A stretch of DNA of 64,000 nt from Thermotogota bacterium. Lineage in GTDB: Bacteria; Thermotogota; Thermotogae; Thermotogales; Thermotogaceae. Below are positions 1 to 64,000 of this stretch, piece after piece. Location: the NCBI GenBank assembly GCA_030550515.1, contig JAUQPE010000010.1:1-64000 (forward strand), read 5' to 3'. The position numbers and the translations under genes were made by a program. Positions within the stretch are counted from its first letter, which is position 1; every line of letters begins with the position of its first letter. The notes under the pieces are model-generated. The model saw only the letters and a list, made by a program, of their open reading frames with translations. It searched no databases and was not told where the DNA came from.

Positions 1-1
1 G

Positions 2-205
2 ATGGAGAAAAAGAGGTACATCGGAGAAGCAAAGATCCTTGGAAAGAATCACATGACCGTGTACGATCCCATTTTGGACGAAAGGGGGGAAGTCGTAGGG
101 ATCCTGTTCGTTGGCGTGCCCATGGAGGAGGAGACCCCGGGAATTCCCGGGGTCTTTTCATCTGCTCAGAACCCACGAGGCGATTTCCTCCACGACCTCC
201 GGTGA
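2..205 (+). CDS. End of a Cache-type sensor domain protein (partial at left edge)
   Basis: This frame is open from the window edge, so the protein probably begins upstream. Its first 45 residues resemble the end of a single-Cache ligand-binding domain as found in chemoreceptors and sensor kinases: a GEAKILGK segment, then YDPILDERGEVVGILFVGVP, the usual final strand and turn. No transmembrane helix, HAMP or signalling domain follows. The frame instead runs through a strong hairpin terminator and 48 bases into the oppositely oriented hydrolase gene before its stop. Either the protein naturally ends in a Cache domain with a short tail, or it is a decayed receptor. The family call rests on a short match and the reading frame is certain only up to the hairpin. 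Confidence 0.45.
   Translation: MEKKRYIGEAKILGKNHMTVYDPILDERGEVVGILFVGVPMEEETPGIPGVFSSAQNPRGDFLHDLR
133..158 (+). terminator. Intrinsic terminator
   Basis: A perfect 22-base palindrome (left arm GACCCCGGGAA) is followed by TTTT on the plus strand. It lies inside the open frame of the Cache-type protein and directly after the stop codon of the convergent hydrolase gene, so it ends plus-strand transcription here. The minus-strand side lacks a T tract. Confidence 0.7.
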
Positions 206-1468
206 GACGTTACCGGGTTGGTAGTACTCGAAGGGGGTGGGAAGACCCTCTCCAAAGATGAACAAGTGGTTCAACCCCTCAAGCAGTTTGAAACCAGAGT
301 TTGGCTTGTCCCTCAAACCTTGTTCCCACAAGAGGAAGTCTTCCACCGTGACCTGGTAGTCCCTCGTGCCTTGGAGGATCAAAATTGGAACCTCAAGGGA
401 GCGGGCGGTCTCGATGGGATCGTAGTCGAGTAGGTCTTCCCAATAAACTTTCGAGGCGCCGAACACGATCTCCGATTCTCCGATCTCCCTCCTTCTTATC
501 CTTTCGATCTGCTCGGCCAACTCTCGAAGTTGCCTTTCCTCGTCTTCGTCCACGACACCGTCCAGAGAGAACAGGTATTCCACTTGCCGCAAGAGGTTGA
601 CAAGGTAAAATCCCCTCGCAGCCGGTGCGAGGAGTATCAGCCCCGCCAGCTCCTTCGTTTCGAGCGCGATCCTTGGGGCTATCGTTCCTCCCAAGCTGTG
701 ACCAAGAAGGTAAATCCTGTTTCTATCGACCTTATCGTGTTTCCTCAGGTATTCGATCGCCGCCATCGCGTCCTCCACGAGCTCTTCTCTCACGGTGAAC
801 TCGTTCAGAATCTTCGCGCATTCCTCCGGGTAAACCTTCGTGCGCTTGTCGAACCTCAAAACGGCTATTCCTTTGCTCGCAAGACCCCACGCGATGTCCC
901 TGAACGGTTTGTTCGGTCCCTGGGTTACGTCCCTGTCAACGGGACCAGAACCTGGTACCAGAACGACCGCAGGGAAAGGCCCCTCTCCTTTGGGAAGGCT
1001 GAGCGTTGCGGGAAGCCTCCACTTCCCCTCTCCTATCACGCACTCGAATTCTTCGAAAGACCCCAAGTCGACGTATTCGGGGATCCTGTAACCTCTGCGC
1101 TCCACGTAAGGCAAAAACACAAACTCCAAGATCCGCGCGTTTTGATCGAAGACGATCCTCGCGTCGAGTAGAGCCCCTTCGAACTCACACCCCGCGTAGA
1201 CAACGGAAAACCCGTGTTCGACGATCGTGAGTTTTCTGTCGATACGGACAAACTTTCCAACCATCTCTTCCACCGATTTCCAAACCTCTCCAAGGGTTCT
1301 ACCAGATTTTGCCAGCACGTCTTTCAGAGATTCCGAAAGCATCTCCTGGACCTCTTCGTGTTTTCCAGAAGCGAGACTTTCCAAAAACGCCGCAGCCCTC
1401 TCCTCCAGATCCAGCGCAAAACCCAAAGAAACCGTGAGTATGGCAAACAACACCAGCACCTTTTTCAT
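158..1468 (-). CDS. Exported alpha/beta hydrolase with N-terminal DUF3887-like domain
   Basis: A 436-residue protein with a signal peptide (MKKVLVLFAILTVSLGFA) that should be secreted or periplasmic. Residues from about 20 to 125 look like the DUF3887 domain that often precedes serine esterases. The remainder is an alpha/beta hydrolase: oxyanion region VLVPGSGPVDRD, nucleophile elbow GHSLGG, an acidic residue in QGTRDYQV and the histidine in GLNHLF near the C-terminus. The substrate is probably a carboxylic ester, but nothing in the sequence fixes it. It is the last gene of a minus-strand operon, 9 bases after another hydrolase. The ATG is preceded by GAGGTGAG at good spacing. Confidence 0.85.
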   Translation of the reverse strand: MKKVLVLFAILTVSLGFALDLEERAAAFLESLASGKHEEVQEMLSESLKDVLAKSGRTLGEVWKSVEEMVGKFVRIDRKLTIVEHGFSVVYAGCEFEGALLDARIVFDQNARILEFVFLPYVERRGYRIPEYVDLGSFEEFECVIGEGKWRLPATLSLPKGEGPFPAVVLVPGSGPVDRDVTQGPNKPFRDIAWGLASKGIAVLRFDKRTKVYPEECAKILNEFTVREELVEDAMAAIEYLRKHDKVDRNRIYLLGHSLGGTIAPRIALETKELAGLILLAPAARGFYLVNLLRQVEYLFSLDGVVDEDEERQLRELAEQIERIRRREIGESEIVFGASKVYWEDLLDYDPIETARSLEVPILILQGTRDYQVTVEDFLLWEQGLRDKPNSGFKLLEGLNHLFIFGEGLPTPFEYYQPGNVSPEVVEEIASWVLSR

Positions 1469-1477
1469 GCTCTCACC

Positions 1478-2230
1478 TCACAAAAGCCAGTTTATCACGG
1501 CATTCGTTACGGCCTCTCTTTCCACGTCGTTCGTCAAGACGTGACCGGATTCTTCGAAGACCAGGAGTTTCTTATTCTCGGTCTTGACGTTCTTGTAGAT
1601 GAACTCGGCCGCCTCGAGTGGAACCACGTCGTCCCTTCGGGCCGCGATCACGAGCGTGTCGGACGTAACCTGTTTGACGCACTTTCTCGCCATTCTCATG
1701 ATCTTGTGGAGGTGCGAGATTTGCTTTGGCCAATGGTAAGACCAGTACTCCTTCCTGAGGTATTCGAGATCGGGGTCTTCGAAGTTTTCCTCACTTTCCT
1801 TCGGTATCCTGTTCCTGAAGAGTCCTACGAGCCACGCGATGGACACGCGCCAGTCCCGAACGTGCGTGGCGGCCGCCAAGGTCACCAGTTTTTTCGGTTT
1901 CAACGCGGCAGCCAACACGATGGCGATCGCCCCTCCCATGGAGAGCCCCACCACGCTCACCTCATCGCAGACAGCGGAAAGGTCGTAGTATGCATCGAAC
2001 GCCCTCCTCAACCAATCTCTTGAGCCCGTTTTCAGGAAGTCTTCACCGCAAGTTCCATGTCCCGGGAGCCTGGGAACGGAGACCGTGAAACCCATCTCGT
2101 GTACCCTATTCGCCATGTACTCGAAGTCGTGCGGGGAACCGGTAAAACCGTGTACGAAGAGCACACCCCTCTTTCCTCCACCCATGAAGATGGGTGTCGC
2201 CTTCCTCACGGTCCTGCAGGGTGGGTACAC
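1478..2230 (-). CDS. Carboxylesterase / monoacylglycerol-lipase-like hydrolase
   Basis: About 250 residues with no signal peptide, so cytoplasmic. The fold is the compact carboxylesterase type: FVHGFTGSPHDFE (oxyanion loop), PRLPGHG, the nucleophile motif GLSMGG, an aspartate in AARRDDVVP and the histidine in ESGHVLTND. This pattern matches the EstD / Est30 and monoglyceride lipase group, which cleave short- to medium-chain esters. A GTG start at 2230 is preferred because GGAGGT lies 8 bases upstream; the GTG nine bases earlier overlaps that ribosome binding site. It follows the helicase gene by about 20 bases and precedes the exported hydrolase, so the two hydrolases are cotranscribed. The family is clear, the substrate is not. 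Confidence 0.85.
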   Translation of the reverse strand: MYPPCRTVRKATPIFMGGGKRGVLFVHGFTGSPHDFEYMANRVHEMGFTVSVPRLPGHGTCGEDFLKTGSRDWLRRAFDAYYDLSAVCDEVSVVGLSMGGAIAIVLAAALKPKKLVTLAAATHVRDWRVSIAWLVGLFRNRIPKESEENFEDPDLEYLRKEYWSYHWPKQISHLHKIMRMARKCVKQVTSDTLVIAARRDDVVPLEAAEFIYKNVKTENKKLLVFEESGHVLTNDVEREAVTNAVINWLL

Positions 2231-2251
2231 GGAGTGCACACCTCCTTCCCA

Positions 2252-4201
2252 TCAGAGCGCCACATACGTTCCTTTCTCTTTGACAAAGTTTATGAATCTG
2301 CTGTAGGTGGGATGGACGGAGAGGGTAGAAGAATCGCCAACCACGATCAACTTCCTCTTCGCCCTCGTGAGGGACACGTTCAACCTCCTCAAGTCGTTCA
2401 AGAAACCGATCTCTCCCTCGAGGTTCGAGCGCACGAAGGAGATCACGATCACCTCTTTTTCCCTTCCCTGAAAGCCATCCACGCTGTGCACTTCGACCTC
2501 CCCCGGGAGGAGGGAATCCAAGAGGTCCACCTGGTCGTCGTAGGGGGTGATCACACCCACCCATTCTTCCTTCACTCCCACTTCCAACAGCTTTTCTACG
2601 ATCTCCGTCACCAGCCGAGCCTCCAGGTGGTTTTCTCGGGAAGTGGACCCTTCCCTTTGCCTTTCGAACCTATCCTCCCTTCCCCTCGTATCGATGAAAA
2701 CGAGGACGTTTTTGGGAGAGATCACGGCGTTCCAAAACTCGTCGAAAACGGCATCTTTCACATCCAAATCTGCAAGCGTGATGTGGCGAACACTCCCGTC
2801 GGCGAGCAGTTTCCCGGCGTAGAACTCGCGGTTTGGAAACTCCATCAACAGCTCGTTCATCCTGTACTGAACGTTGAGGAGGGACGATTTCTCACCGTAC
2901 AGGTTCATGAGCCTTTCGAAAAGGGTTTCCGAAAGTTCCTTCGCCTCTTCGGAGAGGATCGTCGGAGGAAGCTGTCTGTGGTCGCCGGCGAGGACGAACC
3001 TTTCTCCCCTGGAAAGGGGTATGAGGATGCTCGGAATCGTGGCCTGGGAAGCCTCGTCCACGACCACCACGTCGAACTCAAAACCCTCCAAAACTTCGAG
3101 CGCCACAGAGGAGTTCGTCGAAAGCACAACCTCGGCTTCGTCGAGGATCTTCCGCGCCAACTCTTCCTCCTCTTCCTCTATCGTCTCCACGACGCTCTGG
3201 ATCTTTCTGTTGATCTTTATCCACTCGGCCAACTCTCTCATCTTCTCCCTCGAGATGCCCCTCGCTCCCCTTCCCTTCGCAGCGTACTTCAGGATCTTCT
3301 CGTCGCTGAGGCCTCTTCTGATGGATGGGATCGGCCTTACGTACCTATCCCTCTCCTCCACCAAGGAAGCGAGTTCCTCCCTGAGCTTTTGGATGAACAC
3401 GTCGTTTGCGATTTGGTGAGCCAGAGTGGATTCGACGAGGTGTTTGGAAACACGTGAAGGGTGTCCCACGCGCACGAGCTTCACGACTCCCCAGAGTCTC
3501 TCAACCAAGTTGTCGACGGCCATGTTGCTCTCGGCCGTCACCAGCACTTTCCGTCCCCGCGCCACCTCTTGTCTCACGTATTCCGCAAGCGTTCTCGTCT
3601 TTCCCGTTCCGAAGGGACCGTGCACGAGAAAGAAATCGTCGCTGCCAAGTGCGAGCGAAATGGCCCTCCTTTGACTCTCGTTGAGCTCCTTATCGAACGG
3701 TTCGAAGTTTTCCGCTCGACCTTGGGAAGGCTGAGCGAAACCGAGCAGGAATTCCAACACCCGCTCGCCTTGTGGTGACAGGTTCACGAGGTTTTCGATT
3801 TGTCTTCTGTAGGTGATGTCGCTCACGTAGAGGTCAAGCCGAACGTCTTTCAACTTCCAGGCGGGAAGTCTGTCGACGGCAACCGTGATGAACCTGTTTC
3901 CCTTTTCCACCACGACGCCTGTGTAATTACTCTTCAACGGGTCTCCCTTGCTGATCAACACGACGTCGCCGGGACCTATGTTCGTGTCGATTTCCTTTCT
4001 TCTTCCAAAGCGAACCAGGTAGTAACCGAACTCTTCGCCCGCGAAATGCCCCTGGAGTCCCAAAACGGCGTTGCCTTTCTCTTCCCTCTCTTCACCCGTG
4101 AGCTTGCTCATCTCTTGAAGCATCGCGGAAATCTCCGCGTCCCTCTCCAGCTTCACGAGCTTTATCAGTCTGTCCACGAACTCCTCCAGTTCTTTCCTCA
4201 C
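2252..4201 (-). CDS. UPF1/IGHMBP2-like superfamily 1B helicase
   Basis: A 649-residue DNA/RNA helicase, the length I recall for T. maritima TM0005. The first ~190 residues form the accessory N-terminal region, with a beta-barrel-like stretch around GPGDVVLISKGDP. Helicase motifs follow in order: Q-like LNESQRRAI, Walker A GPFGTGKT, motif II VVDEASQ, motif III LAGDHRQLPP, motif IV NVQYRMNE, motif V VDGFQGREK and motif VI NVSLTRAK. These define the UPF1-type SF1B group, which translocate 5' to 3' on single strands using ATP. The GTG start at 4201 overlaps the TGA of the epimerase gene (GTGA) and has GGTGAGG upstream; any longer version would lie inside the epimerase gene. Role in replication, repair or RNA handling is unknown. 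Confidence 0.9.
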   Translation of the reverse strand: MRKELEEFVDRLIKLVKLERDAEISAMLQEMSKLTGEEREEKGNAVLGLQGHFAGEEFGYYLVRFGRRKEIDTNIGPGDVVLISKGDPLKSNYTGVVVEKGNRFITVAVDRLPAWKLKDVRLDLYVSDITYRRQIENLVNLSPQGERVLEFLLGFAQPSQGRAENFEPFDKELNESQRRAISLALGSDDFFLVHGPFGTGKTRTLAEYVRQEVARGRKVLVTAESNMAVDNLVERLWGVVKLVRVGHPSRVSKHLVESTLAHQIANDVFIQKLREELASLVEERDRYVRPIPSIRRGLSDEKILKYAAKGRGARGISREKMRELAEWIKINRKIQSVVETIEEEEEELARKILDEAEVVLSTNSSVALEVLEGFEFDVVVVDEASQATIPSILIPLSRGERFVLAGDHRQLPPTILSEEAKELSETLFERLMNLYGEKSSLLNVQYRMNELLMEFPNREFYAGKLLADGSVRHITLADLDVKDAVFDEFWNAVISPKNVLVFIDTRGREDRFERQREGSTSRENHLEARLVTEIVEKLLEVGVKEEWVGVITPYDDQVDLLDSLLPGEVEVHSVDGFQGREKEVIVISFVRSNLEGEIGFLNDLRRLNVSLTRAKRKLIVVGDSSTLSVHPTYSRFINFVKEKGTYVAL

Positions 4202-5235
4202 CGGCTCCTCACCCTCATCTTCGGTCCATCTTGGACGAACTTCCCTCTGAAGCTTCCTTCCTTCATCATCAAGTGACTGTCCAAGTCGTGAAATTCGAAG
4301 GCACCCGTTCCGAGGGCGAAATGAACGCTTTGGTTGATCCCAAGGCTGGACTCTCCCATGCAACCTATCATCAGTTTCAGGCCACCAGACTTTGCGATCT
4401 CAACAATTGCGAGTGCGTCGGAGATCCCGGATTTCATGAGTTTTATGTTCACGTAATCGACCGCCTCTTCCTTGACGAGACGCATCACGTCGTACTTGGT
4501 CCTGGCCGATTCGTCGGCGGCCACCGGAAAGGGAGAATGGAAGCGCACGTATTTTAGACCTTCTATGTCTTCCCTCCTGACGGGTTGTTCGTACACGGCT
4601 ACGTCGATCCCCATCTGGTAAACCTTCCTGGCGAACTCCACAGCTTCCTTCGGCGTGTAGCCCATGTTCGCATCGACGATGTACTCGGCACCCTTCGTGA
4701 CCCTGTATATCTCGGCCATCGCCTCGATGTCTTCCCTCAGGTTCTCCCCAACCTTGATCTTTATCACCCTGAACCCCTCTCGGAAGATACCTATTGCCTC
4801 TTCGACACGGTTTTCGATGGTGTCTATACCCACCGTCTTGTCGGTCTCTATCTCCTCTTTGGCACCACCCAGCAGGTGACACACTTCAAGTCCCACTTCT
4901 TCCGCTAGGGCGTCCAACACGGCGAACTGAAGCGCTGCCTTCAGACTCGGAAAGGCGAACAACCTGTCCGTCATGTCGAAGATCCTTCTGTAATTCTTCA
5001 CGTCCTGTCCCAAGAGCATTTCCCGCACGAAATGTTCGAGTGCGAGGATCGACTCGACGCGTTCGCCGTTCACCCTGAACGACGGCGACGCCTCGCCGAA
5101 TCCCCTCACACCGCTCTCCAGGACCAACTCGACCTCGACGTTTCTGGATTCGGAAGAAACGCTTCCCGTGATGTGAAAAGGCTTGAAGTACTCGTAAGTC
5201 TTCAAGGAAAATTTCACGTCGACGATCTTGCTCAA
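4198..5235 (-). CDS. L-Ala-D/L-Glu (dipeptide) epimerase
   Basis: A 345-residue enolase-superfamily enzyme that epimerises L-Ala-D/L-Glu and similar dipeptides released from peptidoglycan, in the cytoplasm. Active-site residues are all visible: the KxK pair K159/K161 in VIKIKVG, magnesium ligands D188 (VDANMG), E216 (YEQP) and D241 (AADES), and the second catalytic lysine K265 in NIKLMKSG. Length and motifs match the characterised T. maritima enzyme TM0006. The start is TTG with GGAGGTG seven bases upstream, one base after the stop of the transglutaminase-like gene, so the two genes are probably translationally coupled. It also overlaps the helicase start by 4 bases. Confidence 0.93.
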   Translation of the reverse strand: MSKIVDVKFSLKTYEYFKPFHITGSVSSESRNVEVELVLESGVRGFGEASPSFRVNGERVESILALEHFVREMLLGQDVKNYRRIFDMTDRLFAFPSLKAALQFAVLDALAEEVGLEVCHLLGGAKEEIETDKTVGIDTIENRVEEAIGIFREGFRVIKIKVGENLREDIEAMAEIYRVTKGAEYIVDANMGYTPKEAVEFARKVYQMGIDVAVYEQPVRREDIEGLKYVRFHSPFPVAADESARTKYDVMRLVKEEAVDYVNIKLMKSGISDALAIVEIAKSGGLKLMIGCMGESSLGINQSVHFALGTGAFEFHDLDSHLMMKEGSFRGKFVQDGPKMRVRSR

Positions 5236-5236
5236 C

Positions 5237-6553
5237 TCATATCACCTCCTCGAAACTGACGATCCTGAGCTCGCTTTCAAACTTCACCCTCCCCCATTCC
5301 GCCTCGACTTCTCCGACTTGGTTGTCGCATGGATCGTTCCTCACGAACTTGGTGGGAGGCACAAAATCCTTCATGAAATCCGAGTTGGCCACCATCCTGA
5401 AACCGTCGAGGTTCCCAAAGTAAAAATTCCTCAACCTCTCGCTCTCCCTTCTGGCCCCACCGAAGGACAGGTCCACAGGAAGCCACCCGTACGGTCTCAC
5501 GTAGAAGAGTGCCCAGTCGTGGGGCGAAGCGAAGATGGGGTTGGCGTACCAACCGGACTGCCACCTCGCCGGGACGTTCGCTATGCGACACATGGTGATG
5601 AAGAGCAAGGCTTGGAAGCCGCAGTCCCCTTTGAGGTTCCTGGCGACGAATTCCGATATGTTCTCGTAGAGAGAGTACGGCCTCACGTAAGAGTACCGCA
5701 CGTGGGTCGTGATCCAGTCGTAGATTTTCTTGGCTTTGAGGTACGGGTTCTCCTCGGCTCCAACCACACTCTCCGTGAGCCACTTCAAGTACGGGGTGAA
5801 CACGATGTGGGGAGGCTCTTCTTTCAGGAAAGGCTTGAGCGGTTCTTCCCAAACCTTTTCTGGATCCACTTTGTTCACCCACTCTTCGATCGTGTACTCG
5901 AACTCCACGAAGTATTCCTTTTCCTCCCCCTCCATGTAGATGGTCCTCTGGGGCGCTTCGTTTGGGGCAAGGAAGAAGCCCCTGTGGCTGACCTCCACGA
6001 GCCTCACGTCGCCGACTTGAAGTTCCTCCTTTGGGAAGGGAAGCCAGACTTTGAACCTTCCTTCCCTCTCGTCCTCGACCCGCAAGGTGATCCTAGCCCT
6101 CACGCGGTATTTCTTCGGCTTGTCTCCTCCCAGAAGGGCCTCGATCCTCCTGTTCAGGAGTTCGCGGACCTTCTCCACCTCGGGATCCTTCTTCATCCTT
6201 TCCCTGTACTCCGGAAGGGCGAAACCTAGATTTTCGACGAACCTCTTCTCGAACCTTCTCTCCCCTTCCACAACGATGTAGTCGAGCAGTCCTTCTTCGA
6301 GGAGCTTTCCGAATTCGTCTTCCGTGAAATCCGGTATCCGTTCTTTCAAACGTTCCAAGGCCTCTTTCTCGTCGTACGGGTAGTCCTCCAAAATCCTTTC
6401 GATCCTTTCCTTTTCGTATTCGAGCCTTCTTCTCATCAAAAGTGGTATGGGGTTTTCAAGGTAACGCTCTATCAGTTTCAAGGCCCTCGAGAAGTTCCCA
6501 AGTCCCTCTTCCCTGATCACGTCCTCTGGTAGGCCGCAGACCATGTGTTCCAT
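5237..6553 (-). CDS. Transglutaminase-like cysteine peptidase/amidase
   Basis: A 438-residue cytoplasmic protein (no signal peptide). Residues 1 to ~150 are helical and charged and I do not recognise them. A beta-rich segment follows (about 150-245), then a transglutaminase-like core with the Cys-His-Asp triad in order: cysteine in KGDCGFQ, histidine in SPHDWALFY and aspartate in LPVDLSFGG. Such cores hydrolyse or transfer amide bonds; many bacterial ones are peptidases. The ATG at 6553 has AAAGGAGGG 6 bases upstream. It is the first gene of the operon with the dipeptide epimerase, which suggests a role in handling cell-wall-derived peptides. That is inference from context only. Confidence 0.8.
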   Translation of the reverse strand: MEHMVCGLPEDVIREEGLGNFSRALKLIERYLENPIPLLMRRRLEYEKERIERILEDYPYDEKEALERLKERIPDFTEDEFGKLLEEGLLDYIVVEGERRFEKRFVENLGFALPEYRERMKKDPEVEKVRELLNRRIEALLGGDKPKKYRVRARITLRVEDEREGRFKVWLPFPKEELQVGDVRLVEVSHRGFFLAPNEAPQRTIYMEGEEKEYFVEFEYTIEEWVNKVDPEKVWEEPLKPFLKEEPPHIVFTPYLKWLTESVVGAEENPYLKAKKIYDWITTHVRYSYVRPYSLYENISEFVARNLKGDCGFQALLFITMCRIANVPARWQSGWYANPIFASPHDWALFYVRPYGWLPVDLSFGGARRESERLRNFYFGNLDGFRMVANSDFMKDFVPPTKFVRNDPCDNQVGEVEAEWGRVKFESELRIVSFEEVI

Positions 6554-6606
6554 GTTCAACCCTCCTTTGCCCACAGTTATCATTGTATCTGGAAAGGGGT
6601 GGTGTT

Positions 6607-7284
6607 ATGTTTCTGGAACTTTCCCATGTCGTAACGGAGAAGGATCCCGTCTATCCCGACAACCCTCCAACTCGCCTGGAAAAGGTGGAAGAGATAGGAA
6701 GGGGAGGTGTCACCAATCTAACTATGATACACCATTTCAGCCACAACGGCACGCACGTCGACGCGCCCTATCACTTTTGCGAGGACGGGTGGAAGATGGA
6801 GGACATCCCCCTCGACCGCTTCGTCTTTGAGCGCCCCTTTCTTGTGAACAAGCCGAAGAAACCCGGTGAAAACTTCACGTTGTTGGACCTCGAAGGAATG
6901 AACGAGCTGGAGAGGGCGGATCTCATCATGTTCAGGTCCGGTTTCGACCGCCTCAGAAGGGAAGATTCCATCACCTACAGGTTCCTGTTTCCCGGTATCG
7001 ACGAGGAACTTGCGAGGTTTCTGAGGGAAGAACTTCCAAACCTCAAAGCGATCATGTTGGATTTCTTGAGCGCTGATTCTCTACTGGAAGGCGCGAGGAA
7101 GAACTTTCCCGCACACAGGTGGCTCCTCTGTCGACACCTCTCAGACAAGAGGCCGGTGTTGATCTTCGAAGACGTGAATCTGGAACCGCTGGTCGGCAGG
7201 AAAGTGGAACTGGTGATGGCGCTGCCGATCAGGTTCAGGGGGGCTGAAGCGGCACCCGTGAGCGTGGTGGCAAAGGTCTTCTGA
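6607..7284 (+). CDS. Cyclase-family metal-dependent hydrolase (kynurenine-formamidase-like)
   Basis: A 225-residue protein of the PF04199 cyclase family. The signature metal-binding motif HNGTHVDAPYHF (HxGTHxDxPxH) is intact, and LSHVVTEKDPVYP near the N-terminus is the usual first strand. Members hydrolyse amides or lactones, with kynurenine formamidase and isatin hydrolase as studied examples; no tryptophan catabolism genes are near, so the substrate is unknown. The ATG at 6607 follows a GGGGTGG stretch. The gene is divergent from the transglutaminase-like gene with about 50 bases between starts, and convergent with the PlsY-like gene, whose stop codon abuts its own (TGATCA). Confidence 0.85.
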   Translation: MFLELSHVVTEKDPVYPDNPPTRLEKVEEIGRGGVTNLTMIHHFSHNGTHVDAPYHFCEDGWKMEDIPLDRFVFERPFLVNKPKKPGENFTLLDLEGMNELERADLIMFRSGFDRLRREDSITYRFLFPGIDEELARFLREELPNLKAIMLDFLSADSLLEGARKNFPAHRWLLCRHLSDKRPVLIFEDVNLEPLVGRKVELVMALPIRFRGAEAAPVSVVAKVF

Positions 7285-8460
7285 TCAGGCGCCCAGAAGG
7301 CTCATCACCAAAGCGGAAAAGATCGGAACGGACACGTTGTCGTCGATGGAAAGCGGGATCACTTCGCAGACGGTGGAGGCTAGCGCACCAAGGAGCCCCG
7401 CCGTCAACCCCACAAACCCCAACGCGCTCGCCACGTGTGCCACGTAGACGGAAACGACCAGATACGCGAGCGAACCTTCCAAGGTCTTTTCGAACAATTT
7501 CCTCTTTCCAAAGGACATTCCGATGATCTTGGCGGCGAGATCTCCAAAGGTGAGGAAGCAACCGGAAACGAACGCGACACGAACATCGAAAAGCAAAAAG
7601 CTCAGCAAGATGCCGAGTAAGAAAAGTGTCATCGAAGAGACTCGCACGCGTTCCTTTTCCTTGAAGATCTTGAAGGGAACTTCGTTGTGGAAGAACTCGG
7701 AAACCCTCTTGCTGAAGAGCCTGATCACGTCCATCAACAAAAACAAAAGCAAGATGGCACCGTTGAGAAGCAAGAAATTTCCTTTTCCCATCTTCAAACC
7801 CAGTACCAACAAGGCAATGGCGGCGGGTCTTATCAGAACCCTCCAAACCCTCGTCCCCTCGGAAAACCTTATCAACTTCTGATCCAGGGTGTTCTTCAAA
7901 TTTATGAGGAACAACGTGAAAATGAGTAACAGGACAAACCAAGCGTCTTTTATCGTTCTCAACCACAACAGCACGCCGAGTGCTGGCAACACGAAAAGCC
8001 CAACCACGTCACCCCTTCTCGAAGACCAAAGGATCACGAGGACGATGGAAAGGAGCACGAGAAAATCTAAGAGAAGCACGCGTAATGGGAGGACCAACCA
8101 ATGGTTCCACAGGAAAAACAAAAGCAAGCCAACCGTGGTCGCCGCTCCCTTTCCACCGCGAAACTGGAGATAGAAGGGAAACACGTGTCCCAGAATCGCA
8201 GAATAACCGCTCAGGTAGGCGACCCAGTGGGGTGCCCCTAGGGATCTCGCAAAAGAGAGCGCCATGATACCTTTCGTGGTGTCGTAGAGGGCCGTTACCG
8301 CCGCCGGCCACAAACCGACCGCCCTGTAGACGTTCGTCGTACCTGCGTGGTAGGTCCCAACGTTTCTGATGTCGATCCCGAGGATCCACTTGGTGAGGAA
8401 ATAAGCCGGAAGAAAACTTCCAAGCAGGTACCCCGTGATCAGGGCCAAAAAGACACTCAC
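7285..8460 (-). CDS. PlsY-like acyltransferase fused to polyprenol/diacylglycerol-kinase-like domain
   Basis: A 391-residue polytopic membrane protein with two recognisable halves. Residues 1 to ~200 match PlsY, which transfers acyl groups from acyl-phosphate to glycerol-3-phosphate: GYLLGSFLPAY, a glycine-rich loop ending GTTNVYR, then GHVFPFYLQFRGGKGAAT. Residues ~205-391 match the dolichol/phytol kinase family (COG0170), CTP-dependent lipid kinases, with FGDLAAKIIG, FGKRKLFEKTLEGS and CEVIPLSIDDNVSVPI. The first PlsY motif is unusual (GTYHAGTTN where GSGNIGATN is typical). The GTG at 8460 is chosen because GAGGTG lies 9 bases upstream; a TTG at 8508 would put the start inside the terminator hairpin of the preceding gene. 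It may follow readthrough from the ferritin-like gene. Confidence 0.8.
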   Translation of the reverse strand: MSVFLALITGYLLGSFLPAYFLTKWILGIDIRNVGTYHAGTTNVYRAVGLWPAAVTALYDTTKGIMALSFARSLGAPHWVAYLSGYSAILGHVFPFYLQFRGGKGAATTVGLLLFFLWNHWLVLPLRVLLLDFLVLLSIVLVILWSSRRGDVVGLFVLPALGVLLWLRTIKDAWFVLLLIFTLFLINLKNTLDQKLIRFSEGTRVWRVLIRPAAIALLVLGLKMGKGNFLLLNGAILLLFLLMDVIRLFSKRVSEFFHNEVPFKIFKEKERVRVSSMTLFLLGILLSFLLFDVRVAFVSGCFLTFGDLAAKIIGMSFGKRKLFEKTLEGSLAYLVVSVYVAHVASALGFVGLTAGLLGALASTVCEVIPLSIDDNVSVPIFSALVMSLLGA

Positions 8461-8475
8461 ACCCAACGACACCTC

Positions 8476-8505
8476 GAGGAAGGCCCACCGTGAAAGGGTG
8501 GGCCT
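8476..8505 (-). terminator. Hairpin after the ferritin-like gene
   Basis: On the minus strand, arms AGGCCCACC and GGTGGGCCT enclose a 7-base loop directly after the stop codon at 8509. The following tract is TTCCTCG, a poor T run, so this may be a weak terminator or an RNA-stabilising hairpin that allows transcription into the PlsY-like gene. Confidence 0.5.
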
Positions 8506-8508
8506 CAA

Positions 8509-8937
8509 TTAGAACTTAACGGCCAAAAGGTTCCTCAAGTGTTTCTTCTCCTCCTCGACAATCTCCTCAACCGCCTTTTTCTCCGGAACGTAGTTCAAGA
8601 TTTCGCTGTAAAAGAGCACGGAGTCTTTTTCGACTTCGATCGCCAACCTCACGGCTTCCTTCAGGTCTTCCGGTGGTTTTTCGACGAGTTTGGGAAATAT
8701 GGAGGTTTCGGCCAAAGCCTGTAGGTAACCTAACACCTCCGGGGAGACCTCGAAGTCTTCCTCGTATCTTCCCAGGATCTCCTGGAACCTCCTCGAGTGG
8801 TCCCTTTCTTGATCCGCGAGGTTCTCGAAGAGTTTCCTCACCTCTCCAGAAACCTTCTCCGCCAAGTCCTTGTAGTAGACGTACCCTGCCGATTCTATCC
8901 TCAACGCGATGTTCAGGAGATCTCTTGCGGAGATCAA
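8509..8937 (-). CDS. Ferritin-like di-iron protein (rubrerythrin-type)
   Basis: A 142-residue, mostly helical protein with the four-helix ferritin-like pattern. Candidate iron ligands are E in RIESAGYVYY, the ExxH in DQERDHSRRF, E in IEVEKDSVLFY and the ExxH in EEEKKHLRNL. There is no C-terminal rubredoxin domain. Relatives detoxify peroxide or store iron in anaerobes. The TTG start overlaps the TGA of the HydB-like gene (TTGA), with GGAGGTGG upstream. Cotranscription with a NADH-oxidising flavoprotein suggests a role in oxidative defence or electron delivery. The fold is well supported, the reaction is not. Confidence 0.78.
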   Translation of the reverse strand: MISARDLLNIALRIESAGYVYYKDLAEKVSGEVRKLFENLADQERDHSRRFQEILGRYEEDFEVSPEVLGYLQALAETSIFPKLVEKPPEDLKEAVRLAIEVEKDSVLFYSEILNYVPEKKAVEEIVEEEKKHLRNLLAVKF

Positions 8938-10757
8938 GATACCACCTCCTCCACGGGGAGTGCAGGCGTTACCTTGCTGATGGCGCCGAACCTGCAGACT
9001 TCGATACAGCTGCCGCACCTCACGCACTCGGCCTGGTTTATGGTGTGGACCTTTCTCACTTCACCGGCGATGCACTGGACGGGGCACACCTTCGCACACG
9101 CCGTACAACCGACGCATTTGCTCGGATCTATCACGTAACTGATGAGCGCTTTGCACTTCTTGGAAGGGCACTTCTTTTCCAAAACGTGTGCGAGGTACTC
9201 CTCCCTGAAGTACCTGAGGGTGGAGAGCACGGGGTTGGGCGCGGTCTGGCCGAGCCCACAGAGCGATGTGTCCTTCACCACGTTGGCCAGTTTTTCGAGT
9301 TCCACCAGGTCTTCCTCCGTTCCTTCACCGGCGGTGATTTTCTCCAGGATTTCGAGCATTTTTTTCGTTCCTTCCCTACAAGGCGTGCATTTCCCACAAG
9401 ACTCGTCCACGGTGAACTGGAGGAAGAACTTCGCCACGTCGACCATACAGTCGTCTTCGTCCATCACGATCATCCCACCGGAACCCATGATGGCACCGAG
9501 TTTTTGCAGGGATTCGAAGTCCACCGGCACGTCGATGTACTCGGCCGGGATGCATCCACCGCTCGGTCCTCCCGTCTGGACGGCCTTCAGTTTCTTGTCA
9601 CCGACGATACCTCCACCGATCTCGTAGATCAACTCCCTCAAGGTGATCCCCATCGGTACCTCCACGAGACCCGTGTTCTTCACCTTCCCGGCCAACGCGA
9701 AGACCTTGGTTCCGGGAGAGGTCTCGGTACCGTACTTTCTGAACTCCTTTGCACCGTTTCTGATGATCCAGGGAACGTTCGCAAACGTCTCCACGTTGTT
9801 TATCACCGTGGGGTATCCCCACAAACCTCTTTCAACTGGGTAAGGAGGTTTCACCCGAGGCTGTCCCCTCTCTCCTTCAATCGAAGCCATGAGGGCCGTC
9901 TCCTCACCGCACACGAAGGCACCCGCACCTATCCTGATCTCCACATCGAAGGAAAAGCCACTGTCGAAGATGTTCTCACCCAAAAATCCGTATTCCCTCG
10001 CTTGCTCTATAGCTATACTCAACCTCTCGATGGCCAAGGGATATTCCGCCCTCACGTACACGTAACCCTTTTGGGCTCCTATGGCGTATCCAGCGATGAT
10101 CATGCCCTCCAACACCGCGTGTGGGTCTCCTTCGAGCACGGACCTGTCCATGAACGCACCCGGGTCGCCTTCGTCCGCGTTGCAGACCACGAACTTCCTC
10201 TCGCTCTTCTGCTTGGCTGCGAGTTCCCACTTCAGTCCTGTTGGAAAACCAGCCCCTCCCCTTCCCCGAAGTCCGCTCTCTTTGATCTCCCTTATAACTT
10301 CTTCCGGCTTCATCTTCAAAGCCTTTGCGAGGGCGAAGTATCCATCCCGCGCGATGTACTCCTCTATCTTCGTGGGATCTATCACCCCAAGGTTTCTGGT
10401 GACGATCCTCACCTGCTTTTTGAAGAAAGGTATCTCCTCGAAGACACGGGGAACGGGCCTTCCAATGGGAGCTTGGTAGAGGTACTTTTCCACGATCCTC
10501 CCTTTGAGTACGTGCTCCTCGACGATTTCTCTTGCAGCTTCAGGCGTGAGCTTTTGATAGAAGACGCCTTCGGGGTACACAACGGCTATTGGTCCAAGCG
10601 TGCAGGCTCCCATACACCCAGTCTCTATGACCCTGACGAGCTCGTTCAACCCATACCTTTTGAGTTCTTCTTCGAAGACATTCTTCACGCTCTTTTCTCC
10701 CGCAGATATGCAGGCGCCTCCCGCACAGATCAAGATCGTGTTCGTCGCAAGTGGCAC
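8934..10757 (-). CDS. HydB/NuoF-like NADH-oxidising flavoprotein subunit
   Basis: A 607-residue cytoplasmic subunit related to HydB of trimeric [FeFe]-hydrogenases, HndC and NuoF. Domains in order: a thioredoxin-like [2Fe-2S] domain (cysteines in LICAGGACIS and TGCMGAC), the FMN/NADH-binding core (GLRGRGGAGFPTG, NADEGDPGAF, CGEETALM), a [4Fe-4S] site (ESCGKCTPCREG plus LCGLGQ), and a C-terminal ferredoxin with two CxxCxxCxxxC clusters. It should move electrons between NADH and iron-sulphur partners, perhaps ferredoxin. The GTG at 10757 is favoured because GGAGGTG lies 7 bases upstream. It is third in a three-subunit set, but no catalytic hydrogenase subunit is encoded anywhere in the window. 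Confidence 0.92.
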   Translation of the reverse strand: MPLATNTILICAGGACISAGEKSVKNVFEEELKRYGLNELVRVIETGCMGACTLGPIAVVYPEGVFYQKLTPEAAREIVEEHVLKGRIVEKYLYQAPIGRPVPRVFEEIPFFKKQVRIVTRNLGVIDPTKIEEYIARDGYFALAKALKMKPEEVIREIKESGLRGRGGAGFPTGLKWELAAKQKSERKFVVCNADEGDPGAFMDRSVLEGDPHAVLEGMIIAGYAIGAQKGYVYVRAEYPLAIERLSIAIEQAREYGFLGENIFDSGFSFDVEIRIGAGAFVCGEETALMASIEGERGQPRVKPPYPVERGLWGYPTVINNVETFANVPWIIRNGAKEFRKYGTETSPGTKVFALAGKVKNTGLVEVPMGITLRELIYEIGGGIVGDKKLKAVQTGGPSGGCIPAEYIDVPVDFESLQKLGAIMGSGGMIVMDEDDCMVDVAKFFLQFTVDESCGKCTPCREGTKKMLEILEKITAGEGTEEDLVELEKLANVVKDTSLCGLGQTAPNPVLSTLRYFREEYLAHVLEKKCPSKKCKALISYVIDPSKCVGCTACAKVCPVQCIAGEVRKVHTINQAECVRCGSCIEVCRFGAISKVTPALPVEEVVS

Positions 10758-10772
10758 GACCTTCACCTCCGT

Positions 10773-11153
10773 TCAGACCTCTCCCCGTCTGACCACGAGG
10801 TCTTCCACAACTCTGCCTTCCAAAACGTGCATTTTGACGATTCTTCTCGCGTTTTCTGGTGTAACTCTACCGTACACGATCGGATCTTGCCCTTCCATTC
10901 TCACCTCAACCGTTGGTTCAACTTCGCACAACCCCATGCAACCAGACTGCACCACCGCCACATCGCTTATGCCGTGTTCTGCGAGGGCCTCAACTATCGC
11001 CCTCAAAGTTTCTTTCGCCCCAGCCGCTATACCGCACGTTCCCATCGCCACGGTTATCTTTCCCCTTTTTCCCGTTTCCCCTCTCATCTGTAGCTCTCTG
11101 AGCGCTTGTTCTTTTATCTTCATGAGTTCTTCCAAGCTTTTCACCTTACCCAT
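10773..11153 (-). CDS. Thioredoxin-like [2Fe-2S] ferredoxin subunit (HndB-like)
   Basis: A 126-residue small electron carrier. After a short helix (residues 1-30) comes a thioredoxin-like [2Fe-2S] fold with cysteines in AMGTCGIAAGA and SGCMGLCEVEP, then a C-terminal strand-helix ending HVLEGRVVEDLVV. The same fold forms the first domain of the HydB-like protein encoded next. Separate subunits of this kind occur in HndABCD-type NADP-reducing hydrogenases. The ATG start lies 4 bases after the HydC-like gene, and the HydB-like gene follows within 16 bases, so the three are one transcription unit and likely one complex. Confidence 0.88.
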   Translation of the reverse strand: MGKVKSLEELMKIKEQALRELQMRGETGKRGKITVAMGTCGIAAGAKETLRAIVEALAEHGISDVAVVQSGCMGLCEVEPTVEVRMEGQDPIVYGRVTPENARRIVKMHVLEGRVVEDLVVRRGEV

Positions 11154-11157
11154 CCCT

Positions 11158-11649
11158 TCATCCCTCCCGTCTGTACTTGCTGATGATCCTTGGCACCACG
11201 TCCGGCGTCAGCCTACCGTAGAAGTCCTTGTCGTCGACCATGACGACCGGCGCCATGCTGCAGGCACCCAAACAGCGCACCGCGTGCACCGAAAAGAGCC
11301 CATCCGATGTGGGCTCATCGAGACCAACTTTCAGTTCTTCTAGAAACCTCTCCAAGATCCTGTCGGCTCCCTTCACGTAACACGCCGTCCCGAGGCACAC
11401 CTTTATTTGATGTTTACCCTTTGGCCTCGTGGAGAAGAAGTTGTAGAAGGTCACCACGCCGTAGATCTTCGAGAGAGGAACGTTCAACCTGTCGGAGATG
11501 AGCTCGAGCACATCGGCGGGAAGATAACCGAAGAGCTCTTGAGCTTTGTGGAGTACCTGTATTAGAACGTCTCCTTTACCATCGTAACCGTGATTTTCTA
11601 TGTACTCTTCCAATTCCTTCAACAACTCTTCCTTGGTCTTTGCGAGCAA
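11158..11649 (-). CDS. HydC/NuoE-like [2Fe-2S] subunit
   Basis: About 163 residues, related to the 24-kDa NuoE subunit of complex I and HydC of multimeric hydrogenases. The helical N-terminal half (GYLPADVLELISDRLNVP) leads to the thioredoxin-like domain, with four cluster cysteines in CLGTAC and RCLGAC. It passes electrons between the flavin of the HydB-like subunit and partners. The start is ambiguous: a TTG at 11649 lies 8 bases after AGGAGG, while a GTG at 11658 sits directly against that site. It is the first gene of the unit, behind an extended -10 promoter at 11719-11727. Confidence 0.9.
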   Translation of the reverse strand: MLAKTKEELLKELEEYIENHGYDGKGDVLIQVLHKAQELFGYLPADVLELISDRLNVPLSKIYGVVTFYNFFSTRPKGKHQIKVCLGTACYVKGADRILERFLEELKVGLDEPTSDGLFSVHAVRCLGACSMAPVVMVDDKDFYGRLTPDVVPRIISKYRREG

Positions 11650-11718
11650 ATCACCCACCTCCTCTGAACCGCGTTCGATTTTGGGATAATATTCACAAAT
11701 TTTCGGATCCTTGTTTTT

Positions 11719-11727
11719 ATTATATCA
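11719..11727 (-). promoter_or_regulatory. Extended -10 promoter of the HydC/HydB-like operon
   Basis: On the minus strand the sequence TGATATAAT is a perfect extended -10 element about 70 bases upstream of the HydC-like start, in an AT-rich divergent region. No convincing -35 hexamer lies at 17 bases. The opposite gene (11772) must have its own promoter here, which I could not place. Confidence 0.55.
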
Positions 11728-11771
11728 TTGTAATTAGGAAAAAACGATAGAATTGAGGGAGGGAAGGAGAG

Positions 11772-12533
11772 ATGCTGGAGAACGAACTTTTGTACGACGA
11801 CGGAAAACATCGCTTCGTTTTCCTTGGATGGGAAGAGAGGGAAGAAGAGATTGTGCAGACGAACCAGTTTCTAATCTTGGACAACGAAGAGGGAATTCTC
11901 TTGGACCCAGGCGGAGCACACATATTTCCGCGCGTCCTCTCGAACATCTCCGAGGTGATCGATCCTTCGAAGATAAGATACATTTTCTACTCCCATCAGG
12001 ACCCAGACGTCACGTCTGGAATCGCCCTATGGCTTTCCGTTTGTGAGAACGCACATATTTACATCTCTTCGCTTTGGGTCAGATTTCTACCGCACTTTGG
12101 CGTTTACGACGCTCGAAGGATCATTCCTATACCAGACGGCGGGATGGAAATAAAGCTCTCCAGTGGCAACAAGCTGGAGATACTGCCCGCCCACTTTCTC
12201 CATTCAGTGGGCAACTTCAACCTGTACGATCCCGTCGCCAAAATTCTGTTCTCCGGTGACATCGGCGCCGCCGTTTTCAAAAAGGGAGAGCGTTACAGGT
12301 ACGTGGAAGATTTCGACCGCCATGTGGCTTTGATGGAAGGTTTTCACAAGAGGTACATGGTTTCGAACGTGGCGATCAAAAAATGGGTTGAGATGGTATC
12401 CACCAGGAAGATCGAAGTGATGGCACCCCAGCACGGCGCCGTTTTCAAAGGTGAAAACGTTCGGAAGTTCCTGGAGTGGTTCAAAAACCTAAGATGCGGA
12501 ATCGACGAGTTGAGTAGCATCTACAACAAGTGA
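11772..12533 (+). CDS. Oxygen-binding di-iron protein (ODP-like metallo-beta-lactamase fold)
   Basis: A 253-residue stand-alone metallo-beta-lactamase domain of the flavodiiron-protein type, lacking the flavodoxin domain that the reductases carry. Candidate metal ligands fall in the expected order: H75, D77 and D79 (SHQDPD), H141 or H144 (AHFLHSVG), D163 (FSGDIG) and H221 (PQHGA). The usual glutamate of the HxExD motif is aspartate here. Proteins of this type (ODP) are known from spirochaetes and Thermotoga as O2/iron sensors feeding chemotaxis. The soluble chemoreceptor encoded 14 bases downstream fits that role. An ATG start follows a GGGAGGGAAGGAG site. Confidence 0.85.
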
Positions 12534-12547
12534 AACGAGGTGAAAGC

Positions 12548-13375
12548 ATGGACCTCTTGCATAGGATGTCTTCTGCCCTCTTCAGCGAAAACCTCATCAT
12601 ATCCTTCATAGAACAACTCGACGAGGCGTTCGTTGGGAAACTCAACCGGATTCAAAGGAAGGTCGAAGCCATAAAGGACAGGTTTGTGGAGTTGAACGAG
12701 ATGTTTCAAAACATCACGAAAGACTTCCAAGAAAAGGGCAAGGAATTGTTTTCAACGATACAAGAGATAGAATCCATCAACAGCGAAATCGCAGAGGAAT
12801 TGAAGAAATCCGGAACGGACATTGACCATCTGGTCGCGAAGGTGAACGAACTCTCTTCCCAGATAATGCACACGCTCGAAGGTGTGAAGGTGATAGAGGA
12901 GCACGTAAAGAGCATAACCAACATAGCGAGGCAAATCAACATACTCGCCTTGAACGCGAGCATAGAAGCGGCGAGAGCGGGAGAAGCCGGGCGAGGTTTC
13001 GCGGTGGTGGCCAAGGAAGTCCAAACCTTGTCCGTTGAAACGAACAGGGTATCGCAGGAAATCGCTAAAAAGACGGTGGATCTACTCAACTCCATCCAGA
13101 CCTCGCTCGAAAGCCTGTCCTTCATGGCCAACCTGTTTGAGACCATCGGAAGAACGCTCCAAAAGATGGTGAAGTTTTTGGAAGAGAATTCCAGCATGCT
13201 CAAGAGCGTGAAGGAAACTCTGGACAGAGCCGGAAACGAATTGTACAGGGAAAGCGCGGAGATAGACGAAAGCACGAAAGTCCTTGAAGAGACGACGAAG
13301 GGATTTGTGGCCCTTTCAAGGGTGATCAACTCCGTTATCTCGGCTCAAAAGAAGCTCAGGGACATCCGAATATGA
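12548..13375 (+). CDS. Soluble methyl-accepting chemotaxis protein (TM0014-like)
   Basis: A 275-residue cytoplasmic chemoreceptor that is almost entirely coiled coil and lacks transmembrane, HAMP or ligand-binding domains. The kinase-control tip is well preserved ([15 protein letters not shown] followed by [11 protein letters not shown]), so it should engage CheA and CheW. Length and architecture match the soluble receptor TM0014 (Tm14) of T. maritima. Because it has no sensing domain of its own, the adjacent ODP-like protein is the obvious candidate sensor. The ATG at 12548 has GAGGTGA seven bases upstream, 14 bases after the ODP-like stop, and a strong terminator follows. Confidence 0.92.
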
Positions 13376-13383
13376 AGAGCCAG

Positions 13384-13414
13384 ATCCCCGCGGAGGGGAT
13401 TTTCTTATTTTTTT
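13384..13414 (+). terminator. Intrinsic terminator after the chemoreceptor gene
   Basis: Arms ATCCCC and GGGGAT with a 5-base loop are followed by TTTTCTTATTTTTTT. It separates the sensor pair from the por operon. Confidence 0.88.
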
Positions 13415-13451
13415 CGTAACGAGGGTAACCATACAAAGAACACAGGTGGCG

Positions 13452-13460
13452 TGATACAAT
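13452..13460 (+). promoter_or_regulatory. Extended -10 promoter of porCDAB
   Basis: TGATACAAT, an extended -10 element, lies 46 bases before the porC start and downstream of the terminator. No good -35 hexamer is visible at 16-18 bases. Confidence 0.5.
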
Positions 13461-13505
13461 CAATAGGGTCTGATGAATAAATTTCTCGGGGAGGTGTGTT
13501 CACGG

Positions 13506-14084
13506 ATGCCGGTGGTGAAAAAATTTTTCGAGATACGTTGGCACGGTCGAGCAGGACAAGGAGCAAAGAGTGCATCTCAAATGCTCGCCGAGGCAGCTCT
13601 CGAGGCTGGGAAATACGTTCAAGCCTTCCCAGAGTACGGCGCGGAGAGGACAGGAGCGCCCATGAAGGCGTTCAATCGAATAGGAGATGAATACATAAGA
13701 GTTAGATCGTCGATAGAGAACCCCGACGTTGTGGTGGTGATAGACGACACGCTGCTCTCTCCCGAAGTTGTGGAAGGGCTCTCGACCGATGGGGTGTTGC
13801 TTGTGAACACGGCAAAGGACATAGAGTTCGTCAGAAAGAAAACAGGTTTCAACGGAAGGATATGCATAGTCGACGCGACGGACATAGCACTTCAAGAGTT
13901 GAAAAGGGGTATACCGAACACCCCAATCCTCGGTGCGCTGGTCAGGGCAACGAACGTGGTCTCTTTGGAGGCCCTTGAGAGGAGAATAGAGAAGATGTTC
14001 GGGAACAAGTTCGCAAAAGAAGTGGTCGAAGCCAACAAGAGGGCGTTGAGGAGAGGGTACGAAGAAGTCAAATGTTCGGAGTGA
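13506..14084 (+). CDS. porC: Pyruvate:ferredoxin oxidoreductase, gamma subunit
   Basis: A 192-residue subunit of the four-subunit PFOR, which converts pyruvate, CoA and oxidised ferredoxin to acetyl-CoA, CO2 and reduced ferredoxin. The N-terminal EIRWHGRAGQGAKSAS is the domain III signature that helps bind CoA. The gene order gamma-delta-alpha-beta is that of T. maritima, and the length is the same as TM0015. The ATG at 13506 is preferred to an in-frame ATG 33 bases upstream because GGGGAGGTG precedes it and family length agrees. It heads the por operon. Confidence 0.96.
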   Translation: MPVVKKFFEIRWHGRAGQGAKSASQMLAEAALEAGKYVQAFPEYGAERTGAPMKAFNRIGDEYIRVRSSIENPDVVVVIDDTLLSPEVVEGLSTDGVLLVNTAKDIEFVRKKTGFNGRICIVDATDIALQELKRGIPNTPILGALVRATNVVSLEALERRIEKMFGNKFAKEVVEANKRALRRGYEEVKCSE

Positions 14085-14097
14085 GGAGGTGTACGAA

Positions 14098-14397
14098 ATG
14101 CCGTTGAAGAGTTGGAAAGAGATACCAATTGGTGGCGTGATAGTGACACCAGGCAGCGCTAGAGAATACAAGACCGGGACTTGGAGGGTGATGAGGCCGA
14201 TCCTTCATAAGGAAAAGTGCATAGACTGTATGTTTTGCTGGCTCTACTGTCCCGACCAAGCGATAGTTCAGGAAAACGCCGTTATGAAGGGTTTCAACTA
14301 CGATTACTGTAAGGGTTGTGGGTTGTGCGCAAAGGTCTGCCCGAAACAAGCCATAGAGATGAGACCCGAGACGGAGTTCGTCGGGGAGGAGGGATGA
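14098..14397 (+). CDS. porD: Pyruvate:ferredoxin oxidoreductase, delta subunit
   Basis: A 99-residue 2[4Fe-4S] ferredoxin-type subunit that carries electrons out of PFOR. Both cluster motifs are complete: CIDCMFCWLYC and CKGCGLCAKVC, each with the following proline. The segment KSWKEIPIGGV before the clusters is typical of PorD. The start at 14098 follows GAGGAGGTG with proper spacing and gives the same length as T. maritima PorD; a GTG 9 bases earlier would overlap the ribosome binding site. Its stop overlaps the upstream ATG option for porA. Confidence 0.96.
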   Translation: MPLKSWKEIPIGGVIVTPGSAREYKTGTWRVMRPILHKEKCIDCMFCWLYCPDQAIVQENAVMKGFNYDYCKGCGLCAKVCPKQAIEMRPETEFVGEEG

Positions 14398-14399
14398 AA

Positions 14400-15578
14400 A
14401 TGCAGAAAGTCTTGGAGAAAGTTGCCATAACAGGCGCCGAGGCAGTCGCCTACGCCATGAAGCAGATAGAACCGGACGTCGTGGCTGCTTATCCCATAAC
14501 ACCGCAGACGCCCATCGTGGAGTATTTCGCAAAGTACGTCGCAGATGGCGTGGTCAAGACCGAAATGATCCCGGTCGAGAGCGAACACAGCGCGATGAGC
14601 GCTTTGGTGGGAGCAGCGGCGGCCGGTGCGAGGGCGATGACAGCCACCAGCGCGAACGGTTTGGCGTTGATGCACGAGATCGTCTACATCGCCGCTTCTT
14701 ATAGACTCCCTATCGTCATGCCCGTGGTGAACAGGGCGCTGAGTGGTCCGCTGAACATACACTGTGATCACAGCGACGCCATGGCCGAAAGGGATTCCGG
14801 TTGGATCCAACTCTTTGCCGAGAGCAATCAAGAAGCTTACGATCTCACCATACTCGCCGTCAAACTCGCGGAACACGAAGCGGTGAGGCTTCCAGTGATG
14901 GTGAACCTCGACGGTTTCATCCTCTCGCACGGTGTGGAACCGGTGGAACTTTACCCAGATGAACTGGTCAAGAAGTTCGTTGGAGAGCCCAAACCGTACT
15001 ATCCCCTCTTGGACACGGACCATCCGGTGACTTGGGGTCCCATCGACCTCTACGATTACTACTTTGAACACAAGAGGCAACAAGCGGAAGCGATGGAAAA
15101 CGTAAAGAAAGTTTTCCCAGAGATAGCGAAGGAGTTCGAGGAAACGTTCGGGAAGAGGTACAACTTCGTCGAGGAGTACAGGTTGGACGACGCAGATCAC
15201 GTGATGATCGCCCTCGGTTCCACCAACAGCACGATCAAATACGTGGTGGACGAGCTGAGAGAAGAAGGTTACAAAGTCGGAGCACTGAAGATTTGGATGT
15301 TCAGACCCTTCCCCAAGGAGACCTTGCAGAGACTCCTCAACGGTAGAAAAACGGTGGTGGTACTCGATAGAGCCCTCTCTTTCGGGGCGGAAGCACCACT
15401 CTACGAAGCTGTCAAATCGGCCCTCTACGAAGTCGCCGCCAGACCTCTCCTTGGGTCCTACGTCTACGGTCTCGGTGGGAGGGATGTAAAGCCAGAACAC
15501 ATCAGGAAAGCCTTCGAAGACGCAATAAGAGGTAACCTCATCGCGGACGAGCAGAGGTACCTTGGCCTTAGAGAATGA
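14400..15578 (+). CDS. porA: Pyruvate:ferredoxin oxidoreductase, alpha subunit
   Basis: A 392-residue subunit carrying PFOR domains I and II. The N-terminal part has AAYPITPQTPIVEY and ESEHSAMSA, motifs that shape the pyruvate and thiamine diphosphate pocket; TATSANGLALMHE and CDHSDAMAERDSGWIQ are also family hallmarks. Two ATG codons are possible, at 14394 and 14400; the second has better spacing from GGAGG and gives the 392-residue length known for T. maritima PorA. It is translated together with porD and porB. Confidence 0.96.
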   Translation: MQKVLEKVAITGAEAVAYAMKQIEPDVVAAYPITPQTPIVEYFAKYVADGVVKTEMIPVESEHSAMSALVGAAAAGARAMTATSANGLALMHEIVYIAASYRLPIVMPVVNRALSGPLNIHCDHSDAMAERDSGWIQLFAESNQEAYDLTILAVKLAEHEAVRLPVMVNLDGFILSHGVEPVELYPDELVKKFVGEPKPYYPLLDTDHPVTWGPIDLYDYYFEHKRQQAEAMENVKKVFPEIAKEFEETFGKRYNFVEEYRLDDADHVMIALGSTNSTIKYVVDELREEGYKVGALKIWMFRPFPKETLQRLLNGRKTVVVLDRALSFGAEAPLYEAVKSALYEVAARPLLGSYVYGLGGRDVKPEHIRKAFEDAIRGNLIADEQRYLGLRE

Positions 15579-15591
15579 GGAGGTGTCAAAA

Positions 15592-16566
15592 ATGCCGGTT
15601 AACATAAAGCAGCTCGCTCAGGAATTCGAAAAGAAAGAGATAGGGATTACCCAAGGTCACAGACTCTGCCCGGGGTGTGGAGCACCCATCACCGTCAAGT
15701 TCGTCCTCATGATCGCAAAGCACCTTGGGTACGAACCGATAGTGGGACTTGCGACGGGCTGTCTTGAAGTTTCCACAACTGTCTTCCCGTACACGGCGTG
15801 GAGCGTGCCGTACATTCACAACGCCTTCGAAAACGTCGCAGCCACGATGAGCGGGGTTGAGACCGCCTACAGAGCGCTGAAGGCAAAAGGGAGGATCCCC
15901 GAGGGGAAGAGGTACGCCTTCATAGCCTTCGCGGGAGACGGTGGAACGTACGACATAGGACTGCAAGCCCTGTCCGGCATGTTGGAGAGGGGGCACAAAG
16001 TGCTCTACGTCCTCTACGACAACGAAGGTTACATGAACACCGGAAACCAAAGGTCCGGTGCCACGCCTCCCGGTTCCGACACGACGACGGCCCCCGTCGG
16101 CAAAAAACTTCCAGGGAAGATCCAGCTGAAGAAGAACATCGTCGAGATAGTCGCAGCGCACGAGAACGTGTACGCCGCGACCGCTGCTCTATCCGAGCCG
16201 TTGGATTTCTTTGCCAAGGTGGAGAAGGCGCTGAACTTCGAGGGCCCCTCCTTCCTCGCGGTGTTCTCGCCGTGCGTCAGGTTCTGGAGGGTGAACGACG
16301 ATCAGACGGTGGAGATCTCCAAACTCGCAGTCGAGACGAAGTACTGGCCGCTCTACGAGGTGGAGAGAGGGGTCTACAGGGTGACCAGAAAACCCAGACA
16401 GTTCAGGCCGGTGGAAGAGTTCGTGAAGGCGCAGGGAAGGTTCAGAAGGCTCCTCGAAAGGCCCGACGCGAAAGAAATCGTTCAGGAACTTCAGGAGTAC
16501 GTGGACAGACGTTGGGAGAGGTTGCTTGCCCTTGAAGAAGCCACCAAAGATAAACCTATAAGGTGA
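15592..16566 (+). CDS. porB: Pyruvate:ferredoxin oxidoreductase, beta subunit
   Basis: A 324-residue thiamine diphosphate-binding subunit. The [4Fe-4S] cysteines are in HRLCPGCGAP, with further cysteines in ATGCLEV and FSPCVRF, and the thiamine diphosphate / Mg2+ motif is GDGGTYDIGLQ followed by YDNEGYMNTGNQRSG. Length and sequence are close to T. maritima PorB (TM0018). The ATG at 15592 has GAGGAGGTG upstream; an in-frame codon 30 bases earlier lies inside porA. It is the last gene of the operon and is followed by a strong terminator. Confidence 0.96.
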   Translation: MPVNIKQLAQEFEKKEIGITQGHRLCPGCGAPITVKFVLMIAKHLGYEPIVGLATGCLEVSTTVFPYTAWSVPYIHNAFENVAATMSGVETAYRALKAKGRIPEGKRYAFIAFAGDGGTYDIGLQALSGMLERGHKVLYVLYDNEGYMNTGNQRSGATPPGSDTTTAPVGKKLPGKIQLKKNIVEIVAAHENVYAATAALSEPLDFFAKVEKALNFEGPSFLAVFSPCVRFWRVNDDQTVEISKLAVETKYWPLYEVERGVYRVTRKPRQFRPVEEFVKAQGRFRRLLERPDAKEIVQELQEYVDRRWERLLALEEATKDKPIR

Positions 16567-16595
16567 AGAGAGGGCGGAACCGCCCTCTCTTTTTT
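16566..16595 (+). terminator. Intrinsic terminator of porCDAB
   Basis: Arms AGAGAGGGCG and CGCCCTCTCT with a GAAC loop, then a run of five or more T. It begins at the porB stop codon. Confidence 0.93.
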
Positions 16596-16614
16596 CGATG
16601 GGGGGGGAAATCCC

Positions 16615-17385
16615 ATGCTCGAAGGGAAAGTAGCCATCGTGACGGGTGGTGGACAAGGTATCGGGGCCGCCATAGCACAGCTCTTTGCGGAAAACGGTAT
16701 GAAAGTGGTGATCGCTGAGATAGACGAAGAGGCAGGTGTCGAGAGGGAAGAGTTGCTCAGGGGAATGGGTTTGGATGTCAAGTTCGTGAAGACAGACGTT
16801 TCCGACGAGGAATCCGTCAAGATGATGGTGAAGAAAACCGTTGAGTACTACGGTGGCGTGGACGTTCTCGTGAACAACGCGGCGATAACTTCCGTGAAGA
16901 GCATATTCGAAAGGTCCCTCGAAGAGTGGGAGAGGGTGATCCGTGTCAACCTCACGGGTCCCTACCTGTGTTCCAGGTACTGTGCGGAAGAGATGGCGAA
17001 GAGGGGCGGTGGGGTCATAGTGAACATCGCGAGCACCCGTGCCTTCATGTCCGAACCCGACACCGAGCCGTACTCCGCTTCGAAAGGAGGCCTTGTTGCG
17101 TTGACGCATTCTCTGGCCATAAGCTTGGCGAAGTACCACATAAGGGTAGTCTGCGTAAGCCCAGGGTGGATCGAGACTTCGGAGTGGAAGAAAAAGTCCC
17201 TAAGGAAAAAACCAGAGCTCAGGCCAATAGATCATCTCCAGCATCCCGCGGGTAGGGTTGGAACCCCGATGGACATAGCACAGTTGTGTCTGTTCCTGGT
17301 GGATGACGAGAAAGCTGGTTTCATCACAGGAGTGAACATCACCGTCGACGGGGGAATGACGGTGAAGATGATATACGTCGACTAG
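16615..17385 (+). CDS. Short-chain dehydrogenase/reductase (SDR family)
   Basis: A 256-residue classical SDR oxidoreductase using NAD(P). Motifs: TGGGQGIG (cofactor binding, residues ~10-17), VLVNNAA, the catalytic serine near IASTRAF, YSASK with the catalytic Tyr and Lys, and SPGWIETS. The C-terminal [12 protein letters not shown] is typical of sugar or 3-oxoacyl SDRs. An acidic residue after the second strand (AEID) favours NAD over NADP. The substrate cannot be told; T. maritima has a homologue in the same place (TM0019). An ATG start follows an eight-G tract that should serve as ribosome binding site. Its TAG stop overlaps the mutL stop within the palindrome CTAG. Confidence 0.88.
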
Positions 17386-18929
17386 CCTCTTTCGAAGATT
17401 TTGTCTATTTCTTGGTAGTTCATCTTGAAAGATATCGGTCTTCCGTGGGGACAGCTGGTGTATCTTTTTCTGAAGAACTCGGTTAGGAGTCTTTCTGTCA
17501 GATCTTCGTCGAACTCCCCAGATTTTCTTGCGAGTTTACAGGCTGCCAGCGCCAGCTTTTCCTTCAGAGTCGAAACCTTCCCTCCTACCATTTCTTTCAA
17601 AAATCCCACCAACTCGTCCTGGGATAGGAACTCTGGTACCTTCTTGAACACGACGGTTTCTCCCAACATTTCGAAAGAAAACCCCAGTTCTTTCAACTCT
17701 TTCCCCATCAAGTCCAGCTCTTCTTTCATCTTCGAAACCTTCCAGTTCACCTCTTTCGTGGGCCAAGCTTTCTTGGAAAGTGTTTCCTCGTAGATCACCC
17801 TCTCGTGTAGTGCGTGTAAGTCTACGAACATCAAACCATCTTCTTCCTCAATCAGGGCGTACTTCCCTTTGACTATGAACCACCTCTTCGACTCGCCCTC
17901 TGCCACCATCCTGACTCTCTCCGAGATCTCCTCGTAGACCAGCGTCTTGTACCACTTCTTGGCGAGGTTTTTTCGAAGCACCTCTTCCACGACACCTAAA
18001 ACTCTTCCCTCGTTCGAGAACTTGACCGTCAACTTTGAGGGATGGACGTTCACGTCCACCTCGGAAGGGTCCAGTTCCAAAAAGATCACGGCGATCGGAA
18101 ATCTCCTCTTCGGAAGCTCGTACACTTTGTTGAGGACCTCACTCAGCTCTTCGCACAACACGAACCTTCCGTTCACGTAGAAGTACTGTCCCGTCCTGTC
18201 CGCTCTTGTGACGTCGCGGGACGAAACGATGCCTTTCACCCTCACACCGCTGACTTCCTCGTCGAAAGTGATGAAGCCCCTTCTGAGGTCTTCCAGGAGT
18301 ATCAGAGGCCTCTCGAAAGGGTCCGAAGTCTTCAGAAAATTCCACACCAACTTTCCATCGTGAACGAGTGAGAAGTTCACGTCGCTTCTCACCATCGCGA
18401 ACCTCTCGAACATTTCTTTTGACATCCTGTACTCGATGGTGGTCGACTTCAAGTTTTTCCTCTTCACGGGAATGTTGAAAAAGAGGTCCCGAACCGTAAC
18501 GGTCGTTCCCTTGCTCCTGAAAGCGTCAGCTACCTCCACTACCTCACCTGCTACTACCACCACGCGTGTAGCGAGCTGATCTTCTTCAGCTCTAGTAACG
18601 ATCTCAAGTCTGCTCACTTGAGCGATCGAAGAGAGTGCCTCACCCCTGAAGCCGTAAGTGGTTATCCTGAAGAGGTCTTCTCCCTTTTCTATCTTGCTCG
18701 TGGTGTGGGGCTGGATGGCAAGAAGAACGTCTTCCCTTGTCATGCCGATCCCATCGTCCTGGACCCTCACCAGGTTCTTCCCACCAGCCTCCAACTCCAC
18801 CGCAACAGTCGTGGCGCCGGCGTCCAAGCTGTTCTCCACGAGCTCTTTCACGACAAAGGAAGGGTTGTGCACCACTTCACCTGCCGCGATCTTCCTCACC
18901 AAACTCTCCGGCAACCTCTTCACCCTCAT
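17382..18929 (-). CDS. mutL: DNA mismatch repair protein MutL
   Basis: A 515-residue MutL, similar in length to T. maritima MutL (512). The N-terminal GHKL ATPase has [25 protein letters not shown] and [10 protein letters not shown]. The C-terminal half has the metal-binding endonuclease motif in [13 protein letters not shown] (DxHA(x)2E(x)4E) and CPHGRP near the end, so it should nick DNA as in bacteria without MutH. The ATG at 18929 shares one base with the esterase stop (TGATG) and follows GGAAGGATG; the longer upstream frame lies inside the esterase gene and is not MutL-like. No mutS is nearby. Confidence 0.96.
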
Positions 18930-20047
18930 CAACTCATCCTTCCTTTTCTTTGCTGGAAGAGCCACTCCACGAGGTCTTCGCGCTCGTAAGCCGGCACCCA
19001 AGACGCGTGCGGATCGAACCCCAACTTCTCCATGAAACCTTTCTCGTATTCCGTGTACCTCACGCACCCCCCGCTCCTCACGAGGAGTTTCACGATCTCC
19101 CTGGAATAAGAGACAGACACCACACCATCGTCTTCGGCGTGGAACACCCACATTGGAACTTTTTTCATCGATTCAACCTTGGCTGGGTCCCCTCCTCCGC
19201 AGATCGGAACAGCCGCCGCAAACAGGTCAGGATACTCCGCAACGAGTGCGAAAGTGCCGAACCCTCCCATGGACAAACCCGTGATGTATATCCTCTCCTC
19301 ATCGATGCTGTAATCTTTCAGAAGGGACTCGATCACCTTCACAACGGTGAGGAGTTCTCTCGTTGGAGCGAAGATATCCCCATCGAAGATCTTGGTCCAG
19401 CTGCTCTCCGGAGGGCACTGCGGTGCCAGCACAAAACAAGGATGCCTCACCTGGACCCTCGGCTCGGCCCACACCACAGCCCCCCTGTAGGCTGCCAGCT
19501 GAACGTAGTTATCCGTTCCCCTCTCTCCAGCCCCGTGCAGGAACACCACCAATGGGTACTTCTTTCCAGGCTCGATCTCTGGTGGCACGAAGAGTCGGTA
19601 AGGGATCCTCACGCCGTCTCTCTCAAAGACAAACTGCTGGAACTCGTCTATCACCAAGTGCCTCTCTTCCCGTATCGTGAAGTCTCTACTTTGAATCCAA
19701 CCCCTGGTGGACGATATCTTCTTTATCTGGCGCACTTCGTGCTCCAACTGTAATCTCTTTGCAAGGCCGGTGGGTTCGTAACGAATAGTCCTGGCCAGTG
19801 GTTCAGAGGTGTCGAGTTCTAAAACTACATACCTGCCTTTTTTCAGGAAAGGCCTCCTCACCAAGTCCGCCTCACCTTCGCTCACGTAAACGTTCTTTAC
19901 AGTCCTCTTGTGGAGGTTTCCAGCGTGGACAGCTTCCACGATGAACACGTCACAGTCGAGAGAAGAAGCCTCCACCTCCGCCGAGTAATCGATCACAATG
20001 GCACACACTTTTTCCCCATCAGGAAAAACCTTGGTGATCGCTTTCAT
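18929..20047 (-). CDS. Esterase with N-terminal Ig-like domain (EstA/TM0033-like)
   Basis: A 372-residue esterase. Residues 1 to ~130 form a beta-rich Ig-like domain and the rest an alpha/beta hydrolase: [12 protein letters not shown] (oxyanion), [10 protein letters not shown] (nucleophile elbow), aspartate in HAEDDGVV and histidine in DPHASW. This layout matches the T. maritima esterase EstA (TM0033) and the PHB-depolymerase-like peptidase group. No signal peptide is visible with the ATG at 20047, which has GGGGAGG upstream; upstream frame extensions run into noncoding sequence. It sits between mutL and the laminarinase operon terminator, not beside the ROK regulator as I recall for T. maritima. 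Confidence 0.85.
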
Positions 20048-20094
20048 GTCGTTTTCCTCCCCTCTGCTGTCGTCTTCAAGAGTGAGTATACTCC

Positions 20095-20130
20095 AAACAA
20101 AAACCCGGTGGCGAACGTTCAGCCACCGGG
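20095..20130 (-). terminator. Intrinsic terminator of the beta-glucan operon
   Basis: On the minus strand, arms CCCGGTGGC and GCCACCGGG with a 9-base loop, followed by TTTTTGTTT. It ends the operon that finishes with the laminarinase gene. Confidence 0.9.
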
Positions 20131-20156
20131 AACGTGATATCAAGTCCGGCAAGCGT

Positions 20157-22049
20157 TCAACGGGGAACGATGTAGACGTCGTCGAAGTAAATGGTCGTGG
20201 GGACGCCCTTACCGAGTTCGAAACTGATCTGGACGACTTCATCCGCGTCGAGTGGATGCGTGTACTCGAAGGTGAAGGTTTGCCAATCCGTGCCCAGTTC
20301 CACGGTGCGCGCAAAGTAGTTGATCCAAGGATCATGGTTTTGGAGGATCTTCACGTTGATGGTTCTCGGCGTGTCGGCCTTCGCCCTGAAGGTGATGGTG
20401 TAAACTTTTCCTCTTTTGAGTCCCACCCATTGGTTGAACTGGATGTGCCAGGTTTCTGTTCCGGTGTTCGAGAGCGTTATGTAGGCGTAGCCTTCCCTCA
20501 CACCGTACGCGGACACTTTTGCTGGACTTATCCCCCAGTCGCCCGCCTGCCAGATGAACCACTCGTCTGGTCGGTTCTGCTGGTCGTTCACGATGGGGGA
20601 GTCGAACGTAGCATTGTTGATCGCCTCGAAGGTGACGTCTGGGCGCGGTGTTTCTTCAAGTTCTGCTTCTCTTTCCACCCTCTCAAATTCGACCGGTTTG
20701 TAAACCCTGATGTAATCTATGTACATCCTCTGAGGGAACTGCGTGGTCTCGTCTGGATAGCCGGGCCAGTGACCCCCGACCGCGACGTTCACTATCAAGA
20801 AGAACGGATGATCAAACACCCACTTCAGCCCCTGCGCTTCGAGTTTGCTCTTGCACAGCGTGTGGTAGAGCTCTCCGTCCACGTACCACTTCACGAGGTC
20901 CTCGTACCACTCGATGGCGAAGACGTGGAAATCCTCGGAAAAGTCTGGGACACCTTCAGGTAACTTGTAGGATCTCCCTATGCTGGCTCCACCAGAATAC
21001 CCAGGCCCATGCGCGGTCCCGTACACCGTTCTGGTGTCGTGTCCCAGCATCTCCATGATGTCTATCTCGCCACAGCTGGGCCATCCAACCCTTCCTATGT
21101 CTGAACCGAGCATCCACAGCGCCGGCCATATCCCCTTCCCCTTGGGAAGCTTGGCCCTTATCTCCACCTTCCCGTACTTGAACTCGAACTTTCCTTCCGT
21201 CGTCATCCTCGAGGATGTGTAATCGTAAGTTCCCCACTGATCCGAGACTTTCTCCTTCCGAGCCTCTATGACGAGGCATCCGTTCTCCACCCACGCGTTT
21301 TTGTCCGTGTAATACTGAAGTTCCGCGTTGCCCCAGCCTGGTATGCCCTTCGCATGGCCGTTGCCGATTTCGAAGTTCCAAACGCTTGGGTCTATCCCAT
21401 CTTCGTCGAACTCTTGAGACCAGACCAGCTTCCAACTCTTGACCAGGTAATCCGGGCAAACAACCTTCCCCATCTCAAGGACCCTCACTTTCTCCATGGA
21501 GACGTCGTCTATCCACACGGTCCCAACCGCTCGACCGAGCTGGAACTCGAACCTGGCCTTTTGGTCGGTCTCCTGTCTCATGATGAAGGTGAACTCGAAG
21601 GTCTTCCACTCTTCAGTGAGGTCGAACACCATTCCACCGGATTCGTCGCCACCCGGGTTGTACGCCACCCAACCTCTTCCCGCGGTCCCACCCACCTTGA
21701 GTCCTATCCTGCGGGCGGGAGACGCCTTCGCCCTGAAAGACACCTTGTACTCGCAGAACTTCTCCACGGTGATCGGGGATTGGATGACTTGGACCGACCA
21801 CGTGTGTTGCCCACCGTCTTCCACTTCGACGACCAAGACGCCCTCTCTCACCTGCGCCTTACCTACACCTCCGCTGTTCAAAAAGAACACCCAGTTGTTC
21901 TTTGTTTCGAAGTCTCCCGTCGGCGAATCCGGCACGTCCACCCCAACCACCAGTACAGGTTCATCGAAGGAACCATTCCCCAGGATGCTCTGAGCGAGAG
22001 CTAGCAAAGAGAAGAGAACCACACAGAGAACCACCAGGGCGCCCCTCAT
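20157..22049 (-). CDS. Laminarinase, endo-beta-1,3-glucanase (GH16 with two CBM4-like modules)
   Basis: A 630-residue secreted enzyme with an N-terminal signal peptide (MRGALVVLCVVLFSLLALAQ). Modules in order: a CBM4-like domain (about 25-195), the GH16 catalytic domain (about 205-450) with the active-site ExDxxE in CGEIDIMEML and the substrate-binding GYSGGASIGRSY region, a short acidic linker, and a second CBM4-like domain (about 480-630). It cleaves beta-1,3-glucan such as laminarin outside the cell. The architecture equals T. maritima Lam16A (TM0024). The start ATG has GAGGGGTGAG upstream, 14 bases after bglB. It is the last gene of the operon. Confidence 0.95.
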   Translation of the reverse strand: MRGALVVLCVVLFSLLALAQSILGNGSFDEPVLVVGVDVPDSPTGDFETKNNWVFFLNSGGVGKAQVREGVLVVEVEDGGQHTWSVQVIQSPITVEKFCEYKVSFRAKASPARRIGLKVGGTAGRGWVAYNPGGDESGGMVFDLTEEWKTFEFTFIMRQETDQKARFEFQLGRAVGTVWIDDVSMEKVRVLEMGKVVCPDYLVKSWKLVWSQEFDEDGIDPSVWNFEIGNGHAKGIPGWGNAELQYYTDKNAWVENGCLVIEARKEKVSDQWGTYDYTSSRMTTEGKFEFKYGKVEIRAKLPKGKGIWPALWMLGSDIGRVGWPSCGEIDIMEMLGHDTRTVYGTAHGPGYSGGASIGRSYKLPEGVPDFSEDFHVFAIEWYEDLVKWYVDGELYHTLCKSKLEAQGLKWVFDHPFFLIVNVAVGGHWPGYPDETTQFPQRMYIDYIRVYKPVEFERVEREAELEETPRPDVTFEAINNATFDSPIVNDQQNRPDEWFIWQAGDWGISPAKVSAYGVREGYAYITLSNTGTETWHIQFNQWVGLKRGKVYTITFRAKADTPRTINVKILQNHDPWINYFARTVELGTDWQTFTFEYTHPLDADEVVQISFELGKGVPTTIYFDDVYIVPR

Positions 22050-22062
22050 AACAACTCACCCC

Positions 22063-24225
22063 TCACGGCTTGTACCTTTTCTCCTCGAGCACCACACATC
22101 CTTTCAACCGGATGTCCCTGGAGGATGCGCCGACTCTGATCTCGTACTCTCCGGCCTCAACGACCCACTCCCTTCCGTCGAAGCTGGCGAGATCTCTGAG
22201 TGGGATCTCCAAAGTCACCAGTTCCTCCTCCCTTGTTTTCAAGAGCTTGGTCTTGTGGAAGGTCTTGAGCTCTTGGAAGGGTTTTCCTATCTTTCCTTTC
22301 GGTGCCTTGACGTAGACCTGAGAGACTTCTTTCCCCGCAAAGTCTCCGACGTTTCGGATCGTGTAGGAGACTTTCAGCACTTCGCCGTCTCGTTCGATCT
22401 TCAGATCCTTGTACTCGAACTTCGTGTAGGAGAGGCCGTAACCGAACTCGTAAGCCGGCTCGACCCCAAAGGTGTCGTAGTACCGATAGCCGACGTAGAT
22501 GTCTTCTTCGTAGATCACCTTTTGTGGGTTCTCCTTCGGCTCTCCAGGGAAGGTCCAGGATGGCACATCGGAATAATCCTTCGGGAAAGTGGTCGGAAGT
22601 TTGCCGGATGGGCTCACCTCACCGACGAGCACGTCCGCCACGACTCTTCCGGTTTCTTGGCCGGCCTGCCAGATCACGAGGATCGCGTCGACCAAATCCC
22701 GCCAGCTCGCCACCTCTATGGGACTTCCTATGTTCAGCAACACGACAACCTTCTTTCCGAACTCGTGAAAACTCTTCGAAACGACTTCGACGAGCTCGCG
22801 TTCATCGTCGGAAAGGTAGAAGTCCCCCTTCACGGGTTTTCTGTCGTAGCCCTCTCCGGAGATCCTGCTGATCACGATCACGGCGACGTCGTTCTCCTTG
22901 GCAAATTTCTTCAAGTCCTTTTCGTCAAGGAAGTTTTCAGGAAGTTTAGGTTTGATCGGTGTACCCCACGCGTCCCTTCTAACTTTGTACTCCTCCTTTT
23001 GCCTCATCTTTTGAACGTAATCCTCGTAGATCCTCGCAAGCCTTTCGTCCAGTTTGACTTTTCTCTCTCTCAAACCATCGAGGACGTTGATCACGTACCT
23101 TGGGTGGGTGTCACCGCTGCCGGTCCCACCTTTGACCGTCTCTATCTGACCGGTTCCAAAGAGCGCCACCTTCGTCTCACGAGAAATGGGAAGGGTATTT
23201 TCGTTCTTCAAGAGCACCACACCTTCCACACCGGCCAGGTAGGCGACTCGAGCGTGCGCTTCCAAGTTCGGATTGTTCGAATACCTGTATCCTCTGAAAG
23301 AAGGCGAGTTTAAAAACACCTTCAGAACGTTCCTAACGCACTCGTCCAACTCCTCCTCGGTGAGCTTTCCGCTCCTCAAGGCGTCCAAGATCTCCTCCAC
23401 TTCGTCGACTCTCTGTTGGTTAACCTGGTAAGACTTTCCCGGCATTATGAGGTCGTTCCCAGACTTTATCTGCTCCGCGGCGCTGTCCCCAGCGTACCAA
23501 TCGCTCATGACGAGCCCTTCGAAGCCCCATTCCTTCCTCAAGACTTCCTTCAGGAGCCACTCGTGTTGCGAGCAGTACTTGCCGTTCAGTTTGTTGTAGG
23601 CACTCATCACCGCCCACGGCCTTCCCTTCTTCACGGCTATCTCGAAAGCCCTCAAGTAGATCTCCCTGAGCGCCCGTTCGGAGACCAGCGTGTCCACGAG
23701 CATCCTGTTGGTTTCCTGTTCGTTCGCCGCGAAGTGCTTCACACAAGCACCGACCCCTTGGGACTGGACGCCCTTCACGAAAGCCGCAGCGAGCTCTCCC
23801 GAAAGGACGGGATCCTCAGAGTAGTACTCGAAATTCCTCCCACACAGAGGATTCCTGTGTATGTTGATGGCCGGCGCGAGGAGCACGTCCACACCGTATT
23901 CTCTGGCCTCCTCCCCCATCGCCTTCCCGACCTCTTCCAAGAGCTCCCTGTTCCAAGTGGAGGCAAGCATCGTTTCGACGGGGAAGGCCGTGGCGTGGTA
24001 CGTCTTTTCGTCGCCCTCTCTGTTTGGGTTGATCCTCAGGCCCGCTGGCCCATCCGCCAGCACCGCCGACGGAATGCCAAGCCTTGGAATGGGGTGTGTC
24101 TCGCCGGCGGCACCCGGGACTTTGGAGTGCGGGTTCCCGAACAGACCAGGGAGCCCCACACCGACCAAAAGTTTCACTTTCTCTTCGACAGTCATTTGGG
24201 ACAGGAGTTCATCCACGCGGTCCAT
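22063..24225 (-). CDS. bglB: Beta-glucosidase (GH3)
   Basis: A 720-residue GH3 enzyme without signal peptide that should remove glucose from imported cello- and laminari-oligosaccharides in the cytoplasm. The catalytic nucleophile is D242 in LVMSDWYAG, the same number as in T. neapolitana Bgl3B. Other conserved parts are ADGPAGLR, CVKHFAANEQE and the GH3 C-terminal domain (AVIVISRISGEGYDR), followed by a fibronectin type III-like domain (SYTIRNVGDFAGKEV). The ATG start overlaps the small membrane protein gene by 17 bases, so translation may be coupled. It stands next to last in the operon. Confidence 0.95.
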   Translation of the reverse strand: MDRVDELLSQMTVEEKVKLLVGVGLPGLFGNPHSKVPGAAGETHPIPRLGIPSAVLADGPAGLRINPNREGDEKTYHATAFPVETMLASTWNRELLEEVGKAMGEEAREYGVDVLLAPAINIHRNPLCGRNFEYYSEDPVLSGELAAAFVKGVQSQGVGACVKHFAANEQETNRMLVDTLVSERALREIYLRAFEIAVKKGRPWAVMSAYNKLNGKYCSQHEWLLKEVLRKEWGFEGLVMSDWYAGDSAAEQIKSGNDLIMPGKSYQVNQQRVDEVEEILDALRSGKLTEEELDECVRNVLKVFLNSPSFRGYRYSNNPNLEAHARVAYLAGVEGVVLLKNENTLPISRETKVALFGTGQIETVKGGTGSGDTHPRYVINVLDGLRERKVKLDERLARIYEDYVQKMRQKEEYKVRRDAWGTPIKPKLPENFLDEKDLKKFAKENDVAVIVISRISGEGYDRKPVKGDFYLSDDERELVEVVSKSFHEFGKKVVVLLNIGSPIEVASWRDLVDAILVIWQAGQETGRVVADVLVGEVSPSGKLPTTFPKDYSDVPSWTFPGEPKENPQKVIYEEDIYVGYRYYDTFGVEPAYEFGYGLSYTKFEYKDLKIERDGEVLKVSYTIRNVGDFAGKEVSQVYVKAPKGKIGKPFQELKTFHKTKLLKTREEELVTLEIPLRDLASFDGREWVVEAGEYEIRVGASSRDIRLKGCVVLEEKRYKP

Positions 24226-24409
24226 CTTTATCCCTCCTCTTCTTTTCCAACGTTACGAACACTATTAAACACGCGACCGTGAAGATCAAGAGAAACAGGT
24301 TCACGTAGAACTCGGGAGGTCTGGTACCCTTCCAGAGGTAATAAGCAAGAGTGAAGAGCTCCAGGACGAGCGCCCAGGAGAAGACCAAGATGAGAGGTTT
24401 CAAGATCAC
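24209..24409 (-). CDS. Small two-helix membrane protein of unknown function
   Basis: A 66-residue protein with two predicted membrane helices (about residues 5-24 and 36-54) and a strongly charged C-terminal tail (EKKRRDKDGPRG). I recognise no domain. The GTG start overlaps the ATPase gene stop (GTGA) and its end overlaps bglB by 17 bases, so it is translated within the transporter/glucosidase operon. A small gene of this kind stands in the same place in T. maritima as I recall (TM0026), which supports it being real. It might assist the ABC transporter or be a leader for bglB translation; both are guesses. Confidence 0.7.
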   Translation of the reverse strand: MILKPLILVFSWALVLELFTLAYYLWKGTRPPEFYVNLFLLIFTVACLIVFVTLEKKRRDKDGPRG

Positions 24410-25209
24410 ACCAAATCCTCCATCCTTTTGTACAACTTCGGTATACTGGACACGAGTGTCTTCGTGTACTCGTGCTTGGGGCTCAGAACGATTTCATCGG
24501 GACTTCCCTCCTCGACGATCCTTCCATCTTTCATGACGAAGATCCTGTCGGAGACGTAGTAGGCGAGCCCCAAATCGTGCGTGATGAACATAATCGAGGT
24601 GCCGTTTTCCTCCCTCATCTCCTCGAGGAGCTTGATGATGCCTCCCCTAGAAGAGGCGTCTATCATCGACGTTGGCTCGTCGGCCACGATGAAGAGGGGT
24701 TTCAGTATCCAGCACCTTGCGATCATGATCCTCTGTTTTTGACCACCGGAAAGCTGATGGGGATACTTCCCGAGGACATCTTTTGGATCGAGCCCCACTC
24801 GAAGGAGCGACTCTTTTATGAGGTTGAGCTTATCTTGTTTTGACAAATCCTCGCCGAGAAGTTCTATCGCTTGCCAGAGTGTCCTCTCGACTGGGTAAAA
24901 GGGATTGTAACTTGCGAAAGGATCTTGGAACACCGCGTGCATTTTCCTCCTGAACTCCCTCAACTCTTCTCTCTCTTTGAGGTCCCTCCACACGTCCTTT
25001 CCTTCAAAAAGGATCTCACCACGGGTGGGGGGAAGGAGCCTGAGGATCATCTTCGCGGTTGTGGTCTTCCCGCTTCCACTCTCTCCCACCAGTGAGACTA
25101 TCTCGCCCCCTTTGACTTCGAAAGAGACGTCCCTCACCGCCTCGACGTGTCTTCTGGAGAAGAATCCCATCGAAAAGGTCTTTGAAAGGTTTCTCACGAC
25201 CAACCTCAT
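24406..25209 (-). CDS. Oligosaccharide ABC transporter ATP-binding protein (OppF-like)
   Basis: A 267-residue ATPase of the oligopeptide (Opp) family. Motifs: Walker A GESGSGKTT, Q-loop AVFQDPFAS, signature LSGGQKQR, Walker B FIVADEPT and the H-loop ITHD. Despite the family name, Opp-type systems of Thermotoga import oligosaccharides; the linked glucanase and glucosidase point to beta-glucan fragments. The ATG at 25209 overlaps the stop of the preceding ATPase gene (ATGA) and has GGAGGATAG upstream. It lacks the C-terminal cysteine-rich Opp extension found in its partner. Confidence 0.92.
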   Translation of the reverse strand: MRLVVRNLSKTFSMGFFSRRHVEAVRDVSFEVKGGEIVSLVGESGSGKTTTAKMILRLLPPTRGEILFEGKDVWRDLKEREELREFRRKMHAVFQDPFASYNPFYPVERTLWQAIELLGEDLSKQDKLNLIKESLLRVGLDPKDVLGKYPHQLSGGQKQRIMIARCWILKPLFIVADEPTSMIDASSRGGIIKLLEEMREENGTSIMFITHDLGLAYYVSDRIFVMKDGRIVEEGSPDEIVLSPKHEYTKTLVSSIPKLYKRMEDLV

Positions 25210-26198
25210 GCTATCTCCTCCGTGAAGAGAAAACACGCGACTTTTCGCCCTTTCTCTACCTCAACTAGGGCGGGTTCTTTCTCCCTACACACCTTCATCG
25301 CGTAGGTACACCTTGGGTGGAACCTACACCCTGTCGGCGGATCTATGAGGTTAGGTGGAGCTCCCGGAATGGTCGTTATACCTCTGTCCTTCACCTCAGG
25401 TTCCGGCGTGAGCACGGAATCCAACAAACCCTTGGTGTAAGGGTGAAGGGGTTTTCTCAACATCTCCTCGAGAGGCGATACCTCGACGACCTTTCCAGCG
25501 TACATGACCACCATCCTGTCCGCCATCTGTCTCAAGGTAGCGATGTCGTGCGTGATGAAGACGATGCTCTTGACGATCCCTCGTTTCTTCATTTGCATCA
25601 ACACTTTTAGGAAGATCTTCTGGTTCACCACGTCGAGGGCGGAAGTCGGCTCGTCCGCTATGAGGAGCTGAGGGTTGAGGAGTGTGGCGATGGCGATCAC
25701 GGCCCTCTGTCTCATGCCTCCCGAGAACTCGAAAGGGTACCTTTCCAACCACACCGGATCGAGCCCCACCTCTTGGAATCTGATCCTGATCTTTTCCAGG
25801 ATCTCTTCCTTAGGTATGTTGTGAGACTCCGCAAGGTGCTCCACGTACTTTCTCACCTTTATGGTGGGCATCAGAGCGTTCATGGCCGACTGAGGGATCA
25901 CCGCCATCTCCTTACCCCAGAGTCTCTTCTTGACCTCTTCTCTGCCCAGCGAAGAGATTTCGAGGAAACCGTTCCCCATCTTGAAGAGGACACGACCCTC
26001 CACCAACACGAGGGGCTTTCTCAGGTTCATCATCAAGACGTTTGAAAGGGTTGATTTTCCGCAGCCAGACTCTCCCACCACACCGAGCACTTCTCCCTCG
26101 TTCACCTCGAAAGAAACCCCGTCCACCGCTCTCACGAAGACCCTTCCGAGTTTGTAGTAAGCTCTGACTCCTTCCACCTTGAGAAGGGGTTCCACCAT
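25206..26198 (-). CDS. Oligosaccharide ABC transporter ATP-binding protein (OppD-like)
   Basis: A 330-residue ATPase: Walker [10 protein letters not shown], signature FSGGMRQR, Walker B LLIADEPT, H-loop ITHD. The C-terminal Opp extension contains CRFHPRCTYAMKVC, a cysteine pattern that in related OppD proteins binds an iron-sulphur cluster. It forms a heterodimer with the OppF-like protein encoded next and drives the two permeases. The start ATG has GGAGTAGAG upstream and lies within 3 bases of the permease stop. Confidence 0.93.
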   Translation of the reverse strand: MVEPLLKVEGVRAYYKLGRVFVRAVDGVSFEVNEGEVLGVVGESGCGKSTLSNVLMMNLRKPLVLVEGRVLFKMGNGFLEISSLGREEVKKRLWGKEMAVIPQSAMNALMPTIKVRKYVEHLAESHNIPKEEILEKIRIRFQEVGLDPVWLERYPFEFSGGMRQRAVIAIATLLNPQLLIADEPTSALDVVNQKIFLKVLMQMKKRGIVKSIVFITHDIATLRQMADRMVVMYAGKVVEVSPLEEMLRKPLHPYTKGLLDSVLTPEPEVKDRGITTIPGAPPNLIDPPTGCRFHPRCTYAMKVCREKEPALVEVEKGRKVACFLFTEEIA

Positions 26199-26200
26199 CT

Positions 26201-27043
26201 CTACTCCTCCCTCAGCCTTGGATTGAAGACCTCATCCATGGCGGTGCTTATAACCAGAAGGGAAGCCGTTATGGCGACTATCGAGACACCAGGTGGTACG
26301 AACCACCACCAAAGTCCCCGCCGCACCGCTTCCATCAAGACGGCCCACTGCAACATGATTCCAAGCGATATACCCTGGGTTGGTCCAAGCCCTATCAGAC
26401 TCAAACTCGCCTCTCCCATTATTCCGCCGTTTATGAATAGCACGAAGGACATGAACGCGTAAGTGGCGATCGTTGGGATGAGATCTTCGAATATGAGTCT
26501 CAAGTCCGAGTACCCAGCCATCACGGAAAGGTAGACGTATTCCCTGCTCATGACGCTCATCAGCTGTGCCCTTATGGCGCGGGCAAACCACGGCCACTGG
26601 AAGAGTCCGAGTATGAGGGCCACCATCTCCACGTTACGAACCCTCATGTAGCTTGCTATGAGAATCGCAACGAGTATCGAGGGGGTGGTCAGGACGATGT
26701 TGGTGATGGCCATGAGTGTCTCGTCAACCACCCCTCGTTTCACGGCGGAAAAGGTGCCCACGAACGTTCCTATGGTGAGGGATATGATGGCCGACAGAAA
26801 CCCTATGTAGAGCGAAGAGCGGATGCCGTGGATGAGCTGCGCCAAGATGTCTCTACCGTAGGTGTCTGTACCCAACGGATGTTCCCTGGAAGGGGGTTTT
26901 TCGTGGTTCCAGGTCATCTCGGTAGGATCGACCCGGTAGAAGATGGGCCCAAACAAACCTAGAACCAAGAAAAACAAGAACACCGAAAAACCTATCAGGA
27001 ACTTCCTGTTCTTCAACAGAGGTTTGAACATCACCTTGAACAT
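26201..27043 (-). CDS. Oligosaccharide ABC transporter permease (OppC-like)
   Basis: A 280-residue inner-membrane permease with about six helices. It has the OppC N-terminal cytoplasmic motif HPLGTDTYGRDILAQ and the EAA loop that contacts the ATPase (residues MGEASLSLIGLGPTQG lie beside it). It pairs with the OppB-like protein to form the channel. The ATG start has GGAGG eight bases upstream and lies 3 bases after the OppB-like gene. Confidence 0.93.
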   Translation of the reverse strand: MFKVMFKPLLKNRKFLIGFSVFLFFLVLGLFGPIFYRVDPTEMTWNHEKPPSREHPLGTDTYGRDILAQLIHGIRSSLYIGFLSAIISLTIGTFVGTFSAVKRGVVDETLMAITNIVLTTPSILVAILIASYMRVRNVEMVALILGLFQWPWFARAIRAQLMSVMSREYVYLSVMAGYSDLRLIFEDLIPTIATYAFMSFVLFINGGIMGEASLSLIGLGPTQGISLGIMLQWAVLMEAVRRGLWWWFVPPGVSIVAITASLLVISTAMDEVFNPRLREE

Positions 27044-27046
27044 CGC

Positions 27047-28063
27047 TCATGCCTCCTGTCCTATCCTTATCCTCGGATCTATCACCGCATAGATGAAATC
27101 CACCAGGAAGTTGGCAAGGTACACGGAAGCTATTAAGATGACGAAGATCCCTTGTATCATCGGGTAATCCAGGGTCGTGAGCGCCCTGAACAAGAGGTAA
27201 CCCGTACCTGGATAGTTGAACACGATTTCCGTTATCAGTGCCCCTCCCAGAATGCTTCCAAGGCTCAACGCGAGACCTGTGATCTGAGGCAAAAGAGAGT
27301 TCCTGAAGACGTATTTGAATATCCTCTTGTCGCTCACCCCTAGGGTCTCGGAGAAGAGTACATAATCACTTCCGAGCTCGTATATGACCATCAGTCTCAT
27401 CCCAATCGCCCATCCGCCCATGGCGGATACCACGATGGAGAGGAAGGGAAGGATGTAATGCCTCAAGACGTCCACAAAAAACGAGAAGGTCAAAGACGGT
27501 ATCACACCTTGAGAGTAAGCACCTTGCGTCGGCAAGAGTTTGAGTCGCACACCGAACAGGAATATGAAGATCATCCCAAGCCAATAGTAGGGTATCTGCG
27601 ACACCACCAAAGAGGTGGTGAGGACGCCTTTGTCGACCCACGTGTTCCTCCTGTAAGCTGCCTGTGCACCTAGGGTGTTTCCGAGAATCCAAGCCACCAA
27701 GGTTGCGGGGAGAAGCAAGACGAGTGTCCAAGGAAGGACTGGCACTATGAGGTCCAACACTTTCCTCGGATAGAAGGTTATCGATGTACCTAGATCACCC
27801 CTGAGAGCCTTGCTGATGAACTCCACGTACTGCACATACCAGGGTTTTCCAAGGCCAAATTCTTCCATCAGCGCCCTTTCGGCAGCCCTGATCGCCTCTG
27901 GGTTCGCTTGGGCAACCATGGAGAGGTTGGAAAGGAGTTGCGACAGAGGGTTACCGGGAATCACCCGAGGCAGAAGGAAAACCACGGTTGTTGCCACCAC
28001 GTACGTGACGAAGAGAAAAAGGAAGCGCCTGAAAAGGTACCTCAACATCTGTTTTGAAGCCAT
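27047..28063 (-). CDS. Oligosaccharide ABC transporter permease (OppB-like)
   Basis: A 338-residue permease with a first helix at FLFLFVTYVVATTVVFLLP, the OppB signature IPGNPLSQL after it, a large external loop, and the EAA-type loop around ETLGVSDKRIFKYVFRNSLLP. The ATG at 28063 is chosen because further upstream the frame enters the hairpin between this gene and the binding-protein gene. It is the second transporter gene of the operon, after the binding protein. Confidence 0.92.
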   Translation of the reverse strand: MASKQMLRYLFRRFLFLFVTYVVATTVVFLLPRVIPGNPLSQLLSNLSMVAQANPEAIRAAERALMEEFGLGKPWYVQYVEFISKALRGDLGTSITFYPRKVLDLIVPVLPWTLVLLLPATLVAWILGNTLGAQAAYRRNTWVDKGVLTTSLVVSQIPYYWLGMIFIFLFGVRLKLLPTQGAYSQGVIPSLTFSFFVDVLRHYILPFLSIVVSAMGGWAIGMRLMVIYELGSDYVLFSETLGVSDKRIFKYVFRNSLLPQITGLALSLGSILGGALITEIVFNYPGTGYLLFRALTTLDYPMIQGIFVILIASVYLANFLVDFIYAVIDPRIRIGQEA

Positions 28064-28093
28064 CTTGCTCTTCACTCCCCATCTCAGAAATTC

Positions 28094-28119
28094 CCCCGGC
28101 CCTCGAGGGAGCCGGGGGA
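28094..28119 (-). terminator. Hairpin between binding-protein and permease genes
   Basis: Arms CCCCCGGC and GCCGGGGG flank a 10-base loop in the 70-base gap after the binding-protein stop. The minus strand continues with AATTTCT, a weak T tract. It probably attenuates or protects the 3' end of the binding-protein message so that this gene is expressed above the rest. Confidence 0.6.
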
Positions 28120-28134
28120 GAAGAACGCGCCGGG

Positions 28135-29955
28135 TCATTTCTTCGCCGCTTTCTGCAAATCGTTGAATATCTTGGATGTTGGGATCAAGAGGCCTCCCTT
28201 GTCCGTCGTTTCGACCCACTTCGGCACAGGTTGTGGATTCTTCTTCTGAGATATGATGAAGAGCGTTGGGAGCGTGTTGGCGTGCCACGGCGACGGGCGG
28301 AACCAATGAGGATTCCTCTCAGAAGGCCAGTTGATCCAGTATTGCTCGGAGTACTCGTACCAGTGTGCCGTGTAGAAGGCAGGAATGCTCGGCATGTCCC
28401 TGTAGACTATTTCCTGGATCCTGAAGTAAGCCTTCTTCCTCACCTCGGGATCAAGGGTGGAAACGGCCGTGTCGAGAAGCTTCACCACTTCGTCGTTCTC
28501 GTACCTCTGCCAGTTTCCAGCCCACGTCACTTCGCCGACTGGGCGCGTGAGCCTCTTGTCGAGGACGAACCTGTATACGTTGAACGGGTGATCGAAACCT
28601 GGTCCAACGCTCCAGGAGATTATGATGTCGAAGGTTCCTTTCGTCATCCTGTCCGCCCAAACCGAAAAGTCAGGAAATTCTGTTTTCACGTCTATTCCGA
28701 TCTCTCTCAGGTTCTTCGCGATCATCTCGCACATCATCATCCAGTCAGTCCAACCGTACGGCACGGAGATCGTGTAGGGACCAAGCCTTGTTCCGTCCGG
28801 GGCCACCCTTATGCCGTCGCGTCCTTTCTTGTAGCCGGCGTCTTCAAGGATCTTCTCAGCCATCTTCAGGTCGGTTGGTATTCTGCCATCCTTCGTTCCC
28901 CAAACCTTCCCGGCAAGTTCGTAGTCTATGTACTGCTTGTTCGGTTCGAACAGGTCGATGACCATCGACGGATGGGCCTGGCTTCCGTATCCGAAGTAGG
29001 CCTTCTTCAACATTTCTTCGTAAGGTATCGCGTAAGCGATGGCCTTCCTCACGACGGGACTGTCGAGACCTGGCTTCGTGTTGTTCACGTACACGAATCC
29101 CACACCGTCTGGCAGGAAGTATGGCTCTTGTTTGTACCACGTTCCGATGGGGAGCTTCTTCTTCTCCCACAGTTCCCAGACGCTCGGGATGAACAATCCA
29201 GCCCAATCGACGTTTCCCTGTTCCACGGCAAGGCTTGCGCTCGGGTTGTCCTTGTAGATCACGTGGGCTATGTACTTCGGCCTTGGAAGTCCAAAGATGT
29301 CCTTACCCCACCAGTTGTCGATCCTCTCGTACACCACGATGTTCGGGTCGTAGTAGAAGAGCTTGTAAGGTCCAGACACCACCTGTTCTTTCGGGTTGTC
29401 GTTCACCCAATCCTTTATGTTGATCTTTTGGGCTTCGAGTCTTTCGTAGACGTGCTTTGGCATGGGATCCGTCCCCAGCGCGTAAGAGAGGAACTGGAAG
29501 TAGTTCAGGTTGTCCTCCCTGGCTTTGAACTCCACCACTTTCTTGTCCACGGCCTTCACGTACTCGATGTAATCGTCCCAACCCGTGCCAGGGCCGATTC
29601 CAAGCTTCTTCGTGAGGGTGAAGGTGTACACAAAATCGTCGGCCGTGATGGGCATGCCATCGCTCCACTTCGCCTGTTCTCTGATCTTGATGCGTATGGT
29701 CTTGTCGTTCACAAACTCGTAGCTTTCAGCCAAGAACGGAAGCCACGCATCCTTTCCGAGGTCGTAGATGAACGGTGGAACGTAGAGGAAGTGATCCGTA
29801 CCCCATGTGGACTGAGGTGCGTACAGGTTCCAAGTCGTGGCGGGACCCCACAACGCTCCAGCTACGTACACCGTTTCTTCCCTTGGCAGAGACACCCGAG
29901 CGAGCGCGAGCGGGACCACCAGGACCAACAGAACCAAACCAAGCCATCTCCTCAC
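28135..29955 (-). CDS. Extracellular solute-binding protein for beta-gluco-oligosaccharides (TM0031/BglE-like)
   Basis: A 606-residue SBP family 5 protein with a signal peptide (RRWLGLVLLVLVVPLALA). Family features include FLAESYEF, KWSDGMPITADDFVYTF and the C-terminal PSIPAFYTAHWYEY. In T. maritima the same-position protein TM0031 is reported to bind cellobiose and laminaribiose. I infer the same here from position and the linked glucanase genes. A GTG at 29955 is preferred to one 9 bases upstream because GGGGGTGG then has proper spacing. It follows the ROK regulator by 27 bases in the same direction. Confidence 0.92.
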   Translation of the reverse strand: MRRWLGLVLLVLVVPLALARVSLPREETVYVAGALWGPATTWNLYAPQSTWGTDHFLYVPPFIYDLGKDAWLPFLAESYEFVNDKTIRIKIREQAKWSDGMPITADDFVYTFTLTKKLGIGPGTGWDDYIEYVKAVDKKVVEFKAREDNLNYFQFLSYALGTDPMPKHVYERLEAQKINIKDWVNDNPKEQVVSGPYKLFYYDPNIVVYERIDNWWGKDIFGLPRPKYIAHVIYKDNPSASLAVEQGNVDWAGLFIPSVWELWEKKKLPIGTWYKQEPYFLPDGVGFVYVNNTKPGLDSPVVRKAIAYAIPYEEMLKKAYFGYGSQAHPSMVIDLFEPNKQYIDYELAGKVWGTKDGRIPTDLKMAEKILEDAGYKKGRDGIRVAPDGTRLGPYTISVPYGWTDWMMMCEMIAKNLREIGIDVKTEFPDFSVWADRMTKGTFDIIISWSVGPGFDHPFNVYRFVLDKRLTRPVGEVTWAGNWQRYENDEVVKLLDTAVSTLDPEVRKKAYFRIQEIVYRDMPSIPAFYTAHWYEYSEQYWINWPSERNPHWFRPSPWHANTLPTLFIISQKKNPQPVPKWVETTDKGGLLIPTSKIFNDLQKAAKK

Positions 29956-29982
29956 AGAAGCCACCCCCTTTTTTGGAAGCCT

Positions 29983-31119
29983 TCAGCACATTTCCCTCAG
30001 GATTCTCTCTATCGCCAGAACGTTTCCTCCAACCAAAGAAGGTGGTACCTCCTTGAAAATGGTGTCACGTATGATCACATCCTTTAAAACCTTTTCCACT
30101 ACCATAACCTCGAGCTTTTTCCTCACGATGGTCCCAAAATTTTCCCACAAGTTGTTGACGATCCCACCGAGTACGATCACACCAGGGTTCAGGAAATACA
30201 GCACGTTTCTCAGAACGATTGCAACGTAGTCCAGGTATTCCTCGAGCACCTCTCTAACCGCCTCGGAGTTTGAAAACCACAACTGCACCAAGTGAGAAAA
30301 CTTTTCCCTCAAAGTAGTACCGCCTAACTTGACCTTTCTTTCCACTCTCGATATCAAACCAGAAACCGACAAGAACTGTTCCACTTCCTTTTTGGAATCC
30401 AAAATAACGTGGCCGATTTCGCCCGCCGCAAAGTTCCTTCCCTTCACGATCTTTCCGTTCACAGAGATAGCTCCACCTATTCCTTCACCGAAATACAGAA
30501 AGAAAGAAACGTCCGAAGACTTAACATCGTGCATGTAAAAAGTTTCTGCAAGCAAAGACAATTTCGAATCGTTCTCGACGTAGACCTGCAAGCCGATCTC
30601 TCTGAAAACGTCGGAAACGTTGATGTTTTCCCAGGACAAGTTTGGAGCATAGATCAACACGCCGCCGTGGCTGTTCACAATGCCTGGTAACGAGAAAACC
30701 AAAGCAGTTCTGTCTTCCAAAGGAAGATCCGCCCTAAGCCTTCCCACGACTTTCGTGATCTTTTCGCAAAATCCTGCGAAATTTCTCGATGTTTCGAATC
30801 TCTCGAGTATCCTCCAAGAGCCATCGAGAAAGCCGATAGCCACTGTGGTTTCCAATATCTCCACGTTCACAACTATGGATGTCACAAAAGATCTCCTCGG
30901 TCCATACAGGACAGCCCTCTTTTTGGCGCCGGAAGTGGTACCTTTCTCCTCCACGAATCCCTCTCTCACCAGTTCGTCTATTATCCTCCAAACGGCACTC
31001 ACTGCGAGCCCGGTGTGTTCCGCTATTTCTGTCCTGGTGTGAGGACCCGTCTCGATGAGATACCTCAACACGATCCTTTTGTTTTCTCTCTTCATTAATG
31101 AAGGGTTAACTTTTTGCAC
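29983..31119 (-). CDS. ROK-family transcriptional regulator of the beta-glucan operon (BglR-like)
   Basis: A 378-residue repressor with an N-terminal winged HTH (NKRIVLRYLIETGPHTRTEIAEHTGL) shown only by its pattern: about residues 13-38, and a ROK sugar-binding domain from ~85. ROK parts include FGEGIGGAI and GEIGHVILD, followed by a segment where the usual CxCGxxGC zinc motif is missing (SKKEVEQFLSV). NPGVIVLGG is conserved near the end. It is the first gene of the operon it presumably controls. A GTG start follows GGGTGGAG. A palindrome covering its transcription start (31147-31161) is a likely autoregulatory operator. Confidence 0.9.
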   Translation of the reverse strand: MQKVNPSLMKRENKRIVLRYLIETGPHTRTEIAEHTGLAVSAVWRIIDELVREGFVEEKGTTSGAKKRAVLYGPRRSFVTSIVVNVEILETTVAIGFLDGSWRILERFETSRNFAGFCEKITKVVGRLRADLPLEDRTALVFSLPGIVNSHGGVLIYAPNLSWENINVSDVFREIGLQVYVENDSKLSLLAETFYMHDVKSSDVSFFLYFGEGIGGAISVNGKIVKGRNFAAGEIGHVILDSKKEVEQFLSVSGLISRVERKVKLGGTTLREKFSHLVQLWFSNSEAVREVLEEYLDYVAIVLRNVLYFLNPGVIVLGGIVNNLWENFGTIVRKKLEVMVVEKVLKDVIIRDTIFKEVPPSLVGGNVLAIERILREMC

Positions 31120-31146
31120 GTTTTCTCCACCCTTTTCAGTTGATCA

Positions 31147-31161
31147 TCTTTCTCAGAAAGA
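31147..31161. promoter_or_regulatory. Candidate operator of the ROK regulator
   Basis: The 15-base sequence TCTTTCTCAGAAAGA is a perfect 7-1-7 palindrome. It begins two bases downstream of the -10 element of the ROK-gene promoter and spans the predicted transcription start, an ideal place for repression. Assignment to this regulator is inference. Confidence 0.5.
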
Positions 31162-31162
31162 A

Positions 31163-31191
31163 ATTCTATGCTTTTTGATGGATCTGTTCAA
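31163..31191 (-). promoter_or_regulatory. Promoter of the ROK regulator / beta-glucan operon
   Basis: On the minus strand, TTGAAC (-35) and TAGAAT (-10) are separated by exactly 17 bases, 44 bases upstream of the GTG start at 31119. It should drive the operon from the regulator through the laminarinase gene. Confidence 0.6.
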
Positions 31192-31233
31192 CTATTTTTG
31201 ATGATGTTTTTTGAAAATCTGTGGCGAATATTG

Positions 31234-31256
31234 TGGGTTTTTACCGGGAAAACCCA
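31234..31256. repeat. Inverted repeat in the divergent intergenic region
   Basis: Perfect 8-base arms TGGGTTTT and AAAACCCA with a 7-base centre lie midway between the ROK and DUF362 genes. It could be an operator or a small hairpin. The rest of this 220-base AT-rich gap shows no further gene; a TAAAAT at 31297-31302 may be the -10 of the DUF362 gene. Confidence 0.45.
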
Positions 31257-31339
31257 ATTATTAGCTGTTTTCTCGATTTTTCACGTTTTTTTGGTGTAAA
31301 ATATCCTGAGACTCCGATGATACCAAGGAGGTGCCAGAA

Positions 31340-32416
31340 ATGGCTTCCAAAGTCTTTTTCACCGACATGACGACCAACCCGAACATGAACCTACTTCAAA
31401 AGCTGGAACTTCTCTTGAAAAAAGTCCAACTGGAAAACATCGTCAAAGAAGGCGATTTTGTGGCGATCAAACTTCACTTCGGTGAGTACGGGAATCTCGC
31501 CTTCGTGAGACCTCAGTACGTGAGGGTGATAGTGGATTACATAAAGAGGTGCGGAGGGAAACCTTTCCTCACCGATGCGAACACCCTGTACGTAGGTCAC
31601 AGATCGAACGCGGTGGACCACATCGTGAACGCCATCTTGAACGGTTTCACTTACGAGGTTGTCGGTGCTCCAGTGATCGTCGCGGATGGATTGAAGGGCA
31701 CGGACGAAGTGGAGATAGAGGTGAACGGAAATTACGTGAAAAAGGCAAAGATAGGTTCCGCCATAGCGATGGCAGACGTTGTGGTCGCCGTGACGCACTT
31801 CAAGGGTCACGAACAAACGGGTTTTGGGGGGACCATAAAGAACGTCGGCATGGGGAGCGCTTCCAGAAGGGGAAAGTTGGAGCAACACTCGGAATCCAAA
31901 CCTTACGTTGAGGAAGAAAAGTGTGTTGGTTGCGGTACTTGCGCTCGATATTGTCCTTCCGGCGCGGTAAGGATTGTGGAGAAAAAGGCCAGGATAGATT
32001 ACGACGTGTGCATAGGTTGTGGCCAGTGTATAGTGATGTGTTCGTACGGAGCGATGTCGCCCAGATGGGATAGTTCAGCGGAGATCTTGAGCAAAAAGAT
32101 GGTGGAATACACAAAGGCTGTTTTGAAGGATAAGAGAGCTGTCTTTGTCTCTTTCATCATGAACGTCTCTCCAGACTGCGATTGTTGGAACATGAACAAA
32201 CCTCCTGTGGCACCGGACATAGGCATCACCGCCAGCACGGATCCCGTTGCGCTCGATCAAGCGTGCATCGATCTCGTGTTGAAACATTCCCACGGCGACC
32301 CGTTCAAGGGCGTTCATCCGAACACGGATTGGACTGTACAGTTGGCCTACGCCGAGGAGATCGGCCTCGGGACAAGGAATTACGAGTTGATAGAGGTGGC
32401 TTGTAATCTGCCGTGA
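31340..32416 (+). CDS. DUF362 protein with 2[4Fe-4S] ferredoxin domain
   Basis: A 358-residue cytoplasmic protein. Residues 1 to ~190 and the end belong to the DUF362 family (VAIKLHFGEYGN, FLTDANTLYVG, HFKGHEQTGFGGTIKN). A two-cluster ferredoxin is inserted at about 192-250, with CVGCGTCARYC and CIGCGQCIVMC. DUF362 ferredoxins are widespread in anaerobes and their reaction is unknown; an electron-transfer role is likely. A C-terminal DCDCWNMN segment adds further cysteines. The ATG at 31340 has AAGGAGGTG upstream. A second DUF362 ferredoxin is encoded at 41888. Confidence 0.88.
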   Translation: MASKVFFTDMTTNPNMNLLQKLELLLKKVQLENIVKEGDFVAIKLHFGEYGNLAFVRPQYVRVIVDYIKRCGGKPFLTDANTLYVGHRSNAVDHIVNAILNGFTYEVVGAPVIVADGLKGTDEVEIEVNGNYVKKAKIGSAIAMADVVVAVTHFKGHEQTGFGGTIKNVGMGSASRRGKLEQHSESKPYVEEEKCVGCGTCARYCPSGAVRIVEKKARIDYDVCIGCGQCIVMCSYGAMSPRWDSSAEILSKKMVEYTKAVLKDKRAVFVSFIMNVSPDCDCWNMNKPPVAPDIGITASTDPVALDQACIDLVLKHSHGDPFKGVHPNTDWTVQLAYAEEIGLGTRNYELIEVACNLP

Positions 32417-32465
32417 AAAGTGGTTTAATTGACTTGAGTAGAAAAACTTTGAGGAGGTTCTTAGC

Positions 32466-33947
32466 ATGCGAAAAAGTCTCCTGTTGGTTTTCTTGATCGT
32501 GAGTTTTGTGACGGTGTTTTCACAGGAGTGGGTCACCGAGAGTTTTGGCCCCATCACTTGGTCGCGACCCGCGGATTGGCAAGTGGTACCTCCCTTGGGG
32601 GTGAATTCCACAGGGGTTTACAAGGACAAAGCTGGGATCGGTTTCCTCATCATTTACGATACTCGCGTGGCGGACACCCTTCTGAACGAAATACTCGCGG
32701 GTGCTGAACTACAAGAAGAGACGGAAAAAAACCTAGGCGCGCTGAAGGGAAAGTACTACAAATTGGTCAGCGATGTCGCGAGGCACGAGGTTACTTCCTT
32801 CAAAGTTGGAATGAAGGATCTCGTGGTTTGGTGTTTTGCGCAGGGTGAACCTTCCGAGGAAGACTTGAACACGTTGAAGAGGATTGAGGAAAGCATAGCT
32901 TTGAAACCAAATGTTTTTTTCAGCGTTTGGAAAGGGGAGAAAGGAGAACTCGAACTCTACCAAAGGGAAAATTATGTGGAAGCCCTCCTCGGGGACACGA
33001 TGTTCGCAGGTGTGATCTTTGGAAACCAGGTGATCGGTTGGTGGAGGACGAATGAGGGAGGAAACGTTGGACCGGACCGGATTTGGAATGGGAGTTTCAA
33101 GATGGTGTTCGACGGTGACGAGCTGGAATTATTCGTGTCAGAGGGCGAGGATCCGTTTGCTCAAGCAGAGGGGATCCGCACTGCTTTCAGAAAGAGCGAA
33201 GGAACGTGGTCAGTTGCGAGGACGCCCTCCATCGAATTCAGAGAGGTCTTGCTGTGTAGGGGCATGTATGAGGGCAAACCTATCGGTTTGGGAAGGGCAT
33301 TCTATCCTTTCGACAAGAGGGTGGTCGCGTGGCTGTCGACTGCTCCATTCCGGGAAGCTCACATCGCGAAGTGGGAATGGTACGATCCATCAGGAAAGAA
33401 GAGGGAAACCAGCTATCAGATGATCCTGCCCGCGATGGAGGTGGGCAAGGAAACCCAGGAAGGTTTGATGGGCACCCTGTTTGGTTTCCCAGAAGATGGG
33501 GATTTTGGTGATTGGACGGTAAAAGTCTACGTGGACAACGAATTGTTTGCCACCGCGAGCTTCTCCTTCACGGAGGAGATTGGGAAAAAACTGGTTGAAA
33601 CACCCGATTTCACACTTGAAGTGCCTGATTTCGTGCTGTACGAGAGCTACGAAGAAAGTCACTACTTTATATTCGACATAACGGACTACATTTTCATCGA
33701 AGCCCATATCGAAGCGGAAGACTTGAACCTTGAGGGGGAAGAATACAAGACAAAGAATTACGAAGTACTGAAACGCGAAGATTCCTTCTTGGACCCGGAC
33801 ACCTGGAAGTTTTACAGGTATTGGATTGTCCAATTCCCCAAGAAAGACAACGGATATCTGTACATGAGCTTTTACGCACCCGAAGATGACTTTGAGAAGC
33901 TGAGAGAAGTTTTCGAAGAAGTGTTGAACAGCGTGGTTTTGAAGTGA
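32466..33947 (+). CDS. Exported protein of unknown function (TM0035 position)
   Basis: A 493-residue protein with a cleavable signal peptide (MRKSLLLVFLIVSFVTVFS). I recognise no catalytic motif. Residues ~20-155 look like a domain with an amphipathic WSRPADWQVVPP start similar to exported lipid-binding-like folds, a central part (~165-290) is rich in Trp and Gly (VIGWWRTNEGGNVGPDRIW), and residues ~300-490 contain two beta-rich repeats. It is conserved in position next to the THEP1 NTPase gene and overlaps it by four bases (ATGA), so the two are coupled. The ATG has GAGGAGG upstream. Function unknown. Confidence 0.75.
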   Translation: MRKSLLLVFLIVSFVTVFSQEWVTESFGPITWSRPADWQVVPPLGVNSTGVYKDKAGIGFLIIYDTRVADTLLNEILAGAELQEETEKNLGALKGKYYKLVSDVARHEVTSFKVGMKDLVVWCFAQGEPSEEDLNTLKRIEESIALKPNVFFSVWKGEKGELELYQRENYVEALLGDTMFAGVIFGNQVIGWWRTNEGGNVGPDRIWNGSFKMVFDGDELELFVSEGEDPFAQAEGIRTAFRKSEGTWSVARTPSIEFREVLLCRGMYEGKPIGLGRAFYPFDKRVVAWLSTAPFREAHIAKWEWYDPSGKKRETSYQMILPAMEVGKETQEGLMGTLFGFPEDGDFGDWTVKVYVDNELFATASFSFTEEIGKKLVETPDFTLEVPDFVLYESYEESHYFIFDITDYIFIEAHIEAEDLNLEGEEYKTKNYEVLKREDSFLDPDTWKFYRYWIVQFPKKDNGYLYMSFYAPEDDFEKLREVFEEVLNSVVLK

Positions 33948-34468
33948 TGAGGCACATCCTCATCACCGGTCTTCCGGGTATCGGCAAGACAACCCTCATA
34001 AAGAAACTCGTTTGCCTCCTGCACTCTGCAGGAGGCTTTTACACTGAGGAGATCAGGAAAGGTGGAAAGAGGATCGGGTTCAGGATCGTAACCCTCGATG
34101 GAAAAGAAGGGTTGCTTGCTGGTGTCTTCATCGATTCGCCGTACAGAGTAGGAAAGTACGGAGTGAACGTGAAAGACGTGGAAGAAATCGCCGTTCCCGC
34201 AATCCGAGCAGCCGTAAAGGGAAAAGATTACGTCGTGATAGACGAGATCGCCCGCATGGAACTCTTTTCCGAGGAATTCAAGAGAGCCGTCAAAGAGGCC
34301 TTCGAGAGCGAGAAGCGCGTGATAGCAACGATACAGGTTTCGAAAGATCCCTTTTTGGAGGAGTTGAGGAAGAGGGAGGATGTGTTGCTCTACGAATTGA
34401 AACTCTCTAACAGAGAGAAAGCTTTAGAAGAACTGAAGAAGTTTCTCATGATAGAATTTCCTGGGTGA
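33944..34468 (+). CDS. THEP1-type nucleoside triphosphatase
   Basis: A 174-residue P-loop NTPase of the THEP1 family (COG1618), which hydrolyses ATP, GTP and other NTPs slowly and occurs in thermophiles and eukaryotes. Walker A is GLPGIGKTT (residues ~8-16) and Walker B is VVIDEIARMELFS. GGFYTEEIRKGGKRIGFRI is a typical THEP1 strand-turn. The ATG overlaps the preceding stop by four bases and the HD-GYP gene follows after six bases. The physiological role is unknown in all organisms I know of. Confidence 0.88.
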   Translation: MMRHILITGLPGIGKTTLIKKLVCLLHSAGGFYTEEIRKGGKRIGFRIVTLDGKEGLLAGVFIDSPYRVGKYGVNVKDVEEIAVPAIRAAVKGKDYVVIDEIARMELFSEEFKRAVKEAFESEKRVIATIQVSKDPFLEELRKREDVLLYELKLSNREKALEELKKFLMIEFPG

Positions 34469-34474
34469 GAAACC

Positions 34475-35725
34475 ATGGTGAAACTCTTCTTCAACTTGCT
34501 CAAGACGATACCCGTTTTTGGCCCACATTCCATACAGGTGGCGTTTTTGGCGAGTCAAATCGCCAAGGAATTGAGTTTGGATGAAGCGTTTGCTTTCCAA
34601 GCGGGGCTTTTCCACGACATTGGAATCCTTGTTCCGTCCGAAGAATCTTTCTTGTTTGATGATATAGATTCTTCTTTTCTGTTGATGAAAGATTTTTCGG
34701 GAAAACCCCTTCACCTCCACTCCATACTGGGTAGCTTTGTGATGGGTTCTGTTCCCAGGTTGAAACCCCTTTCCAACGTGTTGCTCAAGCATCACTTCCC
34801 CGCATATTTCCTAGACGAGAAGGAGAAGATAGACGTGTACGCGAACATCGTGTTCTTGGCCGATCAAGTCTCAAAGTATTACTTCCTGGAAGAGATCACT
34901 TTCGCGGAGGAGATCTTCTTACCTTTGGAAGACATAAAGAGTTTCTTCTTCGAAAACGTTTACAAATGCACGAGAACTGTCCTGGAAAGGGAACACACAC
35001 GTTGGGTGCTCGAGGATATAAAGAACGGTGTCTTCAACGAAGAGCTTTTGGAGGAGTACTTGAAAATCCCCTCTTCCAGGGACGATCTGATCCAGATGGG
35101 AAAATTGGTGTCTTTCATCATAGATTCAAAGAGCAAGTTTACGGCTGAACACTCTTGGAGGGTCGCCATTCTCTCCCAGAAGTTGGGGAGCATGTTGAGG
35201 AGAGATCACGGAGAAACGCTCTTCATAGCGGGTCTGTTTCATGACGTGGGAAAGATCAGCGTCAGGTACCACCTGTTGGAGAAGCCAGAAAAACTCAACA
35301 ATGAGGAATACGAAGAAATGAAAAAGCACATTCATTTTTCCTACAGGATCCTGTTGAGCGAAAGGGATAAAGATTGGTTCCTACCGGCTGTGAGGCATCA
35401 CGAGAGATTGGATGGGAGCGGTTATCCGTTCAGATTGAAAGGTGATGCGATGAGTACCTTAGACAAGATCATGCAGATCTGCGATACCTTCTGCGCAATG
35501 GTGGAACAGAGACCCTACAGATCTCCTTACACTAGGGAGGAAGCCATCAAGAAACTGGAAGAACAAGTCATGCAAGGAAAGTATGACAAGGAAGTCTTTG
35601 GTATGTTGTTGGAAGTCCTGAAGGACTTGGACGTGAAGTCTTTAGAGATAGGTGAAACCCTGAGGAAACAACTGAGGGAGTTCACGAACGAAGTGCTCAA
35701 CCGTTACGCTCCTCTCGTGAGGTGA
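34475..35725 (+). CDS. Tandem HD / HD-GYP domain protein
   Basis: A 416-residue cytoplasmic protein with two metal-dependent HD domains. The first (about 1-180) has a degenerate pattern with GPHSIQVAFLA and FHDIG. The second (about 205-400) is a full HD-GYP domain: AEHSWRVA, LFHDVGKI, KKHIHFSYRIL and HHERLDGSGYP. HD-GYP proteins cleave cyclic di-GMP. No receiver or other sensory domain is attached, so the first HD domain may regulate the second. It overlaps the next gene by four bases if GTG at 35722 were used, and is tightly placed in a pterin operon. Confidence 0.9.
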   Translation: MVKLFFNLLKTIPVFGPHSIQVAFLASQIAKELSLDEAFAFQAGLFHDIGILVPSEESFLFDDIDSSFLLMKDFSGKPLHLHSILGSFVMGSVPRLKPLSNVLLKHHFPAYFLDEKEKIDVYANIVFLADQVSKYYFLEEITFAEEIFLPLEDIKSFFFENVYKCTRTVLEREHTRWVLEDIKNGVFNEELLEEYLKIPSSRDDLIQMGKLVSFIIDSKSKFTAEHSWRVAILSQKLGSMLRRDHGETLFIAGLFHDVGKISVRYHLLEKPEKLNNEEYEEMKKHIHFSYRILLSERDKDWFLPAVRHHERLDGSGYPFRLKGDAMSTLDKIMQICDTFCAMVEQRPYRSPYTREEAIKKLEEQVMQGKYDKEVFGMLLEVLKDLDVKSLEIGETLRKQLREFTNEVLNRYAPLVR

Positions 35726-35730
35726 TCGGG

Positions 35731-36093
35731 TTGATAGTCGTGAGGTCTTTCACCTTCGACGCGGCCCACAACCTGACGCGTTACAAAGGAAAGTGTGAGA
35801 GGCTACACGGTCACACTTACAAGCTGGTGGTGAAGGTTTCCGGCAAACTCAACGAAGAAGACATGGTGATCGATTTTTCCGATTTGAAGAAGATAGTTGA
35901 AGATGCGGTTCTTTCTAAACTCGATCACGTTTACCTCAACGAACTCTTTTCGCAACCAACCACCGAGCGCGTAGCGATGTGGATCTGGGAACAGCTCAAA
36001 GGAAGATTGGAGGAGTTCGGGTTGAACCTCTGCGAGATAGAACTTTGGGAGACGGAGAGTAGTGGCGTTATCTACCGAGGTGAGAGCACCTGA
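35731..36093 (+). CDS. 6-pyruvoyl-tetrahydropterin synthase family protein (PTPS-I/III- or QueD-type)
   Basis: A 120-residue COG0720 enzyme acting on dihydroneopterin triphosphate. Zinc ligands are in FDAAHNL and LHGHTY. The active-site motif is CERLHGH, having both the Cys of QueD/PTPS-I (CxxxHGH) and the Glu of PTPS-III (ExxHGH), a combination reported for bifunctional PTPS-I/III enzymes that can make 6-hydroxymethyl-dihydropterin. The neighbours folE2, folP and folK, with no folB, support a folate role. TTG at 35731 is preferred since GAGGTG lies seven bases upstream; a GTG at 35722 overlaps that site. Confidence 0.85.
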   Translation: MIVVRSFTFDAAHNLTRYKGKCERLHGHTYKLVVKVSGKLNEEDMVIDFSDLKKIVEDAVLSKLDHVYLNELFSQPTTERVAMWIWEQLKGRLEEFGLNLCEIELWETESSGVIYRGEST

Positions 36094-36098
36094 GGGAC

Positions 36099-36893
36099 GT
36101 GCAAAACGAAAAAGATTTCAGAAACGTTCCTCTCAAGAGAGTTGGCATAAAGAACTTGAGCTGGCCTGTGAAGGTTTTGGTTAAAGGGGGAGGATACCAG
36201 CATACGGTTGCCCAAGTGAGTTGTTCGGTGGACCTTCACAGAGACAAAAGGGGCATACACATGAGTCGTTTCATAGAGGTTTTGAACCGCTTGGAGGCGA
36301 TCACTCCCAACGTGTTCGAAACGATACTCGACGATTTGATGGAAACTTTGGAGGCAAGAAGGGCGCACTTCGAGATAACTTTTCCCTACTTTGTGAGCAA
36401 GGAATCTCCCGTGACCAAGAAAGCTTCGCCGTTGAAGGTGGACTGCGTCGTCGAAGCGGAGAAGGGTGAGGTCTTTTCTTTCAGAATAGGCGTGAAGGTA
36501 CCCGTTCACACGCTCTGCCCGTGTTCGAAGGAGATCAGTACGTACGGGGCTCACAACCAGAGGGCCATCGTCGAGATCTACGTCGCGACCAGGAAGTTCG
36601 TCTGGTTCGAAGACCTCGTGGAAGTAGCAGAAAAGAACGCCAGCTCTCCTTTGTTCACCTTGCTAAAGAGACCGGACGAGAAGTTCGTCACCGAGCGCGC
36701 CTACGAAAACCCCAAGTTCGTGGAAGACGTGGTGAGGGACATCGCGCTCGAACTCGAAAAAGACAAGAGGATCTCGTGGTACAAGGTGTTGGTGACGAGC
36801 TTTGAGAGCATCCACAACCACGATGCCTTCGCATGTGTGGAAAAGGGCGACTTCGCGCTGGGGGGTGACGTTTCGCAGACATGGTCTACGTAA
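36099..36893 (+). CDS. folE2: GTP cyclohydrolase IB
   Basis: A 264-residue FolE2/MptA-type enzyme that opens GTP to 7,8-dihydroneopterin triphosphate, the first step for folate and queuosine. Hallmarks: the metal-binding cysteine in VHTLCPCSKEIS, QRAIVEI, the glutamate-rich central helix and SIHNHDAFA near the end. It replaces zinc-dependent FolE and works with other metals under zinc limitation in other bacteria. A GTG start five bases after the PTPS-like gene has GAGGGAC upstream. It overlaps folP by 13 bases. Confidence 0.94.
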   Translation: MQNEKDFRNVPLKRVGIKNLSWPVKVLVKGGGYQHTVAQVSCSVDLHRDKRGIHMSRFIEVLNRLEAITPNVFETILDDLMETLEARRAHFEITFPYFVSKESPVTKKASPLKVDCVVEAEKGEVFSFRIGVKVPVHTLCPCSKEISTYGAHNQRAIVEIYVATRKFVWFEDLVEVAEKNASSPLFTLLKRPDEKFVTERAYENPKFVEDVVRDIALELEKDKRISWYKVLVTSFESIHNHDAFACVEKGDFALGGDVSQTWST

Positions 36894-37717
36894 CTCCCTG
36901 GAACAGGAGGATCGATTTCTCTCGTACCCTCCTGATGGGTATCGTAAACGTTACACCCGATTCTTTCTACGAAAAGTCCAGAAAACTCACCGTGTTCGAA
37001 GCCGTTGAAGCCGCAAAGAAGATGGTGGAAGAAGGGGTAGACATCGTAGACGTGGGAGGAATGTCCACAAGACCAGGTTCAGATCCAGTAGACGAGGAGG
37101 AAGAACTGAGAAGAGTAATTCCCGTGATAAGAGCGATAAGGACTGTGACGGACAAACCCATCTCCGTCGACACTTACAGGTGGAGGGTGGCGCTTCAAGC
37201 CTTGGAAGCTGGAGCGGATATCGTTAACGACGTGAGTGGCTTTCGATTCGAACCGGATGTCTTGAAGGTGGTGAGAGACACGAAGGCACCGTACGTTTTG
37301 ATGCACATGAAAGGGACCCCGAAAGACATGCAGCTCAACCCCCATTATGAGGACGTCGTGGGAGAGCTGAAAGAGTACTTCAAAGAGAGAATCGCGATCC
37401 TTTTGAACAACGAGGTGAATCAGATCATCGTCGATCCCGGCATTGGTTTTGGGAAGAGGTACGAGGACAACTTGGAGATCCTGAGGAGAATAGAGGAGTT
37501 CAAAGAGTTCGGTTTCCCCGTGATGGTGGGGGCTTCCAGGAAATCGTTCATAGGGATCGCCCTTGGGAACGTGCCTCCGGAAGATAGACTGGAGGGAACG
37601 CTCGCCGTGACGGCGTACTGCGTGATGAAGGGCGTGAACGTTTTGAGGGTGCACGACGTGTTGCCGAACAAGAGGGTGGTGGAGATGTTGGAGGCGATAC
37701 TCTGGCGAAAGCCGTGA
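36881..37717 (+). CDS. folP: Dihydropteroate synthase
   Basis: A 278-residue TIM-barrel enzyme that joins 6-hydroxymethyl-dihydropterin diphosphate to p-aminobenzoate. Signature regions are LMGIVNVTPDSFYE (diphosphate loop), DVGGMSTRPGSDPV, DTYRWRVALQAL, NDVSGF, MHMKGTP, DPGIGFGKRYEDN and GASRKSFI. The start ATG lies inside the end of folE2, indicating coupled translation, and its stop overlaps the folK start by four bases (GTGA). Confidence 0.95.
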   Translation: MVYVTPWNRRIDFSRTLLMGIVNVTPDSFYEKSRKLTVFEAVEAAKKMVEEGVDIVDVGGMSTRPGSDPVDEEEELRRVIPVIRAIRTVTDKPISVDTYRWRVALQALEAGADIVNDVSGFRFEPDVLKVVRDTKAPYVLMHMKGTPKDMQLNPHYEDVVGELKEYFKERIAILLNNEVNQIIVDPGIGFGKRYEDNLEILRRIEEFKEFGFPVMVGASRKSFIGIALGNVPPEDRLEGTLAVTAYCVMKGVNVLRVHDVLPNKRVVEMLEAILWRKP

Positions 37718-38166
37718 TCGGTTTGGGTAGCAATCTGGGAGAAAGGGACAAGAACATCCGAACGGCCCTGGAAAAGATGAAAGAAAAAGGTATTGAATTG
37801 CTGAGAGTGTCGAGCGTTCTGGAAACCGAACCTTACGGTTACACGGATCAACCGAAGTTTCTGAATGCGGTCTGCCTTGTTGAGACAAACCTCACTCCCG
37901 ATCAGCTCTTGGATGTTCTCCTCGAGATAGAAAAAGAAATGGGGCGAGTGAGGGAGAGAAAATGGGGACCTCGAATCATAGATCTGGATATCATCTTCTA
38001 TGAAGACTTGGTGCTGGAGAGCGAGCGCCTGATCGTTCCCCACCCCGACATGCACAACAGGTGGTTCGTGCTCGCGCCCCTCGCGGAGATCTGTCCCGAT
38101 TACGTTCACCCCAAGCTGAAGAAAACCGTGAGAGAGCTGCTGCAAGAGCTCACACGACGAAGATAG
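37714..38166 (+). CDS. folK: 6-hydroxymethyl-7,8-dihydropterin pyrophosphokinase
   Basis: A 150-residue HPPK. It contains GLGSNLGERDKNI, VSSVLETEPYG, QPKFLNAVC, and the catalytic block RKWGPRIIDLDIIFYED (Mg2+ aspartates), then PHPDMHNRWFVLAPLAEI. It phosphorylates the pterin that folP uses. The GTG start overlaps the folP stop and places the first conserved strand right at the N-terminus, a rather short beginning. Its 3' end overlaps the convergent dipeptidase gene by 17 bases. Confidence 0.94.
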   Translation: MIGLGSNLGERDKNIRTALEKMKEKGIELLRVSSVLETEPYGYTDQPKFLNAVCLVETNLTPDQLLDVLLEIEKEMGRVRERKWGPRIIDLDIIFYEDLVLESERLIVPHPDMHNRWFVLAPLAEICPDYVHPKLKKTVRELLQELTRRR

Positions 38167-39229
38167 ACCTGGAGAGGTTGGTCAAGATCTCACAGCCGTC
38201 TTCTCTCAACACGACGTCTTCTTCTATGCGTATTCCGAATTCTCTCTCGATGTAGATGCCAGGTTCTATGGTGATCACGGAAGATTCCGGCAGCGATTTT
38301 TCATTCCTGGGATTCACCCCAGGCTCCTCGTGTACTTCTATACCCAGTCCGTGTCCAAGCCCATGTCCGAATTTTTCCCCAAAACCCATCTTTGCGATGA
38401 AATCCCTCGCAAAAGCATCGAGTTGTTTTCCGGTGATTCCCGCTCTCGCGTTTTCCAGCGCCCTTTCCTGAGCTTCGAGAACAATCGCGTGAACTTCCTT
38501 CACCTTTTCGCTGGGTTCTCCGACACACACCACCCTCGTGATGTCTGCGCAGTAATTCTCATAAACCGCCCCAAAATCTATGACGATTACCTCTCCTTCT
38601 TCCACGATCTTGTTCGTGGCCTTACCGTGCGGGAGGGCAGAGCGCCAACCGGACGCAACGATGGTTTCGAAGGCTATCGCGTCCGCTCCTTCGCTTCTCA
38701 TGTGGTACTCCAAGAGCGCTGCTATTTCCCTTTCCGTCATGCCAGAATGTATCCTTTCAACAGTTCGCAAGAACGCCTTTTCCGATATCTCCACGGCGCG
38801 CTTTATCTTCTCTATCTCGTTCTCGTCCTTCACCATTCTCACACTCTTTACCTCCTCGTCCACCCCTACGAAGGTCCTTCCTTCCAACGCTGCCGAGAGT
38901 TTTCTGAAATGCGAAAGGCTCAACCTTTCTTCTTCCACACCAATGATCTTCACGTCGATCCCTTCAAGAATTTTCCTAACCTTTCCAAAAACGTCTTCGT
39001 TTCTGACCTCCACCACTTCGAAATCCGTCTCTCTCTTCGCCTGTTCCGTGTACCTGGCGTCGGTCACCATAATCCTTCGCGCGGGAGTCATCAAAAGAAT
39101 GGAGAAAGAGCCGGTGAAACCGGAAAAGTAGAGAGAACTTGCCCTTGAAGAGTTTTCGATGTTGATTACAAGCACAGCGTCCACACCTTTCTTTTCGAGA
39201 GCCTTCAACAACCTGTCCACACGATCCAC
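38150..39229 (-). CDS. pepQ: Xaa-Pro dipeptidase/aminopeptidase (M24)
   Basis: A 359-residue metallopeptidase that removes or splits N-terminal Xaa-Pro bonds in the cytoplasm. The N-terminal creatinase-like domain spans ~1-125 and the pita-bread catalytic domain ~130-359. Dinuclear metal ligands: aspartates in VIDFGAVYENYCADITR, histidine in GHGLGIEVHE, glutamates in TIEPGIYI and RIEEDVVL. The GTG start has GGAGG nine bases upstream. It follows the ABC transporter by 15 bases on the same strand. Confidence 0.93.
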   Translation of the reverse strand: MDRVDRLLKALEKKGVDAVLVINIENSSRASSLYFSGFTGSFSILLMTPARRIMVTDARYTEQAKRETDFEVVEVRNEDVFGKVRKILEGIDVKIIGVEEERLSLSHFRKLSAALEGRTFVGVDEEVKSVRMVKDENEIEKIKRAVEISEKAFLRTVERIHSGMTEREIAALLEYHMRSEGADAIAFETIVASGWRSALPHGKATNKIVEEGEVIVIDFGAVYENYCADITRVVCVGEPSEKVKEVHAIVLEAQERALENARAGITGKQLDAFARDFIAKMGFGEKFGHGLGHGLGIEVHEEPGVNPRNEKSLPESSVITIEPGIYIEREFGIRIEEDVVLREDGCEILTNLSRSIFVV

Positions 39230-39244
39230 CTCTTCATACCTCCT

Positions 39245-40984
39245 TCATCCAATCTCGTATTGAGCCCTGTGGAGTCGATAGTAGAATCCCCTCTTTTCGA
39301 GAAGTTCCCGGTGTTTACCCTTTTCCACCACAACACCGTCGTGCACGACGACGATCTCGTCGGCCTCCTTGACCGTCGAGAGCCTGTGGGCGATCATCAG
39401 AACGGTTCTCTCCTTGGAGAGTTCCTTCAATATCCTCTGTATCCTCATCTCGGTGAGGGTGTCCACGTTACTGGTTGCTTCGTCCAGCACAAAGATCCGA
39501 GCGTCGAAAAGAACCGCTCTGGCCAACGCGATGATCTGCCTCTCACCGGCGGAAAGCGTGGAACCCCTCTCGACGATCTCGCATCTGAGCCCTCCTGGCA
39601 GTCTCTCGATCAATTCCAAGGCCTGTATTTTCGACAAAACCTCCACCACGGCTTCCTCGGAAATCCTCTCGTCGAAGAGTCTGACGTTGTCGAGGACCGT
39701 TCCGCTGAACAAAAGGACATCTTGGGGAACGACGGCTATCTGTTTCCTGATAGAGCGAAGATCGTAATCGAGGAGGTTTCTTCCGTCTATCGTTATCCTC
39801 CCACGCTGGGGTGAGTACAAACCGTTCACAAGACTCATCAAAGTGCTCTTACCGGCGCCTGTCTCACCCACGATCGCGTAGAGTTTGCCTGGAGAAAATT
39901 CGAGGTTCACGCCTTTCAACACCCATTCTTTCCCATCGTACGAGAACCACACATCCTCGAACCTCACCGTCCCACGCTCTACCTTCTTCGGTCCCGAAAC
40001 GTTACCAACTTTTTCGCCTTCTTCCGTCATCAACGCCACGATTTTTTCCGCTGACGCTATCGAGTTTTGCATCACATCGTATTTTTCCGAGAGGTCCCTG
40101 ATGGGGTTGAAGAACATGTCGAGGTAAGAGATGAACGCGAAGAGAGTCCCAAGACTGACGGTCCCTTTCGAAATGTGCCTCGCACCGTACCAAACGACCA
40201 GCGAGACACCCAGGTAGAACAGGAAATCGATGAGCGGTCGGAACACGCCAAAGACGTAAAGCTGTTCCATAAGAGATTTGTAATACTCATCGCTCAAGTT
40301 TGAAAACTCCGCCTTTTTGTGTTCTTCCAGATTCAACACCTTTATTACGCTTATACCTGAGATGTGCTCGGCAAGGTACGCGTTGAGTTTTGCGAGATTT
40401 GCTCTCACCTTCCTGTAAGCCTTCCTGTCAAAGTATCTGAACAACAGGATTGTTAAAGCTATGAGAGGAAGCAAGTAGTAGACGTGGTTGAAGAGGTCAC
40501 GGCTGAGGCTCACCAAAGAGTAGATCACGGCAGCGAGAAGGAATACATCCTTTGCGAGCCCCACGATGACGGAGGAGAAGAACTCTTGAACGTTGCTCGT
40601 GTCACTGACGATCCTCGTGGTGATCGCACCGGAAGGGTTCTGAGTGAAAAACTTGAACGGGAACGAGAGGACCTTTTTGAAGACATCCACTCTCATCTCG
40701 TTGACGATCTTGGCGCCGATGTAACCGTTGAGAAAGTTTCCGAAGTATCCCAACAAGAAAGAGAGGGAATGGATACCAAGCGCGAGCGCGACGATTTTCG
40801 CCAATCCAAGGAGTCTCTCGCTTTCAGGAATCGAAGTGACGCTCAAGAACGAATCTATGGCCCTCTTCATCAGCCTTGGAGGGATGACCTCTATGAAGGC
40901 GAGCGAGACTGAGAGTATCACACCCGATATCAGAAGATACCAGTGTTTTTTGGCGTATTTGAGAAGGAAAAGCTCCGATTTCAA
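39245..40984 (-). CDS. ABC exporter, fused membrane and ATPase domains (MsbA/LmrA-like)
   Basis: A 579-residue half-transporter: six membrane helices in the first ~320 residues, then the ATPase with Walker A GETGAGKST, Q-loop VVPQDVLLFSGT, signature LSAGERQ, Walker B FVLDEATSNVD and H-loop IAHRLSTV. All ATP-site motifs are canonical, so a homodimer would be active. Substrates of this family include lipids, peptides and drugs; none can be predicted here. The TTG start at 40984 has GAGGTGATT upstream. It is divergent from the barrel-like protein gene and cotranscribed with pepQ. Confidence 0.9.
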   Translation of the reverse strand: MKSELFLLKYAKKHWYLLISGVILSVSLAFIEVIPPRLMKRAIDSFLSVTSIPESERLLGLAKIVALALGIHSLSFLLGYFGNFLNGYIGAKIVNEMRVDVFKKVLSFPFKFFTQNPSGAITTRIVSDTSNVQEFFSSVIVGLAKDVFLLAAVIYSLVSLSRDLFNHVYYLLPLIALTILLFRYFDRKAYRKVRANLAKLNAYLAEHISGISVIKVLNLEEHKKAEFSNLSDEYYKSLMEQLYVFGVFRPLIDFLFYLGVSLVVWYGARHISKGTVSLGTLFAFISYLDMFFNPIRDLSEKYDVMQNSIASAEKIVALMTEEGEKVGNVSGPKKVERGTVRFEDVWFSYDGKEWVLKGVNLEFSPGKLYAIVGETGAGKSTLMSLVNGLYSPQRGRITIDGRNLLDYDLRSIRKQIAVVPQDVLLFSGTVLDNVRLFDERISEEAVVEVLSKIQALELIERLPGGLRCEIVERGSTLSAGERQIIALARAVLFDARIFVLDEATSNVDTLTEMRIQRILKELSKERTVLMIAHRLSTVKEADEIVVVHDGVVVEKGKHRELLEKRGFYYRLHRAQYEIG

Positions 40985-41022
40985 GAAAAATCACCTCGAG
41001 TTAGTATTTTATCACCGCATCG

Positions 41023-41031
41023 TGCTATAAT
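41023..41031 (+). promoter_or_regulatory. Extended -10 promoter of the barrel-like protein gene
   Basis: TGCTATAAT, a perfect extended -10, lies 37 bases before the ATG at 41068. No -35 consensus is present at 16-18 bases. Confidence 0.65.
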
Positions 41032-41067
41032 AATCCTGATATCGAGACGAAAGGGAGGGATAAAAGA

Positions 41068-41622
41068 ATGAGAAGGTCTCTGGTTTTGGTTCTTCTCCTG
41101 GCAGCAGCGATGGTCATTTTTGCCGCGAACTCACTTGAAGATCTGAAGATTCGCCTGTTTGGAGGATACGCGTTCACGCTCCACGCGGATCCAAAAGCAA
41201 CCGATGTCGATTACAGTTATCTCGAAGTGGGGCTCGACGTTCTCTATCCCGTTGCGAAAAACTTGGATCTTGGCATTGGTCTGGGTTTCGCCTATCTGTT
41301 GAGCCCCGAAGCAACACCCGTGTTTGAAGGCAGCCAGAGCACCGTCGATATCTTCTCGGTCTTCAAGTACTCTGTTGAGCTCGATAGGACCTCGAAAGTG
41401 GCAATCAGAGCGTTCGGGGGAACCTATTGGCCCATCAAGGCGGGATTCACCTTTGAAGATCTTAAGAAACCGGGGTACCTGTTCGGTATCGGCGTGAACT
41501 ACAACAAAACGTTGGACGAGCTTTTGGTCGGTGTTGGTGTTAATTTCGAGATCAGGTTCTTTGAGAACAAGATAAAGATCATATCGATACCGCTGGGTGC
41601 CAACTTCGAGATCAACTTCTGA
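41068..41622 (+). CDS. Outer-envelope beta-barrel-like protein
   Basis: A 184-residue exported protein with a signal peptide (RRSLVLVLLLAAAMVIFA). The mature part is made of alternating polar/hydrophobic strands (LRFGGY-like start, LDLGIGLGFAYLL, LLVGVGVNFEIRF, IPLGANFEINF) and ends in phenylalanine, the pattern of small outer-membrane barrels. Eight strands would fit the length. Thermotogales carry an outer sheath (toga) with such proteins. The gene has its own extended -10 promoter and a terminator, so it is a single-gene unit. Function unknown. Confidence 0.72.
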   Translation: MRRSLVLVLLLAAAMVIFAANSLEDLKIRLFGGYAFTLHADPKATDVDYSYLEVGLDVLYPVAKNLDLGIGLGFAYLLSPEATPVFEGSQSTVDIFSVFKYSVELDRTSKVAIRAFGGTYWPIKAGFTFEDLKKPGYLFGIGVNYNKTLDELLVGVGVNFEIRFFENKIKIISIPLGANFEINF

Positions 41623-41645
41623 TTCCTTCACAAGCGCGAGCCTTC

Positions 41646-41674
41646 GAAAGGGGGTTCTCCCCTTTTCTTTTTCT
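41646..41674 (+). terminator. Intrinsic terminator
   Basis: Arms AAAGGGG and CCCCTTT with a short loop are followed by TTCTTTTTCT, 24 bases after the barrel-protein stop. Confidence 0.8.
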
Positions 41675-41687
41675 GTGGGGTGGTGGC

Positions 41688-41909
41688 GTGTTGGACAAGG
41701 AAAAATACTTGAGAGGCGTGGAGAGGGCGTTGCTCGAGATCGCGAAAAGGGAACTGAAGGAAGTGGACATCTCTGAGATTTGGATAGAAACCGCCCTACC
41801 CAAAGACCTCATAATGGAGTTGTTGGCCGATCCCTCCTTGAACGTGCCAGCCACGATCGAGACGATAAAGGATGGGAGAGAGATCCTTTGGAAAAGGTCT
41901 GGGTCCTGA
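41688..41909 (+). CDS. Small hypothetical protein upstream of DUF362 ferredoxin
   Basis: A 73-residue acidic protein (LDKEKYLRGVERALLEIAKRE is its helical N-terminal part, shown here only in outline) with no signal peptide, membrane helix or cysteine. The second half reads VDISEIWIETALPKDLIMELLADPS and looks like a small alpha/beta unit. I do not recognise a family. It starts with GTG (an adjacent TTG is possible) after GGGGTGGTGG, and overlaps the start of the DUF362 ferredoxin gene by 22 bases, so the two are coupled. It could be a partner or folding factor for that protein. Confidence 0.6.
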   Translation: MLDKEKYLRGVERALLEIAKRELKEVDISEIWIETALPKDLIMELLADPSLNVPATIETIKDGREILWKRSGS

Positions 41910-42937
41910 ACTTCGAAGACTATTCAAAGGTTCGAGATGTACTCAAAGAGTTTCTCCTGGAAAACTTCAGTGAAGAATTCAAGCCAGGGATGAAGGTGTT
42001 GGTCAAACCCAACCTCATTTCGCCACGCCCTCCCGAGGAAGCGGTGACGACGCACCCTTCGATCTTGAGAGCCACCCTCGAGTTCCTTTTGGACCTGGGT
42101 ACCAAACCTTTCGTCGGTGACAGCCCGGCGTTCTCGAGTTTTCAAACGGTGGCAAAGGTGACGGGTGTCGAAGAAGTTTGCAGAAGACTGGGAGTGGAGT
42201 TTGGTCCACTCGACGACCCTGTGGTCGTGAACGGGGAGTTGTTTCGAGGGATAAAGGTATCGAAGAGGGTTTTGGAATCGGACGCGGTTGTGAACTTGCC
42301 CAAGTTGAAGACGCACTCGCAGATGGTGTTGACCTTGGGCGTGAAGAACACGTTCGGATGCGTGGTCGGTCTGGAAAAATCGGCTTGGCACATGAGGGCG
42401 AAAGACTACGACGATTTCGCAAACTTTTTGATAGACGTCCACAGGCTCGTTTCCCCAAAGCTGACGATCTTGGATGGCATAGAAGGTATGGACGGGAACG
42501 GACCGACGAACGGCAGAAAGAGGTTTTTCGGTGTGTTGGTCGTTTCGAGGAACGCCTTCGCCCTCGATGAAGTTGTCTGCAAAATGGTCGGATTGAACCC
42601 GGATTACGTTTACACCGTCAAGCACGCGCGAAGGAGAAACTTGGTGCCAACGTACGAAGTGATCGCGGACCGTTTTCCCACCTTCGATATAGAACTCCCA
42701 AACACGGTCTCCCCTTTGGCCAAGCTCTCCAGGATCTTCGCTCCCGTGTTCGTTAGGGTTCCGAAGATAGACAAAGGAAAGTGCGTGAAGTGTGGGTTGT
42801 GTGAGGCGAGGTGTCCCGCCTCGGCCATCGATTTGCACCTTCAGAGGATCGATTACAACAAGTGCATAAGGTGTTACGTTTGCCACGAAGTCTGCCCACA
42901 TGGAGCGATTCTGCTCGTTCGAAAACTGTTCAGGTGA
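41888..42937 (+). CDS. DUF362 protein with C-terminal 2[4Fe-4S] ferredoxin domain
   Basis: A 349-residue protein. The DUF362 part (about 1-285) has VLVKPNLISPRPPEEA, FVGDSPAFSSF, NLPKLKTHSQ and TLGVKNTFGCVVGL. The ferredoxin part lies at the C-terminus (about 290-345) with CVKCGLCEARC and CIRCYVCHEVC. This differs from the protein at 31340, where the ferredoxin lies within the DUF362 region, so the two are not recent copies. The TTG at 41888 is the only reasonable start, preceded by GGGAGAGAG. Reaction unknown; it ends 10 bases before the Feo promoter. Confidence 0.86.
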   Translation: MEKVWVLNFEDYSKVRDVLKEFLLENFSEEFKPGMKVLVKPNLISPRPPEEAVTTHPSILRATLEFLLDLGTKPFVGDSPAFSSFQTVAKVTGVEEVCRRLGVEFGPLDDPVVVNGELFRGIKVSKRVLESDAVVNLPKLKTHSQMVLTLGVKNTFGCVVGLEKSAWHMRAKDYDDFANFLIDVHRLVSPKLTILDGIEGMDGNGPTNGRKRFFGVLVVSRNAFALDEVVCKMVGLNPDYVYTVKHARRRNLVPTYEVIADRFPTFDIELPNTVSPLAKLSRIFAPVFVRVPKIDKGKCVKCGLCEARCPASAIDLHLQRIDYNKCIRCYVCHEVCPHGAILLVRKLFR

Positions 42938-42946
42938 GCGAAAGTG

Positions 42947-42975
42947 TTGACAACGCTGAATGCAAGTTGTAGAAT
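42947..42975 (+). promoter_or_regulatory. Promoter of the feo operon
   Basis: A consensus -35 TTGACA (42947-42952) and -10 TAGAAT (42970-42975) are separated by exactly 17 bases. The predicted start of transcription is about 42982, just before the Fur-like palindrome. Confidence 0.85.
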
Positions 42976-42986
42976 TTATTTTGAAA

Positions 42987-43009
42987 TTGTTGAGAATCAT
43001 TCTCAACAA
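42987..43009. promoter_or_regulatory. Fur-like operator of the feo operon
   Basis: A perfect 23-base palindrome: an 11-base arm TTGTTGAGAAT, a central C, and its exact complement ATTCTCAACAA. The core GAGAATcATTCTC resembles the Fur box GATAATnATTATC. It covers about +5 to +27 of the transcript and ends two bases before the GGAGGG ribosome binding site, so a bound repressor would block transcription, and the RNA hairpin could also mask the start. Confidence 0.8.
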
Positions 43010-43022
43010 AGGAGGGACCACC

Positions 43023-43466
43023 GTGAAACTTTTCCAAGTGACGCCGGGTGTTCGCGTCAAGGTGTTGCGGATGGATCTTCCAGGAGACGTTCAAAACAAA
43101 CTCGTTGGTATGGGCCTCATACCCGGGGCGATCGTTGAAGTCGTTAAAATCGCGCCACTTGGAGATCCTATTGTTTTCAGCTTGAACGGGCGGAATATCA
43201 CGCTGAGGAAGAAAGAGGCGGAAGGAATAGAGGTGGAGCCCGTCGACGAAGTGATGCCACTCTACCTTGCGATGTTCGAAGACGGCGAGTACGAAGTAGT
43301 CGAGATGTTTGAAGGCAAAAGATTTCTCGAAAAGGTGAAAAAGCTTGGGATCTTCTCTGGGGAAAGGTTAACTGTGAAAAATGGCACGCTCTATTTGAAA
43401 GGTAGACCCATCCTTCTCGGAAAGGGCGAAGCTTTGAAGATCCTTGTGAGGGGGGTGAAGGGATGA
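43023..43466 (+). CDS. feoA: Ferrous iron transport protein A with two tandem FeoA domains
   Basis: A 147-residue protein made of two SH3-like FeoA domains: about 1-75 (LVGMGLIPGAIVEVVKIAPLGDP is its core, in outline) and about 78-147 (VKKLGIFSGERLTV, KGRPILLGKGEA). Most FeoA proteins have a single 75-residue domain. It assists FeoB in Fe2+ uptake from the cytoplasmic side. A GTG start follows GGAGGG with seven bases spacing, directly after the Fur-like palindrome. Its stop overlaps the feoB ATG (ATGA). Confidence 0.9.
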   Translation: MKLFQVTPGVRVKVLRMDLPGDVQNKLVGMGLIPGAIVEVVKIAPLGDPIVFSLNGRNITLRKKEAEGIEVEPVDEVMPLYLAMFEDGEYEVVEMFEGKRFLEKVKKLGIFSGERLTVKNGTLYLKGRPILLGKGEALKILVRGVKG

Positions 43467-45478
43467 GACCCGTTCGACACGGTCTTTGTCAGGTAGCCGA
43501 CAAGAAGGGATCGGGGGAAGTGAGGGTAGCGCTGGTCGGCTGTCCAAACGTTGGAAAGACGAGCCTGTTCAACGCGTTGACGGGTTCGAAACAGTACGTC
43601 GCAAACTGGCCGGGAGTCACCGTGGAAAAGAAAGAAGGCGTGTTCCTTCACAAGGGTTTCAGGATTTCCGTGATCGACCTTCCCGGGACGTACGCCCTCG
43701 ACTACAACTCTTTGGACGAGAAGATAACCAGAGACTACATCCTCAGCGGAGAGCCGGATTTGATCGTTCTGGTCGGAGATTCCGTGAATCCCGAGCAATC
43801 ACTTTACCTGTTGTTGGAGATCGTTGAGATGGAGAAAAAGGTGATCCTAGCCCTGACGGCGTACGACGAAGCCAAAAAGATGGGGATCAAAATAGACAAG
43901 TACGAACTTCAAAAGCACTTGGGAGTTCCCGTCGTCCTCGTCTCGTCCATCACTGGAGAGGGTCTGGAGGAGCTGAAGGACCTCATCGTCGACTATTCCG
44001 CAAGAAAGGGTGTGTTACACAAGGTGCACTTGGATTACGGCGAAGCGATGGAGAAGAGGATAAGAGAGGTTCTGAATAATTTGACTGATCTTCCCATCGG
44101 TGCGCCACCCAGGTACTTCGCGATGAAGTACCTCTCTGGGGATACCCAGTTCTACCAAGAAGCGTTGAAGTCGGGCCTTCCAGAGCTTTCGGAAGAAGAG
44201 AGGATCGCCTTCAAGATAAGCTTATCCAAGAAGAAGAGGGAACTGATCGAAAACGTGATCAAGGAGGCTTACCAAAGTTCCGAGGAAAAGGTTCTTTCCC
44301 TCTCCGAAGCGATCGATCACGTGTTGACTCACAAGTTCCTCTCCTTTCCCCTCTTTTTCGCGTTCATGTACCTCGTCTTCAAGTTCACTTTCGAGACCGC
44401 CCAGGTGTTCTCCGACCTTCTGGACCTCGCCTTTACAAACCTTGGAAACTTGCTGGTCGAAAGGCTTGGAGAGAACGCCATTTCTTCTTTCATGGCAGAC
44501 GGGCTCATCTCGGGTGTGGGAAGCGTGCTAACTTTTGTTCCCAACATATTCTTCCTCTTTCTGGCGATGGGTTTCCTCGAGGAGAGTGGTTACCTCCCAC
44601 GAGCGGCTTTCGTGATGGACAGGATCATGGAGAAGTTCAAGCTCAGCGGGAGGTCTTTCATGTCCCTTCTCTTGGGGTTTGGCTGCAATGTCTCATCTGT
44701 GATGTCAACCAGGGTCATTGACGATCCGAAGGAAAGGCTCGTGACCATACTGATATCGCCGTTCATGAGTTGTAGCGCCAGACTTCCAGTTTACTTACTC
44801 ATCCTGAGGATATTCTTTCCACACGCGTCCGCGGCCCTTCTCTTCTCGCTCTACACGTTGAGCATCTTGATCACCCTACTTTCCTCGTCTTTCATCAATT
44901 GGCTGTTCTACAGGGGAAGGAGTTCTCCCCTGATCATAGAACTTCCAAGGTACAGGTTTCCAACTTTCAGGAACTTGTACCTCTACACCTGGAACCGCGG
45001 CAAACACTTCTTGAAGAAGGCGGGGACCATTATCCTCTTGGCGTCGATTGCGATATGGTTTCTGACTTACTTCCCCGGAAACGGTAACGTGGAAGAGAGC
45101 TTTTCTGCAAGTATAGGAAAGGCTTTAACTTGGATCTTCAAACCGTTCGACTACTCTTGGAAGATCACCCTGTCGCTCTTCTACGGGGCGGTGGCGAAAG
45201 AAGTGATCGTGTCTTCCATAACCATGTTGTACAATTTCGATGAGGTTGAACTGGAGACCGCAAGGAGTGTCCTGGGCTTGGAAATGGATCCCGTGAAGGC
45301 CTTTACCTTCCTCGTCTTTGTGATGGCCTACATTCCATGTATTGCCACGGTGGCAACGATTTATTCCGAGACGAACAGTTTGAAGTGGACTCTGTTCTCC
45401 GTACTCTATTCCTTCGGAATCGCCTACAGCCTCTCCTTGTTGGTTTACAAGATCGGTGGTTTGGTGGTGAGATCGTGA
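43463..45478 (+). CDS. feoB: Ferrous iron transport protein B
   Basis: A 671-residue membrane protein that imports Fe2+. The N-terminal G domain has G1 GCPNVGKTS (residues 26-34), G3 DLPGTYAL and a G4-position TAYD (132-135), which departs from the usual NxxD. A helical GDI-like region reaches about 270, then the membrane part with the two Gate motifs (about 300-665) including GFGCNVSS and the cysteine-containing SPFMSCSARLPVY. The C-terminal cysteine segment PCIATV is also present. The ATG overlaps feoA; its stop overlaps the next gene (GTGA). Confidence 0.95.
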   Translation: MRPVRHGLCQVADKKGSGEVRVALVGCPNVGKTSLFNALTGSKQYVANWPGVTVEKKEGVFLHKGFRISVIDLPGTYALDYNSLDEKITRDYILSGEPDLIVLVGDSVNPEQSLYLLLEIVEMEKKVILALTAYDEAKKMGIKIDKYELQKHLGVPVVLVSSITGEGLEELKDLIVDYSARKGVLHKVHLDYGEAMEKRIREVLNNLTDLPIGAPPRYFAMKYLSGDTQFYQEALKSGLPELSEEERIAFKISLSKKKRELIENVIKEAYQSSEEKVLSLSEAIDHVLTHKFLSFPLFFAFMYLVFKFTFETAQVFSDLLDLAFTNLGNLLVERLGENAISSFMADGLISGVGSVLTFVPNIFFLFLAMGFLEESGYLPRAAFVMDRIMEKFKLSGRSFMSLLLGFGCNVSSVMSTRVIDDPKERLVTILISPFMSCSARLPVYLLILRIFFPHASAALLFSLYTLSILITLLSSSFINWLFYRGRSSPLIIELPRYRFPTFRNLYLYTWNRGKHFLKKAGTIILLASIAIWFLTYFPGNGNVEESFSASIGKALTWIFKPFDYSWKITLSLFYGAVAKEVIVSSITMLYNFDEVELETARSVLGLEMDPVKAFTFLVFVMAYIPCIATVATIYSETNSLKWTLFSVLYSFGIAYSLSLLVYKIGGLVVRS

Positions 45479-45801
45479 ACCTGGTCATGTTCCTACTCAC
45501 CGCTCTGTCAGGGATTCTGGAATTTTGGAACGACAGACTCCTCGGGTTCTTCATTTTAGTGATATCTTTGGTGTTCTTGTTCGGATGCTTCGAGAAGCAG
45601 AGAGAAAGGTACCGGGCCCATCTCTTCGTCGGAAGCGTCCTGGTGTTGTTCTTTGCGGGGTTTTCTTTGATCTCTTACCTGGTCAGCTTTTTGATGCCCC
45701 TTCTCGGTGAAGAACCGAAAAGTCTGACACTCGGCGACGCGGTGCTCGTTTCATCAGGTTTCATCTCGATCCTCAACGTGTACAGGGGGCGCAGAAAGTG
45801 A
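45475..45801 (+). CDS. Small polytopic membrane protein in the feo operon
   Basis: A 108-residue protein with about four hydrophobic helices (LVMFLLTALSGILEF, GFFILVISLVFLFG, LFVGSVLVLFFAGFSLISYL, DAVLVSSGFISIL). It has no FeoC-like wHTH features and I do not recognise a family. The GTG start overlaps the feoB stop and its end overlaps the lipase-like gene, both by four bases, so it is translated as part of the operon. It may help FeoB assemble or serve the next gene; unknown. Confidence 0.75.
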   Translation: MNLVMFLLTALSGILEFWNDRLLGFFILVISLVFLFGCFEKQRERYRAHLFVGSVLVLFFAGFSLISYLVSFLMPLLGEEPKSLTLGDAVLVSSGFISILNVYRGRRK

Positions 45802-46865
45802 AAAAGATCCTGGTTTTCCTGCTTTTGACGGCGAGCTTTGTCTTCCCTGCCCAGATCGTCTTGGACGAAACGCCCGAGTTGTTCGATCTTGTCGAGTACT
45901 ACGTGGGGAACACCTGCGTGTTCAGGATGGTCTACGACGGATCCGTGGACCCACTCAACCCCCCCATCGTGGAGACGAACGCGGTAGTTGTCGGCAGGAT
46001 ACGGAAGTGGACGCCCCCCAAGGAACAACTTTTGAAACTGCACGAGTGCGGTTCCAAGTTCAACCTAATCGTGATACACGGTATGGACCCCGGGGAACTG
46101 GACGGTCTCATGACACCTTACAAAGTGAGACTGTCGGAGCTGTTCAAGAGGATAGGCGAAAGGTTGAAAATCAACACTTACCTCTTCGTCTACTCGACGT
46201 TACTTGCGGAACCGGAAAAGGTGGCGCAGGCTTTCAACGAGCTCACCGCTTCTATGGAAAACATCGTCATCTTCGCCCACAGCATGGGTGGTTTGATCGC
46301 CGAGCACGTGGCCGAGAAGAGCGGGAATGTTTTGGGGATCGTTTTCTCCGGGGTTCCACACTTGGGAAGCCCCTTCGCAGACGTTCTGTTCGTCCATCCA
46401 AAAGATTTCGAGAAGGTTCTTGGACTTCCCAAATCGAAGGCGGAAAACTTGAGAACCATTCTCGTTCTATCGTACAACAGCTTCAACGTCGTACACGCAC
46501 CCGGTTACAGGAACTTGCTTTGGGGAAGGGTCCCCAGGGACTTCTCCAGGGTTCACCACGTGAACCTGGTGGGGAAGATCTCCCTGAAAGGTCTCTCAGA
46601 TGTTTCTACAGCGTTTTTTAACATGCTCAGAACGTCTTTTAGGGATACCGCGGCTCTCCTGAGTTTGAAACTTATATCCGAATCCATCTCCGAACTGAAA
46701 CCGGAGTTCAGCGAGACGGACGGCGTGGTTCCAGTGGCGAGCGCCTCGTTCGGGGGGAACGTCCTCATGTACCAAGCGGACCACGAAGACCTCTACGTGA
46801 ACGAGGAGATCGTGTACGAGGGGATCTCCTACATCCTCCTGAGACTGCTGGAGGAGAGGATGTGA
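45798..46865 (+). CDS. Exported lipase-like alpha/beta hydrolase (TM0053-like)
   Basis: A 355-residue protein with a signal peptide (KKILVFLLLTASFVFPA). The hydrolase domain begins around residue 85 with NLIVIHGMDPGE (oxyanion loop), has the nucleophile elbow FAHSMGGLIAE, the lipase-like SGVPHLGSPFAD region, an acidic residue in ETDGVVPVASA and a histidine near QADHEDLY. This is the pattern of PGAP1/lipase-class enzymes. I recall T. maritima TM0053 being annotated as an esterase at the corresponding position. A GTG start overlaps the preceding gene and its stop overlaps the nagA-like start. Confidence 0.82.
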   Translation: MKKILVFLLLTASFVFPAQIVLDETPELFDLVEYYVGNTCVFRMVYDGSVDPLNPPIVETNAVVVGRIRKWTPPKEQLLKLHECGSKFNLIVIHGMDPGELDGLMTPYKVRLSELFKRIGERLKINTYLFVYSTLLAEPEKVAQAFNELTASMENIVIFAHSMGGLIAEHVAEKSGNVLGIVFSGVPHLGSPFADVLFVHPKDFEKVLGLPKSKAENLRTILVLSYNSFNVVHAPGYRNLLWGRVPRDFSRVHHVNLVGKISLKGLSDVSTAFFNMLRTSFRDTAALLSLKLISESISELKPEFSETDGVVPVASASFGGNVLMYQADHEDLYVNEEIVYEGISYILLRLLEERM

Positions 46866-47938
46866 CGCTAGAGAGAGTCTTGGTGGTGGATCCAATCGAT
46901 GGAGAGTACGTGGCGGACTTGGAGGTAGATCCCCCGTACGTGGTAGGTATCAAGAAGAGGGGGATTTCGAGCTTTCTAGCCATAGCGATGCCGGGGTTTG
47001 TGGATCCGCACGTCCACGGCTGTTTTGGCCTTTCGGTCATGGATGGCGAGTTTTCGAGGATCGAGGAGCGCCTTTATTCTTGCGGGGTCACCGGGTTTCT
47101 CGCCACCACGATCTCATCTCCGATGGACGAGTTGGTCGGACTCCTCGAAAAGGTCAAAGGGTATCGCGGTCTTTCCTTCTTGGGGATTCACCTGGAAGGA
47201 CCTTACATCTCGAAAGAGAGAGCGGGGGCACACCCGAGGGAATTCGTTCGAAAGCCCAGCGAAGAAGAGATCGAGATCCTGAAGAAGTACCCGGAGATAA
47301 AACTCGTCACCTTCGCGCCGGAGCAGGAGGGATCCCACTTGCTTTTCGATCTCCGCGGTGTCACCTTGTCCGCTGGGCATTCGAACGCGACCTTCTCGGA
47401 TTTCCTCCACTCCGGTTTGAAGAGGATCACGCATTTCCCGAACGCCCTGAGGCCACTCCACCACAGGGAAGTTGGCGCCGTTGGGGCAGGGCTCCTTCTG
47501 GAAGACGTAAACCTGGAACTCATCTGCGACGGCGTCCACGTTTGCGGAGAGATGGTGAAGTTGATCTACAAGATGAAGGGAGCCCACCGCATCGTACTCG
47601 CGACGGACGCCATCCCCACGACGGGCCTCAAAGATGGGCGACACTCGTTCGCCGGCGTGACCGTCTTGGTTGAGGAAGGTATCTCTAGAACGCCGGAGGG
47701 AAACCTTGCCGGAGGGGCGTGTCTCTTCCCAGAGGTTTTAAAGAAGTTCGAAAAGTTCACCGGAGCAACTCTCAGAGAACTCGCCGCGGCGTCTTCCTAC
47801 AACGCCTGCAGGGAACTCGGACTGAAGGATATGGGAAGAATCAAAGAAGGTACACCGGCAGATGTTGTGATTTTAGACGAAGACTTCAACGTTAAGATGA
47901 CGCTGAAAAATGGGTTGATCATGTACAAAAAGTTGTGA
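46862..47938 (+). CDS. nagA: N-acetylglucosamine-6-phosphate deacetylase-like amidohydrolase
   Basis: A 358-residue amidohydrolase. Metal and active-site motifs of NagA are present: DPHVHGCFG, HLEGPYIS (metal glutamate), SAGHSNAT, ITHFPNALRPLHHR, CDGVHV and the catalytic aspartate in LATDAIPTTG. It should deacetylate GlcNAc-6-phosphate in the cytoplasm. A GTG start overlaps the lipase-like gene stop. Finding it as the last gene of a Feo operon is unexpected; no nagB or sugar transporter is close. The promoter of the next gene lies in its last codons. Confidence 0.88.
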   Translation: MTLERVLVVDPIDGEYVADLEVDPPYVVGIKKRGISSFLAIAMPGFVDPHVHGCFGLSVMDGEFSRIEERLYSCGVTGFLATTISSPMDELVGLLEKVKGYRGLSFLGIHLEGPYISKERAGAHPREFVRKPSEEEIEILKKYPEIKLVTFAPEQEGSHLLFDLRGVTLSAGHSNATFSDFLHSGLKRITHFPNALRPLHHREVGAVGAGLLLEDVNLELICDGVHVCGEMVKLIYKMKGAHRIVLATDAIPTTGLKDGRHSFAGVTVLVEEGISRTPEGNLAGGACLFPEVLKKFEKFTGATLRELAAASSYNACRELGLKDMGRIKEGTPADVVILDEDFNVKMTLKNGLIMYKKL

Positions 47939-47944
47939 TAAAAT
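47915..47944 (+). promoter_or_regulatory. Promoter of the small lipoprotein gene
   Basis: -35 TTGATC (47915-47920), an 18-base spacer, and an extended -10 TGATAAAAT (TAAAAT at 47939-47944). It overlaps the end of the nagA-like gene and lies 36 bases before the ATG at 47980. Confidence 0.65.
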
Positions 47945-47979
47945 TTAATGAATTTTTGAAAGGCAAAGGGGGGATGCAC

Positions 47980-48519
47980 ATGATGAAGAGAATTCTTGGT
48001 CTGACCAGTGCGGTTTTTCTCGCGTTGACGATGGGCTGCTTGCTGACCAAAGACTTTCCAACACCTGGAATGGTGCCTCCCAATGTTTTGATGAGTCTTG
48101 TAGTATCAACAACACCAACAGAGACCTCAGGGCAAACTGGAGGGGGAACGATAGGGCTTTCACCCATTGGTGACGAAAAAGTACTCTACGTTGAGGGTTA
48201 CAAGGCTGTCTGGTTCGACTTGACAGAACTGGTAGAACTCTCGCCAGGAGGGAGCTACGCGATATCGGTTGACGTGAAGAGCAAAGAGAACACCTCCACC
48301 ATATACTTCCACGTCAAGGTCCAGGATCAACTCCTGTACTCCAAAAACGAAGAAGTAGAGACTTCCTGGAAAGAGGTGAGGTTGGAGTTTAAAGTGCCTT
48401 CGTTCGATGGAAAACTCACACTCCATTTTGGAATAGAGGTTGCCGAGGACGCCAAATTCTACATTCGAAAGTTGAACATCATCCCCATCTTGCAAACGGG
48501 CGAGGCGGAAGCCCAGTAA
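47980..48519 (+). CDS. Small lipoprotein with a single CBM-like beta-sandwich
   Basis: A 179-residue protein with a lipoprotein signal peptide ending in the lipobox LTMGC. A low-complexity Thr/Pro/Gly linker (TPTETSGQTGGGTIG) leads to one beta-sandwich domain (about 65-175) whose strand pattern (KAVWFDLTELVEL, SYAISVDVKS, TSWKEVRLEFKVP, KFYIRKLNIIP) resembles the CBM4/CBM22-like fold. No catalytic residues are evident. It should sit on the cell surface, perhaps binding a polysaccharide. It has its own promoter and converges on aguA with one base between the stop codons. Confidence 0.7.
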   Translation: MMKRILGLTSAVFLALTMGCLLTKDFPTPGMVPPNVLMSLVVSTTPTETSGQTGGGTIGLSPIGDEKVLYVEGYKAVWFDLTELVELSPGGSYAISVDVKSKENTSTIYFHVKVQDQLLYSKNEEVETSWKEVRLEFKVPSFDGKLTLHFGIEVAEDAKFYIRKLNIIPILQTGEAEAQ

Positions 48520-48520
48520 A

Positions 48521-50548
48521 TCACGGGTATATCCTCCTTCCCTTCTCGTCCGGTATACCCGTCCTCCTGAAGAAATAGGTGTTTATCACGTCGCGCCACT
48601 CTTTCGCGTGTTCTAGCTGCATCCTCAGCCTCTCCCTGACCCTCTCGTGTACCCTTTGATCGATGAGACCTTCCAGTTCTTCCCATTTCCTCAGGAAATC
48701 CTCGACTTCTTCAACACCTTCGAAGTGCAGGTCGTACATAGCCTGGATCAAAGTTTTTCCAGATTTTAGCTTGAAGGTGTAGGGAAGCCTGTGGAAGAAC
48801 AGGATCAGGTCCTCGGGGCACGTGTTCACGTCGTCGAAGATCTCCCGCCACGGCGAACGGTACTGGAGGGTGAAGCCAGTTCCCCGAGAAGTCCTGTCCA
48901 CTCCTATGGCCTCCCAGTTGGCCCTGTGGTAGGTACCCCACCTCGAGTACTCGTAACCTTCGGGGTTGGGACCGTAGTGGTGCCCTGGGTTCACCATCCA
49001 TCCCAGTCCAAACGGTGTCGTGTATTTCTCGTACGCCCTGTGAGACTTCAACAGCATGTAGGATACGTTTTCCAGCACTTTCTCTTTCTTTCCAAAGGTG
49101 AGCACGATCCATTCTTTGACCACCTTCTCGATCTCCTCGTCTGGATTCCATGCGAGTCTTCCAAAGGTGTAAAGGTTCGCTTGGGCAAGATCGTGTCCCG
49201 TCCAGTTCTCGCTGTCTCCAACGTTGGAAACACCGGCGATACCACCGTTTTCCATCCCAAAGATCGTACCGTCCACGATCCTCTTCACGAAAGACCCTCT
49301 TCCCTTTGCGAAGGTGTCGAAGTCCAAGATCTCTTTCCAGAGCGTACCGAGATAACACAGATGTATCTGCTGTCCCGTGTACTCTTGGGTGATCTGCAGT
49401 TCCAGCATCTGGTTGGTTCTCTCGAGGGCACCGAAAAGCGGTGAAACGGGTTCCCTCACCTGGAAGTCCATGGGCCCATACTTTATCTGGACGATCACGT
49501 TCTCGTCGAACTGACCGTCGAGTGGTTTGAAGTTCTCGTAGGCGGCCTTCGCCCGATCCGTCTTGTAGTCCCTCCAATCCTGCATGCAGTTGTACACGAA
49601 GGCCCTCCAGATCACGTAACCTTCGAACGGTGCCAGAGCTCTTGCGAGCATGTTCGCTCCTTCCGCGTGCGTCCTTCCGAACATGTGTGGTCCGGGGTTG
49701 AACTCGGAGTCCGCCTTCACCAGAAATCCGCCAAAATCTGGGATGTAATCGTAAATCTCCTCCACCTTTTTTTTCCACCACTCGAAGACCCTTTTATCCA
49801 GAGGATCGGCGGTTTCAAGGCCACCCAAATGCATCGGCGAGGCGAAGTTCACGCTCAAAAAGACCCTGATGCCGTACCTTCTGAAGACGTCTGCCAGCTT
49901 TTTCAGCTTCTCCAGGTACGCGGGTTCTAAGAGGTGAAGCTCCTTCTTTTTCACGTTCACGTTGTTCAACACTACTCCGTTGATGCCTATCGAGGCGAGA
50001 AGCCTTGCGTAGTCTTTCGTTCTCTCGTTCACGATGACCTCGTTTTCCTTGAAGAAGATGGAGTTTCCGGCGTAACCCCTCTCCACCGAACCGTCGAGGT
50101 TGTCCCAATGGTTCAGCATACGGAACCTGACCTTCGGGTTCTCCAAGACATCCAAAGACTCCAAATCTTCCCCCAGCCTGACTCTCTTTATCAGTTCGTA
50201 GGTGCCGTACACCAAAGAGGCACGAGTCTTGCCAGTCAGGACGATCACGGAAGAGTTCCCTACCTTCAACGTCTTCAGGACGAATCCCTCGGGCTTCTGT
50301 TCCGAAGCGTCCAAATCGAAAGGCAAACTGTTCAAGAGTCCAACCAAGATGTACCTTTTCTTCTTCAGAAATCTCGTGAACGTGCGAAGCTGTACACCGA
50401 GGGATTCCCTCGCGAACTTTTTCAGCTCCTCGACCACTTCCTTCGGTACGTCACCCAACATCGCTAAAGACTCGAACCACTCGGAATACCTTTCAACCTC
50501 CTTTTTCGACAACTTCTCGTACTCCAACCAGCACATGCTGTAACCCAC
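48521..50548 (-). CDS. aguA: Alpha-glucuronidase (GH67)
   Basis: A 675-residue cytoplasmic GH67 enzyme that releases 4-O-methyl-glucuronic acid or glucuronic acid from the end of xylo-oligosaccharides. The central catalytic barrel contains LDGQFDEN with the conserved aspartate and [14 protein letters not shown] with the catalytic glutamate; [15 protein letters not shown] is another GH67 block. T. maritima AguA (TM0055) has 674 residues. The GTG start has GGAGGG eight bases upstream. It lies behind the transporter terminator, so is reached by readthrough or a promoter I could not see. Confidence 0.95.
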
Positions 50549-50565
50549 GGTTCGTACCCTCCTTC

Positions 50566-50593
50566 AAAAAACCCCCGGCCTGAAGGCCGGGGG
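50566..50593 (-). terminator. Intrinsic terminator after the xylo-oligosaccharide binding-protein gene
   Basis: On the minus strand, arms CCCCCGGCC and GGCCGGGGG around TTCA, followed by TTTTTT. It lies between the binding-protein stop and aguA. Confidence 0.9.
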
Positions 50594-50614
50594 CCTTGTT
50601 CTTCGAAGACCACG

Positions 50615-52573
50615 TCATTTCTGCTTGAAGAAGAACTGCATCGGCATCGCGTTGAGCGGGCTTCTCAACACGTCGTCCGTGACCAACTTTTCTGGGACGT
50701 TCCTGAAGTTGTTCTTCACGATGGCGGGTGAGAGGTCTTCTCCGACGGTTCCTATCATCCACAGGTTCTCCCTGTGTATCTTGGTCACTTCCTTCATGTA
50801 ATTCTTGATCTCTTCGTCACTCGTAGCGGTCTGGATCTTCGACCACAGATCGACCAATTTCTTGACGTCCTCTGGTGGCTCAACCGCGTCCTCTGGTGGT
50901 TCTTCACCCTTGATGTACGCCTGGATCCAGCTGGTCCACGGCGCGTACCACCAGTCAGCGTAGACCGTCACACCGGGGAACACCAACATCGGAGAGGCGA
51001 GCGGTTGAGCAGCCCTGTCGAGCGCCCAAACTGCCGCGTCGTACTCGCCCGTTCCCATCCTGGACTCGAGGAGCGACCTCTCTATGTTGTTGACTTCGAC
51101 GATCACACCTATCTTCTTCCAATGTTCCTTCACTATGGTCCAGATGTCGGCGTGCATTTGACCCGTCACGGAGATGGTGAACCTCAGAGGTCTTCCATCT
51201 GGGAGCAACCTGTACTGGCGCCTTGCGTCCCACTTGAGACCCATCTCGTCGAGCAACTTGTTCGCAAGGTCTGGGTTGTACTCCGCGTAGGCTTTTTCCC
51301 ATTCTGGATCGTAGTAAGCGGAACCGCTCACAAACGAAGCTTGCCTGGGCTTTGCCATACCGTTGAAGAGTACCTCGCTGATCTCTTCCCTGTCGATGCC
51401 GAGCGACAACGCCCTTCTGAACCTCACGTCGTTGAAGATCTGCCTGAACACGGGATCGGGATGGTTCGGGTTGAGGGAAACCCTGCTCACGGAGCCGTTC
51501 GCGGCGATCCAGTTCAGAACCCTGTATCCGCCCCTCTTCTCGTTCTCCTTCAGTAGTGTGTAGTTTCCGGCACCAGATGCGAGACCTCCGATGTGTCTCC
51601 ACTGCATGTCTATCTCACCAGAGATCGCCTTCAAGAGGATCACTTCGCTATCGGTGACGTACTCGTGCCTGATGTAGTCGATGTACGGAAGTTGGTTACC
51701 CTCGATGTCGACGGCCCAGAAGTACGGGTTCCTCTCGAGCACGTAGAATTGGCTCGTGGGATCCGTGATCGGCCTCCACGTGAATATGGTTGGAAGTTCC
51801 AGGTTCCTTATGTAGTTGTTCTTGTCGTTGAACAGGTCCACCCAAGTGTTGTGCGTACCTGGAACCATCTTTTTCTGGATCTCTTCCATCGGTGTGTACT
51901 TTGGATGGAACTGCTTCAAGTAGTGCTTGGGGGCGCCGGTGAACCCCGTGCTGTACGCAACCTGGAGCAAGAACAGGGCGTAGGGCTTGGCGAACTCGAA
52001 TTTGATCGTGTAGTCGTCGATCTTCGTCACCTTGACCACTTCACCACCGACTCTCCACCACTCCGGTTTGGTGGGTGTGATGTCGTTGTTGCCGACGATG
52101 TCTTCGACCCAGAAGAGTATGTCGTCCGCCGTGTACGGATGACCATCGGACCACTTCATCCCTTTCCTCAAATAGAACACGTAAACCCTGCCGTTCTCGA
52201 GCACGTCCCACTTCTTTGCGACCCCTGGCAGGAACTTTCCACCTTCCTTGTCCCAGTAGACGAGGTGCGCCTCGCAGATCTTGTAGACACCCCACTGGTC
52301 TGCCGGCCCTCTCCAGACCCTTCTCCACGTTCCGCCGTATTGGCCGACCTCTTCCTCTGGAACGACCACGAGCGGTTCTTCCGGAAGCCTCTGTTCGACG
52401 GGTGGAAGTTTCCCTTGCCTTACAAGCTCAGCCAGCATCGGTGCTTCCTTGTACTTGGTGATCCTCTTTCCCGTCGCTTTGTAGTAATCCTCGGGTGTCG
52501 CGTAGACGCTCCAAGCGAAGTTCAAAACTACGAAAGCGACGATCGAAAGGACCAAGATCAAACGAACCTTCAT
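50615..52573 (-). CDS. Extracellular solute-binding protein, xylan-fragment transporter (TM0056-like)
   Basis: A 652-residue SBP family 5 protein with a signal peptide (LILVLSIVAFVVLNFAWSVYA). Family blocks: EEVGQYGGTWRRV, MKWSDGHPYTADDI, FKFEFAKPYALF-like strand and the C-terminal LWMIGTVGEDLSP. By its place between the transporter ATPase genes and aguA it should bind (glucurono)xylo-oligosaccharides; the ligand is inferred. It is the last gene of the transporter row, whereas in the beta-glucan operon the binding protein comes first. The ATG follows AAGGGGGTG. Confidence 0.9.
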   Translation of the reverse strand: MKVRLILVLSIVAFVVLNFAWSVYATPEDYYKATGKRITKYKEAPMLAELVRQGKLPPVEQRLPEEPLVVVPEEEVGQYGGTWRRVWRGPADQWGVYKICEAHLVYWDKEGGKFLPGVAKKWDVLENGRVYVFYLRKGMKWSDGHPYTADDILFWVEDIVGNNDITPTKPEWWRVGGEVVKVTKIDDYTIKFEFAKPYALFLLQVAYSTGFTGAPKHYLKQFHPKYTPMEEIQKKMVPGTHNTWVDLFNDKNNYIRNLELPTIFTWRPITDPTSQFYVLERNPYFWAVDIEGNQLPYIDYIRHEYVTDSEVILLKAISGEIDMQWRHIGGLASGAGNYTLLKENEKRGGYRVLNWIAANGSVSRVSLNPNHPDPVFRQIFNDVRFRRALSLGIDREEISEVLFNGMAKPRQASFVSGSAYYDPEWEKAYAEYNPDLANKLLDEMGLKWDARRQYRLLPDGRPLRFTISVTGQMHADIWTIVKEHWKKIGVIVEVNNIERSLLESRMGTGEYDAAVWALDRAAQPLASPMLVFPGVTVYADWWYAPWTSWIQAYIKGEEPPEDAVEPPEDVKKLVDLWSKIQTATSDEEIKNYMKEVTKIHRENLWMIGTVGEDLSPAIVKNNFRNVPEKLVTDDVLRSPLNAMPMQFFFKQK

Positions 52574-52588
52574 AGGAACACCCCCTTC

Positions 52589-53602
52589 TCAAGATATCTT
52601 TATTCCCCTCAAAGTGAGTTGCTCGGCGAAGTGACAGGCAACGTAGTGTGGCTCTTCTCCCGTTCCCACGTTTCTGTACTCGGGATAGACCTCCTCGCAG
52701 ATCTTCTTGGCGTAGGGGCACCTCAAGTGGAAATGACAACCAGACGGGGGATTCGCTGGATTTGGCACTTCTCCCTCTATCGCACGGAGCTCTTCTCTGA
52801 AGTCCGGATCCGGCTTTGGAACTGCGACAAGGAGCGTCTCCGTGTACGGATGTTTGGGGTTTTCGAAGAGTTCTTCCGTTCTCGCGAGTTCCACGATCCT
52901 CCCGAGGTACATCACCGCCACCCTGTCGGATATGTGCTCCACCACGCTCAAGTCATGGGATATGAAGAGGTACGTGAGTTTGAACTGTTCTTGCAGGTCC
53001 ATCAGGAGGTTGAGGATCTGTGCCCTGATGGAAACGTCCAACGCCGCCACGGGTTCGTCGCAGACCACAAGCTTTGGCCTCAAGGCGAGCGCTCTTGCGA
53101 TCACGATCCTCTGTCTCTGTCCACCACTGAACGCGTGCGGGTACCTTACCATGTACTCAGGCCTGAGCCCAACGGCTTGAAGGAGTTCCGCCACCATGTC
53201 TTCCAACTCTTTCCCTTTGGCGATGCCGTTCACCAACAACGGTTCTCCAACGATGTCCTTTACCTTCATCCTGGGGTTGAGCGAGGTGTACGGATTTTGG
53301 AAGACCATCTGTATGTACCTTCTGTAGGGTTTGAGCTCTTCTCCTTGGAGCTTCGCCAAGTTCACCTCTTTCCCGTCCACGCGAAGGATGATGTCGCCTT
53401 CCGTTGGATCTATGGCGCGCAGGATACATTTGGCAGTCGTCGTCTTTCCACAACCGCTCTCCCCAACGAGGGCGAGCGTTTCACCCTCCTCTATCTCAAA
53501 GCTCACCCCATCCACGGCTTTGACGAGCCCAACCACTTTCCTGAAAAAACCTTTGGTTATCGGGAAGTACTTCTTGAGGTTCTTCACCTCGAGCAACGTC
53601 AT
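52589..53602 (-). CDS. ABC transporter ATP-binding protein (OppF-like), xylan cluster
   Basis: A 337-residue ATPase: Walker [11 protein letters not shown]-loop MVFQNPYTS, signature FSGGQRQR, Walker [10 protein letters not shown]-loop ISHD. The Opp C-terminal extension has [14 protein letters not shown], cysteines typical of a possible iron-sulphur site. An ATG at 53602 overlaps the preceding ATPase gene (ATGA) and has AGAGG upstream; longer versions are unrelated to the family. It forms the ATPase pair with the next-listed OppD-like protein. Confidence 0.92.
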
Positions 53603-54594
53603 GACCTTTCCCCTCCGTAGAGGAAACATTTGACCGTGTGGCCAGGCGCAACCTCGACATCGACGGGTTCCTTCACGTCGCACAGACCCTTCATGAAGTG
53701 ATCGCACCTTGGATGGTACCTGCAGCCGGACGGGAAGTTGTACGGATCCGGCACCACACCTTTTATGGCTTCGAGCCGCGTTTTCCTGACACCAAGTTTC
53801 GGAATAGACTTCAAAAGAGCCCTCGTGTACGGATGAAGTGGATTTTTGAATATCTCGTACACATCACCACTTTCCGCGATGATGCCAAGGTACATCACCG
53901 CGACCCTGTCCGCCATTTGGGCGATCACGCCCATGTCGTGCGTGATCAAAACGATCGAAGATCGGTACTCCTTCTGGAGCTCCTTCATCAAGTACAGTAT
54001 CTGCGCCTGTATCGTCACGTCCAAGGCCGTCGTCGGCTCGTCCGCGATCAAAACTTTCGGATTCAGAGACATCGCCATCGCTATCATGCACCTCTGGAGC
54101 ATCCCGCCGGAAAGCTCAAAAGGATACATGTCCACGACCTTTTCCGCGTTCGGTATCTTCACTTTCTTCAACATCTCTATTACTCTCCTGCGGGCTTCCG
54201 CCTTGCTCACATCCTCGTGAAGCAGTATCGCTTCCATCATCTGGGCTCCAACAGTGTAAACCGGAGAAAAGGAAGCCATCGGTTCTTGGAAGATCATCGA
54301 GATTTCTTTTCCTCTGATCTGTCTCATCTCCTCACTGTCCAGCTCGAGTTTCGCCAAATCTATCACTCCGTTTTCGTTGTGAAGCAGTATCTCTCCACTC
54401 ACTATCCTTCCGTTTTCTGGAAGGATCCTCAAGATGGACTGGGCGGTGACGCTCTTGCCACAACCGCTCTCTCCCACGAGTCCCAGGATCTCTCCTTTCC
54501 TGACCTCAAAACTCACCCCGTCCACGGCCTTCACTGTTCCTTCCATCAGGGTGAAATACGTCCTCAAGTTCTTTATCTCCAAAACCTTCTCCAT
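53599..54594 (-). CDS. ABC transporter ATP-binding protein (OppD-like), xylan cluster
   Basis: A 331-residue ATPase: Walker [11 protein letters not shown]-loop MIFQEPMAS, signature LSGGMLQR, Walker [10 protein letters not shown]-loop ITHD. Walker A ends in Val where Thr or Ser is usual at the last place, which is common in OppD. The C-terminal extension has [15 protein letters not shown]. The ATG at 54594 is preferred to one nine bases upstream because GAGGGG then has good spacing after the permease stop. Confidence 0.92.
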
Positions 54595-54607
54595 GACCTT
54601 CATCCCC

Positions 54608-55720
54608 TCACACCTTGTAAGGATCCGCGGCGTCCCTCAAACCGTCTCCGACGAAGTTGAAGCACAGAACCGTCACGATCACGAACAAACCAGGAAGAAG
54701 GAGCCAAGGAAAGAGCGCGACAGTTCTGATGTTCTGGGCTTCCTGGAGCAGAACCCCCCAACTGATCGCGGGAGATCTGAGACCCAGTCCCAGAAAACTG
54801 AGACCCGTCTCCCCAAGGATCATACCGGGAACGGCCAAAGTGACGGTCGCTATGAGATGGCTCGTCATCGAGGGCAACATGTGTTTGAATATGATCCTCC
54901 ACTCAGAAGCACCGGCAAGCCTCGCCGCAACGACGAAGTCTTCTTCCTTCAAGGCCAAAAATTTGCTCCTGACAACCCTCGCAAGACCCGTCCATCCCAC
55001 CAAAGACAAAATCACCGTGATGGCGAAGTAAACCTTCACCTGAGACCAGTACCTCGGAAGTGCGGCGGCCAGCGCCATCCAGAGTGGAATAGTGGGGATG
55101 CTTCTGATGAACTCGATCGCCCTCTGTATGAAGTTGTCGACCCTTCCACCATAGTAACCCGATATGCCACCTATGACGATTCCAAGAAGAAGGCTCAAAA
55201 ACACTCCCACAAGGCCTATCGTCGTGGAGATCCTGGCTCCGTAGAGGATCCTGGAGAACACGTCTCTTCCCATCCTGTCCGTTCCAAACAGGAACACGGT
55301 ACCATCTTCGACGCCGAAGAAGTGGATGTCCGCATCCCAGATACCCCAGAACTTGTACTTGTCTCCCCTGACGAAGAATTTTATTCTGTGGACCTTGGTC
55401 TTGTCCTCAACGTAGATCCTCCTCAGAGTCACGGGGTCCCTTTCAACCTTGTACCCGTACACGAATGGACCGATGAACTTTCCTTCGTGGAAGAAGCGTA
55501 TTCTTTGCGGAGGTGCGTAGACGTACCTGCTGTTTATCTTGTTGGGATCGTAGGGAGAGAAGAACTCGCAGAAGATACCGAGGACGTAGAGCACGCTTAG
55601 GATCACGAGACCTATCACCGCGAGTTTGTTCTTCTTGAAGCGCCACCAAACGAGCTTCCATTCTGATGCAAGATATATCTCTTCTCCCTTTTCCACAAGC
55701 GTTTTCTTCTTCCTCCACAC
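54608..55720 (-). CDS. ABC transporter permease (OppC-like), xylan cluster
   Basis: A 370-residue permease, longer than most OppC. After the first helix (LAVIGLVILSVLYVLGIFCEFF) comes an enlarged periplasmic region of about 100 residues with YVYAPPQRIRFFHEGKF, also known in AppC-type permeases. Then FGTDRMGRDVFSR and the ATPase-contact loop AARLAGASEWRIIFKHMLPS. It forms the channel with the OppB-like protein. A GTG start follows GAGGTGATG. Confidence 0.92.
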   Translation of the reverse strand: MWRKKKTLVEKGEEIYLASEWKLVWWRFKKNKLAVIGLVILSVLYVLGIFCEFFSPYDPNKINSRYVYAPPQRIRFFHEGKFIGPFVYGYKVERDPVTLRRIYVEDKTKVHRIKFFVRGDKYKFWGIWDADIHFFGVEDGTVFLFGTDRMGRDVFSRILYGARISTTIGLVGVFLSLLLGIVIGGISGYYGGRVDNFIQRAIEFIRSIPTIPLWMALAAALPRYWSQVKVYFAITVILSLVGWTGLARVVRSKFLALKEEDFVVAARLAGASEWRIIFKHMLPSMTSHLIATVTLAVPGMILGETGLSFLGLGLRSPAISWGVLLQEAQNIRTVALFPWLLLPGLFVIVTVLCFNFVGDGLRDAADPYKV

Positions 55721-55732
55721 GTCCGCATCACC

Positions 55733-56716
55733 TCATTCAAACCTTATTCTCGGATCGAGCCAGGCGAGTAAAATGTCGGATATCAAGGTACCTATTATCG
55801 TGAACACACTCAAGAACATCACCAAACTCCCGGCGAGGTACATGTCTTGTGACATCAAGGCGTCCAAAAGGAGCGTACCCACCGTGGGGAGGTTGAGCAC
55901 GATACCCGTGACGACCGCGCCGGAGACGATCTCGGGAAGGGCCCAACCAGCCGTGGCCGCGAACGGTATGACGGCAACCCTGAGCGGATACTTCCAAACC
56001 AGTTCCCTCTCGGGCACGCCCTTCGCCCTCGCGGCCATCACGTATGGCTTGTTGAGCTCGTCAAGCAAATTGGCCCTCAAAATCCTGATGAGCCCTGCCA
56101 TGTTGCCGGTTCCTATCACTATCACGGGGATCCATATGTGCTTTAACAGATCCACGAACTTTGCCCAAGACCACGGGGCGTTCGCGTACTCGGGCGAGAA
56201 GAGCCCACCAAGGCTTATCCCAAACGTCGCGAAAACGAGCCAAAGCAGGATGAGGGCGAGCAAAAAGTTCGGCGTCGCAAGGCCTATGTAACCGAGCACG
56301 GTGAAGGTGTAGTCACCTATCGAGTACTGATGCGTTCCCGAGTACACACCTATCAAGAAACCAAAAACCCACGCGAAAACGGTCGCGAGGATGGAGACAA
56401 CGATGGTCCAGAAGAGTCTGGCACCGATCAGGTCCTTTACCGGTTTTTCCCACATGAAAGAATAACCGAAGTCTCCCTGGAGTACCCTACCGAACCAGTA
56501 GAAGAACCTCACGATGACCGGTTTGTCGAGACCGTACCTCTGCCTCAACACCTCCAAAGCCGCTTGGTCGATCGCTTCTCCACTTTGTTTGAGGGATATG
56601 ATGTAAGTCGTCAAGTAGTCGCCGGGGGGAAGCTCTATGATGATGAAGGACACGACGGCGATCATGAAAAGAAGCGGGATCGAGAATAGAATTCTTTTCA
56701 GAATGTAATTCAGCAC
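55733..56716 (-). CDS. ABC transporter permease (OppB-like), xylan cluster
   Basis: A 327-residue permease with a first helix at ILFSIPLLFMIAVVSFII, the QRYGLDKPVIVRFFYW external segment, and the ATPase-contact loop AARAKGVPERELVWKYPLR. It is the first gene of the transporter row and is divergent from xynA, with 237 bases between starts that hold a promoter for each direction. The GTG start has GGAGGTG upstream. Confidence 0.92.
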   Translation of the reverse strand: MLNYILKRILFSIPLLFMIAVVSFIIIELPPGDYLTTYIISLKQSGEAIDQAALEVLRQRYGLDKPVIVRFFYWFGRVLQGDFGYSFMWEKPVKDLIGARLFWTIVVSILATVFAWVFGFLIGVYSGTHQYSIGDYTFTVLGYIGLATPNFLLALILLWLVFATFGISLGGLFSPEYANAPWSWAKFVDLLKHIWIPVIVIGTGNMAGLIRILRANLLDELNKPYVMAARAKGVPERELVWKYPLRVAVIPFAATAGWALPEIVSGAVVTGIVLNLPTVGTLLLDALMSQDMYLAGSLVMFLSVFTIIGTLISDILLAWLDPRIRFE

Positions 56717-56750
56717 ACTTGCACCTCCTCGCTATCCGTTCTCGTCCTGA

Positions 56751-56780
56751 ATTTTAATATCCTGTCCAACATAAAGTCAA
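56751..56780 (-). promoter_or_regulatory. Promoter of the xylan-fragment transporter operon
   Basis: On the minus strand, -35 TTGACT (56780-56775), an 18-base spacer and -10 TAAAAT (56756-56751), 35 bases upstream of the GTG start at 56716. Confidence 0.65.
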
Positions 56781-56866
56781 GTGTGGTTGCTGTTCAAAAA
56801 CTCCAAAAAAATCGAGTAGAAGGCATTTAAAGTCGATGAACGCGGTTTCGGCAAAGGGTGTAAATA

Positions 56867-56895
56867 TTTCCAATTGGAGACTTTTGTAGTATAAT
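56867..56895 (+). promoter_or_regulatory. Promoter of xynA
   Basis: -35 TTTCCA (56867-56872), a 17-base spacer and a consensus -10 TATAAT (56890-56895), about 60 bases before the GTG start. GTTAAC and two AAATTT blocks downstream of the -10 could be part of a sugar-responsive operator, but no clear palindrome was found. Confidence 0.6.
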
Positions 56896-56953
56896 TTGTT
56901 AACGGTTGAATTTAGAAATTTCCTAGAACGAAATTTAAAAAGGGGGTGTCGCC

Positions 56954-59900
56954 GTGAAACTCTCGACGATTTTGGTGATAGGTGTTTTAGTTGCCGTGGC
57001 GGGAGCTGTCCTCTTGGGTTCTGGTCTCTTGAGTCCAAAGAACACCTCTAGTCCCAATAACCCTCAAGACTACGCCCTGACTCTCAGCTTTGAAGGCTCT
57101 CTCGAAAGGGCCGTCGCATTCGGAGAAAAGGTTGTTCTCAGTTCGTCGCAGGATTCCGCAGTCGACGGCAAGTACTCCTTGAAGGTCGAGGGTAGGGAAA
57201 CGGCGTGGGACGGTTGTGAGATCGACCTCAGCGAAGACGCCTCGATGATGGCGGGTGTCGAGTACGAGTTGTCCTTCCACGTTCGCCACACTTCCGATTC
57301 TCCAAAGCTTTTCAGCGTCCTGCTTCGCACCGTGGATGAAAAAGGCGAAAAGTTCGAGATCATCGCCGAGAAAGTCGTCATGCCAAACGTCTGGAAGAAG
57401 ATCACCACGACTTTCATGCCTTCATTCGACGGATCTCCCAAGAAGCTTTCGCTGGTGATCGCCGCACCGAGCGATCCCAAACTCGCCTTTTACGTGGACA
57501 AGGTCCAGGTACTCGGTCCAAACAAGGTGCAGATCCCAGGATTGGTTTACAGGACCTCTTTCGAGAAAGGCACAGGCGATTGGCAGCCCAGGGGAGACGG
57601 TGTGAACCTCTCAGCTTCCAAGAAAGTGGCTCGCACGGGAGAGTACTCGATGTACGTCTCCAACAGGCAGAGGAGTTGGAACGGCGCGCAGATGGACGTC
57701 AGGAACATCCTGAAGACCGGAAGGACCTACGCCTTCGAGGCGTGGGTGTACCAGGAATCTGGATCCGATCAGAGGATCATCATGACGATGCAGAGAAGGT
57801 ACTCTACAGACGCTGGAACGACGAGGTACGAGTGGATCAACGCCCAGACGGTACCTTCTGGAAAATGGGTGAGACTCTACGGAACCTACACCATCCCGTC
57901 CGGTGTGGCGGTGGAGGAGCTCGTACTCTACTTTGAGGCGTCCGACCCGAACCTTGCCTTCTACGTGGACGACGTGGTGATCGCGGACGTGAACGTCCCG
58001 AAGTTCGAGCCCGAGGATGAAATCCCAGCCTTGAAAGACGTTTACAAAGACGCGTTCAAGATCGGCGTGGCGCTCCCCGCAAAGACATTGGTTAACCCCC
58101 TCGATAGGAAACTCATAGTGAAGCACTTCAACAGCATCACGGCCGAGAACGAGATGAAACCGGAAAGCCTCCTCGTAGGCGTTGAAGGCGGAAAGCTCAA
58201 GTTCAACTTCAAACAGGCGGACGAGTACGTCAAGTTTGCCCAGGAGAACGGCATGGTGATAAGGGGTCACACCTTGGTCTGGCACTCCCAGACACCCGAA
58301 TGGTTCTTCAAGGACGAGGCCGGTAACCTCCTGTCCAAGGAGAAGATGATCGAGAGGATGAGGGAGTACATACACACGGTGGTTGGGCACTTCAAAGGTA
58401 AAGTCTACGCTTGGGACGTGGTCAACGAGGCGATCGATCCGAGCCAACCCGATGGTTACAGGAGGTCGCTGTGGTACCAGATCATAGGACCAGAGTACAT
58501 CGAGCTTGCCTTCAGGTTCGCTCACGAAGCCGATCCAGACGCGAAACTCTTCTACAACGACTACAACACCTTCGAACCCAAGAAGAGGGAGTTCATCTAC
58601 AAGATGGTCAAGGAGCTCAAAGAAAAAGGCGTACCGATACACGGAGTTGGTATCCAAGGCCACGTGAGCGTGGCGACGGACATGAAAGAAGAGTTCGAGA
58701 AAGCCATCCAACTCTTCACGAGCATACCGGGCATCGAAATACACGTCACAGAGCTCGACATGAGCGTGTACAGGGATCAGACCTCCAACTTCCCGAAAGC
58801 ACCACGCGAGGCGTTGATAGAGCAGGCATACAAGTACAAGGAGATATTCGACATACTGATGAAGTACAAGGATGTCGTCACGAACGTCACGTTCTGGGGC
58901 CTCAAAGACGATTACTCTTGGAGAGCCACGAGGAGAAACGACTGGACGCTCATCTTCGACAAAGATTACCAGGCGAAGTTCGCATACTGGGCCTTGGTCG
59001 CGCCCGAAGTGCTGCCGGTGCTTCCCAAGAGCGCGTCCGCCACGCAAGGTAGGGCCATCGTGGTTGGCATGCAGGACGAGTCCTACCTGATGTCCAAACC
59101 GATCCAGATCTTCGCGAACGGCGAAGAAAAGCTCAAGGCCTGGATCATCTGGGACGGTAACACCATCTTCATCTACGGCGACGTCAGAGACGCAACGAAG
59201 CAACCCGAAAAGGACGCGGTCGCCATCTTCATCAACCCGAACAACGCGAGGACCCCATACCTGCAGCCGGACGACGTTTACGTCATCCTCAAACAAAATT
59301 GGGAGGTCGTCACCAACAGGGACGACGTCGAGGTCCAAAGGTTCATAGGACCGGGTTACAGGAGGTACTCCTTCGAGTGTTCCATCACCATACCAGACGT
59401 CACCTTCCAGAAGGACCAAGTTATAGGCTTTGACATCGCCGTCATCGACGACGGGAACTTCTACAGCTGGTGCGACACGACGAATCAGCAGTTGAACAAC
59501 ACCATGAATTACGGAACACTCAAACTTGAAGGCCTGAGGCTCGCAACGGCCAAGTACGGAACCCCAGTCATAGACGCCGAGATCGATGACATCTGGGAGA
59601 CCACAGAAGAAATCACCACCGAAACCGTCGTGATGGGTTCCCTGGAGAACGCGAAAGCCAAGGTTAGGGTCCTGTGGGACGAGAACGCACTCTACGTGTT
59701 GGCCATCGTCACCGATCCAGTCCTCAACAAGGACAACGCCAATCCTTGGGAACAAGACTCCTTCGAGATCTTCATCGACGAGAACAACGCCAAGACTTCG
59801 TTCTATCAGGACGACGACGCGCAGTACAGGGTGAACTACGAGAACTTCCAGTCCTTCGGAACCGGCGCGAGCGCCGCTAGATTCAAGACGGCCACCAAGA

Positions 59901-60103
59901 TCATCGAAGGTGGTTACATCGTCGAAGCGGCGATCCAGTGGAAGACGATAAAGCCAACACCCGGCACCATCATAGGTTTCGACGTTCAAGTAAACGACGC
60001 CAACGCCAGGGGTCAGAGAGTTGGCATCCTCACCTGGAACGATCCCATCGGCAACAACTGGAGAGACACTTCGAAGTTCGGTAACCTCAAGCTCGTGAAG
60101 TGA
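56954..60103 (+). CDS. xynA: Multimodular endo-beta-1,4-xylanase (CBM22-CBM22-GH10-CBM9-CBM9)
   Basis: A 1049-residue exported, probably envelope-anchored xylanase. An uncleaved signal-anchor-like helix ([19 protein letters not shown]) starts it. Two CBM22 modules (about 35-195 and 197-350) precede the GH10 barrel (about 360-700). The acid/base is E492 in WDVVNEAID and the nucleophile E600 in [18 protein letters not shown] and [10 protein letters not shown] are other GH10 blocks. Two CBM9 modules (about 705-870 and 875-1049) end the protein; the CBM9 family binds reducing ends of glycans. The layout equals T. maritima XynA (TM0061). A GTG start follows GGGGGTG. Confidence 0.96.
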
Positions 60104-60108
60104 TACGG

Positions 60109-60129
60109 GGGAGGGGATCTTCCCCTCCC
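60109..60129 (+). terminator. Hairpin after xynA
   Basis: Arms GGGAGGGGA and TCCCCTCCC with a TCT loop lie just after the xynA stop. The following TCTGGTTT is a poor T tract, so this may be a partial terminator that lets some transcription reach the lipoprotein gene. Confidence 0.5.
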
Positions 60130-60152
60130 TCTGGTTTAAGGGGGGGATTTTC

Positions 60153-61235
60153 ATGAAAGGAAAACTCCTATTCGTGTGCTCGCTCGCGTTGCTGATCCTC
60201 ATCGGTGCGTGCCTTCCCGTGACCACCCAACCACCTCAGCAGCAGCCATACATTCTCAAGACGGATTTCGAAGACGGTACAACGCAAGGATGGTACGGAC
60301 AGGGAGGAGCGACCGTAACGGTCGTCGACGCACCAGGAGGAAGGGGAGAAAAAGCTCTCAAGGTGACAACCGGTAATGAAAGTTGGAGGACGGCATGGCT
60401 TGATTTGGGAGGGAAGATTAAGACCAACAAAGAATACTATTACGAAGTGTGGATCTATCATGAGCACAACGAAAGTGTGAGATTCCAAGTCACCATCAAA
60501 ACCGAACCAGAAGCTTACAGAGAAGTTCTTTCAGGTGACGTTCCACCAAGAGAGTGGAAAAAACTTTCTGCGAAATACACCCTCGGCACCGGAACAGCCG
60601 TGAACATCTACGTAGAGCCAAAAAACGTTAGCTACCCGTTCACCTTCTGGTTCGACGATTTCCTTGTGAAGGAGCCACAACCCGAACCACAACCCGAGCC
60701 ACAGCCCGAGCCACAACCTGAACCACAACCCGAGCCACAGCCTGAACCACAGCCCGAGCCACAACCTGAGCCACAACCTGAACCACAGCCGTCGTATATC
60801 CTCAAGACAGATTTCGAAGACGGTACAACGCAAGGATGGAGTGGCAACAATGCCCAAATCCAGGTTGTTGAAAACGTGGGAAATAGACCAGGAAAGGTTC
60901 TGAAAGTTCAAACTGGTGACGCGGGGTGGAAAACGGCGTGGTTCTACGACATAGAGAATTACATAGAGGCGGGCAAAAAATATCGCTACGAAGTGTGGAT
61001 CTACCACGAGCATAATGAGTCTGTAAAATTCAACTTGATTTTGAAGACAACACAAAATAGATTCGAGGATATTTTCTATGGGAGAGAAATCCAACCAAGA
61101 GCGTGGACGAAGGTCGAAGCAGAGTACGAACTTAATCCTGCGGAGGGTGATCCATCCGACATCTACCTGGAATCTCAAACAGCAAATGTGACGTTCTACT
61201 TCGACGATTTCACCATCACGGCGGTTCAGCAGTGA
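60153..61235 (+). CDS. Surface lipoprotein with two duplicated CBM-like modules and a Pro-rich linker
   Basis: A 360-residue protein with a lipoprotein signal (lipobox LIGAC, acylated cysteine at about residue 20). Two beta-sandwich modules of about 140 residues (33-173 and 214-358) resemble the CBM4/CBM22-like carbohydrate-binding fold and are clear copies of each other: both begin ILKTDFEDGTTQGW and share YEVWIYHEHNESV. Ten EPQP repeats (about 174-213) join them. No catalytic residues are evident. It follows xynA by 49 bases, so it probably holds xylan or oligosaccharides at the cell surface; ligand unknown. A terminator follows directly. Confidence 0.82.
   Translation: MKGKLLFVCSLALLILIGACLPVTTQPPQQQPYILKTDFEDGTTQGWYGQGGATVTVVDAPGGRGEKALKVTTGNESWRTAWLDLGGKIKTNKEYYYEVWIYHEHNESVRFQVTIKTEPEAYREVLSGDVPPREWKKLSAKYTLGTGTAVNIYVEPKNVSYPFTFWFDDFLVKEPQPEPQPEPQPEPQPEPQPEPQPEPQPEPQPEPQPEPQPSYILKTDFEDGTTQGWSGNNAQIQVVENVGNRPGKVLKVQTGDAGWKTAWFYDIENYIEAGKKYRYEVWIYHEHNESVKFNLILKTTQNRFEDIFYGREIQPRAWTKVEAEYELNPAEGDPSDIYLESQTANVTFYFDDFTITAVQQ
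60264..60293 (+). repeat. Thirty-base direct repeat, first copy (second at 60810-60839)
   Basis: Thirty identical bases encoding DFEDGTTQGW occur at 60264-60293 and 60810-60839. They mark the start of each binding module in the lipoprotein and show a recent internal duplication. Confidence 0.9.
60672..60791 (+). repeat. Ten tandem 12-base units encoding EPQP
   Basis: Ten consecutive 12-base units of the form GA(A/G)CCACA(A/G)CC(C/T/G) encode the Glu-Pro-Gln-Pro linker between the two lipoprotein modules. The units differ only at third codon positions, so unit number can change without loss of frame. Confidence 0.95.
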
Positions 61236-61242
61236 AAAAGTC

Positions 61243-61268
61243 GCCCCCGCACGAGCGGGGGCTTTTTT
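61243..61268. terminator. Bidirectional terminator
   Basis: Arms GCCCCCGC and GCGGGGGC with an ACGA loop. On the plus strand TTTTTT follows; on the minus strand GACTTTTT follows. It serves the lipoprotein gene and the convergent membrane-protein gene. Confidence 0.92.
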
Positions 61269-61726
61269 CACGTTCTCAGGTGGTCGTTTTTGAGCTGGTG
61301 GGAGAGCAAGAGGAGGAAGACGGCGACGGCGAGCTTCACGAAGTACAACAGGACGAACCTGAACGGTGGTACCAGGATCTTGATCCAGCCTATCTCGCGA
61401 CCGAGATCGACGAGGATCGGTGTCTGAAAGGTCACGATCACGAGCAGCAGCACCGCGCTGACCTTGATAAAATCTTTGACCAGTTCCCTCGCGCCCCTTT
61501 CGGCCTTCTTCCTGTACCTGTCCTCGCAGAAGATGACGATCCCAAGCACCACAAGCCCCATCACGATGACCACGAACTTGTCGATCGCGTTGAACGTCTC
61601 CCAACGCGCTCCCAAAAGCTGCAACACTTTCTTGACGAACTCCCTGGACTCGACGAACATGTAAAAACCAAGGACCCCCGTCAAGACGAGGAAGAGATAG
61701 GTTAGAAAGTGGCGAAAAAGTTTCAC
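61268..61726 (-). CDS. Four-helix membrane protein of unknown function coupled to uxaC
   Basis: A 152-residue inner-membrane protein with four predicted helices (about 5-24, 48-68, 87-107 and 120-142) separated by basic loops (EDRYRKKAERGAR). I recognise no family or motif. The GTG start overlaps the uxaC stop by four bases (GTGA), so it is translated with it, and a bidirectional terminator follows. A link to uronate uptake or metabolism is possible from position alone. Confidence 0.72.
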   Translation of the reverse strand: MKLFRHFLTYLFLVLTGVLGFYMFVESREFVKKVLQLLGARWETFNAIDKFVVIVMGLVVLGIVIFCEDRYRKKAERGARELVKDFIKVSAVLLLVIVTFQTPILVDLGREIGWIKILVPPFRFVLLYFVKLAVAVFLLLLSHQLKNDHLRT

Positions 61727-63099
61727 GGGTTGTCCCCCCCTTCTCGTCCGAAGAAGAGTTCCTTGGGTCCGTAGTACGAGACGTGTTCCACGAGACGTTC
61801 TGCCTCCCTGAGTGGGATCTGGCCTTTTTCCACCATCTCACCCACCACGCTACACAGCACCCGCCTGAACATCTCCGTTCTGGAACCGAAGGAGAGTAGT
61901 TTCCTGGAGTCGGTCACCATCCCGGCGAGGTTGTGCAGCAGGTCCACAGTCGCCATGTATTTGAGATGCGTCTCCATCCCGTACGGACTGTCGTTGAACC
62001 ACCACGGGGCACCAACGTAGACGTTCGGGAAAGCCCTGGCTATGGTCACAACGGTTGGAAGGTGTGTGGGATCGAGCACGTAGAGGACCACTTTCAGTTT
62101 TCCGTCGAACTCGTTCAGAAAGTACCTGAGCCCCTCGGCGATCCTCAGAAAGTTCGTGGAGATGTCTCCCCCAGAGTCTGGGCCAAGGGTTCTCAAGAGG
62201 ACGTCCCTGTAGTCCCTGAGGGCTCCTATGTGGAGTTGGGTGACCCAACCCGTTTCCTGGTTCATCCTCCCAAACTGCACCATCATGAAGGCCTTGTAAT
62301 CCCTCACCTCTTCATCCGAAAGTTTCTCCCCGGAGAAGGCCTTGTCGTGGATCTCGCTGGCCCTCTTCCCGTCCACGTGGTAGGTATCGGGTTGAAGCAA
62401 CGCGTGGTCGCTGGCGACGCACCCGTGCTTTTTGAAGTGTTCGTGAGACTTCCAGAGGGCGCCGAGGAAACCTTCCAGAGTGGAGGTGTCCTCGTTGTAG
62501 ATCTCTCCAAGCCTTTCCACGTAGCTTTTCCAACCTTCCTTTTCCACGTTCATCGCCCTGTCCGGCCTCCAGGTCGGCAGGATCTTCACGTCCGGCACGA
62601 CTTCTTTCGCCTTTCTGTGGTACTCCAGAGAAGAGATGGGGTCATCCGTCGTGCAGAGGATCTCAACCTTCATTTCCCTCAAGAGCTGTTGTGGGCGCAT
62701 CCGGGAGAGTTTCTCTTTGGTCTCCTCCCATATCTCCTTGGCCGTCTCTTCCGAGATGACTTTCTCGATCCCAAACCTCCTCCGCAGGTCCAGATGTATC
62801 CACTCGTATGTGGGATTGCCGACGAACCTCGGGAAGACCTTTGCCAGCATCATCCACTTCTCCTCGTTGCTCCTGGAGCCGGTGATGTACTCTTCGGGGA
62901 CACCGCACCTTCTCATCAACTCCCAGACGTAATGGTCGGTGGCGGCTTCCACCTCCCAGATGTCGTTCCACCCTCTGTTCTCCACGATATCCTTCGCCTC
63001 CAAATGGTTGTGCGGGTCCACGATGGGAAGATCCTTCACCCTCTCGAAGAGAAAAACGGCCGTTTTATTCGTTAAAAGGTAATCCTTTCCCAAAAACAT
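61723..63099 (-). CDS. uxaC: Glucuronate (uronate) isomerase
   Basis: A 458-residue member of the amidohydrolase-related uronate isomerase family that interconverts glucuronate and fructuronate, or galacturonate and tagaturonate. Blocks: VDPHNHLEAKDI (metal HxH), ILCTTDDPISSLEYH, LPTWRPDRAMN, VTQLHIGALRD, and the C-terminal GMVTDSRKLLSFGSRTEMFRRVLC. T. maritima TM0064 is of similar length. An ATG start has GGAGGTGGTC upstream. It should process the glucuronate freed by AguA. The gene is divergent from kdgA. Confidence 0.94.
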   Translation of the reverse strand: MFLGKDYLLTNKTAVFLFERVKDLPIVDPHNHLEAKDIVENRGWNDIWEVEAATDHYVWELMRRCGVPEEYITGSRSNEEKWMMLAKVFPRFVGNPTYEWIHLDLRRRFGIEKVISEETAKEIWEETKEKLSRMRPQQLLREMKVEILCTTDDPISSLEYHRKAKEVVPDVKILPTWRPDRAMNVEKEGWKSYVERLGEIYNEDTSTLEGFLGALWKSHEHFKKHGCVASDHALLQPDTYHVDGKRASEIHDKAFSGEKLSDEEVRDYKAFMMVQFGRMNQETGWVTQLHIGALRDYRDVLLRTLGPDSGGDISTNFLRIAEGLRYFLNEFDGKLKVVLYVLDPTHLPTVVTIARAFPNVYVGAPWWFNDSPYGMETHLKYMATVDLLHNLAGMVTDSRKLLSFGSRTEMFRRVLCSVVGEMVEKGQIPLREAERLVEHVSYYGPKELFFGREGGDNP

Positions 63100-63166
63100 G
63101 AGACCACCTCCGTCCTTCGAGACTGAGAAAACTTCTTTTCAAGCGTCTCTTTCCTTGGTATCATTA

Positions 63167-63175
63167 ATTATAGCA
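63167..63175 (-). promoter_or_regulatory. Extended -10 promoter of uxaC
   Basis: On the minus strand, TGCTATAAT is a perfect extended -10, about 68 bases upstream of the uxaC ATG. The surrounding 27 bases form an imperfect inverted repeat ending in CTTG and CAAG. The rest of the 183-base gap is AT-rich with no gene; I could not place the kdgA promoter. Confidence 0.6.
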
Positions 63176-63282
63176 ACAAGGATGGTTTCAGAGAAAAAAG
63201 AAAACGCATCGCGAGTTTTCAAAAAAATTTTGTGATCCAGGTATCTCCAAATATCAAATATCAGCACGTGGAGGTGTTCGGG

Positions 63283-63894
63283 ATGAGAGAAGTTTTTCGT
63301 TCGAACGGGATCGTGGCAGTTTTGAGGGCCTCAAGCGTTGAAGAAGCCAAGGAAAAAGCTTTGGCCATATTCGAGGGAGGCATCAAAATCATAGAGGTCA
63401 CTTTCACGGTACCGAACGCCGATTCCGTGATAAGGGAGCTTTCCAGTCTGAAGGAAAAAGGCGCTTGGATCGGTGCGGGAACGGTGTTGGACGTCGACAT
63501 GTGCAGGAAAGCGATCGAGAGTGGCGCGCAATTCATCGTGAGCCCACACTTGGACGAGGACATATCGAAGTACTGCAAGGAGAAGGGGGTTTTTTACATG
63601 CCGGGCGTGATGACGCCGACCGAGATCGTGAAGGCTTTGAAGCTTGGCCACAAGATCTTGAAACTCTTCCCCGGCGAAGTGCTCAAGCCGACTTTCGTGA
63701 AGGCGATGAAAGGGCCGTTCCCGGAGGTGGAGTTCGTCCCAACCGGCGGTGTCAGCCTCGAAAACCTGCACGAGTGGTTCGAGGCGGGGGTCCTCGCCGT
63801 CGGTGTGGGAACCGCGCTCACGAAGGGAACGCCGGATGAGGTCAAACAGAAGGCTCAGACGTTCGTCGAGAAGGTCAGGGGGTGCTTGAGATGA
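63283..63894 (+). CDS. kdgA: 2-keto-3-deoxy-6-phosphogluconate aldolase
   Basis: A 203-residue class I aldolase that splits KDPG into pyruvate and glyceraldehyde-3-phosphate, and in this pathway ends uronate breakdown. Active-site parts: [20 protein letters not shown] (glutamate), [16 protein letters not shown], the Schiff-base lysine in KILKLFPGE, and PTGGVS. Closely matches the T. maritima enzyme (TM0066; 205 residues). The ATG at 63283 has GGAGGTG upstream; an in-frame codon 51 bases earlier has no support. Its stop overlaps kdgK (ATGA). Confidence 0.95.
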
Positions 63895-64000
63895 AGGTCG
63901 TCACCTTTGGAGAGATCATGCTCAGGTTGAACCCGCCAGCCTACAAGAGGATCTTCCAGACCGACGTCTTCGAGGTCACGTACGGTGGTGCAGAAGCGAA
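63891..64000 (+). CDS. kdgK: 2-keto-3-deoxygluconate kinase (start only, cut by window end)
   Basis: The first 36 residues of a PfkB-family sugar kinase: [14 protein letters not shown] followed by [10 protein letters not shown], the substrate-facing N-terminal pattern of KDG kinases. It overlaps kdgA by four bases. By position and sequence it is the homologue of T. maritima TM0067, phosphorylating KDG to KDPG for KdgA. The rest lies beyond the window. Confidence 0.9.

Follow-up and report, generated by a model that had tools for sequence, protein, structure and literature searches.

Chemoreceptors whose sensing module is a separate protein are rare, and the ODP-coupled receptors represent such a case. 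This split sensor of ODP and receptor is already known and was described in 2019, when Muok et al. reportedly presented ODP in PNAS as the protein through which domain-less receptors sense Fe(II)/O2, in a paper whose title is said to give both Fe[II] and oxygen as signals. Peroxo-binding chemistry, with a di-iron peroxo species, has likewise reportedly been observed for ODP homologs. ODP serves as an auxiliary subunit that activates soluble receptors devoid of sensing domains; it binds iron and oxygen directly and interacts with its cognate receptors (PMC6978683), and ODP and MCP genes share operons in two gene orders (PMC7319448). In Treponema denticola, a member of a different phylum, ODP is likewise genetically coupled to a receptor, TDE2496, which modulates CheA although it has neither TM nor sensing modules; the ODP of this species could not be seen in arrays, and its binding may be no more than peripheral (PMC7666581).

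Here we analyzed a stretch of 64,000 nucleotides of Thermotogota DNA, referred to as the window, in which an ODP-family gene is followed by the gene of a soluble chemoreceptor (Table 1). We consider it highly probable (about 90%) that this pair represents the known ODP/soluble-chemoreceptor system in its Thermotogae form. Since relatives of both proteins and the ODP system itself have already been published, the pair is a member of a known system rather than a new one; the window copy contributes a thermophilic example that is well conserved, together with a concrete candidate docking place, and leaves the known picture unchanged.

Table 1. Features of the ODP/receptor locus and its surroundings, in window coordinates.
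Feature	Position	Strand	Basis or remark
PlsY (glycerol-3-phosphate acyltransferase) gene	7285-8508	-	
Rubrerythrin-family di-iron protein gene	8509-8943	-	
HydB-like/NuoF gene	8934-10766	-	upstream neighbor, divergent operon
ODP-family di-iron protein gene	11772-12533	+	ATG start, 253 aa; Pfam ODP PF19583, 6qrq match
Likely ribosome-binding site of the receptor gene (GAGGTG)	12537-12542	+	5 nt before ATG 12548; sequence reading
Soluble chemoreceptor gene (Tm14-type)	12548-13375	+	275 aa; PF00015 7.8e-27; 3g67 E 4.8e-65; all-helical model
Candidate ODP docking end: residues 15-26 of the receptor (N..SF...LDE), a conserved N-terminal segment	12590-12625	+	conservation
Terminator-like stem-loop with T-rich tail, separating the receptor gene from the PFOR operon	13382-13402	+	pattern scan
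PFOR gamma gene	from 13473		downstream neighbor, PFOR operon

Characteristics of the two proteins

The preliminary description had portrayed the first protein as flavodiiron-like and of the ODP type, devoid of flavodoxin and carrying HxDxD instead of HxExD, and our comparisons bear this out. The ODP profile PF19583 was matched over its full length (positions 1-194 of 194) with 268.7 bits (3.9e-80; cut-off 27.2 bits), while the same Pfam search returned no flavodoxin match within the protein. Its metal motif reads H75-Q-D77-P-D79, and HxDxD is invariant in all 63 aligned ODPs, as are the ligand-type residues H75, D77, D79, H144, D163 and H221 together with H141, which has no His counterpart in the aligned flavodiiron proteins. 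Based on the full-length profile match and the di-iron ligands, the protein is assigned to the ODP family. Its best PDB match, 6qrq (E 1.1e-138, residues 1-252), was deposited like 6qwo as 'Oxygen-binding diiron protein', and we take both to be the Thermotoga maritima ODP. The match runs from end to end with identical motifs, and although about a quarter of the residues differ, none of these lies at a ligand position. The second-best match was 6qnm, presumably the ODP of T. denticola, and identity to the ODPs of the nearest genus amounts to 73-75%. Flavodiiron proteins (4dik, 1vme, 1e5d) have the di-iron metallo-beta-lactamase domain in common with the window ODP (E 1e-10 to 1e-6), but the latter differs in the missing flavodoxin and in the D that replaces E in HxExD, so that HQDPD stands where 4dik and 4dil read H-T-E-P-D. 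With neither a fused flavodoxin domain nor HxExD, the protein, as judged from its sequence, is not a member of the flavodiiron proteins.

The second gene begins after an intergenic gap of 14 bases (12534-12547), as had been noted before. An alternative GTG start at 12530, which would overlap the odp stop, is possible, but the ribosome-binding site is better placed for the ATG. The receptor was also said to lack a sensing domain, and this was confirmed, since MCPsignal (PF00015) is the sole domain above the Pfam cut-off, no membrane-type hydrophobic segment was found in the protein (maximum Kyte-Doolittle 19-mer 1.06) and the model is all helix. The receptor is a cytoplasmic helical hairpin that has its tip at approximately residue 140 (EAARAGE) and carries neither TM nor HAMP nor sensor domain. 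The AlphaFold model of the monomer shows a continuous helix over residues 2-272 (mean pLDDT 84.9, pTM 0.46), and no interface is visible in this monomer model. The closest solved relative is the soluble methyl-accepting chemotaxis protein 3g67/3g6b, presumably Tm14 of T. maritima, and identity to the receptors of the respective genus is approximately 55-61%. Hairpin and tip sequence are identical in the two proteins and neither carries a sensor domain. With an MCP domain, no TM or sensor domain and odp adjacent in one operon, the window receptor has the sequence features of an ODP-coupled soluble chemoreceptor, and it would be expected to engage ODP and to modulate CheA. A scan with one methylation consensus matched no site in the receptor, so that adaptation may proceed without methylation.

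Conservation of the gene pair and its neighborhood

Conservation of the pair had been named in the preliminary description as a check of the split sensor. ODP was found in 58 of 103 Thermotogae-class genomes and is intact in 57, and in every one of these 57 it is followed by a soluble receptor gene of similar size on the same strand. Conversely, all close receptor homologs (E up to 1e-30; 45/45) adjoin an ODP. The remaining genome, G096 from the sister genus within the Thermotogaceae, is a natural case of joint odp and receptor loss: its ODP frame is broken by a stop and truncated, H75 is changed, and only fragments are left of the receptor gene, while three CheW-domain matches and several full-length receptors are kept. 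CheW is present in all 58 ODP genomes, and ODP is absent from all 17 CheW-less genomes, a strong association (Fisher p 1e-7, kinship ignored) that to some extent follows lineage. ORFs of the CheA/CheW type are also present in the genome from which the window derives.

The pair lies between a HydB-like module and a PFOR operon, and two thioredoxin-like [2Fe-2S] proteins are also encoded in the neighborhood. Adjacency to oxygen-sensitive PFOR and the HydB-like module, which the preliminary description had brought in as context, was thus correctly observed, but these neighbors are kept beside the pair only in its own genus and in the sister genus g4 and are therefore not part of the sensor module. 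A functional link of the pair to PFOR/HydB was rejected on this ground, and the adjacency to oxygen-sensitive enzymes is suggestive at most. Terminator-like sites were not enriched in our scan (2 observed versus 2.8 expected in shuffles), although the position of the one behind the receptor gene fits, and a sigma-70 promoter scan found no site versus 2.0 expected by chance. The rubrerythrin-family gene directly downstream of the HydB-like gene represents another oxygen/peroxide-related neighbor. It is followed by the PlsY gene, whose product has a second, unassigned hydrophobic half of approximately 200 aa and is possibly a fusion of two lipid-metabolism membrane proteins.

Proposed mechanism and alternative explanations

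Taken together, homology, operon order and the conservation of the pair in 57/57 genomes support the preliminary reading of the two genes as a split sensor. By analogy with published homologs, the window ODP would take up Fe(II) in its HxDxD/H/D/H site and, once loaded, would bind O2 to form a stable di-iron peroxo species. A shift in its metal or O2 state would then alter its contact with the receptor, which has no sensor domain of its own; the N/C-terminal, tip-distal end of the receptor is the most likely place of this contact. The hairpin tip would in turn change CheA activity and hence swimming, a modulation of CheA that we expect from the published homologs of the receptor.

It could be argued that ODP is mainly an enzyme that reduces O2/peroxide or NO in the manner of flavodiiron proteins and protects the PFOR and hydrogenase modules, and that the receptor is only incidentally part of the operon, since the fold and most ligands are common to flavodiiron proteins and oxygen-sensitive enzymes are encoded nearby. 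However, the lack of a flavodoxin domain and the invariant HxDxD speak against such a role, the constant partner is the receptor and not the PFOR/Hyd neighbors of two genera, and odp decayed together with the receptor gene in G096, all of which make a mainly enzymatic function very improbable. A different question concerns the nature of the signal, since the sequence data single out neither O2 nor Fe(II) as the main cue. Thermotogae are mostly strict anaerobes and the title of the 2019 paper reportedly names both signals, which would suit Fe(II) availability, or another metal or ligand, as the physiological signal rather than O2; in view of the peroxo-binding chemistry reported for homologs we regard this as rather unlikely, though worth considering.

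For the split sensor, the conserved N-terminal segment of the receptor points to a candidate docking place. Besides the expected hairpin-tip residues, S19, F20, L24, G89, F197, N214 and Q267 are invariant in all 57 Thermotogae receptors, and N15 is present in 54 of them. In two ODP-linked receptors of non-Thermotogae origin, most of the seven invariant residues are replaced, and of S19, F20 and L24 only S19 is retained, in one of the two (L045). With the tip at approximately residue 140, positions 19-24 face positions 259-267 at the tip-distal end, which is the usual seat of the sensor domain in chemoreceptors; the crystal construct 3g67 starts after the conserved segment and thus omits it. 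From this arrangement we propose, by inference, that ODP docks at the tip-distal N/C-terminal end. With less than even confidence, we suggest that S19, F20, L24 and Q267 together make up a platform dedicated to the docking of ODP, which would replace the usual sensor domain and possibly also methylation-based adaptation.

Other ODP arrangements

Further arrangements of ODP genes were encountered during the survey. Two tandem ODP genes precede one receptor gene in G039 and G042 (L086:4194-5730 (-) and L097:3964-5544 (+)), perhaps encoding a two-subunit or two-signal sensor. In the class relatives G051 and G038, ODP additionally occurs in fusion with GGDEF and receiver domains (L108:3065-5116 (-) and L109:3915-5948 (+)), and the metal site of the fused G038 protein seems to be lost, since SADIE replaces HxDxD. 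In Campylobacterota MAGs (L047:3491-5759 and L048:3497-5756), no receptor partner was found beside the ODP; there, the ODP gene follows, with a slight overlap, that of a response-regulator receiver-domain protein.
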